From positions 1-41,911 of the forward strand of contig SXHN01000056.1 of NCBI GenBank assembly GCA_005773635.1: a DNA stretch of 41,911 nt. The letters run 5' to 3'. The first letter of the stretch is position 1, and every line of letters begins with the position of its first letter. Shown one piece after another: positions 1 through 41,911 of the stretch. The position numbers were made by a program, and so were the translations under genes. The notes beneath the pieces were generated by a model, which did no database searches, was not told where the DNA came from, and was given only the letters and a program-made list of their open reading frames with translations. The DNA comes from Actinomycetota bacterium (lineage in GTDB: Bacteria > Actinomycetota > Acidimicrobiia > IMCC26256 > PALSA-610).

Positions 1-22
1 GCAGCGCTGAAGTTGTCCTCGA

Positions 23-2314
23 TTAGTGGGTGGGTTGAGCTGGTCGCGGTGTTGCTTCGACGTCAAGATGGGGGAGTAACTTGTCGAGCCACTTCGGTAA
101 CCACCAGTTCTTGTCGCCCAGGAGTTCCATGGTCGCCGGCACGAGCAGCATGCGCACGATCGTGGCGTCAAACAGGATTGCTGTAGCGAGGCCGGTTCCC
201 ATCATCTTCATCGTGCGTTCGAATTCGAGCATGAAGCTGCCAAACACGACGACCATGATGGCTGCCGCGGCGGTGATGACTTTTGCAGTTGCGGCGAGAC
301 CGTTGGCAACCGATGCGCGGCTATCTCCGGTGAGTTGCCATTCTTCGCGCACACGCGAGAGCAAGAACACCTCGTAGTCCATCGACAGTCCGAACACAAT
401 CGCGAACAAGACCATTGGAACCCAGGTCTCGATCGGGCCCGGCTGTACCCCCGTGATGCTGCTCAACCAGCCCCACTGGAACATGGCGACGATCACGCCG
501 TACGCGGCTCCGATTGACAGCAGGTTCATAACCACGGCTTTGAGTGGCACCAACAGTGAACGGAAAACCAGCATCAATAACAAGAATGACAGCGCCAGTA
601 CCGCGCCGAAAAAGATTGGCATTCGTTCGGCCATGTATTGCGACATATCGACGTTGGCAGCAACGAGTCCCGTTACCAGCACCTCAGTCCTCGTGTCGCG
701 TTCGACAGGCGGCAACACATCGTCGCGTAATCGGTTGACGAGTTGAGTAGTTGCTTCATCCTGTGGCCCGCTCTTCGGCGTGATCAGCCAGCGCGCCGCG
801 GAGGGTGACTCTGCGTTGTTGGGTTGGGGGCCGAGCACTGAGGCAACGTTGGGGTCCTGTCGGACAGCTTCGGTCACGGCCGCTAGTTCGCCGAAACGTT
901 GAGCGTCAGCGACCTTTGCGACGAGAAAGACGGGGCCGGTAAAGCCTTTCCCGAATCCTGAAACTACGAGGTTGTAGGCGCGCTTAGTGGTGCTCGAATC
1001 TTCGAAATTGCTCTCGTCGGAGAATCCGAGTCGCAGGCTGAGTACGGGGATGGCGAGTATGAGCAGCGCCGAAGCTGCTGCGATCGTGGAGAGCCACGGT
1101 CGGTGCTGAATACCATGACTCCACCTAAATGCGAGTGTTTCATTGTGTGGCCGAGGCGGCCGGTGCTGCACTTCGCGTTGCAGCGGCCGGATGAATTTGC
1201 CGCCCAACATTGTGATCACAGCGAAGACGAAACCCGCGAGGATAATGGCTGGCGATTCCAGCCCTGCTCCGACTAGTGCAATCGAAACTCCTCCCGCGGC
1301 AACGAGCCCGCGCCACTTCGTGCGTTCGATATTTTCTCCCGCGAACCCGATTAACGCGGGTAGCAACGTGACGGATGCGATGACGGTAATCGCAACCGTA
1401 ATCGAGGCTGAGATTCCCAAACCGCTCACGAAACCGATGCCCATCAGCAACATTCCGAGCAGTGAGATGACCACCGTGACACCTGCGAACGTCACGGATC
1501 GGCCTGCGGTGCTCATTGCGACCGAAATCGATTCGCGCACCGATTGACCCGCGTGAAGTTGTTCTCGATGGCGAGTGATGATGAGGAGCGCGTAATCGAT
1601 GCCGACCCCGAGCCCGATCATCACTCCGATGAATGGTGCGAAGTCGGGAACTTCCGTCACGTGGCTTGCGAGGATCACGCCGCCCGAACCGACTCCAATT
1701 CCAAACAGCGCAACGCCGACCGGAAGGCCCATTGCGAGCACGGAGCCGAACGCGACTATCAGGATCACGACGGCGAACGCGAGGCCAAACAATTCTGACG
1801 ATGGCTGTTTGAATTCTGCGAACAGCAAGCCGCCGAGCTCGATTTGGACGCCTTCCAATTGCGGCAGCGCCTTGTTTACTTCTTTGGCGATGTCCGAAGC
1901 CCGAGTGAACTTGATGTCTTCGGGGAAGTTCACAGTCGCGTATGCGATATCGCGTGCTTTCGAAATCTGTATCTCGCCGCCCGGTGTGTAGGGGCTCTGC
2001 ACCGACGTGACGTCTGCGATCTTGGCAGTTGCATCGAACACTTTGGTCATCGCGGCAACGACCTGTGGCGCATCGACCCCGTCTTTGGAGCGAAACACAA
2101 TCTGCGCCGATTGCGGCGAACCGCTGCCGTCTTTGAACGAGTTTTCGACGAGCGCGAATCCAGTGGTGGATTCGAACCCGTCGAGCGAGAAGTCTTGGCG
2201 GTACGCATCGCCAACGGCGCCAGCGGCCGTGTTGCCAAGGATCAGCGCGGCAATCCACAGCGCCAGGACAAGGCGTCGTCGATCATGACACCACACACCG
2301 ATTCGCGTAATCAT
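23..2314 (-). CDS. MMPL/RND-family membrane transporter
   Basis: A 763-residue protein of the MmpL branch of the RND superfamily, which exports lipids or hydrophobic compounds across the inner membrane using the proton gradient. It has the duplicated layout of the family: a first helix near residues 13-33, an extracellular loop, a block of five helices around 170-330, then a second helix-loop-helix block, with the last helices around 560-720. The glycine-rich helix containing GVGIDYALL in the first half and the matching GLSMDYEVFLLSR in the second half are the conserved proton-relay helices (Asp in each). The ATG has a GGAGG six bases upstream, so the start is well supported. The substrate cannot be read from the sequence. 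It lies downstream of the GNAT-Nudix gene on the same strand but 146 bp away, so it is probably a separate unit. Confidence 0.93.
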   Translation of the reverse strand: MITRIGVWCHDRRRLVLALWIAALILGNTAAGAVGDAYRQDFSLDGFESTTGFALVENSFKDGSGSPQSAQIVFRSKDGVDAPQVVAAMTKVFDATAKIADVTSVQSPYTPGGEIQISKARDIAYATVNFPEDIKFTRASDIAKEVNKALPQLEGVQIELGGLLFAEFKQPSSELFGLAFAVVILIVAFGSVLAMGLPVGVALFGIGVGSGGVILASHVTEVPDFAPFIGVMIGLGVGIDYALLIITRHREQLHAGQSVRESISVAMSTAGRSVTFAGVTVVISLLGMLLMGIGFVSGLGISASITVAITVIASVTLLPALIGFAGENIERTKWRGLVAAGGVSIALVGAGLESPAIILAGFVFAVITMLGGKFIRPLQREVQHRPPRPHNETLAFRWSHGIQHRPWLSTIAAASALLILAIPVLSLRLGFSDESNFEDSSTTKRAYNLVVSGFGKGFTGPVFLVAKVADAQRFGELAAVTEAVRQDPNVASVLGPQPNNAESPSAARWLITPKSGPQDEATTQLVNRLRDDVLPPVERDTRTEVLVTGLVAANVDMSQYMAERMPIFFGAVLALSFLLLMLVFRSLLVPLKAVVMNLLSIGAAYGVIVAMFQWGWLSSITGVQPGPIETWVPMVLFAIVFGLSMDYEVFLLSRVREEWQLTGDSRASVANGLAATAKVITAAAAIMVVVFGSFMLEFERTMKMMGTGLATAILFDATIVRMLLVPATMELLGDKNWWLPKWLDKLLPHLDVEATPRPAQPTH

Positions 2315-2391
2315 GTGAACCCTCCGAGTTGCGTGCGCTGCTCCCGGCGGTGCAGCCAGTCGAAGCTAGACGCACATACCCGCCATCATTG

Positions 2392-2424
2392 TCCGTTTTC
2401 CTTCCCTATCGGTGTGAAAACGGA
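2392..2424. other. Perfect 9-bp inverted repeat between two minus-strand genes
   Basis: TCCGTTTTC at 2392-2400 pairs perfectly with GAAAACGGA at 2416-2424 around a 15-base loop. It lies between the stop of the GNAT-Nudix gene and the start of the transporter gene. No T-tract follows on the minus strand, so it may be a weak terminator, an mRNA structure, or an operator for the transporter. The role is not established. Confidence 0.35.
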
Positions 2425-2460
2425 TATTGATGGCGGTCGACGTTGCTCACGCGCGCGCAT

Positions 2461-3543
2461 TTAGCGCGCCGTCCACCAAGGGTGGCCCACCTCGTCCACT
2501 CGGGTATCGAGTCCATGCAGGGCGACGTCACGAAACTGCCACAGAATTGCGGCAGTCGGCGGGTTGATCCACTCACCACGTACGGGCATGCGCGCCACAT
2601 CCCTCGCTCCGTCAATCGACGGAATAAGGCGCGGCGCATCGAAGCGGTCAAGTTCGGCAACAGGCACATGCCAGGCATCGTGGACTTCGGTTGGGTCGAG
2701 CACGAATGCGAGCGGCTCAGCGGACCACACCACAACCGGTGTGATCACGTGGTCGGTACGCGTGACCATGTCGTCCAGCAGGCCGAGCACGTCGGAGTGG
2801 GTGAGCGTGAAGCCGAGTTCTTCTGCGGTCTCGCGCAACGCTGCATCGATTCGCGATTCGCCGTCCATCGCGCCGCCGCCAGGCAGCGCGTATTGTCCAG
2901 CACCGCGCCGCAACGTGAACGCCCGTTGAGAGAATGCGTAGTGCACAATGCCCTCGACGGGCGACAAAACAACGGCGACCGCCGCCACGCGCGCCGCGTC
3001 GAGCGAGCGGCGATCAAATCGTTGGAGGTTCGCAACGATTCGATCGCGCAACAAGATGTCGCTGCGGTATGACGCGTGACGGTGAAACTGCGTCGTTGTA
3101 GTTTCGATACCGATCTCCGTTGTGCCCGATACGGTGAAACCCAACTGCTCGTAGAGCGCACATGCTGGTGTGTTGTTACTCAACGTCGATACGATCGTGG
3201 TGCGGCCCAGAGAAAGTATTTCTGCAACGAGTTCGCGGCCGATGCCTCGTCGGTGCAGGGCCGGGTCGACGAAGACTCGGTCGATATCGATCGTGCCATC
3301 GGCGAGCTTCGTCCAGCCGAGCGCTCCTACGATCTCATCGTCGACGATCGCTGCAATCCAGTGAAGCTGCCCGTTGACGAACTCATCGATCGATTCGTGG
3401 AGCGGCGCGATAGCGAAGCAGCCGGTAATCGCAGCTTCGACCGCATAGGCCCGATGTTGGATTGCGAGCAGGTGGTCGGCCATTTCGCCGGAGGCTGGCA
3501 TGACCGCCGTGAACCGTGCACTCGAAGGCATATCCGGCCACAT
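2461..3543 (-). CDS. GNAT acetyltransferase - Nudix hydrolase fusion protein
   Basis: A 360-residue two-domain protein. The N-terminal ~150 residues form a GNAT N-acyltransferase with the acetyl-CoA binding segment HRRGIGREL and a typical 'ALYEQLGF' C-terminal strand. The C-terminal half is a Nudix hydrolase with a perfect Nudix box (GX5EX7REUXEEXGU) around residues 222-245, ending RETAEELGF. Each half therefore keeps its signature motifs: acetyl transfer to an amine, and hydrolysis of a nucleoside-diphosphate-linked substrate. Substrates are unknown. The start is placed at the ATG at 3543 because AAGGA lies five bases upstream (3549-3553 on the other strand); an in-frame ATG at 3567 would lack this. 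It is divergent from the PPOX gene, with 47 bp between starts. Confidence 0.88.
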   Translation of the reverse strand: MWPDMPSSARFTAVMPASGEMADHLLAIQHRAYAVEAAITGCFAIAPLHESIDEFVNGQLHWIAAIVDDEIVGALGWTKLADGTIDIDRVFVDPALHRRGIGRELVAEILSLGRTTIVSTLSNNTPACALYEQLGFTVSGTTEIGIETTTTQFHRHASYRSDILLRDRIVANLQRFDRRSLDAARVAAVAVVLSPVEGIVHYAFSQRAFTLRRGAGQYALPGGGAMDGESRIDAALRETAEELGFTLTHSDVLGLLDDMVTRTDHVITPVVVWSAEPLAFVLDPTEVHDAWHVPVAELDRFDAPRLIPSIDGARDVARMPVRGEWINPPTAAILWQFRDVALHGLDTRVDEVGHPWWTAR

Positions 3544-3578
3544 TACGGTCCTTGGACGACGATGCACTTGACGCGCAC

Positions 3579-3584
3579 TACGGT
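3579..3584 (+). promoter_or_regulatory. Candidate -10 (TACGGT) of a leaderless promoter
   Basis: TACGGT fits the actinobacterial TANNNT -10 and ends exactly six bases before the ATG at 3591, so transcription would begin at or next to the start codon. No Shine-Dalgarno precedes that ATG. No clear -35 is visible. Confidence 0.45.
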
Positions 3585-3590
3585 CGCGTC

Positions 3591-4247
3591 ATGCAGCACG
3601 TTGAGTTCTCACACACCGTCACTACAGAATCGGAGCTCCGGTCGTTGTATCGGATGCCCATGGATGTTGTCGCCCAAAAGAAGATTCCCTGTCTCGATCA
3701 ACATGCACGCGCCTTCATTGCACTGGCACCGTTCGTGTTGGTGGGCACGACATCGCCTGATGGCATCGGCGATGTTTCACCCAAGGGTGGGCCGCCAGGG
3801 TTCGTAGTTGCGCTCGACGACTACCGCCTGGCGATTCCAGACCTTGCTGGCAACAATCTGCTTGATTCGATCACGAATATCGTCGCCGGGTCGGGGATTG
3901 GGCTCATCTTCGTTGTTCCGGGTGTGGACGAGACGCTGCGCGTGAATGGGCGAGCTTGCCTCACCACCGACCCGGCTGTTCTGGATCTGTGCGCGGTGCG
4001 CGACCGGCGGCCCAAGGCCGCGATCGGAGTCGCGATCACTGAGCAGTACATGCATTGTGCCAAGGCGTTCCGGCGTAGTGAACTGTGGCACTCTGATACG
4101 TGGCCCGCCCGATCAGCGCTGCCGTCGCTCGGTTGCATTCTGCGCGACCAGAACGAGTCGCTGGCGAACGTTGCGGCGGAGGCGATTGACGAACTGCTCG
4201 AGGCGGATTACTCGGCGACACTGTGGGAGCCCGACATCATCACCTGA
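3591..4247 (+). CDS. PPOX-class FMN-dependent flavoprotein (MSMEG_1061/DR_2398-like)
   Basis: A 218-residue protein of the pyridoxamine-5'-phosphate-oxidase-like split-barrel superfamily, which binds FMN (or F420) and reduces or oxidises small substrates. The central part has the fold's hallmark: a strand reading 'VGTTSPDGIGDVSPKG' followed by 'LAIPDLAGNNLLDSITNI', which builds the flavin phosphate site in the PPOX-type FMN-dependent subfamily, and 'VPGVDETLRVNGRA'. The C-terminal 'EQYMHCAKAFRRSELW' is also typical of that subfamily. The substrate is unknown. The start at 3591 is preferred over an upstream in-frame ATG at 3516 because 3516 would overlap the divergent gene, while 3591 sits six bases after a TANNNT box. 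The next gene follows on the same strand after about 40 bp. Confidence 0.85.
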   Translation: MQHVEFSHTVTTESELRSLYRMPMDVVAQKKIPCLDQHARAFIALAPFVLVGTTSPDGIGDVSPKGGPPGFVVALDDYRLAIPDLAGNNLLDSITNIVAGSGIGLIFVVPGVDETLRVNGRACLTTDPAVLDLCAVRDRRPKAAIGVAITEQYMHCAKAFRRSELWHSDTWPARSALPSLGCILRDQNESLANVAAEAIDELLEADYSATLWEPDIIT

Positions 4248-4289
4248 GGTTCTGATGTTGTGGCGGTCGGTCGCGCTACCGTCAACAAC

Positions 4290-5096
4290 ATGGCTGGGTC
4301 GCAGTATCGGAATTCGCAGCGTGTGGCGCCTTATCTTGCAGCCTCGGAGCGAGCATCTTGGGATCGTGACGGCTTCTTTGTTGTTGAGCGATTCATTTCG
4401 CAGCCCCGGCTATCTCCACTCATCGAGCGGATCCAACAGATTGCGGAAATCGCCGAAGTCGGCGGCGATATCGGTGATGCGATGCTAACTCGCGAATTGA
4501 TACTCGCCAACGAGCCAACCCCTGCGGGGCGTATTTCCAAGGTATTCAAGCTCCATCGCCGCGAGCCGCTGTTCAATGCTCTGGCTACTGATACGCGGCT
4601 TCTCAGTCGGGTGGCGGCACTCATCGGTGACAACGTTGATTGTTTCTTGTCGCAGTTCATTTTCAAACATCCCGGCGCGCTCGGCCAGCCTTGGCACCAG
4701 GATTCGTTCTACTTTCGTATGCACCCAGAGCCTCAGATTGGCGCGTGGCTCGCGGTCACTGAGGCACGAATTGACAATGGGCCCCTCTGGGTCGTGCCAG
4801 GGTCACATCGCGAACCGATACATGAGTCTGTGGTCCGTGACCTGCGAGCGCATGCTGATCCGTTTTATGTGGAGATCACCGGCGCCGATACTTCGACGGA
4901 GATTCCGGTGCTCATGAATCCCGGTGATCTTTTGGTGTTTCATTCACACCTTCGCCACCGCTCAACCGACAACCACAGCCACGACGATCGGGCATCGATG
5001 GTCTTGCATTACGCGCAGCAAGGAACGACCGGTTTCATCGCGCCAAACCATGATTGGATGCCGGTTGTCCGCAGTGGCGACACGGCGACAGAGTGA
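4290..5096 (+). CDS. Phytanoyl-CoA dioxygenase (PhyH) family protein
   Basis: A 268-residue Fe(II)/2-oxoglutarate-dependent oxygenase of the PhyH family. After 'RDGFFVVERFIS', the usual N-terminal family signature, the metal-binding HxD appears as 'WHQDSFYF', followed by 'GAWLAVTEARIDNGPLWVVPGSH' and the distal histidine and arginine in 'FHSHLRHRST'. All metal and 2-oxoglutarate ligands are thus present and the enzyme should be active in hydroxylating a small organic or lipid substrate. An alternative GTG start at 4260 exists; 4290 is chosen because TACCGT, a TANNNT box, ends seven bases before it and neither start has a Shine-Dalgarno. The stop codon overlaps the GTG start of the next gene by four bases, so the two are translationally coupled. 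Confidence 0.85.
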   Translation: MAGSQYRNSQRVAPYLAASERASWDRDGFFVVERFISQPRLSPLIERIQQIAEIAEVGGDIGDAMLTRELILANEPTPAGRISKVFKLHRREPLFNALATDTRLLSRVAALIGDNVDCFLSQFIFKHPGALGQPWHQDSFYFRMHPEPQIGAWLAVTEARIDNGPLWVVPGSHREPIHESVVRDLRAHADPFYVEITGADTSTEIPVLMNPGDLLVFHSHLRHRSTDNHSHDDRASMVLHYAQQGTTGFIAPNHDWMPVVRSGDTATE

Positions 5097-5755
5097 ATAG
5101 TTCCGCCGCTTCCGCGGGCGGCACACTCGCCGACGCCTACGCCTACCTGCAGAAGGCAGTCGGGCTTATCGCCGTCACGTTGCCCGTCATCGTCGCTATC
5201 GGACACTCAATCTCTAGCGATGACGGTATGAAGGGTTCGATCAGCGCGTACTACTACACACATCTGGGCAACTACTTCGTTGGGAGCTTGTTTGCGCTCG
5301 GCGTGTTCTTTGTCTCCTATAACTATCGACCGGCGCCGGGATACGAGTGGGACTTTCGCCTCAGCAACGTTGCAGGCGTGATGGCAGTTGGAGTTGCGCT
5401 GTTTCCGACTTCGAGCGAAGGTGCCGAGGCATTTGGTGCTTCGAAGACGATTGCAGTCATTCATCTTGTATTCGCAGGCGCGTTGTTCGTGTTGTTGGCG
5501 GTGTTTTGTCTGAAGCTGTTCACGAAAACAAGCAACGTCCACGCCATGACCGAACAGAAACGCAGTCGCAACCGTGTATACATCGTCTGCGGATGGGTCA
5601 TCATCGCGGCGATCGCCCTAATCGTGATCGCCGAGTTGGTCAGCCCTCCGCCAGCATGGCACAGCTTGTATTGGCTTGAGTCAATCGCGGTGGTGTCGTT
5701 CGGCGTTTCCTGGCTCATCAAAGGCGGATTTCTCGGGATTTTGGTTGACCCGTAG
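5093..5755 (+). CDS. Six-helix integral membrane protein, unknown function
   Basis: A 220-residue hydrophobic protein with about six predicted membrane helices (roughly residues 22-38, 53-75, 85-104, 115-138, 158-180 and 193-216) and short loops. I do not recognise a Pfam family with certainty. Notable are 'ISAYYYTHLGNYFVG' and 'FRLSNVAGVMAVGVALFPTS' in the first half. The likely start is the GTG at 5093, which overlaps the PhyH stop as GTGA; the longer reading from 5054 would sit inside the PhyH gene. The coupling suggests that the membrane protein and the oxygenase are made together, but no functional link can be shown from sequence. Confidence 0.8.
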   Translation: MNSSAASAGGTLADAYAYLQKAVGLIAVTLPVIVAIGHSISSDDGMKGSISAYYYTHLGNYFVGSLFALGVFFVSYNYRPAPGYEWDFRLSNVAGVMAVGVALFPTSSEGAEAFGASKTIAVIHLVFAGALFVLLAVFCLKLFTKTSNVHAMTEQKRSRNRVYIVCGWVIIAAIALIVIAELVSPPPAWHSLYWLESIAVVSFGVSWLIKGGFLGILVDP

Positions 5756-5792
5756 CCTTGGATTCTTGTATCTGGGTCGCGCGGCGTTTCGA

Positions 5793-5798
5793 TAGGGT
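5793..5798 (+). promoter_or_regulatory. Candidate -10 (TAGGGT) of a leaderless promoter
   Basis: TAGGGT ends exactly six bases before the ATG at 5805, and no Shine-Dalgarno is present. The arrangement matches other first genes in this window. A -35 hexamer is not evident. Confidence 0.45.
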
Positions 5799-5804
5799 GC
5801 GCCA

Positions 5805-6749
5805 ATGAGACGGAGCTGGCTGTGCATAACCACATCGATGTGCGTGTTCGGTTCCGCAGCCTGTTCGTCGTCGAGCTCGCCTCGGCCGGTGGTGACCGCT
5901 TCGTCGAATTCAATCTCGACAACGCGACCGGCGGCACCTACGGTGGCTGAAATGCGCCCGTTTCAATTCACGGTGCGACAGGAGACCTTTGTCGATGAGA
6001 GCCGCAGCACTGCGACGCCAGACGATCCCGCGTTCTCGGCCCGGCGCAGCCTAACAACCGATCTCTATATTCCAACATCGAAGTCACCGCTTCCGCTGAT
6101 CATGTTTTCGCACGGGTATCACGGCGACCCGTCGAAGTTTTCGGAATTGTTTACGGCTTGGGCCCGTGCTGGCTACGTCGTTGCGGCGCCGGAGTTTCCT
6201 CTCACAAGCACGCGTGGCGAGCCCTATGACGTTTTGACCGACTATCTGAATCAACCTGCAGACATCAGCTTCATTCTGACTGAGTTGTTGAACGGGCCCC
6301 TCAAAGCAAAGATCGATGCGAAGCGAATCGGCGCCGCGGGTTTATCGCTCGGTGGCGCAACAACATTCGGGCTCGTGTACAACCCGTGTTGTGTTGACAC
6401 CCGGCTACGCGCCGCGGCTGTGTTCGACGCCGTGCGGCTTCCGTTTGAGCAACCATTTGGGCAAAACTCGATTCCTGTACTTATTGCTCACATCGACACC
6501 GACATCGCTGCGCCCTACGAAATATTGCAAAAGGCTTACTTCGAGAGTGCATCGCCAAAATGGTTACTCACCCTGCACGGCGGGATTCACGCCGAGGCTT
6601 ACGAAGATACGCCTTCGCCACACGACAAGACCGCGATAGCGACGTCGATCGACTTCTTTGATCTCACCCTGCTCAACGACGCGTCAGCCGAAGCAAAGCT
6701 GATGAAGGACGGTATGAATAAAGGCGAATCGACGATCGTCGCGGGGTGA
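5805..6749 (+). CDS. Lipoprotein alpha/beta hydrolase (PAF-acetylhydrolase/dienelactone-hydrolase-like)
   Basis: A 314-residue secreted lipid-anchored hydrolase. The N-terminus has two arginines, a hydrophobic stretch and a lipobox GSAAC with the acylated cysteine at residue 20, followed by a Ser-rich linker typical of actinobacterial lipoproteins. The mature part shows the alpha/beta-hydrolase order: 'PLIMFSHGYHGDP' (oxyanion region), the nucleophile elbow GLSLGG with Ser181, and a late 'LTLHGGIHAEAY' carrying the candidate catalytic histidine. The overall pattern resembles platelet-activating-factor acetylhydrolase-like and dienelactone-hydrolase-like esterases; the ester substrate is unknown. 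It is convergent with the next gene, with only 18 bp between the stops. Confidence 0.85.
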   Translation: MRRSWLCITTSMCVFGSAACSSSSSPRPVVTASSNSISTTRPAAPTVAEMRPFQFTVRQETFVDESRSTATPDDPAFSARRSLTTDLYIPTSKSPLPLIMFSHGYHGDPSKFSELFTAWARAGYVVAAPEFPLTSTRGEPYDVLTDYLNQPADISFILTELLNGPLKAKIDAKRIGAAGLSLGGATTFGLVYNPCCVDTRLRAAAVFDAVRLPFEQPFGQNSIPVLIAHIDTDIAAPYEILQKAYFESASPKWLLTLHGGIHAEAYEDTPSPHDKTAIATSIDFFDLTLLNDASAEAKLMKDGMNKGESTIVAG

Positions 6750-6767
6750 AAGCCACTGAACCAACGG

Positions 6768-7403
6768 TCAGTCGGGGAGTGTGTAGGTGTTTTCGAACTC
6801 GTCCTGCAGCACCGTGGCGAGTTTCGTGGTTGTGTCGACGATGAGATCTTCGTCGAGAATCCTGCTGCGATACGACCAACCGTCGGGGAGTGCGAGACGG
6901 CTTGCGAGCGTCGCAAGACTGGTTTCGGTCAATGCGGGATCAACGCCAACGCAGTACGCCTGCATCACGTACGCGAGCCCTTCTGGATTCACGAGTTCGT
7001 AGACGGGTTTGCCAGCATCGAAAAAGAACGTTGCACCGCGATTGACGTTGCGCTCCATGTACGGCACCGTCGCCGGGTTGTCACCCAGCGGCACCGTCGC
7101 GATACGGCGCATCATCAAGCCGTTGAAATCGTGCGTGACCGGCTCTACGACTGCAACTTTGGTTCCAAGCGCGTCGAGCATCCAATGGCGGGGGCCGTTG
7201 AGCTTCACAATTACTGCTCCGAGATCGGCCGCGATCGCCGTTGCATCCAATGTTTCCCAGAGTGCTTGTGGACAGTCGTTGAGCATCTGCGTGCCGTACA
7301 CCTCAGCCTCGAGGCCAGTGTCTCGCAGGAAGACTGCGAGCACCTCGCCGTATCGCACGCCGCGCATGTTGTCATGGTTGCGTTGGGGGCTGGAAGGAGT
7401 CAT
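6768..7403 (-). CDS. Conserved hypothetical protein, 211 aa
   Basis: A complete soluble-looking protein of 211 residues with no signal peptide, no membrane helix and no motif I can assign. Features of note are 'MRGVRYGEVLAVF' near the start, 'KLNGPRHWMLDALG', 'FDAGKPVYELVNPEG' and 'LPDGWSYRSRIL'. The codon use and the lack of low-complexity sequence argue for a real gene. GAGG lies eight bases before the ATG at 7403, supporting this start over a later methionine. It is divergent from the NRPS operon across a 213-bp gap and convergent with the lipoprotein hydrolase, so its context gives no functional hint. Confidence 0.75.
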   Translation of the reverse strand: MTPSSPQRNHDNMRGVRYGEVLAVFLRDTGLEAEVYGTQMLNDCPQALWETLDATAIAADLGAVIVKLNGPRHWMLDALGTKVAVVEPVTHDFNGLMMRRIATVPLGDNPATVPYMERNVNRGATFFFDAGKPVYELVNPEGLAYVMQAYCVGVDPALTETSLATLASRLALPDGWSYRSRILDEDLIVDTTTKLATVLQDEFENTYTLPD

Positions 7404-7616
7404 AGGGCAACCTCGCGCGAGTCGAAGGACGAAACGTTGTCAATCTACGGGTGTGCGCGAACGTAGGACGCACTAACTCGCTCGGGTGTTGCATGCTGTG
7501 CGCGAGCGATGGCAATTCATGGCGAACCCGTGTTTCGCTTCGTCGGTGTCTCGCGGTCCGCCGGCCGAGGTTCCAACGGGCCGGAGCCCGTGATCGGCTG
7601 ATAACTTCGTCCCGAT
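7404..7616. promoter_or_regulatory. Divergent intergenic region upstream of the NRPS operon
   Basis: These 213 bp separate the divergent hypothetical gene and the first NRPS gene, and contain no credible gene. TAACTT at 7602-7607 is a possible -10 nine bases before the ATG at 7617, again without a Shine-Dalgarno. CGGGCCGGAGCCCG at 7577-7590 is a short inverted repeat (CGGGC/GCCCG) just upstream and could be an operator or an mRNA-independent structure. No regulator gene is adjacent. Confidence 0.35.
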
Positions 7617-10600
7617 ATGAGTGGATCGGAACCGACTAGTTTCGCGCTGTCACGCCAACAAGATTTGCTGTGGCAACGACGGGCCAACAGCCCGGACGGC
7701 AGCGGTTTGTTCATGCAGATCGCGATGCCGATGGCCTCATCGGTCAGTACCGCCGACGTGCATTCCCGAGTTTCCAGCGCGGTTACTCGCCACGAAATTC
7801 TGCGCACCACCTACGCAACCGCGATTGGCCGAGTCGTTGGCGTGCAACATGTGCACGAGCATCATTCCGCAACGATTCGCGAATCCAATGAAGCAATCGA
7901 ATCAATACTGCTCGAAGAACGAGCTCCGTTTGCTCTCGATGCGAGCCCATTGCGGGTCGTCGTGGTGAAACCGGGCACCGAGAATGCCGTGATCATTCTC
8001 ACTCTCTCCGCGTTTGCAGCCGACGGAGCGTCGATATCGGCCCTGGCCGCGGAAATCGCCGGCGGCGTAGCCGTTTCCGATGACCCATTGCAGTATGTCG
8101 ACTACGCGGCATGGCAGGAAGACCTTCTCGCCGCTGAAACCGCCCCGACGGCAGGCAAGTTTTGGGCTGCGCTCGGCACTGGCGTTGTGGCGCGACTCCC
8201 ATTTCAGGTCGACGCAACAAGCGAGGACCCAGCCGCTCCTTATGTCGCCAGAGTGCCTATGAATCTTGCGGTTCTCAATGCCAACGCACAACTGCTTGGA
8301 GTCGACGCAGCCACGGTTGTGGCCAGCGCATGGTTCGCGTGGCTGTCCCGCGCATCACGCGAGAACGAAGTAACGGTGGCTGCGCTGTTCGATGGTCGTA
8401 CCAATGATGAACTCGCCGGTGCAATCGGTGCCTTTTCCCGGTTTGCCCCAGTGTGCGTCGACGTTGAGTCCGACCCAACCTTTGAAGCCTTGGTCGCAAC
8501 AGTGACGCAGGCGATTGAGGCCGGTGCTGCATTGCAAGATTTCGCGCCGCCAACGAGCGAATCGTTTCCTGCGTTCGCCGCGATCGCTCCAGCCGCAGGG
8601 TCGTTGGCTTTCACGACCGAAATCGACCGCCACCCCGTTGAGTTGCGATGGCTTGGCGACCGAGCAGAGCTAGTGGTTGATTCAGTGGCGATTCGTCGCG
8701 ACGACGCCGATGCCTTTGCCCGATCGATTTGCACGATGCTCGACACGCTGACCCCCACCACACCAGTGAGCGCGTTGCGACTGCTTGACGACCCGAAACC
8801 CGAACAACACGCATTTGAGTTGGCATGCGCGAATAGCTATACAGAGTTGTTCGAAGCTCAAGCAATGCGCACACCCGAACGTGCTGCAGTTGGGGCCGGG
8901 CCGAATCGAATGACCTATGAAGCGCTTGACGCTCGAGCGAACCAAGTTGCGCGCGCCTTGTGCGGCCTTGGGGTACAAGGCGGCTCGAACGTTGGGCTGT
9001 TAGTTGATCGTTCAACATCGCTGCTGGTCGGCATCCTCGGAATTTTGAAGGCAGGAGGCGCGTACGTTCCGCTGAATCCTGAACATCCGAGTGCACGAAT
9101 TTCGTACCAACTCGACGAAACGTCGGCCGCTGTTGTTGTCACGGTCGGCGAGCTTGTGTCGTTGGTTCCTGCGGGCTACACGGCGTTGAATCTCGACGAC
9201 GACGAAACGATCGATGTGGAAAGGTCGTCGCGTTTTCAATTGCAACGCCCCATTGCCGGAGATGACACTGCCTACGTGCTCTACACCTCGGGGTCGACTG
9301 GTACGCCGAAGGGTGTAGTCATCACGCATGCGAATTTGGTGAACTACTCAACGTTTTTGGCGGCGCGGCTGGAGGCCGCAGCCGGCGTTGAACCCGGTTC
9401 AGGGTTGCGGTGCGGTGCCGTCAGCGCGATCTCCACCGACCTCGGCAACACCTGTATTTTCCCTCCCCTGATTTCGGGTGGTTGTGTCGAACTCATTGCT
9501 GCTGACATTGTGGTCGATCCGTTTCGGTTCGCGGCGCATCTTGTCGACTACCCGATCGACGTGCTCAAGATCACCCCATCGCACCTCGGAGCGATCTTTG
9601 GCACGGTTGGTGCCGACGCGCTTCCAAGAAAAACTTTGGTTGTCGGCGGTGAGGCGTCGTCGTGGGATCTTGTCGGCCGCATTCAGGCCGCGGCTCCCGA
9701 CTTGGTGCTCATGAACCATTACGGACCGACGGAAACCACAATCGGCGCGTGCACGTTTGACATTGGTGGTGATCGCAGCCCGGGTCAACCCGCAACGGTG
9801 CCGATTGGCCAACCAATTGCCAACACGACCTGTGATGTAGTCGACTCGATACTGCAACCAGTACCCGTCGGATTTCCCGGTGAGTTATTGATCGGCGGTA
9901 GCGGTGTGGCGGTGGGCTACATCGGCCAGGCCGCACTCACCGACGAACGATTCATTGCGCACCCGCTCCGACCGGGTACGCGCGCGTACCGGACCGGTGA
10001 TTTGGTGCGCAAACTGCCCGACGGCAATATTGAGTTTTTGGGCCGCATCGATGATCAGCTGAAGATTCGCGGACACCGAATTGAGCCTGGTGAAATTGAG
10101 CGCGTCTTGCTTGGATGTGCTTCGTTGACCCAAGCCGCGGTCGTCGCTCGAGAGCACAGCCCAGGCGACTTGCGCCTCGTTGCGTATGTGGTGGCGGGCG
10201 GATCGCTCGACGTCGATGTTCTCCGGGCGGCAGTATCTGCGAAGCTCCCCGATTACATGGCTCCGTCTGCCTATGTGTCGCTCGATGCATTGCCACTGAC
10301 GCCGAGTGGCAAGCTCGATCGTCGTGCGCTTCCAGAACCACCCGCAGCTACAGACAGTTCGCGGACCCCTTACGTTGCGCCAAGGAGCGAAACCGAGACG
10401 CTGTTAGCTCACGCTTGGGCGGAGGTCCTGGGCGTTGAACAAGTCGGCGTGAATGATGACTTCTTCGCTCTGGGTGGTCATTCGCTGCTGGCAATGCAGG
10501 TCATCGCCCGGGCTCGTCACGCGGTCGGCATTGAGTTACCGTTGCATTCCTTGTTTGTTGCTCCAACCGTTGCCGGATTGGCAGATTTGGTCGATGAATT

Positions 10601-10715
10601 GCGATCAGGTATCGGCGGTGGTTCGATGTCTGACGACGACGCGGACGATGAGCTTTCGGCGCTGCTTGAAGGCATGACTGATGAAGAAATTGCACGCCTG
10701 CTGGCAGAGGACTAA
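7617..10715 (+). CDS. NRPS: degenerate condensation - adenylation (Asp code) - carrier domain
   Basis: A 1032-residue nonribosomal peptide synthetase module. Residues 1-380 form a condensation-like domain with LSRQQDLLW, RHEILRT and YVDYAAW, but the catalytic HHxxxDG reads SAFAADG at 131-137, so the active-site histidine is missing. The adenylation domain (about 405-905) has YTSGSTGTPKG, YGPTETT and a Lys899 in the A10 motif. Aligned to GrsA-PheA, the pocket residues are D608, L609, T612, K651, V675, G677, H701, I709, G710 and K899, which is the textbook code for aspartate. The carrier domain has LGGHSL with Ser956 as phosphopantetheine site, and the protein ends in an acidic tail (LEGMTDEEIARLLAED) that may dock to a partner. 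There is no thioesterase. The stop is three bases from the next NRPS gene. Confidence 0.92.
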   Translation: MSGSEPTSFALSRQQDLLWQRRANSPDGSGLFMQIAMPMASSVSTADVHSRVSSAVTRHEILRTTYATAIGRVVGVQHVHEHHSATIRESNEAIESILLEERAPFALDASPLRVVVVKPGTENAVIILTLSAFAADGASISALAAEIAGGVAVSDDPLQYVDYAAWQEDLLAAETAPTAGKFWAALGTGVVARLPFQVDATSEDPAAPYVARVPMNLAVLNANAQLLGVDAATVVASAWFAWLSRASRENEVTVAALFDGRTNDELAGAIGAFSRFAPVCVDVESDPTFEALVATVTQAIEAGAALQDFAPPTSESFPAFAAIAPAAGSLAFTTEIDRHPVELRWLGDRAELVVDSVAIRRDDADAFARSICTMLDTLTPTTPVSALRLLDDPKPEQHAFELACANSYTELFEAQAMRTPERAAVGAGPNRMTYEALDARANQVARALCGLGVQGGSNVGLLVDRSTSLLVGILGILKAGGAYVPLNPEHPSARISYQLDETSAAVVVTVGELVSLVPAGYTALNLDDDETIDVERSSRFQLQRPIAGDDTAYVLYTSGSTGTPKGVVITHANLVNYSTFLAARLEAAAGVEPGSGLRCGAVSAISTDLGNTCIFPPLISGGCVELIAADIVVDPFRFAAHLVDYPIDVLKITPSHLGAIFGTVGADALPRKTLVVGGEASSWDLVGRIQAAAPDLVLMNHYGPTETTIGACTFDIGGDRSPGQPATVPIGQPIANTTCDVVDSILQPVPVGFPGELLIGGSGVAVGYIGQAALTDERFIAHPLRPGTRAYRTGDLVRKLPDGNIEFLGRIDDQLKIRGHRIEPGEIERVLLGCASLTQAAVVAREHSPGDLRLVAYVVAGGSLDVDVLRAAVSAKLPDYMAPSAYVSLDALPLTPSGKLDRRALPEPPAATDSSRTPYVAPRSETETLLAHAWAEVLGVEQVGVNDDFFALGGHSLLAMQVIARARHAVGIELPLHSLFVAPTVAGLADLVDELRSGIGGGSMSDDDADDELSALLEGMTDEEIARLLAED

Positions 10716-10718
10716 CGA

Positions 10719-13700
10719 ATGAACGCGGCACGCCGAGCGCAAGGCTCAGATTCCATCACGGTGCCCCGGAGTTTCATCAGCGTGGTGCATGGGCATGCGG
10801 CGACACATCCCGATCGAGTCGCGTTGATCAACCCTGGTGCCCAGTCGTGGACGTATCGCGAGCTCGCATTGGCTGTCGAGGAGATGCGTGCATCGTTAGT
10901 CGCTCACGGCGTTGTCACAGGCGACCGCGTTGCGTTGGTGTCGCGTGGCAGCGCAGAATCGGTCGCGAGCTATTTGGCGATTACTGCGGCAAATACGGCA
11001 GTGCCGCTGAACCCGGCGTATCGGGAAGATGAATTTGATTTCGCATTTCAGGATTTGGGCGTGCGGGCGCTCGTCGTGGCAGATGCGCCAGAAGCTGAAC
11101 AAGTGGCGCAGCGCCGTGGTATTCCAATACTGCAAGTGTCGGCGGCGGTGGCGACCTCATCACCAACTGCGCCGCGTGGCGCAGGCGCGTCGCTCGACGA
11201 CATCGCGATCGTGTTGCACACATCAGGCACCACGTCGCGGCCCAAGATTGTGCCGTTGACGCACGCCAACATCATCACTGCATCTGATCAAATTCGATCC
11301 ACATTGGCGCTCACCGCTGATGACCGTTGTGTGAATGTCATGCCGACGTTTCACATTCATGGGCTGAGCGCGGTGCTGTCTACTTTGATTGCTGGCGGCA
11401 GCGTTGTGTGCCCCAGTGAGTTTGTTGCGCCCGACTTCTTTGAACTCATGCGCGACTATGCACCCACGTGGTACACGGCATCGCCCGCAATTCATCAGTC
11501 GGTATTCGAAGCAGCTTTGAAGCAGCCCGAAAGCCCCGTGCGACATTCGTTGCGCTTTATTCGGTCGGCGTCGTCGCCAATGCCGCCGACGCTAATTCGA
11601 GACATGGAGCAGGCGTTTCAGATCCCATTTCTTGAGGCATACGGCATGACCGAAACGTCGCCGATCATTTCGAGTAATCCACTTCCTCCAGCCGAGCGAA
11701 AGATCGGTTCCGTCGGGCGTGCGGCTGGGTGCCAGGTCGCGATTATGACCGATGCGATAGTGCTGCCCGAAGGCGAGACCGGCGAGATCGTGGTGCGAGG
11801 CGCCAACGTGATGCGCGAATACGAAAATGATCCGGGTGCCAACGCCGCGCAGTTCAGTGATGGATGGTTTCGTACCGGCGACCTTGGCCGTCTCGACGCT
11901 GACGGGTATTTGTTCGTGACTGGAAGGCTGAAGGAAATTATCAACCGCGGTGGAGAGAAAATCTCTCCGCCCGAAGTTGATAAAGCCTTGCTGTCGCATA
12001 CAAGTGTGGCCGCCGCTTGCGCGTTCCCGGTGCCTCACCCGAAACTTGGCGAAGAAGTCGCAGCTCTAGTAGTACTGAAGCCCGACCAAACCGCAACTGC
12101 TCGCGAATTGCAAGAACACGTCGCTGTCACACTCGCCGATTTCAAGGTTCCGCGCCACATCGTGTTTCGTGACGCGATCCCGTTGGGCAGTACCGGAAAA
12201 GTTGTCCGTTCAGCAATGGCGCAGCACTTGGAATTGACCGAGTTTTTCGGCAAGGCTGAATTGTCAGCGATGCAGGAGTTCTCGCTGGCGCGTTCACCGG
12301 AAGAAGAAATTCTCGCGGGAATTTGGGAGGAAGTCCTGCATGTCGAGCGCATCAGCATTCATGAAGACTTCTTCTCACTTGGCGGCGACTCGGTATTAGC
12401 AGCACAAGTGCTGACACGAGGCAACGACGCATTGGGCAGCGATTTATCGTTCCTCGACTTTTTCGAAAGCCCTACCATCGCCGAACTTGCCGCGCGCTCC
12501 GTGGTTGATCAAGGCGTTGGTGCGAGCACGACGCCCGTGCATCGCGCTCCCGATGGCGCGGTGTTGCCACTGTCGATTGGGCAGCACGCGCTCTTGGTAA
12601 TGCAGTTGTTGGATCCCAGTGATGGATCGAACAACGTGTACCGCGCTGTGCGCATGCGCGGGCCGCTCGATCACAATGCTCTCGTAGAGAGCCTTTCCGA
12701 ACTCGTGCAGCGCCACGACAGCTTGCGGACAACTTTCCCTGCTCATGATGGCAACGTTGTGCGAAATACCGCACCCTTCATGCGGCTGAAAGTGCCCGTG
12801 TCGGATCTCGCTGAGGTACCAGAGGCGAAACGCGAAGCGGTCGCGAAGGCTCTGATTGAGCGCGACGCCAAAACTCCGTTTGATCTTGAACAAGGCCCGA
12901 TGTTTCGGGCTCGGTTGGTGAAAATAAGTGAGCTCGATCACATCTTGTTGTTGACAATGCATCACATCATGGTGGATGGATGGTCGATTGGAATTTTGTG
13001 GAGTGAGCTCGAAGTGCTGTACGAAGCGTTTACCAACGCACGTAAGTCGCCGCTGCCGCAACCGGTGCTTCGCTATGGCGATTATGCGTACTGGCAGCGT
13101 GAACGGCTTCAAGGCGAGTACCTCGAATCTCTCAATGCGTATTGGAAGGCGCGCCTCAGCGGCGCACCGCAGCAGTTGAACCTGCCGTTCGATTTCGAAC
13201 GGCCGCCGATGCTGAAGCACACAGGTGCACGGTTGCGATTCGAATTTGGCGCGGATATCGCGACGCGTTTGAAGACTGTTGCGCGGGGCGAGAACGCAAC
13301 GTTGTTTATGGCACTGTTGGGAGCCTTTTCGGCATTGATGATGCACTATTCCGATCAAGACGACGTCGTGGTCGGAGGGCCGATCAGCGGCCGGGAACGC
13401 CCTGAGCTCGAGGGCCTGATCGGCTATTTCTCGAATTCGTTGGCGCTGCGGACTCGGCTCGATGGCGACCCAAACTTTTTGGAAGTGATTCGTCGCATTC
13501 GCACCACGGTACTGGAAGCCCATGCACATCGGGAGCTGCCGTTTGCAAGCGTTGTGGCGGCGGTTGGTGATACCCGAGTGATGAATCGGAATCCGTTGTT
13601 CCAACCCAATTTTCGATTGCGCAACATTCCTGCGTCGGATCCTGCCATGGTGGGCCTCGACGTTGCCGAGATCGACATGCACAACGGCTTCGCGAAGTTT

Positions 13701-13889
13701 GAGCTTGCATTCGAACTCTGGGAATCGACGCAGGGCTTGACCGGGTTCACAGAGTTCAGCACCGAACTGTTTGAAGCGCCGACGATTGCCGCGATGGTCG
13801 GCAAGTTTGAAGCGTTGCTCAGCGTCGTAGCTGATGCGCCGGAGTTGGCGCTGAGCGAGGTATTTCGACAACTAGTACAAGCGGCGTGA
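10719..13889 (+). CDS. NRPS-like: acyl-activating domain - carrier - condensation domain
   Basis: A 1056-residue protein with an unusual order. Residues 1-520 are an AMP-dependent acyl-activating enzyme with LHTSGTTSRPK (164-182), YGMTETS (308) and the A10 lysine near 492. Its closest resemblance by eye is the oxalyl-CoA synthetase/AAE3/Pcs60 type (PTWYTASPAIHQ, LRFIRSASSPM, INRGGEKISPPEVD), not an amino-acid A domain. A carrier domain follows (GGDS, Ser558), then from about 610 a full condensation domain with SIGQHALLVMQ, RHDSLRT, an intact HHIMVDG at 748-754 and YGDYAYW. The likely role is to load a carboxylic acid on its own carrier and join it to the amine of aspartate held by the upstream-encoded module. 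The acid is not predictable. No termination domain follows the C domain. Confidence 0.9.
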   Translation: MNAARRAQGSDSITVPRSFISVVHGHAATHPDRVALINPGAQSWTYRELALAVEEMRASLVAHGVVTGDRVALVSRGSAESVASYLAITAANTAVPLNPAYREDEFDFAFQDLGVRALVVADAPEAEQVAQRRGIPILQVSAAVATSSPTAPRGAGASLDDIAIVLHTSGTTSRPKIVPLTHANIITASDQIRSTLALTADDRCVNVMPTFHIHGLSAVLSTLIAGGSVVCPSEFVAPDFFELMRDYAPTWYTASPAIHQSVFEAALKQPESPVRHSLRFIRSASSPMPPTLIRDMEQAFQIPFLEAYGMTETSPIISSNPLPPAERKIGSVGRAAGCQVAIMTDAIVLPEGETGEIVVRGANVMREYENDPGANAAQFSDGWFRTGDLGRLDADGYLFVTGRLKEIINRGGEKISPPEVDKALLSHTSVAAACAFPVPHPKLGEEVAALVVLKPDQTATARELQEHVAVTLADFKVPRHIVFRDAIPLGSTGKVVRSAMAQHLELTEFFGKAELSAMQEFSLARSPEEEILAGIWEEVLHVERISIHEDFFSLGGDSVLAAQVLTRGNDALGSDLSFLDFFESPTIAELAARSVVDQGVGASTTPVHRAPDGAVLPLSIGQHALLVMQLLDPSDGSNNVYRAVRMRGPLDHNALVESLSELVQRHDSLRTTFPAHDGNVVRNTAPFMRLKVPVSDLAEVPEAKREAVAKALIERDAKTPFDLEQGPMFRARLVKISELDHILLLTMHHIMVDGWSIGILWSELEVLYEAFTNARKSPLPQPVLRYGDYAYWQRERLQGEYLESLNAYWKARLSGAPQQLNLPFDFERPPMLKHTGARLRFEFGADIATRLKTVARGENATLFMALLGAFSALMMHYSDQDDVVVGGPISGRERPELEGLIGYFSNSLALRTRLDGDPNFLEVIRRIRTTVLEAHAHRELPFASVVAAVGDTRVMNRNPLFQPNFRLRNIPASDPAMVGLDVAEIDMHNGFAKFELAFELWESTQGLTGFTEFSTELFEAPTIAAMVGKFEALLSVVADAPELALSEVFRQLVQAA

Positions 13890-13910
13890 ACCGTGGAAAG
13901 TGTGGCAAGC

Positions 13911-14924
13911 ATGTCGGGAACTACTGACCCAACGCCGGTGGCATTTCGATTGCCCCGCACCTACGACGTCGCCCTACTGGTCCGCGACCTTGAAGCGCTG
14001 CGTAGGTTCGATCAAGCTCCGCAACCGGGGCCGTATCACGGTGGTGAGTGGACCGGGCTTGCACTGCGATCGATGGGCGGAAAGCAGTCTCCGGATCCGA
14101 GTGCTGCAGGGATGGACAACTACGAGTACACCGAAGCTTTGGAGCACGCGCCCTATCTCAAACAGATTCTGGATGAACTCGCATGTCCAATTGAGGTCGT
14201 TCGGATTCTCACGCTTCCTCCCGGTGGTCACATCAAAGAACACTTCGATTATCACACGAATTTCCAGTACGGCCTGCTGCGGCTCCACATCCCGATTGTC
14301 ACGCACCCTGACGTTGAGTTCATCATTGGTGGTCAGCGCGTTGATTTCAAAGCTGGTGAGTTCTGGTTCGGTGACTTTTCCAAGGTGCATTCCGTCGAAA
14401 ACAAAAGCGATATCACTCGCGTCCACATGGTGATCGACGTGCAAATCAACGATTTCATGCTCGATATGTTCCCAGCGGAATACGTCGCGCTACGTCGCGC
14501 GGAGGGCGGAATCGCCATTACTCGCGAGCCGCTGAGCGCGTCGGAAGCTGAGCTACGCAAGCTGACGTGCGACTTTCGAATTCCCGGTGAGTTCATGCCG
14601 TTATTTGTGCTCGGCAAACCTATGCAGACACTGATCAAGGGGGCGCGTGCGAGCGCTCGCCTCATCGACTCGAAATTTACGGTGTTGTTGGATAACGAAC
14701 CGACGTTTGTATTACATCCAGTCGCAGAAAACACGTTCGGCGTCGCGGGGTTGCCGCCTGGTATCACGTTTCGTTTCAACGAGGTCGATGGGGTGGTGCG
14801 GTCGGTCGATTTGGACCTGAAGGGCCTGCCGAAAGATTTGTACTTTGCGCGGCTTGGCTTCTCGAAAGGCGAGGCCGTGACTGATCGTTCGGTTTCGCTT
14901 CCCGTTCTGGATGACGTGAACTGA
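13911..14924 (+). CDS. Aspartyl/asparaginyl beta-hydroxylase-like dioxygenase with extra C-terminal domain
   Basis: A protein of about 337 residues. The first ~190 residues are an Asp/Asn beta-hydroxylase-type Fe(II)/2-oxoglutarate dioxygenase: 'LTLPPGGHIKEHFDYH' (His107, His111, Asp113 region), 'LRLHIPI' and the distal 'HSVENKSDITRVHMVID', which carries the second metal histidine and the 2-oxoglutarate arginine. The remaining ~140 residues form a second unit of beta character ('TVLLDNEPTFVLHPV', 'ITFRFNEVDGVVRSVDL') that resembles the small DUF3471-like barrel found after serine hydrolase domains; this resemblance is tentative. It sits between an NRPS with an aspartate code and a glycosyltransferase, so beta-hydroxylation of carrier-bound or released aspartate is the natural inference. 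A GTG at 13893 is an alternative start; GGAAAG lies ten bases before 13911. Confidence 0.82.
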   Translation: MSGTTDPTPVAFRLPRTYDVALLVRDLEALRRFDQAPQPGPYHGGEWTGLALRSMGGKQSPDPSAAGMDNYEYTEALEHAPYLKQILDELACPIEVVRILTLPPGGHIKEHFDYHTNFQYGLLRLHIPIVTHPDVEFIIGGQRVDFKAGEFWFGDFSKVHSVENKSDITRVHMVIDVQINDFMLDMFPAEYVALRRAEGGIAITREPLSASEAELRKLTCDFRIPGEFMPLFVLGKPMQTLIKGARASARLIDSKFTVLLDNEPTFVLHPVAENTFGVAGLPPGITFRFNEVDGVVRSVDLDLKGLPKDLYFARLGFSKGEAVTDRSVSLPVLDDVN

Positions 14925-14930
14925 GCGCAA

Positions 14931-16040
14931 ATGCGACGTACGACAGCGCCGATGCGCATTGTTCATCTGATCCCGCATCTCAATTTTGGTGGCACCCAAG
15001 AGGTGGTGCGCAGCCTTGCCATCGAACAAAAGGCACGCGGACACGACGTTTCGGTACTGAGTTGGGAGTACCCAGGCATGCATCCCGACACCGAACGGTT
15101 GCTGACTGAGGTCGGGATCAGCGTGCAAGCTGCTCGCGAACACAGCGACCATCGCCTGGCGTCGATGCGCACATTGCGCAGCCGACTGGGTGGCGAAAAG
15201 ATCGACGTCGTGCACATTCATAATCCGTTTGAATACTGCTTCTACGGAGCACTTGTTGCAAGGCTGCGGCGGGGTACCAAAGTGGTCCTCACCGTGCATG
15301 CAACGACGATGTTTGATCGCTTTGGCTGGAAGCACCGAGCGTTTTTTGTTTTGGGATCGATGTTGACCCATCGCATCACGTCGGTGTGCGACGAGACGCG
15401 CCAAATTGTCAGGGAACGGTTTCGGATTTCGAAGCGCAAGCTTGTAGTCGTGGAAAACGGTATCGACGTTTCAAAGTTCCTTGCTGTGCCGCCACGTCAG
15501 CGCTCAGATCACGTTGTGTTCGGCGCAGTCGGACGAATTACGAAAGGGAAAAATCAACGATTGGCGGTTGAGGCATTCGCGTTGGCGCACGCAGTACACC
15601 CTGGCATCAGCCTGCGGTTGTTAGGCGGCGGCGCTGAAGAAATTCCTGCACTCCAGAGCTTTGCGGATGAGTGCGGAGTTGCTGATGGTGTCGAGTTCCT
15701 TGAGTTCAGTACGGATGTCGCTGGATTCCTCGGAGCAATCGATGTTTTCGTGATGCCTTCGAGAAGTGAAGGGCTCCCGCTCAGCGTGCTTGAGGCCATT
15801 GCTTCGGGGCTGCCGGTGATTGCAACCGATGTCGGCGGGGTTCGCAAGGTTGTCGAAACGACGAACAGCGGTTGGATGTGTGCGTCCGACGACGCCGAGG
15901 CGATGAAGATCGCGATGATCGCAAGTATCGAAGACCCGGGCGCGACGGATCAGACCGAGGCGGCACGGCACATTGTGGTCGAACGCTACGGAGTGCCGCG
16001 TATGGCCAATGATTACCAAGCTGTGTACGCGGAGTTGTGA
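14931..16040 (+). CDS. GT4-family glycosyltransferase
   Basis: A 369-residue GT-B glycosyltransferase. The N-terminal Rossmann half begins 'MRIVHLIPHLNFGGTQEVV', the typical sugar-acceptor domain start with a GG loop. The C-terminal half has 'GAVGRITKGKNQ' and the donor-binding E-x7-E region 'PSRSEGLPLSVLEAIASG' followed by 'PVIATDVGG', as in GT4 retaining enzymes using nucleotide sugars. No membrane helix is present, so it acts in the cytoplasm or at the membrane face. The start may be the ATG at 14931 or the one at 14952, where homology begins. It is the last gene of the tightly packed NRPS operon (six bases after the hydroxylase), suggesting that it modifies the NRPS product, although a housekeeping envelope role is possible. 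Confidence 0.88.
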   Translation: MRRTTAPMRIVHLIPHLNFGGTQEVVRSLAIEQKARGHDVSVLSWEYPGMHPDTERLLTEVGISVQAAREHSDHRLASMRTLRSRLGGEKIDVVHIHNPFEYCFYGALVARLRRGTKVVLTVHATTMFDRFGWKHRAFFVLGSMLTHRITSVCDETRQIVRERFRISKRKLVVVENGIDVSKFLAVPPRQRSDHVVFGAVGRITKGKNQRLAVEAFALAHAVHPGISLRLLGGGAEEIPALQSFADECGVADGVEFLEFSTDVAGFLGAIDVFVMPSRSEGLPLSVLEAIASGLPVIATDVGGVRKVVETTNSGWMCASDDAEAMKIAMIASIEDPGATDQTEAARHIVVERYGVPRMANDYQAVYAEL

Positions 16041-16091
16041 CCGGTCGAGGTTGAGAACGCGAAAGGTCTCAGGTGGTTGACAACGGGTCGA

Positions 16092-16733
16092 TCAATTGAT
16101 GTCAAGGCCGTGCATGGTGTGAAAGGTCGTGGCGCCAGCGTCGCGCAGCACCGTTTCGGGCGTGAGGCCTCCGGCGTAGCCAAGGGCGAGCATCCCGGCT
16201 GCGACCGCACCCCGCACGCCGTAGACGCTGTCTTCGATGACAGCACAGTTCTGCGGTGCGACGTTCATCTGCATCGCAGCATGAAGAAACAGATCGGGTT
16301 CCGGCTTGCCATGCTGTACTTCGCTGGCGGAAAAGATCCGGCCCTCGAATCGTTCCCAAAGACCAGTTTTTCCAAGTGTAAATCGCATCTTTTTGTGGCT
16401 CCCGCTTGAAGCGACACAGGTTGCGATTTCTCGGTGATGCAGGCGATCGACGAGCTCCGCGACGCCGTCGACCGCTTGGAGACGGTCTTGGAACGCTGCC
16501 ATGATCTCGTTGCTGGCAACGCGATCGAATTCGATTGCGGCATCTGACCCGATCAGCGCGGTGAGTTCGGCTTGCATTTTCTCGTCGGATTTGCCCATGA
16601 ATTGGCGCACTACATCGGCTGGAGTCATCGGGAGCCCCATTTCGGTGAGGACTCGAGCCTCAATTTCGATGGTCAGTACTTCGCTATCGACGAGCACTCC
16701 ATCGCAGTCAAAGATCACTAGTTCGATCGACAT
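16092..16733 (-). CDS. HAD-superfamily phosphatase/phosphomutase (beta-PGM-like)
   Basis: A 213-residue HAD-IA hydrolase. Motif I is 'FDCDGVLVDSE' with the nucleophile and acid aspartates, motif II is 'CVASSGSHKKM', the conserved lysine is in 'GKPEPDLFL', and motif IV is 'CAVIEDSVYGVRGAVAAGM'. The helical cap inserted after motif I and the VDSE signature fit the beta-phosphoglucomutase/phosphoglycolate-phosphatase branch; the sugar phosphate or other substrate is unknown. The start is the ATG at 16733, which has GAGGA eight bases upstream; a longer reading to 16877 runs into the preceding gene and has no homology. It follows the SDR gene by 25 bp on the same strand and is convergent with the NRPS operon. 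Confidence 0.9.
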   Translation of the reverse strand: MSIELVIFDCDGVLVDSEVLTIEIEARVLTEMGLPMTPADVVRQFMGKSDEKMQAELTALIGSDAAIEFDRVASNEIMAAFQDRLQAVDGVAELVDRLHHREIATCVASSGSHKKMRFTLGKTGLWERFEGRIFSASEVQHGKPEPDLFLHAAMQMNVAPQNCAVIEDSVYGVRGAVAAGMLALGYAGGLTPETVLRDAGATTFHTMHGLDIN

Positions 16734-16758
16734 GTGACAATTCCTCGGTGGTTGCTGG

Positions 16759-17556
16759 TCAGGTTGAAGTTCTGCCGCCGTTGCTGTAGAGCAATTGACC
16801 GTTGACCCAACCACCATCATGTGAGCAGAGAAACGCCACCAGGTTTGCAACGTCGGTCGGTACACCGACACGGGCACCGAATGTGGACGCGGCGACGTCG
16901 ATGAGCTGTTGATCAGTCATCCAACCCGTGTCAGTCGCGCCGGGGTTGACAACATTCGCAGTGATGCCTTGTGATGCGAGCTCAGCTGCTGCCGCAATCA
17001 CGATGCGATCGAGTGCACCTTTGCTTGCGCCGTACGGAAGGTTGAATGCGCAGTGATCACTGGTGAGCGCGACGATTCGACCGCTGCCTTGTGGCTCGGC
17101 GAATTGTTCGGCGAACGCTTTGATGAGTAGCCACGATGCCCGCGCGTTCACCGCGAAGTGCCGATCGAAACTTTCGACGGTTGTGTCGTGAATTGCCGAA
17201 TCCACGGATTCGCAGTGGCTGAGAATCAACGCCCGGACCGGGCCGAGCTGCTCGACGGTCTCGGAGATTACCTGTGCCGCAGCCTCGGGATTTTCCAAAT
17301 CGGCTTCTATCGCAGCTACCGACGCCCCCAAAGATTGCAGCTCGCTGACCAATTCGTCGATCTCTGCGGGTGTGCTGCCCCACGGCATACGTGTGTCGTA
17401 AGGGCGCCAATACGTCAGTGCGACATCCCAGCCAGTAACCGCAAACTTGCGGGCAACCGCGCTACCAATGTTGACCCGCCGGCTTGCACCGGTGATGCAG
17501 GCCACCGGTCGCTCGCGAGCGGCGTGGTCAGTGTCGTGCGAGGTGGCAGGCGTCAT
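16759..17556 (-). CDS. Short-chain dehydrogenase/reductase (SDR)
   Basis: A 265-residue classical-type SDR, NAD(P)H-dependent. The cofactor loop is 'ITGASRRVNIGSAVA', a TGxxx(x)xxG variant with two arginines that favour NADP. The N-A-R-A of 'HFAVNARASWLL' stands for the central Asn helix, the catalytic serine is in 'VALTSDHC', and the tyrosine-lysine pair is 'YGASKGAL'. 'VNPGATDTGWM' and a C-terminal 'VNGQLLYSNGG' are typical of 3-ketoacyl reductase-like members. The substrate is not predictable. It starts at 17556, six bases downstream of a TAACTT box, and probably forms a two-gene unit with the HAD gene. It is divergent from a lipoprotein esterase. Confidence 0.9.
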   Translation of the reverse strand: MTPATSHDTDHAARERPVACITGASRRVNIGSAVARKFAVTGWDVALTYWRPYDTRMPWGSTPAEIDELVSELQSLGASVAAIEADLENPEAAAQVISETVEQLGPVRALILSHCESVDSAIHDTTVESFDRHFAVNARASWLLIKAFAEQFAEPQGSGRIVALTSDHCAFNLPYGASKGALDRIVIAAAAELASQGITANVVNPGATDTGWMTDQQLIDVAASTFGARVGVPTDVANLVAFLCSHDGGWVNGQLLYSNGGRTST

Positions 17557-17562
17557 GCACCG

Positions 17563-17568
17563 AAGTTA
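17563..17568 (-). promoter_or_regulatory. Candidate -10 (TAACTT) of a leaderless promoter
   Basis: Read on the minus strand, TAACTT is followed by exactly six bases and then the ATG of the SDR gene at 17556. No Shine-Dalgarno is present. The spacing equals that seen at several other genes in the window. Confidence 0.45.
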
Positions 17569-17630
17569 GGTCGGTCCTATTGCCTTGTTGGCGGTCTACA
17601 CTGCACAATTCGCCCATTTTGGAGGTAGTT

Positions 17631-18503
17631 GTGCGTCGCTCGATGCTCTTGGCCGTTGCTGCACTTGGTCTGACGACCACGGGGTGTATTCACCTAGTGA
17701 CACCTCCTGGCGATGCTCCGCTTCGATACCGCGACGCGGTGTTCAGCGATGTCACAGTGACTCCAAATGTCGACTACGGCAGCGCGGTCGATCAATTAGG
17801 CAACACCACGACGCTGAAACTCGACATGTACGAACCGACCGGCGATACCGCAACGGCACGCCCCGCAATCGTTTGGGTGCACGGCGGTGGTTTCAGCTTT
17901 GGCGCTCGCACGTCGCCGGAACTGGTCGACCAAAGCAACGTGTTTGCGAAAATGGGTTACGTCAACGTTTCGATCGCGTACCGCTTGGCTCCCCAAGGCT
18001 GCGTGGGCACGGTCACCGCGAGTTGCATCATTGGGATCCAACACGCGCAGTACGACGCTCAAGCCGCAGTTCGGTGGTTGCGTGCGAATGCGGCGCAGTA
18101 CCGCATCGACGTGAATCGGATCGCGATGGGTGGAACGTCTGCGGGCGCAATCACTGCACTCAATGTGGGCTTCAGCCCTGACGATGTCGGGACGAGTGGA
18201 AATCCGGGTGAGGCATCGGATATTCGCGCCGTCTTGTCGTTGTCGGGTGCACGACTCCGCGGCACAGTTGACCCTGGCGAAGCTGCGAGTCTGTTGTTTC
18301 ATGGCACCGCCGACCCGTTGGTGCCGTATGCATGGGGGCTCGACACACAGCAGGTTGCTTCTGCCGCGAATGTGGTTTCGATTATCACCACATGGGAGGG
18401 TGACGGTCATGTGCCGTACCTTCAGCATCGTCAGGAAATTCTCGATCAATCCACCAACTTCTTGTACTGGACGATGGATCTCGAACGCGCTGCGCAGGCG
18501 TAA
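17631..18503 (+). CDS. Lipoprotein carboxylesterase/lipase (alpha/beta hydrolase)
   Basis: A 290-residue secreted lipid-anchored esterase. The GTG at 17631 has a strong GGAGG five bases upstream (17621-17625), which fixes the start; it begins with two arginines and a hydrophobic stretch ending in a TTGC lipobox with Cys19. The hydrolase part has the HGGGF oxyanion motif (as 'WVHGGGFSFG') of the carboxylesterase/hormone-sensitive-lipase type, the nucleophile GTSAGA with Ser170, 'HGTADPLVPY' with the acid aspartate and a final 'DGHVPY' with the catalytic histidine, so the triad looks complete. The ester substrate is unknown. It is divergent from the SDR gene with about 75 bp between starts. Confidence 0.9.
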   Translation: MRRSMLLAVAALGLTTTGCIHLVTPPGDAPLRYRDAVFSDVTVTPNVDYGSAVDQLGNTTTLKLDMYEPTGDTATARPAIVWVHGGGFSFGARTSPELVDQSNVFAKMGYVNVSIAYRLAPQGCVGTVTASCIIGIQHAQYDAQAAVRWLRANAAQYRIDVNRIAMGGTSAGAITALNVGFSPDDVGTSGNPGEASDIRAVLSLSGARLRGTVDPGEAASLLFHGTADPLVPYAWGLDTQQVASAANVVSIITTWEGDGHVPYLQHRQEILDQSTNFLYWTMDLERAAQA

Positions 18504-18553
18504 CGCGTCGCTGACTCAAGAAAGGGTCTAGGTAATCGGTACATTCTCTGTCG

Positions 18554-20167
18554 ATGATCCAACCGGTCCCTGATCCGTTACTGACACAGCAGCTCCTGGC
18601 CGCAACCGAACTCCTTGAGACGATTGCCGCCGAACCGGAGCTCATGCGTGGGCTCGACGACGCGCAACGCAAGCGTTTCGTGAACGCGGCGGGCGACGTA
18701 TTTTGTCCAGATCCCACTGAACGACGGCTCCGCACGCGTGCCAAAGTCCGCAAAGCGCGCGCGGCCAAGTTGGCGCACGACGAAACGAAACTCAATGAAA
18801 CCGGAATTCGCACGTTGCGTGCGAAGCCAGTGTTCACGACTCCAAATGTGTCGTTATCGGCAGGTGCGCGCGAGATCGAGGAAGCGCAACGGTTTACCGC
18901 CGGCCCGACGGCTGATGATGTCGGTGCCGACATAGGTGATCGCGAACACGACGGAACTTATTCGTCTTTGCAAACCCAGCATTGCTACGTGTGCAAACGG
19001 AAATACACCGCAATCCATCACTTCTATGACCAGATGTGCCCTGAATGCGCAGACTTCAACTACTCCAAACGTTCCGAGACCGCCAATCTTGGTGGTCGGG
19101 TTGCGTTGTTGACCGGCGGCCGAGTCAAGATCGGATACCAAGCTGGCATCAAGTTGCTGCGTGCGGGCGCGCAGTTGATTGTCACCACCCGTTTTCCCCG
19201 CGACTCTGCGCTGCGCTACTCCCAAGAAGCTGATTTCGCTGAGTGGGCGGATCGTTTGGAGATCTACGGGCTTGATCTGCGCCATACGCCGAGCGTTGAG
19301 GCGTTTTGTTCACACATTCTCGCGACCCGCAGTCGACTCGATTTCATCGTGAGTAACGCGTGCCAGACAGTGCGACGACCTCCAGAGTTTTACCGTCACA
19401 TGATGGAACAAGAAACGGCTTCGTTGCGGACCTTGCCGCGCGAGTTGCAGCCGGTTCTCGGTGACTATGAAGGCCTGCGGGGTTACAACCTCGTGAGTGA
19501 CGGCGATCGATACAGCTCGCGGATGCCCGCGTTCGGAACGATCGTCGATTCGGTGGCCGGATTGACGCGAGCTGCCGAGCTGTCGCAGATGCCGCTCCTA
19601 CCCGACGACCACGATGCGCAACATCATTTATTTCCTGAAGGGCACCTTGATCAAGACTTGCAACAAGTGGACATGCGCGATCGCAATTCGTGGCGTTTGA
19701 CCTTGGCTGAAGTGTCGTCGGTCGAGCTGCTTGAAACGCAACTGGTCAACGCGGTGGCGCCGTTCGTGCTCAATGCGCGTTTGAAGGCGTTGATGGTCGC
19801 GACGCCCGAGCGTGACAAGCACATTGTCAATGTGTCTGCAGTCGAGGGACAGTTCTATCGCCGCTTCAAAACCACTCGCCACCCGCACACGAATATGGCG
19901 AAGGCGGCGCTCAACATGATGACCCGCACGTCGGCCGCCGACTACCAAGCCGATGGTATTCACATGAATAGCGTCGATACTGGTTGGGTGAGCGATGAAG
20001 ATCCGATCGAAATCGCTGTTCGAAAACGCGATGAACAGCGATTTCATCCGCCGCTCGACATTGTCGACGGTGCGGCGCGCATCGTGGATCCAATTATTGC
20101 GGGCTTCAATACTGGCGAACACGTGTGGGGCAGGTTTTTGAAGGATTACCGACCGACTGACTGGTGA
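18554..20167 (+). CDS. Large SDR oxidoreductase with internal four-cysteine zinc-ribbon-like segment
   Basis: A 537-residue protein. The first ~130 residues are helical and charged. Around residues 141-165 a CYVC...CPEC pair, with 'HHFYDQM' between, forms a probable zinc ribbon. From about 178 a Rossmann SDR domain begins with '[17 protein letters not shown]', a TGGR variant of the cofactor loop. 'FIVSNACQT' replaces the usual NNAG, the serine is in 'IVNVSAVEG', and the usual YxxxK tyrosine is replaced: the segment reads '[15 protein letters not shown]', with His or Asn/Met before the lysine. A long insertion (about 270-390) separates the halves. The catalytic tyrosine may thus be absent or shifted. 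The start ATG has no Shine-Dalgarno, but TACATT ends eight bases upstream. Its 3' end overlaps the convergent AddA-like gene by 22 bp. Confidence 0.85.
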
Positions 20168-23100
20168 GGCTCGTTGAGATTGGCATGGGCTTGTTCGCGC
20201 TGCGCGGCGATTGCAGCGAACACGAGGGCTTTTGCCTCGCCGAGGTCGACAACTTCGTGTTCGATCGCTCCAGTTGGGGTCGCGAAAATGAATGTTGCAT
20301 TGTGGACGGGTTGATTGAGGGCGCGTTCCACGGCGATGGCGTACGTTGCGGCCTGTGGTGCGTACCGCTGCGCCGCGCGTCCGACATCGGCGGGGGAGCC
20401 GACTGAATCGGTCTTGTAATCGACGACCGTGAGCTCGCCGTCGTGTTCGAACAACAGGTCGATGTAGCCCTCAATTATGTATCCATCTATGCGTGTGGCG
20501 ACAGGAACTTCTCGCCAATACCGGTTTCGGACCGCTCGGCGCACCGTGTCGCTGCTGCGAATATGTTGGACCCGTTCGACGATCTCGTCGCGCCGATGGG
20601 GGATGTGCTCCGCAATGGCTTGTTCATCGGCCAACAACGAAACGTCGGTGCCATGCTCAAGATCGCAATACTGCAGGACTGCATGAACGGCCCGCCCGAG
20701 TGCACTTGCAGACCGACCCCGTTGCCACGGCGGACGTTGTTGTTCTTCGGGTTGTGATGCGGACGTGGTGGTTCGGGGACCTGTCGTTTCGCCCTCGTTG
20801 CCCACGTTGGCATTGCCTCGGTCGATAGTGGTCTCGTCGTTCGCTACGGCGCCAATGTGCTGCGCGATTCTGGTGGCGCTCATAGCGGACGGCTCCGCGG
20901 CAATCACGAGCGAGCGCGTATAAGCCGCGAACCTCGCGTCGAGTAATTCGCCGGTCAATGGTAAGAGCGTTGAGGCTGGCGGAACAGTGGGCGTTTGGGT
21001 GGTGAGCAAGGGTTGGGGTGTTGTCGGCGTGAGTCGCAGCGCAAGCCCGCGGTCGATATGGGGCTCCATCACCGCCGCGGGTGAACGAGTGGAACGAGTT
21101 GCGTTGTGATGGCGTGAAATAATCAGGTGGTCTCGCGCTCGGGTTGCGGCGACGTACAACAACCGGGCGCGTTCGGCTTCTTCGTGGGCAGTCTCGTTGC
21201 CGCGCGCCTCGACGTATCCGAGCGTTTCGACTCGGTGGGTGCTAGCCCCGGCAGTGAACTCCGCACCGGAGGGGGTGAATATCACTGGCGGTACTCGAAC
21301 CGCAGGTGATGCCCCAACTCCGGCAAGAATAACGATCGGAAATTCAAGGCCTTTTGAACCGTGAATGGTCATGACCCGTACTGCATCGTCGTCGGGTTCT
21401 GGTACCGGAACCTCGACCGCGCTCGCTTGGTCTTCGGCTTGCTGGCGTGCCCACTGCACGAACCCTCCGAGATCGGCACCCGGGATGACATCGTCCCAGG
21501 TACGAGCGTGATGCAAGAGAAATTGCACGCGCCGCCAACGATCGCGAGGACGCCGATGATACGTCGATAACGCAAACAACTGCAGGGTTTCAATGACATC
21601 CGTAACGGTGTCGCTGACGGACCTCCACCAGTGCTGGCTGTGAAATTGACCCAAGAGATGCATGCCGAGTGCCACGGGGTGATGAGAATCGATGATCTCG
21701 GGAACCGGCTCGCGGTAGTCCCACGAACCGCCTGCCAGTGACCATTCGGCCAGCGCTCGATCACTGCAACCAAAACCTGGTGTGCGCAACGATGCAACCA
21801 CTGCAATCGCCTCGCCAGGATCGTGAATCGCTTCGAGCATGGCGAGTAGCTCGTGCACTTCGGTGGTGGCAAACACAAGTGATCGTGACTCAATGCGGGC
21901 AGTGATGTCTGCCGCGTCGAACGCTCGATCGAGCGCATCAAGCGCGGCACGGGTGGGCAGTAACAAGGCAATGTCTCGGAGCTGTGCTGGCCGTTCACAA
22001 CCCAACCGAGGGTCGTACACCGACCAATTGCCGACCGCGTCGAGGACGATCGCGGCCACGTCGCCGGCTTCGGCGTCGCGTAGATCAGCGGCTCGTTCTT
22101 TGCTGGCCTCGCCGAAGGTCGCCACCCCAGGGCCAGCGCCGTGCAGCGGCGAGCGGTGAGCAACGAGTGCGAGCGGCGATGCTTGGATGCCTGCGTCGCC
22201 AGTAGAAGTCAGTACGCCCTCGAAGGTCGCGTTGACCCATTCGATGATGGCAGGCACGCTGCGAAAGTTTTGTGTCAACGCGACAGTGCCCTCAGGGAAG
22301 AGGTGTTCGACACGGTGGTAGAGGTCGAGATCCGCGCGTCGGAATCGGTAGATCGACTGCTTCGGATCGCCAACAAAAAACAGACGGCCAGGAGCAACGT
22401 CGAGGGTATGCCACGGCTCGCGAGCGACAGGTCGTTCACCTAGCTCGTCGCTGAATCGTTGCGCGAGCAACATTGCCAGTTCAATTTGCAGTGGGTCTGT
22501 GTCTTGGAACTCGTCGATGAGTAGGTATTCGTATCTTGCAGCGATCGACGTGCGTGTTGCCGGGACGGTGAGGAGATCACGGGCTAATACGAGCAGATCA
22601 TGAAATTCGAGACGCCCTTCACTGCAACGCTGTTTGGCTCCTTCGATGCACCAGTCGGCAATTTGCGGGGTGACGATGCTGAAAATGGAACGCGCAAGTT
22701 TGGCACGAAACGTTGTGCGAGCGCTGTGAGCCGATTGAACTGCCGCAACGACTTGGGATTTGGGGATGTCCCAGGAAGGTTGGCGCCCGTGGTTGGCGGT
22801 TGGGAAGTTCGCAGAGAGCAATTCGATGAGATCATAGACGTCGGCGTTCGCTATTTGTTCGCGCAATGGCGCAAACGGTTGGAGACGTTCGAGCAGCTTG
22901 TCTTCGGGGTCGTTGCAATGCGCGCGTAGCGCCAATACCACATCGATCGCTGCAAGTATTGGCGTCGGATCGATGTCGGCGAGTGTTGGCGCGGCGCAGT
23001 CATCGTGGCCGGTGCGAGCCAACGCTGAGTCTTCGGCAATGCGATCCCACTGCCCGTGGAGCGAGCTGGCGATCGCCCGCCAATCGGAGATACGCACGCC

Positions 23101-23643
23101 AAGCATGAGACCGAAGGTGACTGCTTCGGCAATTTGTGGGTCGTCGAGGAGTTGGTCGAGCAGCCGACTCCAGCGAATGTGGAACTGCCGCGCCGATTCG
23201 ATTTCGTCGACCACCTCGAAGCGAGGCGGGACGCCGACTTGTAGTGGCGCGGTAGCGATGATCCGTTGAGCGAAAGCGTGCAGCGTGCACAAGGCGGCTT
23301 CGTCGATGTTGCGGCGAGCATCGGCGCAGCGATGTTGCCCGGCCTCGGTTGCGACCTCGCTATCGTCGCCGCGAGCGGCACGGTCGAGCGCAGTTCTCAC
23401 ACGATCGCGTAATTCGCCGGCCGCGGCTTCTGTGAATGTGATGGCTGCAAGGTTGAGCAAGTCGCTGTGTCCCGACGCGACGAGCTGCACAATGCGGCTC
23501 ACCAATGCGGTGGTCTTGCCGGTGCCCGCACCGGCGACGACGAAGAGCGTGTGCTCGTGATCTGCGCTGATGCGCCGACGGGCATCACTGTCGTTGAGAG
23601 CGCCGTGATTGATGGCGCGGTTGGACGATTGTGATTCGTTCAC
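20146..23643 (-). CDS. UvrD-like helicase/nuclease, AddA-type subunit
   Basis: A 1165-residue superfamily-1 helicase with a C-terminal RecB-type nuclease, the motor subunit of an AddAB-like enzyme that resects double-strand breaks for homologous recombination. Walker A is '[10 protein letters not shown]' with Lys43, motif II is '[11 protein letters not shown]', motif III '[14 protein letters not shown]', motif V '[14 protein letters not shown]' and motif VI '[14 protein letters not shown]'. The nuclease has '[21 protein letters not shown]', the PD-(D/E)XK core. It starts with GTG at 23643, overlapping the stop of the AddB-like gene by four bases (GTGA), so the two subunits are coupled. AdnB of mycobacteria is an alternative name for the same kind of subunit. 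Its 3' end overlaps the convergent SDR gene. Confidence 0.93.
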
Positions 23644-26600
23644 GATGCGGGGTCCTGGCCGTCGAATGATTCGGGATCGTGCTCGCCCAACATCAGATCT
23701 CGATAGTTGGCGAGCGCTTCGTCGCTGCCTTTGCGCTCAAAATCGCGGTGGCGGTCGAGGGGACAAATCCGATCGAACTGGCAATGTTCACAGTGTTCCC
23801 AGCTGTCGGCGCCCGAATAGAAGAGCCACTTTGGTTTGCCGGGCACGGCCGGAAAGTTGCCCCCGGCTATGCCATGCAACATGAGTGACGCAACTTCGTG
23901 CAGTCGCTGATGCACCGCCGGCATCTCGACGCTGCTGTGGCCTACTGGCTGCGCCGCCTCGGCGAGGTACCAGTAAAACGCTGCAACTTCGGCGTTGGGT
24001 GCAAGCGGAGCGGCCGCCAGCGCGTACACGGCCAGCTGTAGCTGGCGCCCCGCGGCAACTGGATCGTTCGGGTCGGCGTCGCGACTGGGGTGGCCGGTCT
24101 TGTAGTCCGTGATGACAAGCTGGCCACCGTCGACGGCGCGGTCGATGCGGTCGATTCGGCCACGGAACTGAACGGTGCGTTCCGGGCCGAGGTTGAGGGT
24201 GACCGGCGGCGCATGCACCGTGTTGGGTTGGGCGGGATCGGGGGCGATTCCGAACGCCAGCTCGCTGTGAAATGGCACAACTCCTCGCTGCTCTCTGTGG
24301 ATTTCGTCGTAGCGCAAGAAGTCGCGGAGCATTTGCAAGATGCGTCGTTGCGCGATTGCCCACAGCAGCGGGCGGCCCGTCACGCCTCGCGATTGCGCGT
24401 CGGCGAATCGTTCTTGGGCAATGGTCAACAGCTTTGCTCTTGCTTCGTCGGACCAGTGATCCGTTGGCGACGCTGGTTGGGGTGCGGTGCGCAAGAAATT
24501 GTCGAGTATGTCGTGCACCAAATTGCCGAGTTCCTTCGCGGAAATGCCATCAAGAGTTTCCGGGCGTTCAACCTCGCGCAGCTGCAGCACTTGCAAGAGG
24601 AAATACTTAAACGGGCAGCGAGCCCACTCCTCGAGTGCCGTGGGCGCCAGTGGCCGGTCAGGGAGCAACCCTGCAATCTCACCGATGCTGCCGTCGTAGA
24701 CGCCAAATGATTCGGCGTCGCGCGACGAGAGCGCTTCGAACCCTGCAGTGAGCCGTGAGTCGCGTGCAACAAGGGGATGACTGGCGGCACTGGCGACCCC
24801 GTCGTTCACGAGCGCCGCAGTGATTGCTTCAGTATTGGTGAGCGCTGAACCTTGTGACAGTGCGGATGTAAATGACTCGACACGGACAAACCACGGTGTA
24901 TTGAGTTGTGACATCGAGTCGCTGTCGAGGGGGGCGCCGATCCGCCGAGCCGCGGCCTCGATGACGTATTGCGAAGGGAGAAACGAACGCTGTTCGCGTA
25001 CATCACCACGAGGATAGGTATAGATGAGATGCTGCGCGGTCGCTGCTGCGTGGTGATGGATTTCGCGTTCGCGACTTGCTCGGGTGCGTTGCACGGGCGA
25101 ATCGGGGAGAAACTCCTCGCGCAATCGGTCTCCCAACAGTGGGTTTTCGCTGCCGCGGGGTGGATACATGCCTTCGCTCATGCCAACGATGTACACAACG
25201 TCGAAGGTGCAGCCTCGAAGCTCTGGTGTAGTCGCAATGAAAACTCCGTGGCCAAACGATCCAAGTCGTTCGGCTGTTGCACCGAGGAGGTCGGTCATTG
25301 TCGCAGTCACTTCATCCAGATTCGCTGATGGCTGGGCGGCGCTGAGTGCTGCAAGGCTTTCGATCGCCGACAACACCCGCTCGTACGCCGTCACGTCGGC
25401 CTCGGGCCATTCGTTGAGTTGTTGAATGTTGCCGAGGTACGTCGTGCAGAGTCTGGTGAGCCACTGACTCCAGGCCGACCATGATTGCGATGTTGGTGCC
25501 GCAATATCGGCCGCTAGTTGTTCGACAAAGCCGCTCAATGACCTCGCGGTCGCTCGGTATTGACCGTGGGCATTTTCCCATTGGGCCAGCCGTTCGACCC
25601 ACTGCTCGTAGCCGGAGATCACACCGGCGCGGCGGCTCATCGCGTCCCATTGGGTAACCGGAGTGCGGGAGCGAGTTGCCGGGTTAACGATGGGCGCTGA
25701 TTGCAGCCACGCGATCAGTGAGTCTCGATGCCACTCGCCGCGTGCGAGGTCGAGGAGCGTTAGGCACGCGCGGCCACCGACCGTCGCGGCCAGGTTTCGA
25801 GGACTTTCACCTGTGCATTGGATGCCCGCCGCGGTGAGCGTTTGGATAGCGATCCGACGGTATGGAGCCTCGACGCGCATCGCAACGGCGACTTGGCTGA
25901 GTGCGAGGCCCGACGCGCAACGTTGGCGGATGTCATGAGCGATCCATCGCAATTCATCGTGTGGCTCTGGAGCTTCAACGATGGTTTCAATGATTCCGAA
26001 TTCTGGCGGGTGACCTTTGGCTGGGCTCGGTGGTTGGGCCGCGAACCAAGCTTCGAAAGCAATGTGCATGTTTGTAATCGGATTGTCGTCGCGGGCGTTG
26101 GCGCTGTCGTGTAGTTCTTGATGTACGACAACATTCAGATTGCCAGTTTCCGCGAGCGCCGCACACATGCCGAGCTGCAGCGAGCTCAACGCGGTGGGTT
26201 GGTAGAGAATCACTTGGCCGACGCGTGCGATCCGTGCAGTTTGCTCGCGGATTGCGCGAGCGGCGGCGCGGTACACCTGGGTGTGGTCATAGAACCCGCT
26301 GGCCCTTGCTCGACGAGCTCGTTCGATCGTGACAAGATCGCGGGCGAGGCGACCTCGCGCTGCGAGCCCGTCGAGCTGCGGCCCTGCGACGCCCGCGAGC
26401 TCTGTCAGGGTTTCGGCAACGGCAAGTGCCGTCGCGGGATGGTGCCCGAGTCCGTAGAGCGTCTTGGGGTTCTCGGCGAGTGCTGCGCGAACGAACGCGA
26501 GGTGCAGCGCCGGGGTGAGGGGTGCTGCACCGTCGGCCGCAACTGTGTCTGCGCCGAGTGCCTGAGCGAGCGCGGATATCGGGGCGGTGCGCACGTTGAT

Positions 26601-26774
26601 CATGGCGCTGGTGGAATCGTCGGTGAACGCTCGCCGAAGTTGGAGCCCACACGCCGCATTGGGCACGACCACCGTGACGAGCGCGAGCGGATCGGTCGCC
26701 TGTAATTCACGAATCAATGCCCAACATGCTCGTTGCGCGGGTTCGCCTGCCGTGGTGTACACCAATTTTCCCAT
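23640..26774 (-). CDS. AddB-type nuclease subunit with Fe-S cysteines and no Walker A
   Basis: A 1044-residue UvrD-like/PD-(D/E)XK protein, partner of the AddA-like subunit. The place of the Walker A motif reads 'TTAGEPAQRACWAL', lacking GKT, so this subunit should not hydrolyse ATP, as in AddB. The nuclease core is 'GRIDRIDRAVDGGQLVITDYKTG'. Four cysteines expected for the AddB-type 4Fe-4S staple are present: Cys720 in CPFKYF before the nuclease and Cys995, Cys998 and Cys1004 in a C-x2-C-x5-C near the end. The start is set at the ATG at 26774 where homology begins; a longer ORF reaches 26822 but overlaps the divergent PBP promoter. TATGGT ends eight bases upstream of the ATG, and no Shine-Dalgarno of normal spacing is seen. 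Confidence 0.9.
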   Translation of the reverse strand: MGKLVYTTAGEPAQRACWALIRELQATDPLALVTVVVPNAACGLQLRRAFTDDSTSAMINVRTAPISALAQALGADTVAADGAAPLTPALHLAFVRAALAENPKTLYGLGHHPATALAVAETLTELAGVAGPQLDGLAARGRLARDLVTIERARRARASGFYDHTQVYRAAARAIREQTARIARVGQVILYQPTALSSLQLGMCAALAETGNLNVVVHQELHDSANARDDNPITNMHIAFEAWFAAQPPSPAKGHPPEFGIIETIVEAPEPHDELRWIAHDIRQRCASGLALSQVAVAMRVEAPYRRIAIQTLTAAGIQCTGESPRNLAATVGGRACLTLLDLARGEWHRDSLIAWLQSAPIVNPATRSRTPVTQWDAMSRRAGVISGYEQWVERLAQWENAHGQYRATARSLSGFVEQLAADIAAPTSQSWSAWSQWLTRLCTTYLGNIQQLNEWPEADVTAYERVLSAIESLAALSAAQPSANLDEVTATMTDLLGATAERLGSFGHGVFIATTPELRGCTFDVVYIVGMSEGMYPPRGSENPLLGDRLREEFLPDSPVQRTRASREREIHHHAAATAQHLIYTYPRGDVREQRSFLPSQYVIEAAARRIGAPLDSDSMSQLNTPWFVRVESFTSALSQGSALTNTEAITAALVNDGVASAASHPLVARDSRLTAGFEALSSRDAESFGVYDGSIGEIAGLLPDRPLAPTALEEWARCPFKYFLLQVLQLREVERPETLDGISAKELGNLVHDILDNFLRTAPQPASPTDHWSDEARAKLLTIAQERFADAQSRGVTGRPLLWAIAQRRILQMLRDFLRYDEIHREQRGVVPFHSELAFGIAPDPAQPNTVHAPPVTLNLGPERTVQFRGRIDRIDRAVDGGQLVITDYKTGHPSRDADPNDPVAAGRQLQLAVYALAAAPLAPNAEVAAFYWYLAEAAQPVGHSSVEMPAVHQRLHEVASLMLHGIAGGNFPAVPGKPKWLFYSGADSWEHCEHCQFDRICPLDRHRDFERKGSDEALANYRDLMLGEHDPESFDGQDPAS

Positions 26775-26857
26775 CGTCCCGCACCATAACTGCGACCTGG
26801 GACACTGGGGTTGGAGTGCCACGGAATTCCCGTATATCGACCGTAGGCTGTGGCAGC
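26775..26857. promoter_or_regulatory. Divergent promoter region between addB-like and PBP genes
   Basis: The 83 bp between the two starts hold candidates in both directions: TATGGT (minus strand, 26783-26788) eight bases before the AddB-type ATG, and for the PBP either TAGGCT (26844-26849) eight bases before its GTG, or TTGGAG (26811-26816) with TATATC (26833-26838) at a 16-bp spacing. Which is used cannot be decided from sequence. Confidence 0.35.
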
Positions 26858-28993
26858 GTGCGAGCTGTCGGCAAGTTCCTCATCAAATTCATGCTGTGGA
26901 CGCTGGTTGGAGCGCTCAGCGTGGCTGGGCTTGTGGCCGCAGTGGGCCCCGCGGTCAGCTCGTTGGGCACTGCAGTCGATTCGAGCCCGGTCGCGTTGCC
27001 GTCGCTGCAGCCCTTGTCTCAGCGCAGCTTTATCTACGACTCCAAGGGCAACCTGATCGCTCAGATCTACTCAGAAGAAGATCGTTTGCTCGTGGATTTG
27101 AAAGACATTCCCGAGAAACTGATTGCGGTGATTTTGGCGACTGAGGATCGCGACTTTTTTGATCACAAAGGCGTGGATTACCGAGGCATCGTGCGCGCGT
27201 TTGTGAACGACGTGAAAGGCGGCAAACGTCAAGGCGGGTCGACCATCACGCAACAGCTCGTCAAAAACACGTTCTTTGAAAATGGCCGCAAAGACAACGT
27301 GATGGACAAGGCCAAAGAAGCTGCCCGCGCCTTGAAACTTGAAGGGCAGATGTCGAAGCAAGACATCTTGAGCCGCTATCTCAACACCATTTATTTCGGC
27401 AACGGGGCGTATGGGGTTCGCACTGCCGCCGAGCGCTATTTCGACAAGTCATTGAAACAGTTGAATCTCGCGGAGATGGCACTCATTGCTGGTCTCATTG
27501 CGAGCCCAGAGAACTTCGACCCAATCGATCATCCGGTTGCGGCCAAACAACGGCGTAGCGAAGTGTTGCGGGCGCTCGTCGACGTTGGCATGATTACAAC
27601 CTTCGACGCAGATCGATATCACAACGAGCCGCTACCGACTGAAGTGAAAAAAGATGCGAAGTATGCGCCGAATTCGTATTTTGTCAAAGCATTGCAAGCC
27701 TGGTTGACCGACGATAAAAACCCATCAGCAGCTGCGAAGGCACTGGGCGCCGACAAGAAGCAACGACTGTTTCGTCTATACCACGGTGGTTTGAAGATCA
27801 CCACAACCCTCGATCAGTCGCTTGAGGCCACGCTGAAGGCGTCTGTGGTGGCACAAGGTCTCGAGGATCCCGTAAAACTCGACACGGAGTTTCCCATAGA
27901 GGCCAGCGCAACAGTCGTCGATAACGCAACTGGTGCAGTGCTCGCGATGTATTCCGGCGGTAAACCGTTTGAGCAACGTCGTGGATTCGATCTCGCAACT
28001 GATGGGTTTCGCCAGCCAGGATCGCAATACAAGACGTTTACCTTGGCCGCGGCGCTTGAAAACGGATATTCCATTACGGATTCGATCCAAGGTGGCAGGT
28101 GTTCGTTTGATCCTCCAGTATCACCAATTCATTGGGCGCCTTCGACCCACGGTGGCGGCGTCATGAGTCTTAAGCACGCCTTCACGCAATCAGTGAACTG
28201 TGCGTTTGCTCGATTGCAGTTCTCGTTGGGCCACGGCACTGCTGGTATCGAACGAGTCATAGAAATGGCGCAACGGCTGGGCCTCAGTAGCAAAAGCGAA
28301 CCCGTCGCATCGACCACCCTCGGCGTCGGAGGCGCGACGACCCGAGAAATGGCCACAGCTTTTTCAGCGTTTCCGGCTGATGGTGTGCTGCACCCTGCAA
28401 TATTCGCGACCAAGATTCTCGACTCTGACGGCTCTACCTTGTACGACTCGAACTCGCATCGGGGTATTCGGGTGTTGCAACCGGAGATTGCGCGGTCGAT
28501 GGTAGAGGCGATGCAGGGACCCATCGAGTCGGGGACTGCAACGCGGGCGAGGCTAAACGATCGTCGGCCGGCGGCGGGCAAGACCGGCACGACGAATGAA
28601 AGCGTGGATGCTTGGTTCACCGGGTACACGCCACAGCTCACGGCATCGGTATGGGTTGGGCGGGTGAAGTGCGCGAATCCATTAAATCCCGACTGTGGGA
28701 TGAACGAAGAGGGCGGCCGCACTCCAGCGCGTATCTGGAAAGCCTTTATGGACGCTGCCCTAGCAGATCAACCGATTTTGGAATTTACGCCACCGGATGC
28801 ATCGCTGTGGCCGCGCCAGCAATACATCACTGAAGATGGCCGTAAGATTCGAGCTCCGCAACGATGGATTCCACCTAACGTCACGAGCTCAACCACCGCT
28901 GCCGCGCCCACCGGCGGTACTGGTGGCGCGACGAAACCCAAGAAACCCAAGCCGGATACCAAGACACCAACCCCAACTACGAAGCAGCCGTGA
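26858..28993 (+). CDS. Class A penicillin-binding protein (transglycosylase/transpeptidase)
   Basis: A 711-residue bifunctional peptidoglycan synthase. A short cytoplasmic start and one membrane helix (about 8-35) precede the GT51 glycosyltransferase domain, with the catalytic Glu96 in 'ATEDRDFFDHKG' and 'GGSTITQQLVKN', the standard lipid II polymerase motifs. The transpeptidase domain has S389-x-x-K392, S445-V-N447 and K575-T-G, so both activities should be intact. It ends in a Pro/Lys/Thr-rich tail (TKPKKPKPDTK), probably periplasmic and wall-associated. The start is the GTG at 26858, since the upstream in-frame ATG at 26717 lies inside the divergent addB-like gene. The next gene begins four bases after the stop. 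Confidence 0.94.
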   Translation: MRAVGKFLIKFMLWTLVGALSVAGLVAAVGPAVSSLGTAVDSSPVALPSLQPLSQRSFIYDSKGNLIAQIYSEEDRLLVDLKDIPEKLIAVILATEDRDFFDHKGVDYRGIVRAFVNDVKGGKRQGGSTITQQLVKNTFFENGRKDNVMDKAKEAARALKLEGQMSKQDILSRYLNTIYFGNGAYGVRTAAERYFDKSLKQLNLAEMALIAGLIASPENFDPIDHPVAAKQRRSEVLRALVDVGMITTFDADRYHNEPLPTEVKKDAKYAPNSYFVKALQAWLTDDKNPSAAAKALGADKKQRLFRLYHGGLKITTTLDQSLEATLKASVVAQGLEDPVKLDTEFPIEASATVVDNATGAVLAMYSGGKPFEQRRGFDLATDGFRQPGSQYKTFTLAAALENGYSITDSIQGGRCSFDPPVSPIHWAPSTHGGGVMSLKHAFTQSVNCAFARLQFSLGHGTAGIERVIEMAQRLGLSSKSEPVASTTLGVGGATTREMATAFSAFPADGVLHPAIFATKILDSDGSTLYDSNSHRGIRVLQPEIARSMVEAMQGPIESGTATRARLNDRRPAAGKTGTTNESVDAWFTGYTPQLTASVWVGRVKCANPLNPDCGMNEEGGRTPARIWKAFMDAALADQPILEFTPPDASLWPRQQYITEDGRKIRAPQRWIPPNVTSSTTAAAPTGGTGGATKPKKPKPDTKTPTPTTKQP

Positions 28994-28997
28994 CCGA

Positions 28998-29717
28998 ATG
29001 AATGATGCGTTCGCAGCGCTGTTGATTGTCCAAGATCACGACATCGCTATTGATCAGCTGCTGTATCGCCGGGAGCACTTGGCGTGCCGGGGCGAACTCG
29101 ATGCTGCGCTGAATGAAGCGCGCCAGATCATGCCGCAGTTTCAAGCCTTGACATCTCAGCAGGCCGCGGTAAACCAGGAAGAACAACGCATCGATGACGA
29201 GGTGCAGCGACTTCGCGTGAAGGCTGAAGGCGTCAACGACAAGCTCTATTCGGGCACCGTCACGGCGTCAAAAGAGTTGCAAGCACTGCAAGCTGATTTC
29301 GATTCCATTCGCGCGCACATTGCCACCCTCGAGGAAGCCGAGCTTGAACAAATGCAACGCAGCGAGATGGCGAATGCGGCGCTGGAGCCGGTGCAGGCTC
29401 GCCTCAACGCATTGCAGGCCGAGGTGCAGCGATGCCAAGCCGCGATCGTGGATGGCGAACGGGAGGTTGACGGCCTGCTTGAGGCCGAGCGTGCGAATCG
29501 GGTGGCGGCCGCGGCGATCGTCGGCACCGAACTCCTCCAGGACTACGAGTCGCGGCGAACCCAGAATCGTGGCCAGGGCGCCGCACGACTCATTCATGGC
29601 ACGTGCCAGGCATGCCGTTTGACGATTCCGGCCACGGAAGTGGATGCCATCCGGCACGACGACAGCGGGCGTGCATGGTATTGCGACAACTGCAGCGCAA
29701 TTCTCGTGGTCGAGTAG
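28998..29717 (+). CDS. Coiled-coil protein with C4 zinc ribbon (CT398/DUF164-like)
   Basis: A 239-residue protein: a long alpha-helical coiled coil over about residues 10-185, rich in Glu, Gln and Ala heptads, followed by a C4-type zinc ribbon with 'CQACRL' and 'CDNCSAIL'. This is the architecture of the CT398/zinc ribbon domain family widespread in bacteria, whose biochemical role is not settled and is often linked to nucleic acid metabolism. It is probably the start of a cassette with RNase HI, because the RNase H GTG follows its stop by two bases. In actinobacteria this gene is commonly found next to an RNase H-like gene, which fits. The start is the ATG at 28998; longer readings fall inside the PBP gene. 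Confidence 0.88.
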   Translation: MNDAFAALLIVQDHDIAIDQLLYRREHLACRGELDAALNEARQIMPQFQALTSQQAAVNQEEQRIDDEVQRLRVKAEGVNDKLYSGTVTASKELQALQADFDSIRAHIATLEEAELEQMQRSEMANAALEPVQARLNALQAEVQRCQAAIVDGEREVDGLLEAERANRVAAAAIVGTELLQDYESRRTQNRGQGAARLIHGTCQACRLTIPATEVDAIRHDDSGRAWYCDNCSAILVVE

Positions 29718-29719
29718 CT

Positions 29720-30229
29720 GTGGCAGCCAAAACGAAACTCTCCGCAGATCAAACTTCGTTATTCGGATCCTCAACTCAAGGGTCTGATTCCGAATTCGTC
29801 CGGATCCCGGTGGCGGTGTTGATGTACTGCGACGGCGGGTCGCGCGGTAACCCCGGTCCATCTGCGATCGGGGCCGTGGTGTATAGCGCCTCTGGCGACG
29901 ATGATGTGGTGCTCGCCGAGGTCAGTGAATTCATAGGTATCGCGACGAACAACGTTGCTGAATACAAAGCGATGCTCGCCGGGCTCGATGCCGCAATCGT
30001 ATTGGGCGCCACATCCATCACTGTCCGCGCCGATTCGAAATTGCTGATAGAACAACTGAAAGGGAACTACAAAGTGAAGCACCCGAATCTTCAACCACTG
30101 CATGCTGATGCCATGGTGAAGCTTCGATGTTTCGACCGAGTTGCTCTCGAACACGTGCGGCGCGAATTCAATACGGTCGCGGACGCGCTTGCGAATCGAG
30201 CCCTCGACGCTGAAGCAGGGCGACGCTGA
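29720..30229 (+). CDS. Ribonuclease HI-like protein
   Basis: A 169-residue RNase H-fold protein predicted to cut the RNA strand of RNA:DNA hybrids. After a ~30-residue variable N-terminus come 'YCDGGSRGNPGPSAIG' (first Asp), 'NNVAEYKAML' (Glu), 'VRADSKLLIEQL' (second Asp) and 'NTVADALANRA' (fourth acid), so the DEDD set is complete. It is of the short bacterial/archaeal type also annotated as 'reverse transcriptase-like'. The start is the GTG at 29720, two bases after the zinc-ribbon gene stop; no ATG fits. The stop is one base before the TTG proposed as the next start. Confidence 0.92.
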   Translation: MAAKTKLSADQTSLFGSSTQGSDSEFVRIPVAVLMYCDGGSRGNPGPSAIGAVVYSASGDDDVVLAEVSEFIGIATNNVAEYKAMLAGLDAAIVLGATSITVRADSKLLIEQLKGNYKVKHPNLQPLHADAMVKLRCFDRVALEHVRREFNTVADALANRALDAEAGRR

Positions 30230-30230
30230 G

Positions 30231-30716
30231 TTGTTATTTTGGTACGCGGCGGGCACAGTGTTTGCTATCTGGAATGTGTTTCAAAGTAACGGACTTGATG
30301 TGCGGCTACTCGCGCTGGGTGGTCTGCTTCCGTTGTTGATCGACGTGGCTTTTTGGCAGCAACGGTTCGGGCACACGTTGCTTGGGCCCGTTGGTTTGCT
30401 AGCAATCGTGATGTTGTCAACGCCAGGCCGCGGGCGTCGACTCCTTCGCCGCCGTGTAATCGCCCTACCGATTGGCTGGCTGTGTGGCACGGCGTTGTCG
30501 GGCGCTTTCGCGAATCAAAAGGTGTTTTGGTGGCCAGCGTTCGGCACTGATTTCGGGGATGCGAAATTGTTTCCTTCGTTCGGCGTGGTACTGGCATTGG
30601 AGGCGATGGGCGTGATTGCAGCCGTGTGGTGTTGGCGGCGCTTTGCCATGGGGGACGCGCGGCGGCGGGCGTTGTTATTGCGTACTGGTCGTGTATACGT
30701 GGGAGACGCGCAGTGA
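30231..30716 (+). CDS. Small integral membrane protein, unknown function
   Basis: A protein of about 161 residues with roughly five hydrophobic segments ('LLFWYAAGTVFAIWNVF', 'LLALGGLLPLLIDVAFW', 'LLGPVGLLAIVML', 'IALPIGWLCGTALSGAF', 'VVLALEAMGVIAAVWCW') and arginine-rich connecting loops (GRGRRLLRRR). No family is recognised. The start is uncertain: the frame is open from 30141, inside the RNase H gene, but the TTG at 30231 directly after that gene's stop, with AGGG ten bases upstream, is the best choice. The stop overlaps the GTG of the next gene (GTGA), so it is coupled to the phosphatase. Confidence 0.7.
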   Translation: MLFWYAAGTVFAIWNVFQSNGLDVRLLALGGLLPLLIDVAFWQQRFGHTLLGPVGLLAIVMLSTPGRGRRLLRRRVIALPIGWLCGTALSGAFANQKVFWWPAFGTDFGDAKLFPSFGVVLALEAMGVIAAVWCWRRFAMGDARRRALLLRTGRVYVGDAQ

Positions 30717-31312
30717 CCTTGTATCTCCTGCGCCACGGTCAGACTTCGGCGAACCGAGGCGGGTTGTTGCAAGGGCATGTCGATCTTGACTTGACCGAAC
30801 TCGGACGAACACAGGCCGCCGCTGCCGCACAGGCGTTTCGCCAACGAGACGTCTCGCGTATCGTGTCGAGTCCGCTGCGGCGAGCGGTGCAAACCGCCGA
30901 GATCGTCGCGCGAAACCTCGGACTCGATTTCACGGTGGATGCGCGGCTGGTCGAAATTGACTATGGCCTGTGGGACGAGCGCGCACTGGCTGAAATCTCC
31001 GACTCGGATTGGGCACAATGGCGATCCGACGCCGATTTCGCGCCGCCCAACGGTGAGTCGTTGCGATCGGTTTCGGAACGCGCGGCGGCGTTCGCTGAAG
31101 CAACCTTGGCGACCGACGGGAACTCGATTGCTGTAAGTCACGTTTCGCCAATCAAGGCGGTTGTGGCGTGGTCGCTCGGCGGCGATGTCGCAACCACCTG
31201 GCGGATGCATCTTGACCTCGCCTCGATATCCGCCGTCGGTATACGAGCGTCCCGACCGTTTCTGGCTAGCTATAACGAGGTCGCGGGATTCGCCGACTCC
31301 GGCGCACAGTGA
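30713..31312 (+). CDS. Histidine phosphatase (phosphoglycerate-mutase-like)
   Basis: A 199-residue cytoplasmic histidine phosphatase. The phospho-acceptor histidine is in 'LYLLRHGQTSANRGG' near residue 8, the second arginine region is 'IVSSPLRRAVQTAEIVA', 'EIDYGLWD' carries the acid residue and the second histidine is in 'IAVSHVSPIKA', so the active site is complete. Families with this pattern include broad phosphatases, alpha-ribazole phosphatase and RNase H-fused forms; notably an RNase HI gene lies just upstream, and RNase H-phosphatase fusions are known in actinobacteria (Rv2228c). Start GTG at 30713 overlaps the previous stop and has GGGAG at suitable distance. Confidence 0.9.
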   Translation: MTLYLLRHGQTSANRGGLLQGHVDLDLTELGRTQAAAAAQAFRQRDVSRIVSSPLRRAVQTAEIVARNLGLDFTVDARLVEIDYGLWDERALAEISDSDWAQWRSDADFAPPNGESLRSVSERAAAFAEATLATDGNSIAVSHVSPIKAVVAWSLGGDVATTWRMHLDLASISAVGIRASRPFLASYNEVAGFADSGAQ

Positions 31313-31403
31313 GTGCTACCGCTGGTGCTGCGGTGCCCGGTATCGTCTAGGTCATGCGCGAGGCGTGGGTACCCGACGAGTTACCGTGGTGGGCGGAGCC
31401 AGG

Positions 31404-32030
31404 GTGAAGGCGAAGCGCAGCACGAGAAACCTTGCCAAGACGCTGTTGGGTGTCGCGGTAATCCTGGCGATCGCGGTATTGGCCGGCACCGCGGCGTACT
31501 CGACCTTGAGTTCAATTCTCAACCCAAATCACCAAACTCGGCTCCAGCGTTACACCAGCCGCGGCAACGATGTGTTGGTCACCCTCGGTGTCACCGGAGT
31601 CCAGGTAGCGTTTCCGTCAGAGCCAACTATCTCCACCGAAGAAGTGCATCTGTTCTTTGCGACTGTGAAATCTCAACGTCGGATCAGCGTGATCGACGAC
31701 GACGCAGTCGAGGCAGTGTGGTACAAGCTCCCGGACGTGTTGCGGGGCCAGGATGACCTGCTACGAACCTTGGGCACTGTGACTGCAAGTGATCTTCGTG
31801 GGGTGATGAAAGACGTCGACGTTCATGCCGAAAGCAGGCCGCCAGCATTGCAATTTTGGGTGCCCGCGCCTGCTGGTCAGAAAGGCGATTATCACGTTCG
31901 GATCATGATTCATGACAACTATGTATTTGTATTGAGAGTACGAGCATCGGTCGACGGTCCCAGAGCTCTCAACTATTTCGCGAATTCGTTTTGTACAGAC
32001 AAAGCCACATGTTTGGCGCCAAAGGCGTAG
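31404..32030 (+). CDS. Membrane-anchored protein, unknown function
   Basis: A 208-residue protein with a basic N-terminus (VKAKRSTRNLAK), one membrane helix at about residues 12-33 and an extracytoplasmic part of about 170 residues without an assignable domain. Two cysteines near the C-terminus (FCTDKATC) could form a disulfide outside the cell. The start is the GTG at 31404, where GGAG lies five bases upstream; GTG 31389 is an alternative. It follows the phosphatase by about 90 bp. Directly after its stop, in the same frame, lies the C-terminal half of an FHA domain. Confidence 0.68.
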   Translation: MKAKRSTRNLAKTLLGVAVILAIAVLAGTAAYSTLSSILNPNHQTRLQRYTSRGNDVLVTLGVTGVQVAFPSEPTISTEEVHLFFATVKSQRRISVIDDDAVEAVWYKLPDVLRGQDDLLRTLGTVTASDLRGVMKDVDVHAESRPPALQFWVPAPAGQKGDYHVRIMIHDNYVFVLRVRASVDGPRALNYFANSFCTDKATCLAPKA

Positions 32031-32207
32031 CGGTGGTTCGTCGAAGATCTTGGATCGACGAATGGTACGTACATTTCGGTCGCGGGTGCCCCAATGCCCG
32101 ATGTAGCAATCGACCCGAACGTGGCGCGCGAACTGGCTGCGAACGAACGGATCCAACTCGGAGCGTGGACGCGAATCGTGGTGCGCCGCGCTTTGCCGGG
32201 TGAATAG
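32031..32207 (+). pseudogene. Orphan C-terminal half of an FHA domain (gene remnant)
   Basis: Immediately after the TAG of the preceding gene, and in the same frame, 58 codons are open to a TAG at 32205. They read RWFVEDLGSTNGTYIS, then 20-odd variable residues and ERIQLGAWTRIVVRR. 'VxDLGSTNGT' and 'IxLGxWTxIxV' are the hallmark second half of a forkhead-associated (phosphothreonine-binding) domain. The first half, with its GR and SxxH motifs, is nowhere upstream in any frame I could find, and there is no start codon before the FHA core. The only ATG (32094) comes after the core motif. It is best read as a relic left by deletion or recombination. Confidence 0.7.
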
Positions 32208-32252
32208 GACCGCAAGTGTCTCGAAACATTGTTACTGGTGAGCAACTCCCGC

Positions 32253-33227
32253 TTATTGGTGGGTAGATCCCTCGACACGGCGGACGGTCAACGGATCCAC
32301 ATCGCTGCGTACAGAGACAAACACGGGATGGCGCAAGGTTTCTGCGTCAGTCCACTCGGTGAACTTCACGTCGATTACCACGACTGGCTGCACGAATCGT
32401 GTATCTGTCGGTGCCGCATTTATAAACGGGGATGATTCAGTTGCGATGCGCGTGAGTGCGTGCAGTAGGTGGTCTAAGTCTGCGTCGCGCAGTCCGCTCC
32501 CTACGCTTCCACTGCACACCAACTTTCCTGCAGTGTCGTGCACGCCAATCGTGAGGGATCCAACAGTTGCGGCGCGTCGCCCGGTGCCCGGTTGCCAGCC
32601 GCCGATGACGAACGATTGCGACAGCGTGCGTTTGACTTTTACCCACTCCGGGCTGCGTCGACCGCTTTCGTAGCGGCTGTCAATACGTTTGGCGACGGCT
32701 CCTTCGAGCGCGAACTGCTCGACGATGTCCCAGGTTGATGCGCCGTCGCCGATCTGGTGGGGCGGGATTTGCCAACCCGGCGCGTCGCCGACGTCAAGTG
32801 CAAGAAGCTCGTCTCGACGTTGGAGATAGGTGAAATCGGTCAGATTCTCGTGATCGCGATGCAAAAGATCGAATGCGATGAACTGCACAGGGGCGGAGAT
32901 ACTGAGCTCACGGACTCGCTGAGGATCGCGCACGTGCATACGCGATTGCAGGAGTTGAAAACTCGGCCGACCAGTTGCTGTATCGATGGCGACGATTTCG
33001 CCGTCGATTAGGAGCGATTTCAACTGCAAGGCCGTGGGTGCGATCGTGAGCTCTGGATAGCCCGCGCTGATGTCGCCACCCGAGCGGTTGCTGAATCTCA
33101 CGTGCCCGTTGTGGACATGGGCCATTGCCCGAACGCCATCCCATTTCAATTCCCACGCCCAGTTGTCGCCAGTCGGTCGCCGCGTACGCAACGTCGCGAG
33201 CATCGGAGCGACCCAGGGAGGCTGCAT
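32253..33227 (-). CDS. ATP-dependent DNA ligase (LigC/LigD ligase-domain type)
   Basis: A 324-residue ATP-dependent DNA ligase. The adenylated lysine is Lys28 in 'WELKWDGVRA' (KxDGxR), followed by 'LLIDGEIVAI' (motif III region), 'FIAFDLLHRD', 'EGAVAKRIDSRYESG' (motif IV/V region) and 'EWVKVKR'. The C-terminal OB domain ends 'KFTEWTDAETLRHP', as in the ligase part of LigD. There is no polymerase or nuclease domain, so it is a stand-alone LigC-like enzyme for repair, perhaps end joining. Start ATG at 33227 overlaps the upstream gene's stop by one base (TGATG). A longer frame to 33392 lies inside the oxidoreductase gene and was not used. Confidence 0.92.
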   Translation of the reverse strand: MQPPWVAPMLATLRTRRPTGDNWAWELKWDGVRAMAHVHNGHVRFSNRSGGDISAGYPELTIAPTALQLKSLLIDGEIVAIDTATGRPSFQLLQSRMHVRDPQRVRELSISAPVQFIAFDLLHRDHENLTDFTYLQRRDELLALDVGDAPGWQIPPHQIGDGASTWDIVEQFALEGAVAKRIDSRYESGRRSPEWVKVKRTLSQSFVIGGWQPGTGRRAATVGSLTIGVHDTAGKLVCSGSVGSGLRDADLDHLLHALTRIATESSPFINAAPTDTRFVQPVVVIDVKFTEWTDAETLRHPVFVSVRSDVDPLTVRRVEGSTHQ

Positions 33228-34099
33228 CAAAACTTTGCTATGACCTCGTCGGCGAACCGCGCCAGCGAATCGATTCGTACCGAGAGCGCGTCGGGGTCGC
33301 CACCATAGAAATACCATGGCACGGTTTGGAGTTCCGTCACGCCGGCGTCTTCGAGGCGTCGATATCCGTCGATGTCCCACACATCGATGCACAGGGTGTT
33401 GATTTCAAAATCACCTGTGCGACCGTATTCAGTGCGATAGTGGGCGAGGCGTTCGATTGCGTTGAGTATTTCGACTTTAGTGTTCTGCACCGATATCCAA
33501 CCGTCGGCCAAGCGCGCCGCGCGTTTGAACGCTGGCTCACTGAGACCGCCAACATGGATCTTGATTGGGCGACTGCCGACTGGGCTCATCATCAACGGGC
33601 CGACGTCGTAGTAGTCACCGTGAAACTCAAACCACTCCGGACCATTGCCCGCGCATGCTCGTCGCAGAATTTCGATCATTTCATCGCAGCGCTTGCCGCG
33701 AGTCCGCATATTCGTATGGGTCCATTCGAATTCTTCGGGAATCCAGCTCAGACCAACGCCAAGGCTGACGCGATCGTTGGAGAGCGCCGCGAGTGAAGTG
33801 AGTTGCTTGGCCACCAATAATGGATCGCGAATCGGTAATTTCACAACGTTGGTCGTGAAATGGATGCGCTGGGTGACGCCAGCCATTGCGGCCATCGCGA
33901 TGAACGGATCAACGAACTTCGTTTCGGGTGCCCAGAATCGACCGCCATCGGCTGAGTATGGATAGTTGGCGCTGACCTCTTTTGGATAAAAGACCGAGTC
34001 GGGAACGGCAATCGTGTCGAAGCCGTTTGCCTCGGCCGCCTGCGCCATCGGAACCAAGTGGTCGGCGGGAAACATAGGGAAGGGGACGGTCCAGCGCAT
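33227..34099 (-). CDS. Luciferase-like (LLM) F420-dependent oxidoreductase, TIGR03619-like
   Basis: A 290-residue TIM-barrel flavin/F420-dependent oxidoreductase. 'AQAAEANGFDTIAVPDSVF' near the start, 'RIHFTTNVVKLPIRDPLLVAKQLTSLAALSNDRVSLGVGLSW' in the middle and 'IKIHVGGLSEPAFKRAARLADGW' are classical segments of the bacterial luciferase-like family; the last is typical of the F420-dependent type. The substrate is unknown. Its ATG follows TATTCT by exactly six bases, and a palindrome overlaps that box, so it is probably controlled by the same repressor as the divergent LLM gene. The ligase gene is coupled to its end by a one-base overlap. Confidence 0.88.
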   Translation of the reverse strand: MRWTVPFPMFPADHLVPMAQAAEANGFDTIAVPDSVFYPKEVSANYPYSADGGRFWAPETKFVDPFIAMAAMAGVTQRIHFTTNVVKLPIRDPLLVAKQLTSLAALSNDRVSLGVGLSWIPEEFEWTHTNMRTRGKRCDEMIEILRRACAGNGPEWFEFHGDYYDVGPLMMSPVGSRPIKIHVGGLSEPAFKRAARLADGWISVQNTKVEILNAIERLAHYRTEYGRTGDFEINTLCIDVWDIDGYRRLEDAGVTELQTVPWYFYGGDPDALSVRIDSLARFADEVIAKF

Positions 34100-34105
34100 G
34101 CCTAC

Positions 34106-34138
34106 AGAATAGAACCTGTTCTAGTTTTGCGCTAGTAT
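34106..34138. promoter_or_regulatory. Two divergent leaderless promoters around the operator
   Basis: On the minus strand TATTCT (34106-34111) is followed by six bases and the ATG at 34099. On the plus strand TAGTAT (34133-34138) is followed by eight bases and the ATG at 34147. The operator palindrome at 34110-34123 covers the edge of the first -10 and the -35 position of the second. A repressor bound there would block both. Confidence 0.5.
34110..34123. promoter_or_regulatory. KstR-like operator palindrome TAGAACCTGTTCTA
   Basis: A perfect 6-2-6 palindrome, TAGAAC-CT-GTTCTA. It fits the published KstR consensus TnnAACnnGTTnnA at every fixed position. KstR is the TetR-family repressor of cholesterol catabolism in mycobacteria and relatives; that the same type of regulator acts here is inferred. 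No regulator gene is in the window. Confidence 0.6.
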
Positions 34139-34146
34139 CTCCGACC

Positions 34147-35274
34147 ATGGAATTTGGAATCTTCAACAGCGGATGTGTTCTGCCCGGCTACCGCCCTGGC
34201 GACCCGTTGCGCGAACACCACCGGATGATCGACGAAGTTGAGTGGACGGTCGCCGCCGACAAAGCTGGCTTCAAGTACACCTGGGCGACTGAGCACCATT
34301 TTCTGGAGGAGTATTCGCATCTGTCTGCCAATGAAGTATTCCTTGGGTATCTGGCTGCTGCGACCAAGAACATTCACCTCGGTTCTGGGATTTTTAACAT
34401 CACGCCGCCGGTGAATGCCCCAGCGCGGATTGCGGAGCGGGTCGCGATGCTCGACCACCTTTCGTTGGGACGCGTTGAGTTCGGTATGGGGCGCGGTTCG
34501 TCGACCACAGAACAGGCGGGCTTCGGCATCACCGACCCAGAGCTCACACGCGAGATGTTTGATGAAGTCATCGAACAGTTCAAATTCATGTGGCGCGAAG
34601 GCATCTACCCAGGGCACGAAGGCAAGCATTTTTCGATGCCCGCGCGCAACGTGTTGCCGAAGCCGCTGACGAAACCGCACCCACCAATGTGGGTTGCCGC
34701 TGGGTCTCCCTCCACGTTTGAGAAGGCCGCGCAAATGGGCCTAGGCGTGCTGTGTTTCACGACGGCTTCATTGGAATCATTGAAACCGCTTATTGAAACG
34801 TACAAAAAGAACATCGAAAATGCTGAACCCGTTGGCGAATACATCAACAACAACATCATGGTGACGAGTCAGATGTTGTGCCTCGAGGACGGACAGCGTG
34901 TGCGCGATGTCGCAGCGACGCTTGAGGGCAGCTACCACACGAGCTTGCTCTTTAAATATCTCGATACCTTCCCGCGCCCGGCGGGCATCCCGGTGTGGCC
35001 GGATCTCATCCCAGAAGCATCGCCGAACCAAATCGATGCGATGATTAAGTCGCGCACGCAATGCGTGGGGACCCCTGAAGATGTCGAGGTTGCCACGCAG
35101 AAATACGTTGACGCGGGTGCCGACCAACTGGTGTTTGGGATGTTGAGCTCAACGATGTCGCGTGAAATCGCATGCGAAGCAATCGAAACCTACGGCAAGT
35201 ACGTCATTCCGCAATTCGACAAGGATCCGATCCACTCCACGACTCGCCAACGCGAAGCCCAGGTTGGCAAGTAA
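34147..35274 (+). CDS. Luciferase-like (LLM) flavin-dependent oxidoreductase
   Basis: A 375-residue bacterial-luciferase-like enzyme, closer to the FMN-dependent luciferase-alpha type than the neighbour: 'MEFGIFNSGCVLPG' start, 'ADKAGFKYTWATEHHFLEE' with the paired histidines of the active site, 'GSGIFNITPPVNAPARIAERVAMLDHLSLGRVEFGMGRG' and 'HPPMWVAAGSP'. A monooxygenase or F420 oxidoreductase role is possible; the substrate is unknown. It begins at the ATG at 34147 without a Shine-Dalgarno, eight bases after TAGTAT, and is divergent from the other LLM gene under a shared operator. A hairpin separates its end from the convergent P450 gene. Confidence 0.88.
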   Translation: MEFGIFNSGCVLPGYRPGDPLREHHRMIDEVEWTVAADKAGFKYTWATEHHFLEEYSHLSANEVFLGYLAAATKNIHLGSGIFNITPPVNAPARIAERVAMLDHLSLGRVEFGMGRGSSTTEQAGFGITDPELTREMFDEVIEQFKFMWREGIYPGHEGKHFSMPARNVLPKPLTKPHPPMWVAAGSPSTFEKAAQMGLGVLCFTTASLESLKPLIETYKKNIENAEPVGEYINNNIMVTSQMLCLEDGQRVRDVAATLEGSYHTSLLFKYLDTFPRPAGIPVWPDLIPEASPNQIDAMIKSRTQCVGTPEDVEVATQKYVDAGADQLVFGMLSSTMSREIACEAIETYGKYVIPQFDKDPIHSTTRQREAQVGK

Positions 35275-35286
35275 CTGGCTTGCGCC

Positions 35287-35311
35287 CCGACGTTGCACAT
35301 CGCAGCGTCGG
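35287..35311. terminator. Hairpin between convergent genes, possible bidirectional terminator
   Basis: CCGACGTTGC at 35287-35296 pairs with GCAGCGTCGG at 35302-35311 (nine Watson-Crick pairs and one G-U) around a five-base loop. It lies in the 52-bp gap between two stops facing each other. There is no T-tract, so termination would be of the tailless kind; moderate support only. Confidence 0.45.
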
Positions 35312-35326
35312 ATGGAGTAGGCGCGA

Positions 35327-36517
35327 TCAAGAACGTTTGTTGAACGTGATCGTCGCGTTGCGCAACCCGTAGACGAATGGGTTGGCCATTTCGTCGACCG
35401 AGCCCGGGACTACCCGAACATCGGTTACGCGGCGCAGGAACTCCTCGAAGAAGGTTTTGATTTCTAGGCGTGCGAGTGATGCACCGAGGCAGAAGTGGGT
35501 GCCAAAGCCGAAGGCGATGTGATTGTTCGGTGTCCGGCGAACGTCGAATGATTCAGGGCGTTCGAAGTGGGCCTCGTCGCGATTGGCCGACGAATACATC
35601 AGCAGCACTTGCTCTCCGGCCTTGATCGACTCGCCACCGATTTGGTAGTCGATGGTGGCGGCCCGACACATGTTGTGAATCGGCGTGACGTACCGGATGA
35701 ACTCTTCGACCGCGATGTCGAGATCGGCACCATCGACCAGCGCCTGCATTTGGTCGGGGTTATTCACGAGATTCAAAATTGTGCGCGCGATGACTGTTCG
35801 CGTGGTCTCCGCGCCACCATCGAGTAGCAGCAAGCTGTCGGAAATCACCTCACCGATGCCAAACGGACAACCGCCGACTTCATCGAGGCTGCCGTACAGG
35901 CTGACGACGTCGTCGGTGGGATTGAGTTTCTTCGCCTCGTACAGTTCTGAAACTGCCCCGGCGAACTCCATGGCTGAAGCGATGCCTTGTTCGTCGTGGT
36001 AGCGAGGCCCACCTCCGAGTGCAATTGTTTCCTGCGACCATTGCTGCAGTTTGGGCCACATCTCGTTGGGGAAGCCGAGCAATAGGCCGATCATCATCGC
36101 GGGAAGCGGTGCCGCGAGGTCTCCGACGATTTCCGCAGTGCCGCGGTCGATTACGTCATCGATGAGCGCGTTCACCACCTCGCGCACGTGGTCTTGCCAT
36201 TTACTGACCGCTCGGGGTGTGAACCGGCGAGAGACGAGTCGGCGGCGTGCCGCGTGCAGGGGATCGTCGAGCCCGATAATCGACGGATCGGAGCCCATCT
36301 TGGGCCGGTAGCCATGAGTGGGGTCCGCGTTGGAGAACAGTGTGTTCTGCTTTTCAATTTCGACGATGTGATCGTAACGAGCAATAGCCCAGAGTTCATT
36401 GGTTGAATCCCAATACACCGGAGCTTCTTCACGTAGCCAACGGTAGGTGGTGTACGGATCGTTGATGTAGAAGTCGCCGTCGAGAAGGTCGATTACGCGG
36501 TCGTGTGTCTTGGACAT
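35327..36517 (-). CDS. Cytochrome P450, CYP142-like
   Basis: A 396-residue soluble bacterial P450. The heme-binding loop is 'FGFGTHFCLGASLARLE', the oxygen-binding I-helix is 'LLLDGGAETTRTV', and the ExxR of helix K is in 'EEFIRYVTP'. The opening 'DGDFYINDPYTTYRWLRE', 'NTLFSNADPTHG' and 'IHNMCRAATIDYQIGG' recall CYP142, the mycobacterial enzyme that oxidises the cholesterol side chain; this is from memory of the family, not a search. The start at 36517 is favoured since it lies six bases after TATTCT and next to the operator; the open frame continues to 36733 but enters the divergent gene. The regulatory site supports a steroid or terpenoid substrate. Confidence 0.88.
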   Translation of the reverse strand: MSKTHDRVIDLLDGDFYINDPYTTYRWLREEAPVYWDSTNELWAIARYDHIVEIEKQNTLFSNADPTHGYRPKMGSDPSIIGLDDPLHAARRRLVSRRFTPRAVSKWQDHVREVVNALIDDVIDRGTAEIVGDLAAPLPAMMIGLLLGFPNEMWPKLQQWSQETIALGGGPRYHDEQGIASAMEFAGAVSELYEAKKLNPTDDVVSLYGSLDEVGGCPFGIGEVISDSLLLLDGGAETTRTVIARTILNLVNNPDQMQALVDGADLDIAVEEFIRYVTPIHNMCRAATIDYQIGGESIKAGEQVLLMYSSANRDEAHFERPESFDVRRTPNNHIAFGFGTHFCLGASLARLEIKTFFEEFLRRVTDVRVVPGSVDEMANPFVYGLRNATITFNKRS

Positions 36518-36522
36518 GGCTT

Positions 36523-36536
36523 GAGAATATGTTCTC
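36523..36536. promoter_or_regulatory. Second operator palindrome GAGAATATGTTCTC
   Basis: A 5-4-5 inverted repeat (GAGAA/TTCTC) that shares the AGAAy-nTGTTCT core with the perfect palindrome at 34110-34123. It differs from the KstR consensus in the outer bases and in one AAC position. It fills the 32-bp gap between the P450 and SnoaL-like starts. Confidence 0.5.
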
Positions 36537-36543
36537 GTAGGAT
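36524..36543. promoter_or_regulatory. Divergent leaderless promoters of the P450 and SnoaL-like genes
   Basis: On the minus strand TATTCT (36524-36529) is six bases before the ATG at 36517. On the plus strand TAGGAT (36538-36543) is six bases before the ATG at 36550. Both genes would be transcribed from their start codons, and the minus -10 lies wholly inside the operator. Confidence 0.5.
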
Positions 36544-36549
36544 CGAGCG

Positions 36550-37083
36550 ATGGACGATGGACGCATCCAATCTCAGATTTCGCAGCTCGTTGCATACGAC
36601 TCAATCCGCCAGCTCGTCGCTCGCTACGCGTGGTGTCTCGATACAAGAGATCTAGACACGCTCGTCGGACTGTTCGTTGAGGATGTGCGCGTCTCAAAGA
36701 CTTCGTCGGGGCGAACAGCGCTGCGCGAGTCATTCGCCAGCCAATTGCGAAACATCGGGCCGACCACGTTATTTGTGGGAAATCACATCATTGACCTCGA
36801 CGCCAACCAACCGAATGCTGCGACGGGAGTCGTTTATTGCCGGGCGTACATACAAGAGCCTCATGGGTTCGTTGAACAAATGATTGTCTATTCCGATCGT
36901 TATCGTCACGAAGCGGGATCGTGGCGATTTGTCGGGCGTCGTCACGAGCTGTTTTACGGCATTGTGACCTCCGAACAACCCCATGCTCAAGAGCTTGCGA
37001 ATTGGCCGCAACGCTCGACCGGCGTCGGAACCATGCCGTTTCGCTTAGATTCGTGGCAGCGGTTCGCTACCACCGGCGAGTAG
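36550..37083 (+). CDS. SnoaL-like / NTF2-fold protein
   Basis: A 177-residue protein of the SnoaL-like polyketide-cyclase/NTF2 superfamily, small cone-shaped folds that bind hydrophobic substrates and act as isomerases, hydrolases or hydroxylation partners. The typical start 'IRQLVARYAWCLDTRDLDTLVGLFVEDV' is clear, followed by 'FVGNHIIDLDANQPNAATGVVYCRAYI' and 'SWRFVGRRHELFYG'. No catalytic residues can be fixed. It is divergent from the P450 gene under a shared operator, and the alcohol dehydrogenase follows after about 125 bp, so it may handle the same steroid-like or terpenoid substrate. Ketosteroid isomerase is one known member of the superfamily, but this is not proof. Confidence 0.85.
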   Translation: MDDGRIQSQISQLVAYDSIRQLVARYAWCLDTRDLDTLVGLFVEDVRVSKTSSGRTALRESFASQLRNIGPTTLFVGNHIIDLDANQPNAATGVVYCRAYIQEPHGFVEQMIVYSDRYRHEAGSWRFVGRRHELFYGIVTSEQPHAQELANWPQRSTGVGTMPFRLDSWQRFATTGE

Positions 37084-37209
37084 TTCGAGGCGATTGCTAC
37101 GCTCCACATTCTGGCCGATCCTGCCAGTCGACCGCGGCCATCGACCCGTTTCCCGTTGAGCCACAACGGTCTGGGTTCAACATTGTCGAAATTGAGAAAT
37201 GAGAGATTC

Positions 37210-38310
37210 ATGCGTGGAATTGTGCACATTGGCGAAGGCGTTGCTGATATCACCAATGATCTCGAAATTCGCGAGCCCAAGCCGCACGAGGTGGTAGTCC
37301 GGGTTGTGAACGCGGGCGTTTGCCACAGCGACCTCTCGGTACTCGACGGCACGATCACCTTCCCTACCCCGTGTGTGATGGGCCACGAAGGCGCGGGAGT
37401 TGTCGAAGAAATCGGGAGCGCGGTCACCAGCGTTGAGATTGGCGACCATGTCGTGATTTCGACGGTTGCGAATTGCGGGCGTTGTCCGGCATGCGCCGCG
37501 GGTCATCCCACGCATTGCGGCGATTCAATCGGGAAATTTCGCGCGGGCTACAAGTACAAGGGCGAAACCGCGTATTCGTTTGCAACCGCCAGCTGCTTCG
37601 CGGAGCGCACGATCGTGGAAGCGATTCAGGCTGTCAAGATTTCGAAGGACGTGCCGCTGTCGAGCGCCTGTTTGATCGGGTGCGGAGTGATCACCGGCAT
37701 GGGTTCGGTGCTCAACCGCGCCAAAGTGCAAGCTGGCGAGACGGCCGCGGTGTTTGGCGTCGGGGGTGTGGGGCTCAACGCGATTCAAGCGCTACGGCTC
37801 GCGGGCGCCAAACGCATCATCGCGGTCGATACCGTTGCGGGCAAGGCAGATCTCGCCGAGAAGTTTGGTGCGACCGACTTCGTCGACGCCACGCAGGTTG
37901 AATCGACCGCGCAGGCGATCAAGGACTTGTTACCCAAAGCCGGATCGATGTTCTCGCCTGGCGGCGTCGATTGGGCGTTTGAGTGCACTGGCGTGCCTGC
38001 GGTACTTATCGACGCTTTGGGCTGCCTACATTGGGGCGGAAACGCAGTAGCGGTTGGTGTGCCGAAGCCAACTGCGACACTCGAAGTGCCGATCATGGGC
38101 AACTTCATCTACATCGACAAGGGGCTTATGGGATGTCGGTACGGCAGTGCGCGCCCGCACCACGATTTTCCGATGATTGCGGAGCTGTATACCCAAGGCA
38201 AAGTGCTCCTGGATGAACTGGTGAGCGTTATCCAGCCAATGGCGGAGTTCAACGACGTTGTTGCGAAGATGCACACTGGAACCATCGCCCGAGCGGTCCT
38301 TGCCATATGA
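37210..38310 (+). CDS. Zinc-dependent alcohol dehydrogenase
   Basis: A 366-residue medium-chain, NAD(P)-dependent zinc alcohol dehydrogenase. Catalytic zinc ligands are Cys in 'GVCHSDLS', His in 'MGHEGAGVVEEIG' and Cys in 'SACLIGCGVITG', and the structural zinc site is 'NCGRCPACAAGHPTHC' (C-x2-C-x2-C-x7-C). The Rossmann loop is 'VFGVGGVGLNAIQALRLAGA' followed by 'IIAVDTVAGKADLAEKFGATD', where Asp after the second strand favours NAD. It looks like a class III or actinobacterial AdhX-like enzyme, oxidising a primary alcohol to an aldehyde. The start at 37210 has GAGAG five bases upstream. Its stop overlaps the gltX start by four bases (ATGA). Confidence 0.9.
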   Translation: MRGIVHIGEGVADITNDLEIREPKPHEVVVRVVNAGVCHSDLSVLDGTITFPTPCVMGHEGAGVVEEIGSAVTSVEIGDHVVISTVANCGRCPACAAGHPTHCGDSIGKFRAGYKYKGETAYSFATASCFAERTIVEAIQAVKISKDVPLSSACLIGCGVITGMGSVLNRAKVQAGETAAVFGVGGVGLNAIQALRLAGAKRIIAVDTVAGKADLAEKFGATDFVDATQVESTAQAIKDLLPKAGSMFSPGGVDWAFECTGVPAVLIDALGCLHWGGNAVAVGVPKPTATLEVPIMGNFIYIDKGLMGCRYGSARPHHDFPMIAELYTQGKVLLDELVSVIQPMAEFNDVVAKMHTGTIARAVLAI

Positions 38311-39767
38311 GCGCAGCCGAGCGAGCCAATATGCAAGTAGGCGAGAAAATACGCGTCCGGTTTTCGCCGGCACCGACTGGGTTCATGCACCTTGGTAATG
38401 CGCGTACTGCGGTGTTCAATTGGTTGTACGCGCGTCATATGGGTGGAACGTTTGTGTTGCGCATCGAAGACACCGATGTTTCTCGGTCTACCGCCGCTGC
38501 CGCGGAGCAGATTCAAGACGTTGTGAGTTGGCTCGGACTCGACGTTGACGAAGGGCCTTATCTGCAAAGTGGTCGTTTCGATCGTCATCGTGAGGCTGCG
38601 GCCCAGTTGTTGGCGACTGGCGATGCGTACGAATGTTTCTGTACACGGGCGGAACTCGATGAGCGAGCCGTTGCGATGAAGGCAGCGGGGCGGCCGCCGG
38701 GATACGACGGGCATTGCCGCGACTTGACTGCCCACGAACGCGAGGTGCTGCGATCGCAGGGAGGTGATGTAGCGCTGCGTTTGCGCACGCCCGATGTTGG
38801 TCGTTCTTCGTTTGTTGATGCGGTGCGGGGCGAGGTGTCGGTTGATTGGTCGACCGTTGCCGATTTTGTCTTGTTGCGCCCGGATGGTTCGCCAGTGTTC
38901 TATCTCGCGAATGCGGTTGACGATATCGATATGTGCATCACTCACGTGATCCGGGGCGAGGATCTGATCGATTCGACGCATCGAGTGCTCGCGATTCGTC
39001 ATGCACTTGGCGTGGCAGACCAACCGGTGTTTGCTCATTGCCCGTTGATTCTTGGCCCGGGGGGAGCGAAGCTCTCGAAGCGTCACGGAGCAGTATCGGT
39101 CGAGGAGTACCGCGACGCTGGGTATCTGCCTCAGGCCGTGCTGAACTACCTGGCCTTTCTGGGGTGGGGGATTGCCGACGGCGATGAAGTTATGAGTGCG
39201 CACGAACTGGCTAGTCGTTTTGACATTGCAAATATCAACCAGTCGGGTGCCGCGTTCGACGCGCAAAAGCTCGAATGGATGAACGGTGAACACATTCGTC
39301 GGATGTCCTTAGCTGGTCTGGTTGATGCCGTGCGCCCGTTTGCGCACGCGGCGTACGGCGCTTCAGTTGACGACGAGGTCTTGTGCGCAGCGGTTGAGAT
39401 CGCACAGTCGCGAGCCACCACGTTGGTGCAAATTGCTGAGCAGTGTGGATTTTTGTTTGTTACTGAAGGCGATTTTCAGATTCGAGCTGAGTCATGGGAC
39501 AAACTCGTGGCTACAGAACGCGTCGAAGAATTACTTGCTGCGGTGCGTGCGCATCTCGCGGAGACGGCATGGACAGTTGCCGACATCGATTTGCGGGCGT
39601 TGCTCGAGCCGCTCGATATGAAACCCCGTAAAGCTCTTCCTGCCGTCTACACCGCGATGGAAGGGAGCCATACCGGCTTGCCACTGTTTGAATCAATCCA
39701 TCTGCTGGGTCGCGAGCGCGCGATCGGTCGCATTGACGCGGTGATGCAGAGACTCTCGGTGCGCTAG
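38307..39767 (+). CDS. gltX: Glutamate--tRNA ligase
   Basis: A 486-residue class I aminoacyl-tRNA synthetase, length typical for bacterial GluRS. The HIGH-like motif is 'APTGFMHLGNART', the KMSKS-like motif is 'AKLSKRHGAVS', and 'LRIEDTDVSRS' is a conserved amino-acid-site segment. It charges tRNA-Glu (and in organisms without GlnRS also tRNA-Gln, which is then amidated). A tRNA-Gln and a tRNA-Glu gene lie just downstream. The start is the ATG at 38307 overlapping the dehydrogenase stop; a methionine at 38331 is an alternative. It ends one base inside the next gene's GTG. Confidence 0.96.
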   Translation: MSAAERANMQVGEKIRVRFSPAPTGFMHLGNARTAVFNWLYARHMGGTFVLRIEDTDVSRSTAAAAEQIQDVVSWLGLDVDEGPYLQSGRFDRHREAAAQLLATGDAYECFCTRAELDERAVAMKAAGRPPGYDGHCRDLTAHEREVLRSQGGDVALRLRTPDVGRSSFVDAVRGEVSVDWSTVADFVLLRPDGSPVFYLANAVDDIDMCITHVIRGEDLIDSTHRVLAIRHALGVADQPVFAHCPLILGPGGAKLSKRHGAVSVEEYRDAGYLPQAVLNYLAFLGWGIADGDEVMSAHELASRFDIANINQSGAAFDAQKLEWMNGEHIRRMSLAGLVDAVRPFAHAAYGASVDDEVLCAAVEIAQSRATTLVQIAEQCGFLFVTEGDFQIRAESWDKLVATERVEELLAAVRAHLAETAWTVADIDLRALLEPLDMKPRKALPAVYTAMEGSHTGLPLFESIHLLGRERAIGRIDAVMQRLSVR

Positions 39768-40471
39768 TGCTGTTTGTGTTGAAGCCCTTGCGCGTCGCGT
39801 TTCGCGTGCTGGGTTTCTTGGTGCTGATCGGATTCGTCTATTGGGCGGTCGTGCTTGTCATCGTATGGAATGCGTCGACTAACGACGATCGTTCTAGTAC
39901 CGATGCGATCATCGTGATGGGGGCCGCGCAGTACAACGGCGCTCCGTCACCGGTATTGCAGGCGCGCCTGGATCACGCGATCGAATTATGGAAAGCGAAC
40001 GTGGCTCCAGTGATCGTCGTCACCGGGGGCAAGCAATTGCAGGACAAGTTCACCGAAGCTCAGGCCGGAGCGAAATATCTGATTCAACGGGGTGTCCCCG
40101 ACACGGCGATCCTGCGCGAGGTCGATGGGAAGTCGTCGTGGCAGTCGCTCCAAGCGTCGGCCCGCTTTTTGAAGGCCGATAACCGCAAGCGCGTGACGCT
40201 GGTGTCGGATGCGTATCACTCGGCTCGTATTGTCGACATCGCCGACGACTCAGGACTCGATGCTGTGACTTCGCCGACACGTTTCGTATCGGGGTCGAAA
40301 CAGTTGCCGTACCTCCTGAAGGAGTCGGTTCGCGTTGCAGGGGGCCGAATATTCGGTTACGGCAGGCTCGACCGTCATCAACGAGTCGGAGAGCTTGTGC
40401 CGGGTCTGGCTATCATGGCGCTGCCGATCCGGCGCGTGCGTCGGCGGTGGCAAATTCCCATTCGGGGGTAG
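39767..40471 (+). CDS. YdcF/SanA-like membrane protein (DUF218)
   Basis: A 234-residue protein of the YdcF/SanA (DUF218) family. A membrane helix at about residues 13-33 precedes the soluble part with 'DAIIVMGAAQYNGAPSPVLQARLDHAIELWK', 'PVIVVTGGKQ', 'SSWQSLQASARFL' and 'VTLVSDAYHSARI', all typical. Members bind nucleotide-like or cofactor-like ligands and are linked to envelope or vancomycin tolerance; the exact role is unknown. It starts with GTG at 39767, overlapping the gltX stop by one base. Its TAG stop at 40469-40471 lies within the tRNA-Gln gene, which starts at 40462, so the last ten bases are shared. Confidence 0.88.
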   Translation: MLFVLKPLRVAFRVLGFLVLIGFVYWAVVLVIVWNASTNDDRSSTDAIIVMGAAQYNGAPSPVLQARLDHAIELWKANVAPVIVVTGGKQLQDKFTEAQAGAKYLIQRGVPDTAILREVDGKSSWQSLQASARFLKADNRKRVTLVSDAYHSARIVDIADDSGLDAVTSPTRFVSGSKQLPYLLKESVRVAGGRIFGYGRLDRHQRVGELVPGLAIMALPIRRVRRRWQIPIRG

Positions 40472-40534
40472 TTCAACTGGCGGAACGTCTGTTTCTGGTA
40501 CAGAAGGCTGGAGGTTCGAGTCCTCCCCCCCGAG
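40462..40534 (+). tRNA. tRNA-Gln (anticodon CUG)
   Basis: A complete cloverleaf of 73 bases. The acceptor stem is TCGGGGG/CCCCCGA, the D stem GTTC/GAAC, the anticodon stem TCTGT/ACAGA with the loop TTCTGGT giving anticodon CTG (40495-40497), the T stem GGAGG/CCTCC with the loop TTCGAGT. The discriminator is G and no CCA is encoded. It overlaps the 3' end of the YdcF-like gene by ten bases; TA of that stop codon are the linker bases 8 and 9 of the tRNA. Confidence 0.95.
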
Positions 40535-40600
40535 CTCATCTACGGTCGTGATAGTTAGTTGCGAGAATTCCTTCGAACAAGAATCAACTAGAGGCACACA

Positions 40601-40624
40601 CACAACATCAATCACAACATCAAC
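40601..40624 (+). repeat. Two tandem 12-bp repeats between the tRNA genes
   Basis: CACAACATCAAT at 40601-40612 is followed directly by CACAACATCAAC at 40613-40624, ending three bases before tRNA-Glu. A related AACATCAAC occurs in the first arm of the terminator downstream. Meaning unknown; it may be tRNA 5'-leader or a processing context. Confidence 0.7.
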
Positions 40625-40627
40625 TTT

Positions 40628-40703
40628 GGCCCCGTCGTCTAGTGGCCTAGGACGCCGCCCTCTCAAGGCGGAAGCGGCGGTTCGAATCCGCTCGGGGCTG
40701 CCA
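40628..40703 (+). tRNA. tRNA-Glu (anticodon CUC)
   Basis: A complete cloverleaf. The acceptor stem is GGCCCCG/CGGGGCT, the anticodon stem CCGCC/GGCGG with loop CTCTCAA gives anticodon CTC, the T loop is TTCGAAT, the discriminator is G40700 and CCA is encoded at 40701-40703. The tRNA-Gln upstream has no encoded CCA. The two tRNAs probably share a transcript that ends at the terminator downstream. Confidence 0.95.
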
Positions 40704-40712
40704 ACACTTCAG

Positions 40713-40752
40713 AGTCCGCAACATCAACATGATGTTGCGGACTTCTTTTTTT
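40713..40752 (+). terminator. Intrinsic terminator after the tRNA genes
   Basis: A perfect 14-bp stem (AGTCCGCAACATCA at 40713-40726 with TGATGTTGCGGACT at 40730-40743) around a three-base loop, followed by TC and seven T. This is the clearest rho-independent terminator in the window and closes the gltX to tRNA-Glu unit. Confidence 0.9.
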
Positions 40753-41136
40753 GTGCGCCGGATCGCACTCGGCTTCGCACGTTTGTTTCGCGCTGATCGC
40801 TTTCTGTCTGGAGTAGCGCTGCGCTCGAAATGTATTGAAGCGTTGCGAACGTTTCGCGTCGCGACGCGCGTTTCACATCAGTGTTTTGTCGAAATCGCAC
40901 GCCGCTTACTGGCGGACGCGCGTTCGCGCGTACGAGCGCGCGTGACGCGTTGTTGTGTTCATTGTTTGAAAAAGTTTTGCTCTACGCGCGAAGTAATGAC
41001 CACTTTGTCCGAAACTTTTTGTTCGCAGCGCGTATTTATCGCAGTTACACACAACTTCATGACGTTAAATGCTTGACCTTTGTCGTTGAATACGTTCTGA
41101 TGCACTCGACAAGAGCCATCGACTTGGAGTGACAAC
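40753..41136. other. Gene-free region with CGCG-rich palindromes upstream of HU
   Basis: No credible gene is seen in these 384 bp. The first part is packed with CGCG-type repeats: the perfect palindrome CGCGTCGCGACGCG at 40855-40868, the inverted repeat ACGCGCG-TT-CGCGCGT at 40916-40931, and further ACGCGT/GCGCGT words up to about 40951. Then comes an AT-rich part with AAAAAGTTTTG (40969-40979) matching CGAAACTTTTT (41010-41020). The last part holds the candidate promoter and ribosome site of the HU gene. A role as a multi-site regulatory region is suggested but unproven. Confidence 0.5.
41073..41101 (+). promoter_or_regulatory. Candidate HU promoter, TTGACC-N17-TCTGAT
   Basis: TTGACC at 41073-41078 is a near-consensus -35. 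TCTGAT at 41096-41101 is a 4/6 match to the -10 at the ideal 17-bp spacing. About 30 bases of leader would follow, with GGAG at 41126-41129 seven bases before the GTG. Confidence 0.45.
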
Positions 41137-41415
41137 GTGAACAAAGGCGAATTGATCGACAAGATGCACGAAGCTAGCGGGCTCTCAAAGAGCGATGCAG
41201 AGTCGGCACTCAACGCGTTCATCGAAGTAATTCAACAAGCAGTTACCGCCGGCGACAAGGTGACGCTTCCTGGCTTCGGTGCGTTTTCACAATCGGCACG
41301 TTCGGAACGTCAAGCGCGTAACCCGCGTACTGGCGAGACGATGACGGTGCCCGCGACCAAGGTCGCAAAGTTTTCCGTCGGCGCGAAGTTCAAAGAGCGC
41401 GTCGCCGGAAGGTAA
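41137..41415 (+). CDS. HU-family DNA-binding protein
   Basis: A 92-residue HU/IHF-type histone-like protein, which binds and bends DNA as a dimer in the nucleoid. 'MNKGELIDKMHEASGLSKSDAESALNAFIEVI' forms the helical start, 'GDKVTLPGFGAF' the turn to the saddle, 'RQARNPRTGETM' the DNA-inserting beta arm with its proline, and 'FSVGAKFKERV' the C-terminal helix. The length equals the HU core; there is no lysine-rich tail. In mycobacteria and streptomycetes HupB/HupS carry a PAKK tail on this core; here such a tail is a separate gene 95 bp downstream. Start is GTG at 41137 with GGAG seven bases upstream. Confidence 0.95.
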   Translation: MNKGELIDKMHEASGLSKSDAESALNAFIEVIQQAVTAGDKVTLPGFGAFSQSARSERQARNPRTGETMTVPATKVAKFSVGAKFKERVAGR

Positions 41416-41458
41416 ATCCCATACCCGGGTACGGGGGCGGCCAGGATGGCCGCGGGAT
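41416..41458 (+). other. Nested inverted repeats between HU and H1-like genes
   Basis: GCGGCCA (41437-41443) pairs perfectly with TGGCCGC (41447-41453) on a three-base loop. An outer stem ATCCC (41416-41420) with GGGAT (41454-41458) encloses it. No T-tract follows. It may set the relative amounts of HU and the downstream protein, as a weak terminator or an mRNA processing hairpin. Confidence 0.45.
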
Positions 41459-41510
41459 CCCCGATGTGGTGAATTGAAAGAAATCGAGAACCACGGAAAG
41501 GTGGTCTACC

Positions 41511-41882
41511 GTGCCTCCGGCAAAGAAATCAGCTAAGAAAGCAGCGAAGAAGGCTCCGGCCAAGAAGCGTGCAGCAGCCAAGAAAGCTCCGGCCAAGAAG
41601 AAGGCAGTAGCGAAGAAAGCTGCGAAGAAAGCTCCTGCGAAGAAGAAGGCAGTAGCGAAGAAGGCAGCCAAGAAAGCTCCTGCGAAGAAGAAGGCAGTAG
41701 CGAAGAAGGCAGCCAAGAAAGCTCCTGCGAAGAAGAAGGCAGTAGCGAAGAAGGCAGCCAAGAAAGCTCCTGCCAAAAAGAAGGCAGCCAAGAAAGCTCC
41801 TGCGAAGAAGAAGGCAGTAGCGAAGAAGGCAGCCAAGAAAGCTCCTGCCAAAAAGAAAGCAGCAGCCAAAAAGCGTCGCTAA
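41511..41882 (+). CDS. Lysine-rich histone H1-like protein (PAKK repeats)
   Basis: A 123-residue protein made almost only of Lys, Ala and Pro with a 15-residue unit KKAPAKKKAVAKKAA repeated about six times, and a final KKRR. This composition matches the C-terminal tail of mycobacterial HupB and eukaryotic H1, and such tails bind DNA non-specifically and compact it. The start is the GTG at 41511, with GGAAAGGTGG six bases upstream. It is probably cotranscribed with HU across a 95-bp gap with a hairpin, but not in the same frame. The antisense frame is open only because of the low-complexity repeat. Confidence 0.9.
   Translation: MPPAKKSAKKAAKKAPAKKRAAAKKAPAKKKAVAKKAAKKAPAKKKAVAKKAAKKAPAKKKAVAKKAAKKAPAKKKAVAKKAAKKAPAKKKAAKKAPAKKKAVAKKAAKKAPAKKKAAAKKRR
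41580..41879 (+). repeat. Tandem ~45-bp coding repeats of the lysine-rich gene
   Basis: From residue 24 the DNA repeats a unit of about 45 bases encoding KKAPAKKKAVAKKAA, with copies nearly identical at the nucleotide level and one copy shortened to 30 bases. Near-identity implies recent expansion by slippage or recombination, so length polymorphism between strains is likely. Confidence 0.85.
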
Positions 41883-41911
41883 CACTTCGCTCAAACTGTT
41901 CGAGAGTGCCC

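Follow-up and report, generated by a model that had tools for sequence, protein, structure and literature searches.

This locus raises the question of how an NRPS operon of four genes would come by a beta-hydroxylated aspartate, and which of two candidate oxygenases in the genome would make it. The window, that is the whole stretch of DNA analysed (41,911 nucleotides, contig C32), comes from a draft genome that is 95% complete in 125 contigs, and partners of the operon may be absent from the assembly. Four open reading frames lie side by side at 7617-16040 on the plus strand and form one operon (Table 1), with intergenic gaps of 3, 3 (or 21 from the ATG start of gene 3) and 6 bases. By Pfam they encode C(weak)-A-T, A(acyl ligase)-T-C, PF05118 (Asp_Arg_Hydrox) and GT4, in agreement with the first-pass annotation, which had described a compact four-gene operon with gaps of 3-21 bases that includes an acyl-activating-T-C protein and a GT4 enzyme. 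Scans of the sequence for promoters and terminators returned fewer sites than in shuffles.

Table 1. Coordinates of the operon genes and their domains or motifs in the window.
Feature	Position	Strand	Basis
Gene 1 (1032 aa), free-standing NRPS protein I(pseudo-C)-A(Asp)-T	7617..10715	+	ORF, Pfam, pocket code
Interface-type pseudo-condensation domain, aa 10-309	7644..8543	+	PF00668 partial match, clade membership
SAFAADG where catalytic HHxxxDG is expected, aa 131-137	8007..8027	+	Alignment with ~30 canonical C domains
Adenylation domain, aa 412-899, aspartate code DLTKVGHIGK	8850..10313	+	Pfam and pocket extraction
Carrier (T) domain, FALGGHSL	10404..10592	+	Pfam and motif
Gene 2, acyl ligase-T-C protein, 1056 aa	10719..13889	+	ORF, Pfam
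Acyl-activating domain	10794..12200	+	Oxalyl-CoA synthetases (FadD7/AAE3 family) as nearest solved relatives
Carrier (T) domain of gene 2, FSLGGDSV	12312..12494	+	Pfam and motif
Canonical condensation domain of gene 2, MHHIMVDG intact	12561..13862	+	Pfam and motif
Gene 3, PF05118 Fe(II)/2-oxoglutarate dioxygenase, 343 aa, GTG start	13893..14924	+	Pfam; in-frame ATG at 13911
Gene 4, GT4 glycosyltransferase, 369 aa	14931..16040	+	Pfam

Alignment of the adenylation domain of gene 1 to the GrsA-PheA core, a check proposed in the first-pass annotation, gave the pocket residues D608, L609, T612, K651, V675, G677, H701, I709, G710 and K899 (DLTKVGHIGK), which match exactly the ten that it had listed for an aspartate-coding domain; as a self-check, the reference core gives DAWTIAAICK. 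The exact code supports activation of aspartate by gene 1, which by this prediction would be the sole amino acid activated by the operon. Cyanobacterial I-A-T proteins resemble gene 1 over its full length.

Gene 1 begins with a C-like domain carrying SAFAADG, which the first-pass annotation had overlooked. Its PF00668 match (6.1e-22, 78 bits) covers only positions 6-321 of the 456 in the profile, and both catalytic histidines, retained by ~30 canonical C domains, are lost at the aligned positions. Phylogenetic reconstruction places the domain with the pseudo-C domains of beta-hydroxyaspartate modules, among them the two Asp modules of cyanochelin B, with a support of 100/98 that is still obtained after removal of 24 columns around the active site and is 98/99 with wider sampling, its long branch (1.7-2.4) being a caveat on this placement. 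Within the tree it adjoins the pseudo-C domains of Eleftheria and Azospirillum (97/92). Rhizobial matches to the domain were set aside, having an active site altered differently (MHNMVSD and similar) and not in the LPALCAD form. It is the only interface-type pseudo-C domain found in this genome, which has four C domains in all. A TauD-type hydroxylase is encoded directly upstream in all 11 other clade members of the wider sampling, and, fused or free, in all eight pseudo-C modules recovered by searches with gene 1 or its pseudo-C domain; a control locus with a canonical C domain (L124) has none in that position. The interface domain was reportedly described by Reitz et al. in 2019 as an inactive member of the C superfamily found in modules whose amino acid becomes beta-hydroxylated. 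It exists as a C-domain subtype (PMC12230676, PMC10212144), and for the known partner hydroxylases of siderophores an alignment to TauD PF02668 has been published (PMC12971057). No TauD is fused to or directly upstream of gene 1 on contig C32, the clade-matched one being on another contig, C28, for which reason we name the domain interface-type and not a proven member. On the basis of the literature and the gene context, we read it as a domain that would dock a hydroxylase on the carrier-bound aspartate. Its position in the clade of beta-hydroxyaspartate modules strengthens the earlier prediction that beta-hydroxyaspartate is a likely feature of the product.

The genome encodes one TauD hydroxylase of the clade that partners interface domains (C28:60168-61268). 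This protein is 44-49% identical to most of the fused partners, groups with the TauDs of Eleftheria, Azospirillum and Variovorax in the tree, and has an intact HNE...H motif; a PPTase gene follows 15 bases downstream, and a different NRPS gene lies 17 kb away. The C28 TauD may serve gene 1 in trans. It had been suggested that an AspH-type enzyme in this operon would be a different solution to the TauD/SyrP-type hydroxylases, a view that is weakened, and in our analysis not upheld, because a TauD of the interface-partner clade is encoded beside a PPTase in the same genome.

Gene 3, the only PF05118 gene in the genome, falls in the AspH family of Pfam (64.3 bits, cut-off 22.6), which agrees with the family part of its earlier description as Asp/Asn beta-hydroxylase-like. 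The metal site of AspH-like enzymes generally lacks the carboxylate (HxG). Gene 3 has a complete triad (H117-F-D119...H166), with RxH at 130-132 and R176, no AspH chain is among its PDB matches, and the only solid match there is to L-proline cis-4-hydroxylase (4p7w), so that a closer likeness to AspH is doubtful. L-proline cis-4-hydroxylase, which acts on free proline, has the fold family, the HxD...H triad and the RxH 2-oxoglutarate motif in common with gene 3, but the similarity is only 30.7 bits and gene 3 has an additional C-terminal region; its C-terminal ~115 aa have no Pfam match, and an AlphaFold model from a two-row alignment reached a pLDDT of 34. The sole NCBIfam match is to LpxO, at 23.5 bits far under the cut-off of 500. 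Overall, gene 3 appears closest to proline cis-4-hydroxylase, with a weak likeness to LpxO, and its candidate substrate is aspartate or an acyl chain. Its closest relative (48%) directly follows a multi-module NRPS-TE gene on a Planctomycetales contig, in the examined part of which neither a pseudo-C domain nor an Asp code was found, and more distant relatives sit in Streptomyces peptide-ligase clusters. Matches to PF05118 in related genomes (29-36%) lie within long open frames; the frame of one that was inspected and discarded runs on into a sulfotransferase-like stretch, with no adjoining NRPS.

The ligase part of gene 2 is similar along its whole length to the acyl-adenylating oxalyl-CoA synthetase AAE3/Pcs60 (FadD7 family), but differs at pocket positions; its fusion with T and C domains suggests that it loads a carrier protein. 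In gene 4, both GT4 halves score over the Pfam cut-off. As a candidate BshA (GlcNAc-malate synthase) it was rejected, at 107.4 bits against an NCBIfam equivalog cut-off of 273.7, and the similarity is too low to be used for predicting a BshA-like malate or hydroxyaspartate acceptor.

From the domain order, the aspartate code, the inactive pseudo-C domain and the C28 TauD, each with its clade, we infer the reactions, the docking, the pairing in trans, the acyl and sugar identities and the release that follow, a scheme we put forward at a little short of an even chance. The AL-T-C and I-A(Asp)-T proteins would constitute a split, two-protein assembly line for an N-acyl-beta-hydroxyaspartyl unit. 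Gene 2 would activate an acyl group and hold it on its own T domain, and its C domain would couple this group to aspartate carried by the T domain of gene 1. The pseudo-C domain, itself inactive, would dock a beta-hydroxylase on the thioester-bound aspartate, most likely the TauD/SyrP-type enzyme of C28, acting in trans. Gene 3 would carry out a further hydroxylation, most likely of the acyl chain in the manner of LpxO and of OlsC, a PF05118 acyl hydroxylase, and the GT4 enzyme would glycosylate one of the hydroxyls. The two other NRPS genes of the genome finish with a TE; since the operon has no thioesterase, release would depend on an enzyme from outside the operon or on non-enzymatic hydrolysis.

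Action of the TauD in trans has against it the place of its gene, on another contig and 17 kb from a different NRPS gene, and also that gene 3 is inside the operon and TauD is not, aspartate being the only amino acid activated there. Gene 3 might itself hydroxylate the carrier-bound aspartate, having taken over the docking site from TauD, with the C28 TauD used otherwise and a glycosylated N-acyl-beta-hydroxyaspartate as product. It shares the operon with the only Asp module, has no PF05118 paralog in the genome, retains its triad and 2-oxoglutarate residues, and has relatives beside an NRPS-TE gene and in peptide-ligase clusters. We consider this possible but doubtful, given the pairing of all 11 other pseudo-C modules with TauD and not PF05118, the suitable TauD in the genome, and the Planctomycetales contig without pseudo-C or Asp code in the part examined. 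The fuller claim, that a PF05118 oxygenase has replaced TauD on an interface domain in the smallest beta-hydroxyaspartate line seen here, with subsequent glycosylation, is in our estimate rather unlikely. More improbable again would be a product without beta-hydroxyaspartate. In that case the pseudo-C domain would be a relic; gene 3, acting like LpxO or OlsC, would hydroxylate an N-acyl-aspartate on its acyl chain, and gene 4 would glycosylate the result to a glycolipid-like amino acid. The LpxO match and the lack of siderophore features in the operon point that way; against it, the domain can still be recognised as pseudo-C, and the genome has a TauD of the matching clade.

A metal-binding role, for which the first-pass annotation had cited beta-hydroxyaspartate as a known ligand in siderophores, found no support. 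The closest I-A(Asp)-T modules do come from siderophore clusters, such as that of cyanochelin B, and the operon could make part of a metallophore with beta-hydroxyaspartate binding iron, but it would supply a single bidentate unit, and no thioesterase, iron or other transporter, or second chelator was found in those genes of the 41.9-kb window that were scanned, making a siderophore slightly less probable even than the relic. Least credible, with only a slim chance, is oxalate as the acyl unit, giving N-oxalyl-(hydroxy)aspartate: three oxalyl-CoA synthetases are the best solved relatives of the gene 2 ligase (E 3.5e-104 to 2.5e-91), but gene 2 has G and P at two positions on which all three agree (AYA; H in MTEA[ST]H), and the family is also named fatty acid-CoA ligases (FadD7). 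In Acidimicrobiia, related AL-T starter domains retain the His yet have G as in gene 2.

Conservation of the four-gene set had been proposed as a check, and no other sampled genome has the operon: searches with the hydroxylase in 120 relatives and in 396 genomes of the phylum, with gene 2 in 395 genomes of the class and with gene 1 in 396 genomes of the phylum gave no orthologous operon. A same-genus relative shares gene order with the window over the right flank (ABH2-SDR2-UvrD pair), and its contig stops at the would-be start of the operon.

The operon could reveal whether a PF05118 enzyme acts on an NRPS-bound amino acid; if such an enzyme does work on the interface domain, a second, unrelated hydroxylase family would be using the same docking platform. 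With one acyl ligase, one Asp module and two candidate hydroxylases, it provides a minimal system for testing interface docking with purified proteins, and a caution that a hydroxylase in an operon need not act on the obvious substrate.

The known partner hydroxylases of interface/IbetaH-Asp siderophore systems align to TauD (PF02668), whereas the operon's own hydroxylase is PF05118. Cyanochelin B is a siderophore with two beta-hydroxyaspartates, the Asp modules being BAU16012 and BAU16061 (PMC12628792). These modules of Leptolyngbya sp. NIES-3755 (BAU16061 is CcsL) start, like gene 1, with pseudo-C-A(Asp, DLTKIGHVGK)-T, the canonical C domain is, as here, on the separate, preceding protein, and the product carries the beta-hydroxylated aspartate predicted for the operon. 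In contrast to the operon, cyanochelin B biosynthesis uses a TauD hydroxylase that is either part of the preceding protein or encoded immediately upstream of the module, its long PKS/NRPS line comes with a transporter cassette, and no PF05118 or GT4 gene was found beside the Asp modules. The NRPS pairs of Eleftheria terrae and an Azospirillum oryzae plasmid (fused TauD // I-A(Asp)-T) have their TauD in cis, fused to the upstream NRPS in multi-module lines, unlike the operon; they provide both the nearest relatives of its pseudo-C domain, with Asp codes, and the nearest relatives of the C28 TauD.

The four ORFs of the operon were confirmed, with intergenic gaps of 3, 3 and 6 bases (21 bases between genes 2 and 3 if gene 3 starts at the in-frame ATG at 13911). 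The aspartate code of gene 1, DLTKVGHIGK (D608 L609 T612 K651 V675 G677 H701 I709 G710 K899), was likewise recovered by alignment to the PheA core, which returned its own known code as a control; it is the standard Asp code. Gene 1 also encodes an N-terminal condensation-like (pseudo-C) domain that was overlooked in the first-pass annotation, in which the HHxxxDG position reads SAFAADG; some 30 canonical C domains recovered in the same searches keep the histidines, the gene 2 domain (MHHIMVDG) among them. We read protein 2 followed by protein 1, AL-T-C // I-A(Asp)-T (AL, acyl ligase; I, interface-type docking domain), as the C-I-A-T order of interface modules split over two proteins. The operon contains no thioesterase, a domain carried by each of the two remaining NRPS genes in the genome, and no metal transport gene was identified among the scanned window genes.

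Features of the operon and of related loci
Feature	Location	Strand	Content
Operon	window 7617-16040	+	genes 1-4
Gene 1		+	Condensation (weak, profile positions 6-321 of 456)-AMP-binding-PP-binding (Pfam)
Gene 2		+	AMP-binding-PP-binding-Condensation (Pfam)
Gene 3		+	PF05118 (Pfam)
Gene 4		+	GT4 (Pfam)
Gene 3, last ~115 residues	window 14568-14924	+	no Pfam family matched
PhyH gene	window 4260-5096	+	phytanoyl-CoA dioxygenase, Fe(II)/2-oxoglutarate; 2.5 kb upstream of operon, other genes between
TauD gene, other contig of same genome	C28:60168-61268		TauD
TauD-PPTase pair	C28:60168-62012 (L079:7269-9113)		TauD and Sfp-type PPTase
Second small NRPS locus, contig C102 of same genome	L026:10255-16053		AL-T plus C-A-T-TE
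Acidimicrobiia relative	L018:6684-9743		1019-aa protein with PF05118

When gene 1 was searched against plasmids by tblastn, the matches spanning most of the protein were Leptolyngbya proteins of the same layout. Maximum-likelihood trees grouped the window domain with cyanobacterial pseudo-C domains at 100/98, also after 24 columns around the active site were dropped. With two proteobacterial members added, it grouped with Eleftheria terrae and Azospirillum oryzae (97/92) within a 12-member pseudo-C clade (98/99), placements to be read with caution given the long branch of the window row; the twelfth member is a second Gloeothece module with the active site LPALCSD. Each of the eight other pseudo-C modules recovered with pseudo-C or gene 1 as query is immediately preceded by a TauD-type hydroxylase, either free-standing or fused with the protein before it; these hydroxylases are 47-60% identical to the TauD of L. 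boryana, whose module is among the eight. The canonical-C control locus (L124) lacks one. Three further members (Eleftheria, Azospirillum and the second Gloeothece module) were retrieved through a TauD search, so they do not count as independent. Among the five loci opened from that search, one (S. decoyicus) encodes an A protein lacking a C domain, and another (Variovorax) has an ambiguous reading frame. The clade and its TauD context match the "interface domain" reportedly named and described by Reitz et al. in 2019. This domain type is an antiSMASH 8 profile and a bacterial C subtype (PMC12230676, PMC10212144). Across L086, L088, L119-L123, L125, L130, L131 and L134, an LPALCAD-type pseudo-C opens mostly Asp-coding modules, always preceded by TauD, a sequence pattern that might serve to mark beta-hydroxylated residues in the NRPS of cyanobacteria and proteobacteria. 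Other altered motifs occur in the second small NRPS locus, conserved in the same genus (L052), where serine replaces histidine in the motif of the C domain (SHLIFDG / SHLGFDG), and on rhizobial plasmids (L059-L061), where a condensation-domain protein with MHNMVSD or a similar active site lies beside lysine 2,3-aminomutase genes.

The prediction of an N-acyl-beta-hydroxyaspartate is strengthened by the interface-type clade and its TauD context; the accompanying proposal, that an AspH-type PF05118 enzyme (gene 3) stands in for TauD, is doubtful, since the genome has a TauD akin to interface-module partners. Gene 3 is the sole PF05118 gene of the genome, and its H117-x-D119...H166, RxH and late Arg are common to nearly all aligned relatives. 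In the PDB it significantly matches L-proline cis-4-hydroxylase alone (1.9e-6), and in NCBIfam it matches only LpxO, weakly. Its nearest relative among those found, with 48% identity, is encoded on a Planctomycetales contig immediately after a multi-module NRPS-TE gene, along with an ABC-exporter-like gene and a second thioesterase-like one. Relatives at 33-38% occur in Streptomyces plasmid clusters with a P450, a PGM1-like peptide ligase, an amidinotransferase and an ATP-grasp enzyme; these contexts make peptide natural product clusters a familiar setting for this PF05118 branch. Either Asp or the acyl chain is a candidate substrate. The C-terminal extension of gene 3, missing in the Planctomycetales relative, may be beta-rich according to a low-confidence model. 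The Streptomyces arrangement (P450-PGM1-like peptide ligase-PF05118-glycine amidinotransferase-ATP-grasp-aminoglycoside phosphotransferase) recurs in L027, L029, L031 and L033, and suggests an uncharacterised peptide assembled by ligases, with a kinase for self-resistance. In the Acidimicrobiia relative, PF05118 forms the N-terminal part of the protein and is followed by sulfotransferase-like and repeat-like regions; comparable long frames occur in other class members.

The TauD on C28, one of five in the genome, is a free-standing amino acid beta-hydroxylase of SyrP/TauD type, set apart from NRPS genes. It has an intact HNE...H motif, shares 42-49% identity with the fused TauD domains that precede interface modules, and falls in a quick tree with the Eleftheria, Azospirillum and Variovorax ones; the PPTase gene starts 15 bases downstream. 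Because no second pseudo-C domain of the gene 1 type was found in the genome, and because this TauD and the interface module of the window contig (C32) are both nearest to the same proteobacterial pairs, it is by elimination a good candidate for hydroxylating the gene 1-bound Asp in trans. Against such a pairing, the two loci are on separate contigs of a draft genome, and the TauD has a different NRPS gene 17 kb away.

Among solved proteins, the acyl ligase of gene 2 is nearest to three oxalyl-CoA synthetases, and departs from all of them at two positions that they have in common, one of which would correspond to AAE3 His319, presumably substrate-facing. Since many Acidimicrobiia begin NRPS lines with related AL-T proteins (43-46%), a general starter acid is likelier than oxalate as its substrate. 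In many Acidimicrobiia across L036-L058 the opening protein of such lines is a free, oxalyl-CoA synthetase-related AL-T didomain retaining the His of MTEAxH. The gene 4 GT4 is nearest to exopolysaccharide-type glycosyltransferases (TIGR03088); its nearest PDB entries, of low similarity, are BshA-type enzymes. No orthologous operon was found in any sampled genome; synteny of the right flank extends to a relative in the same genus, whose contig stops at the critical point, and base composition is unremarkable (GC 0.56-0.60).

BAU16012 of Leptolyngbya sp. NIES-3755 has the layout of gene 1; its Asp code is DLTKIGHVGK and its active-site motif LPALCAD. Plasmid 2 of this strain (AP017310.1) bears the cluster for cyanochelin B, which contains two beta-OH-Asp residues, one assigned to BAU16061 (CcsL) together with the free-standing hydroxylase CcsK and the other to a module behind an NRPS-fused hydroxylase (PMC12628792). 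Since a TauD domain forms the end of BAU16013, immediately ahead of BAU16012, we take the latter to be the second beta-OH-Asp module.
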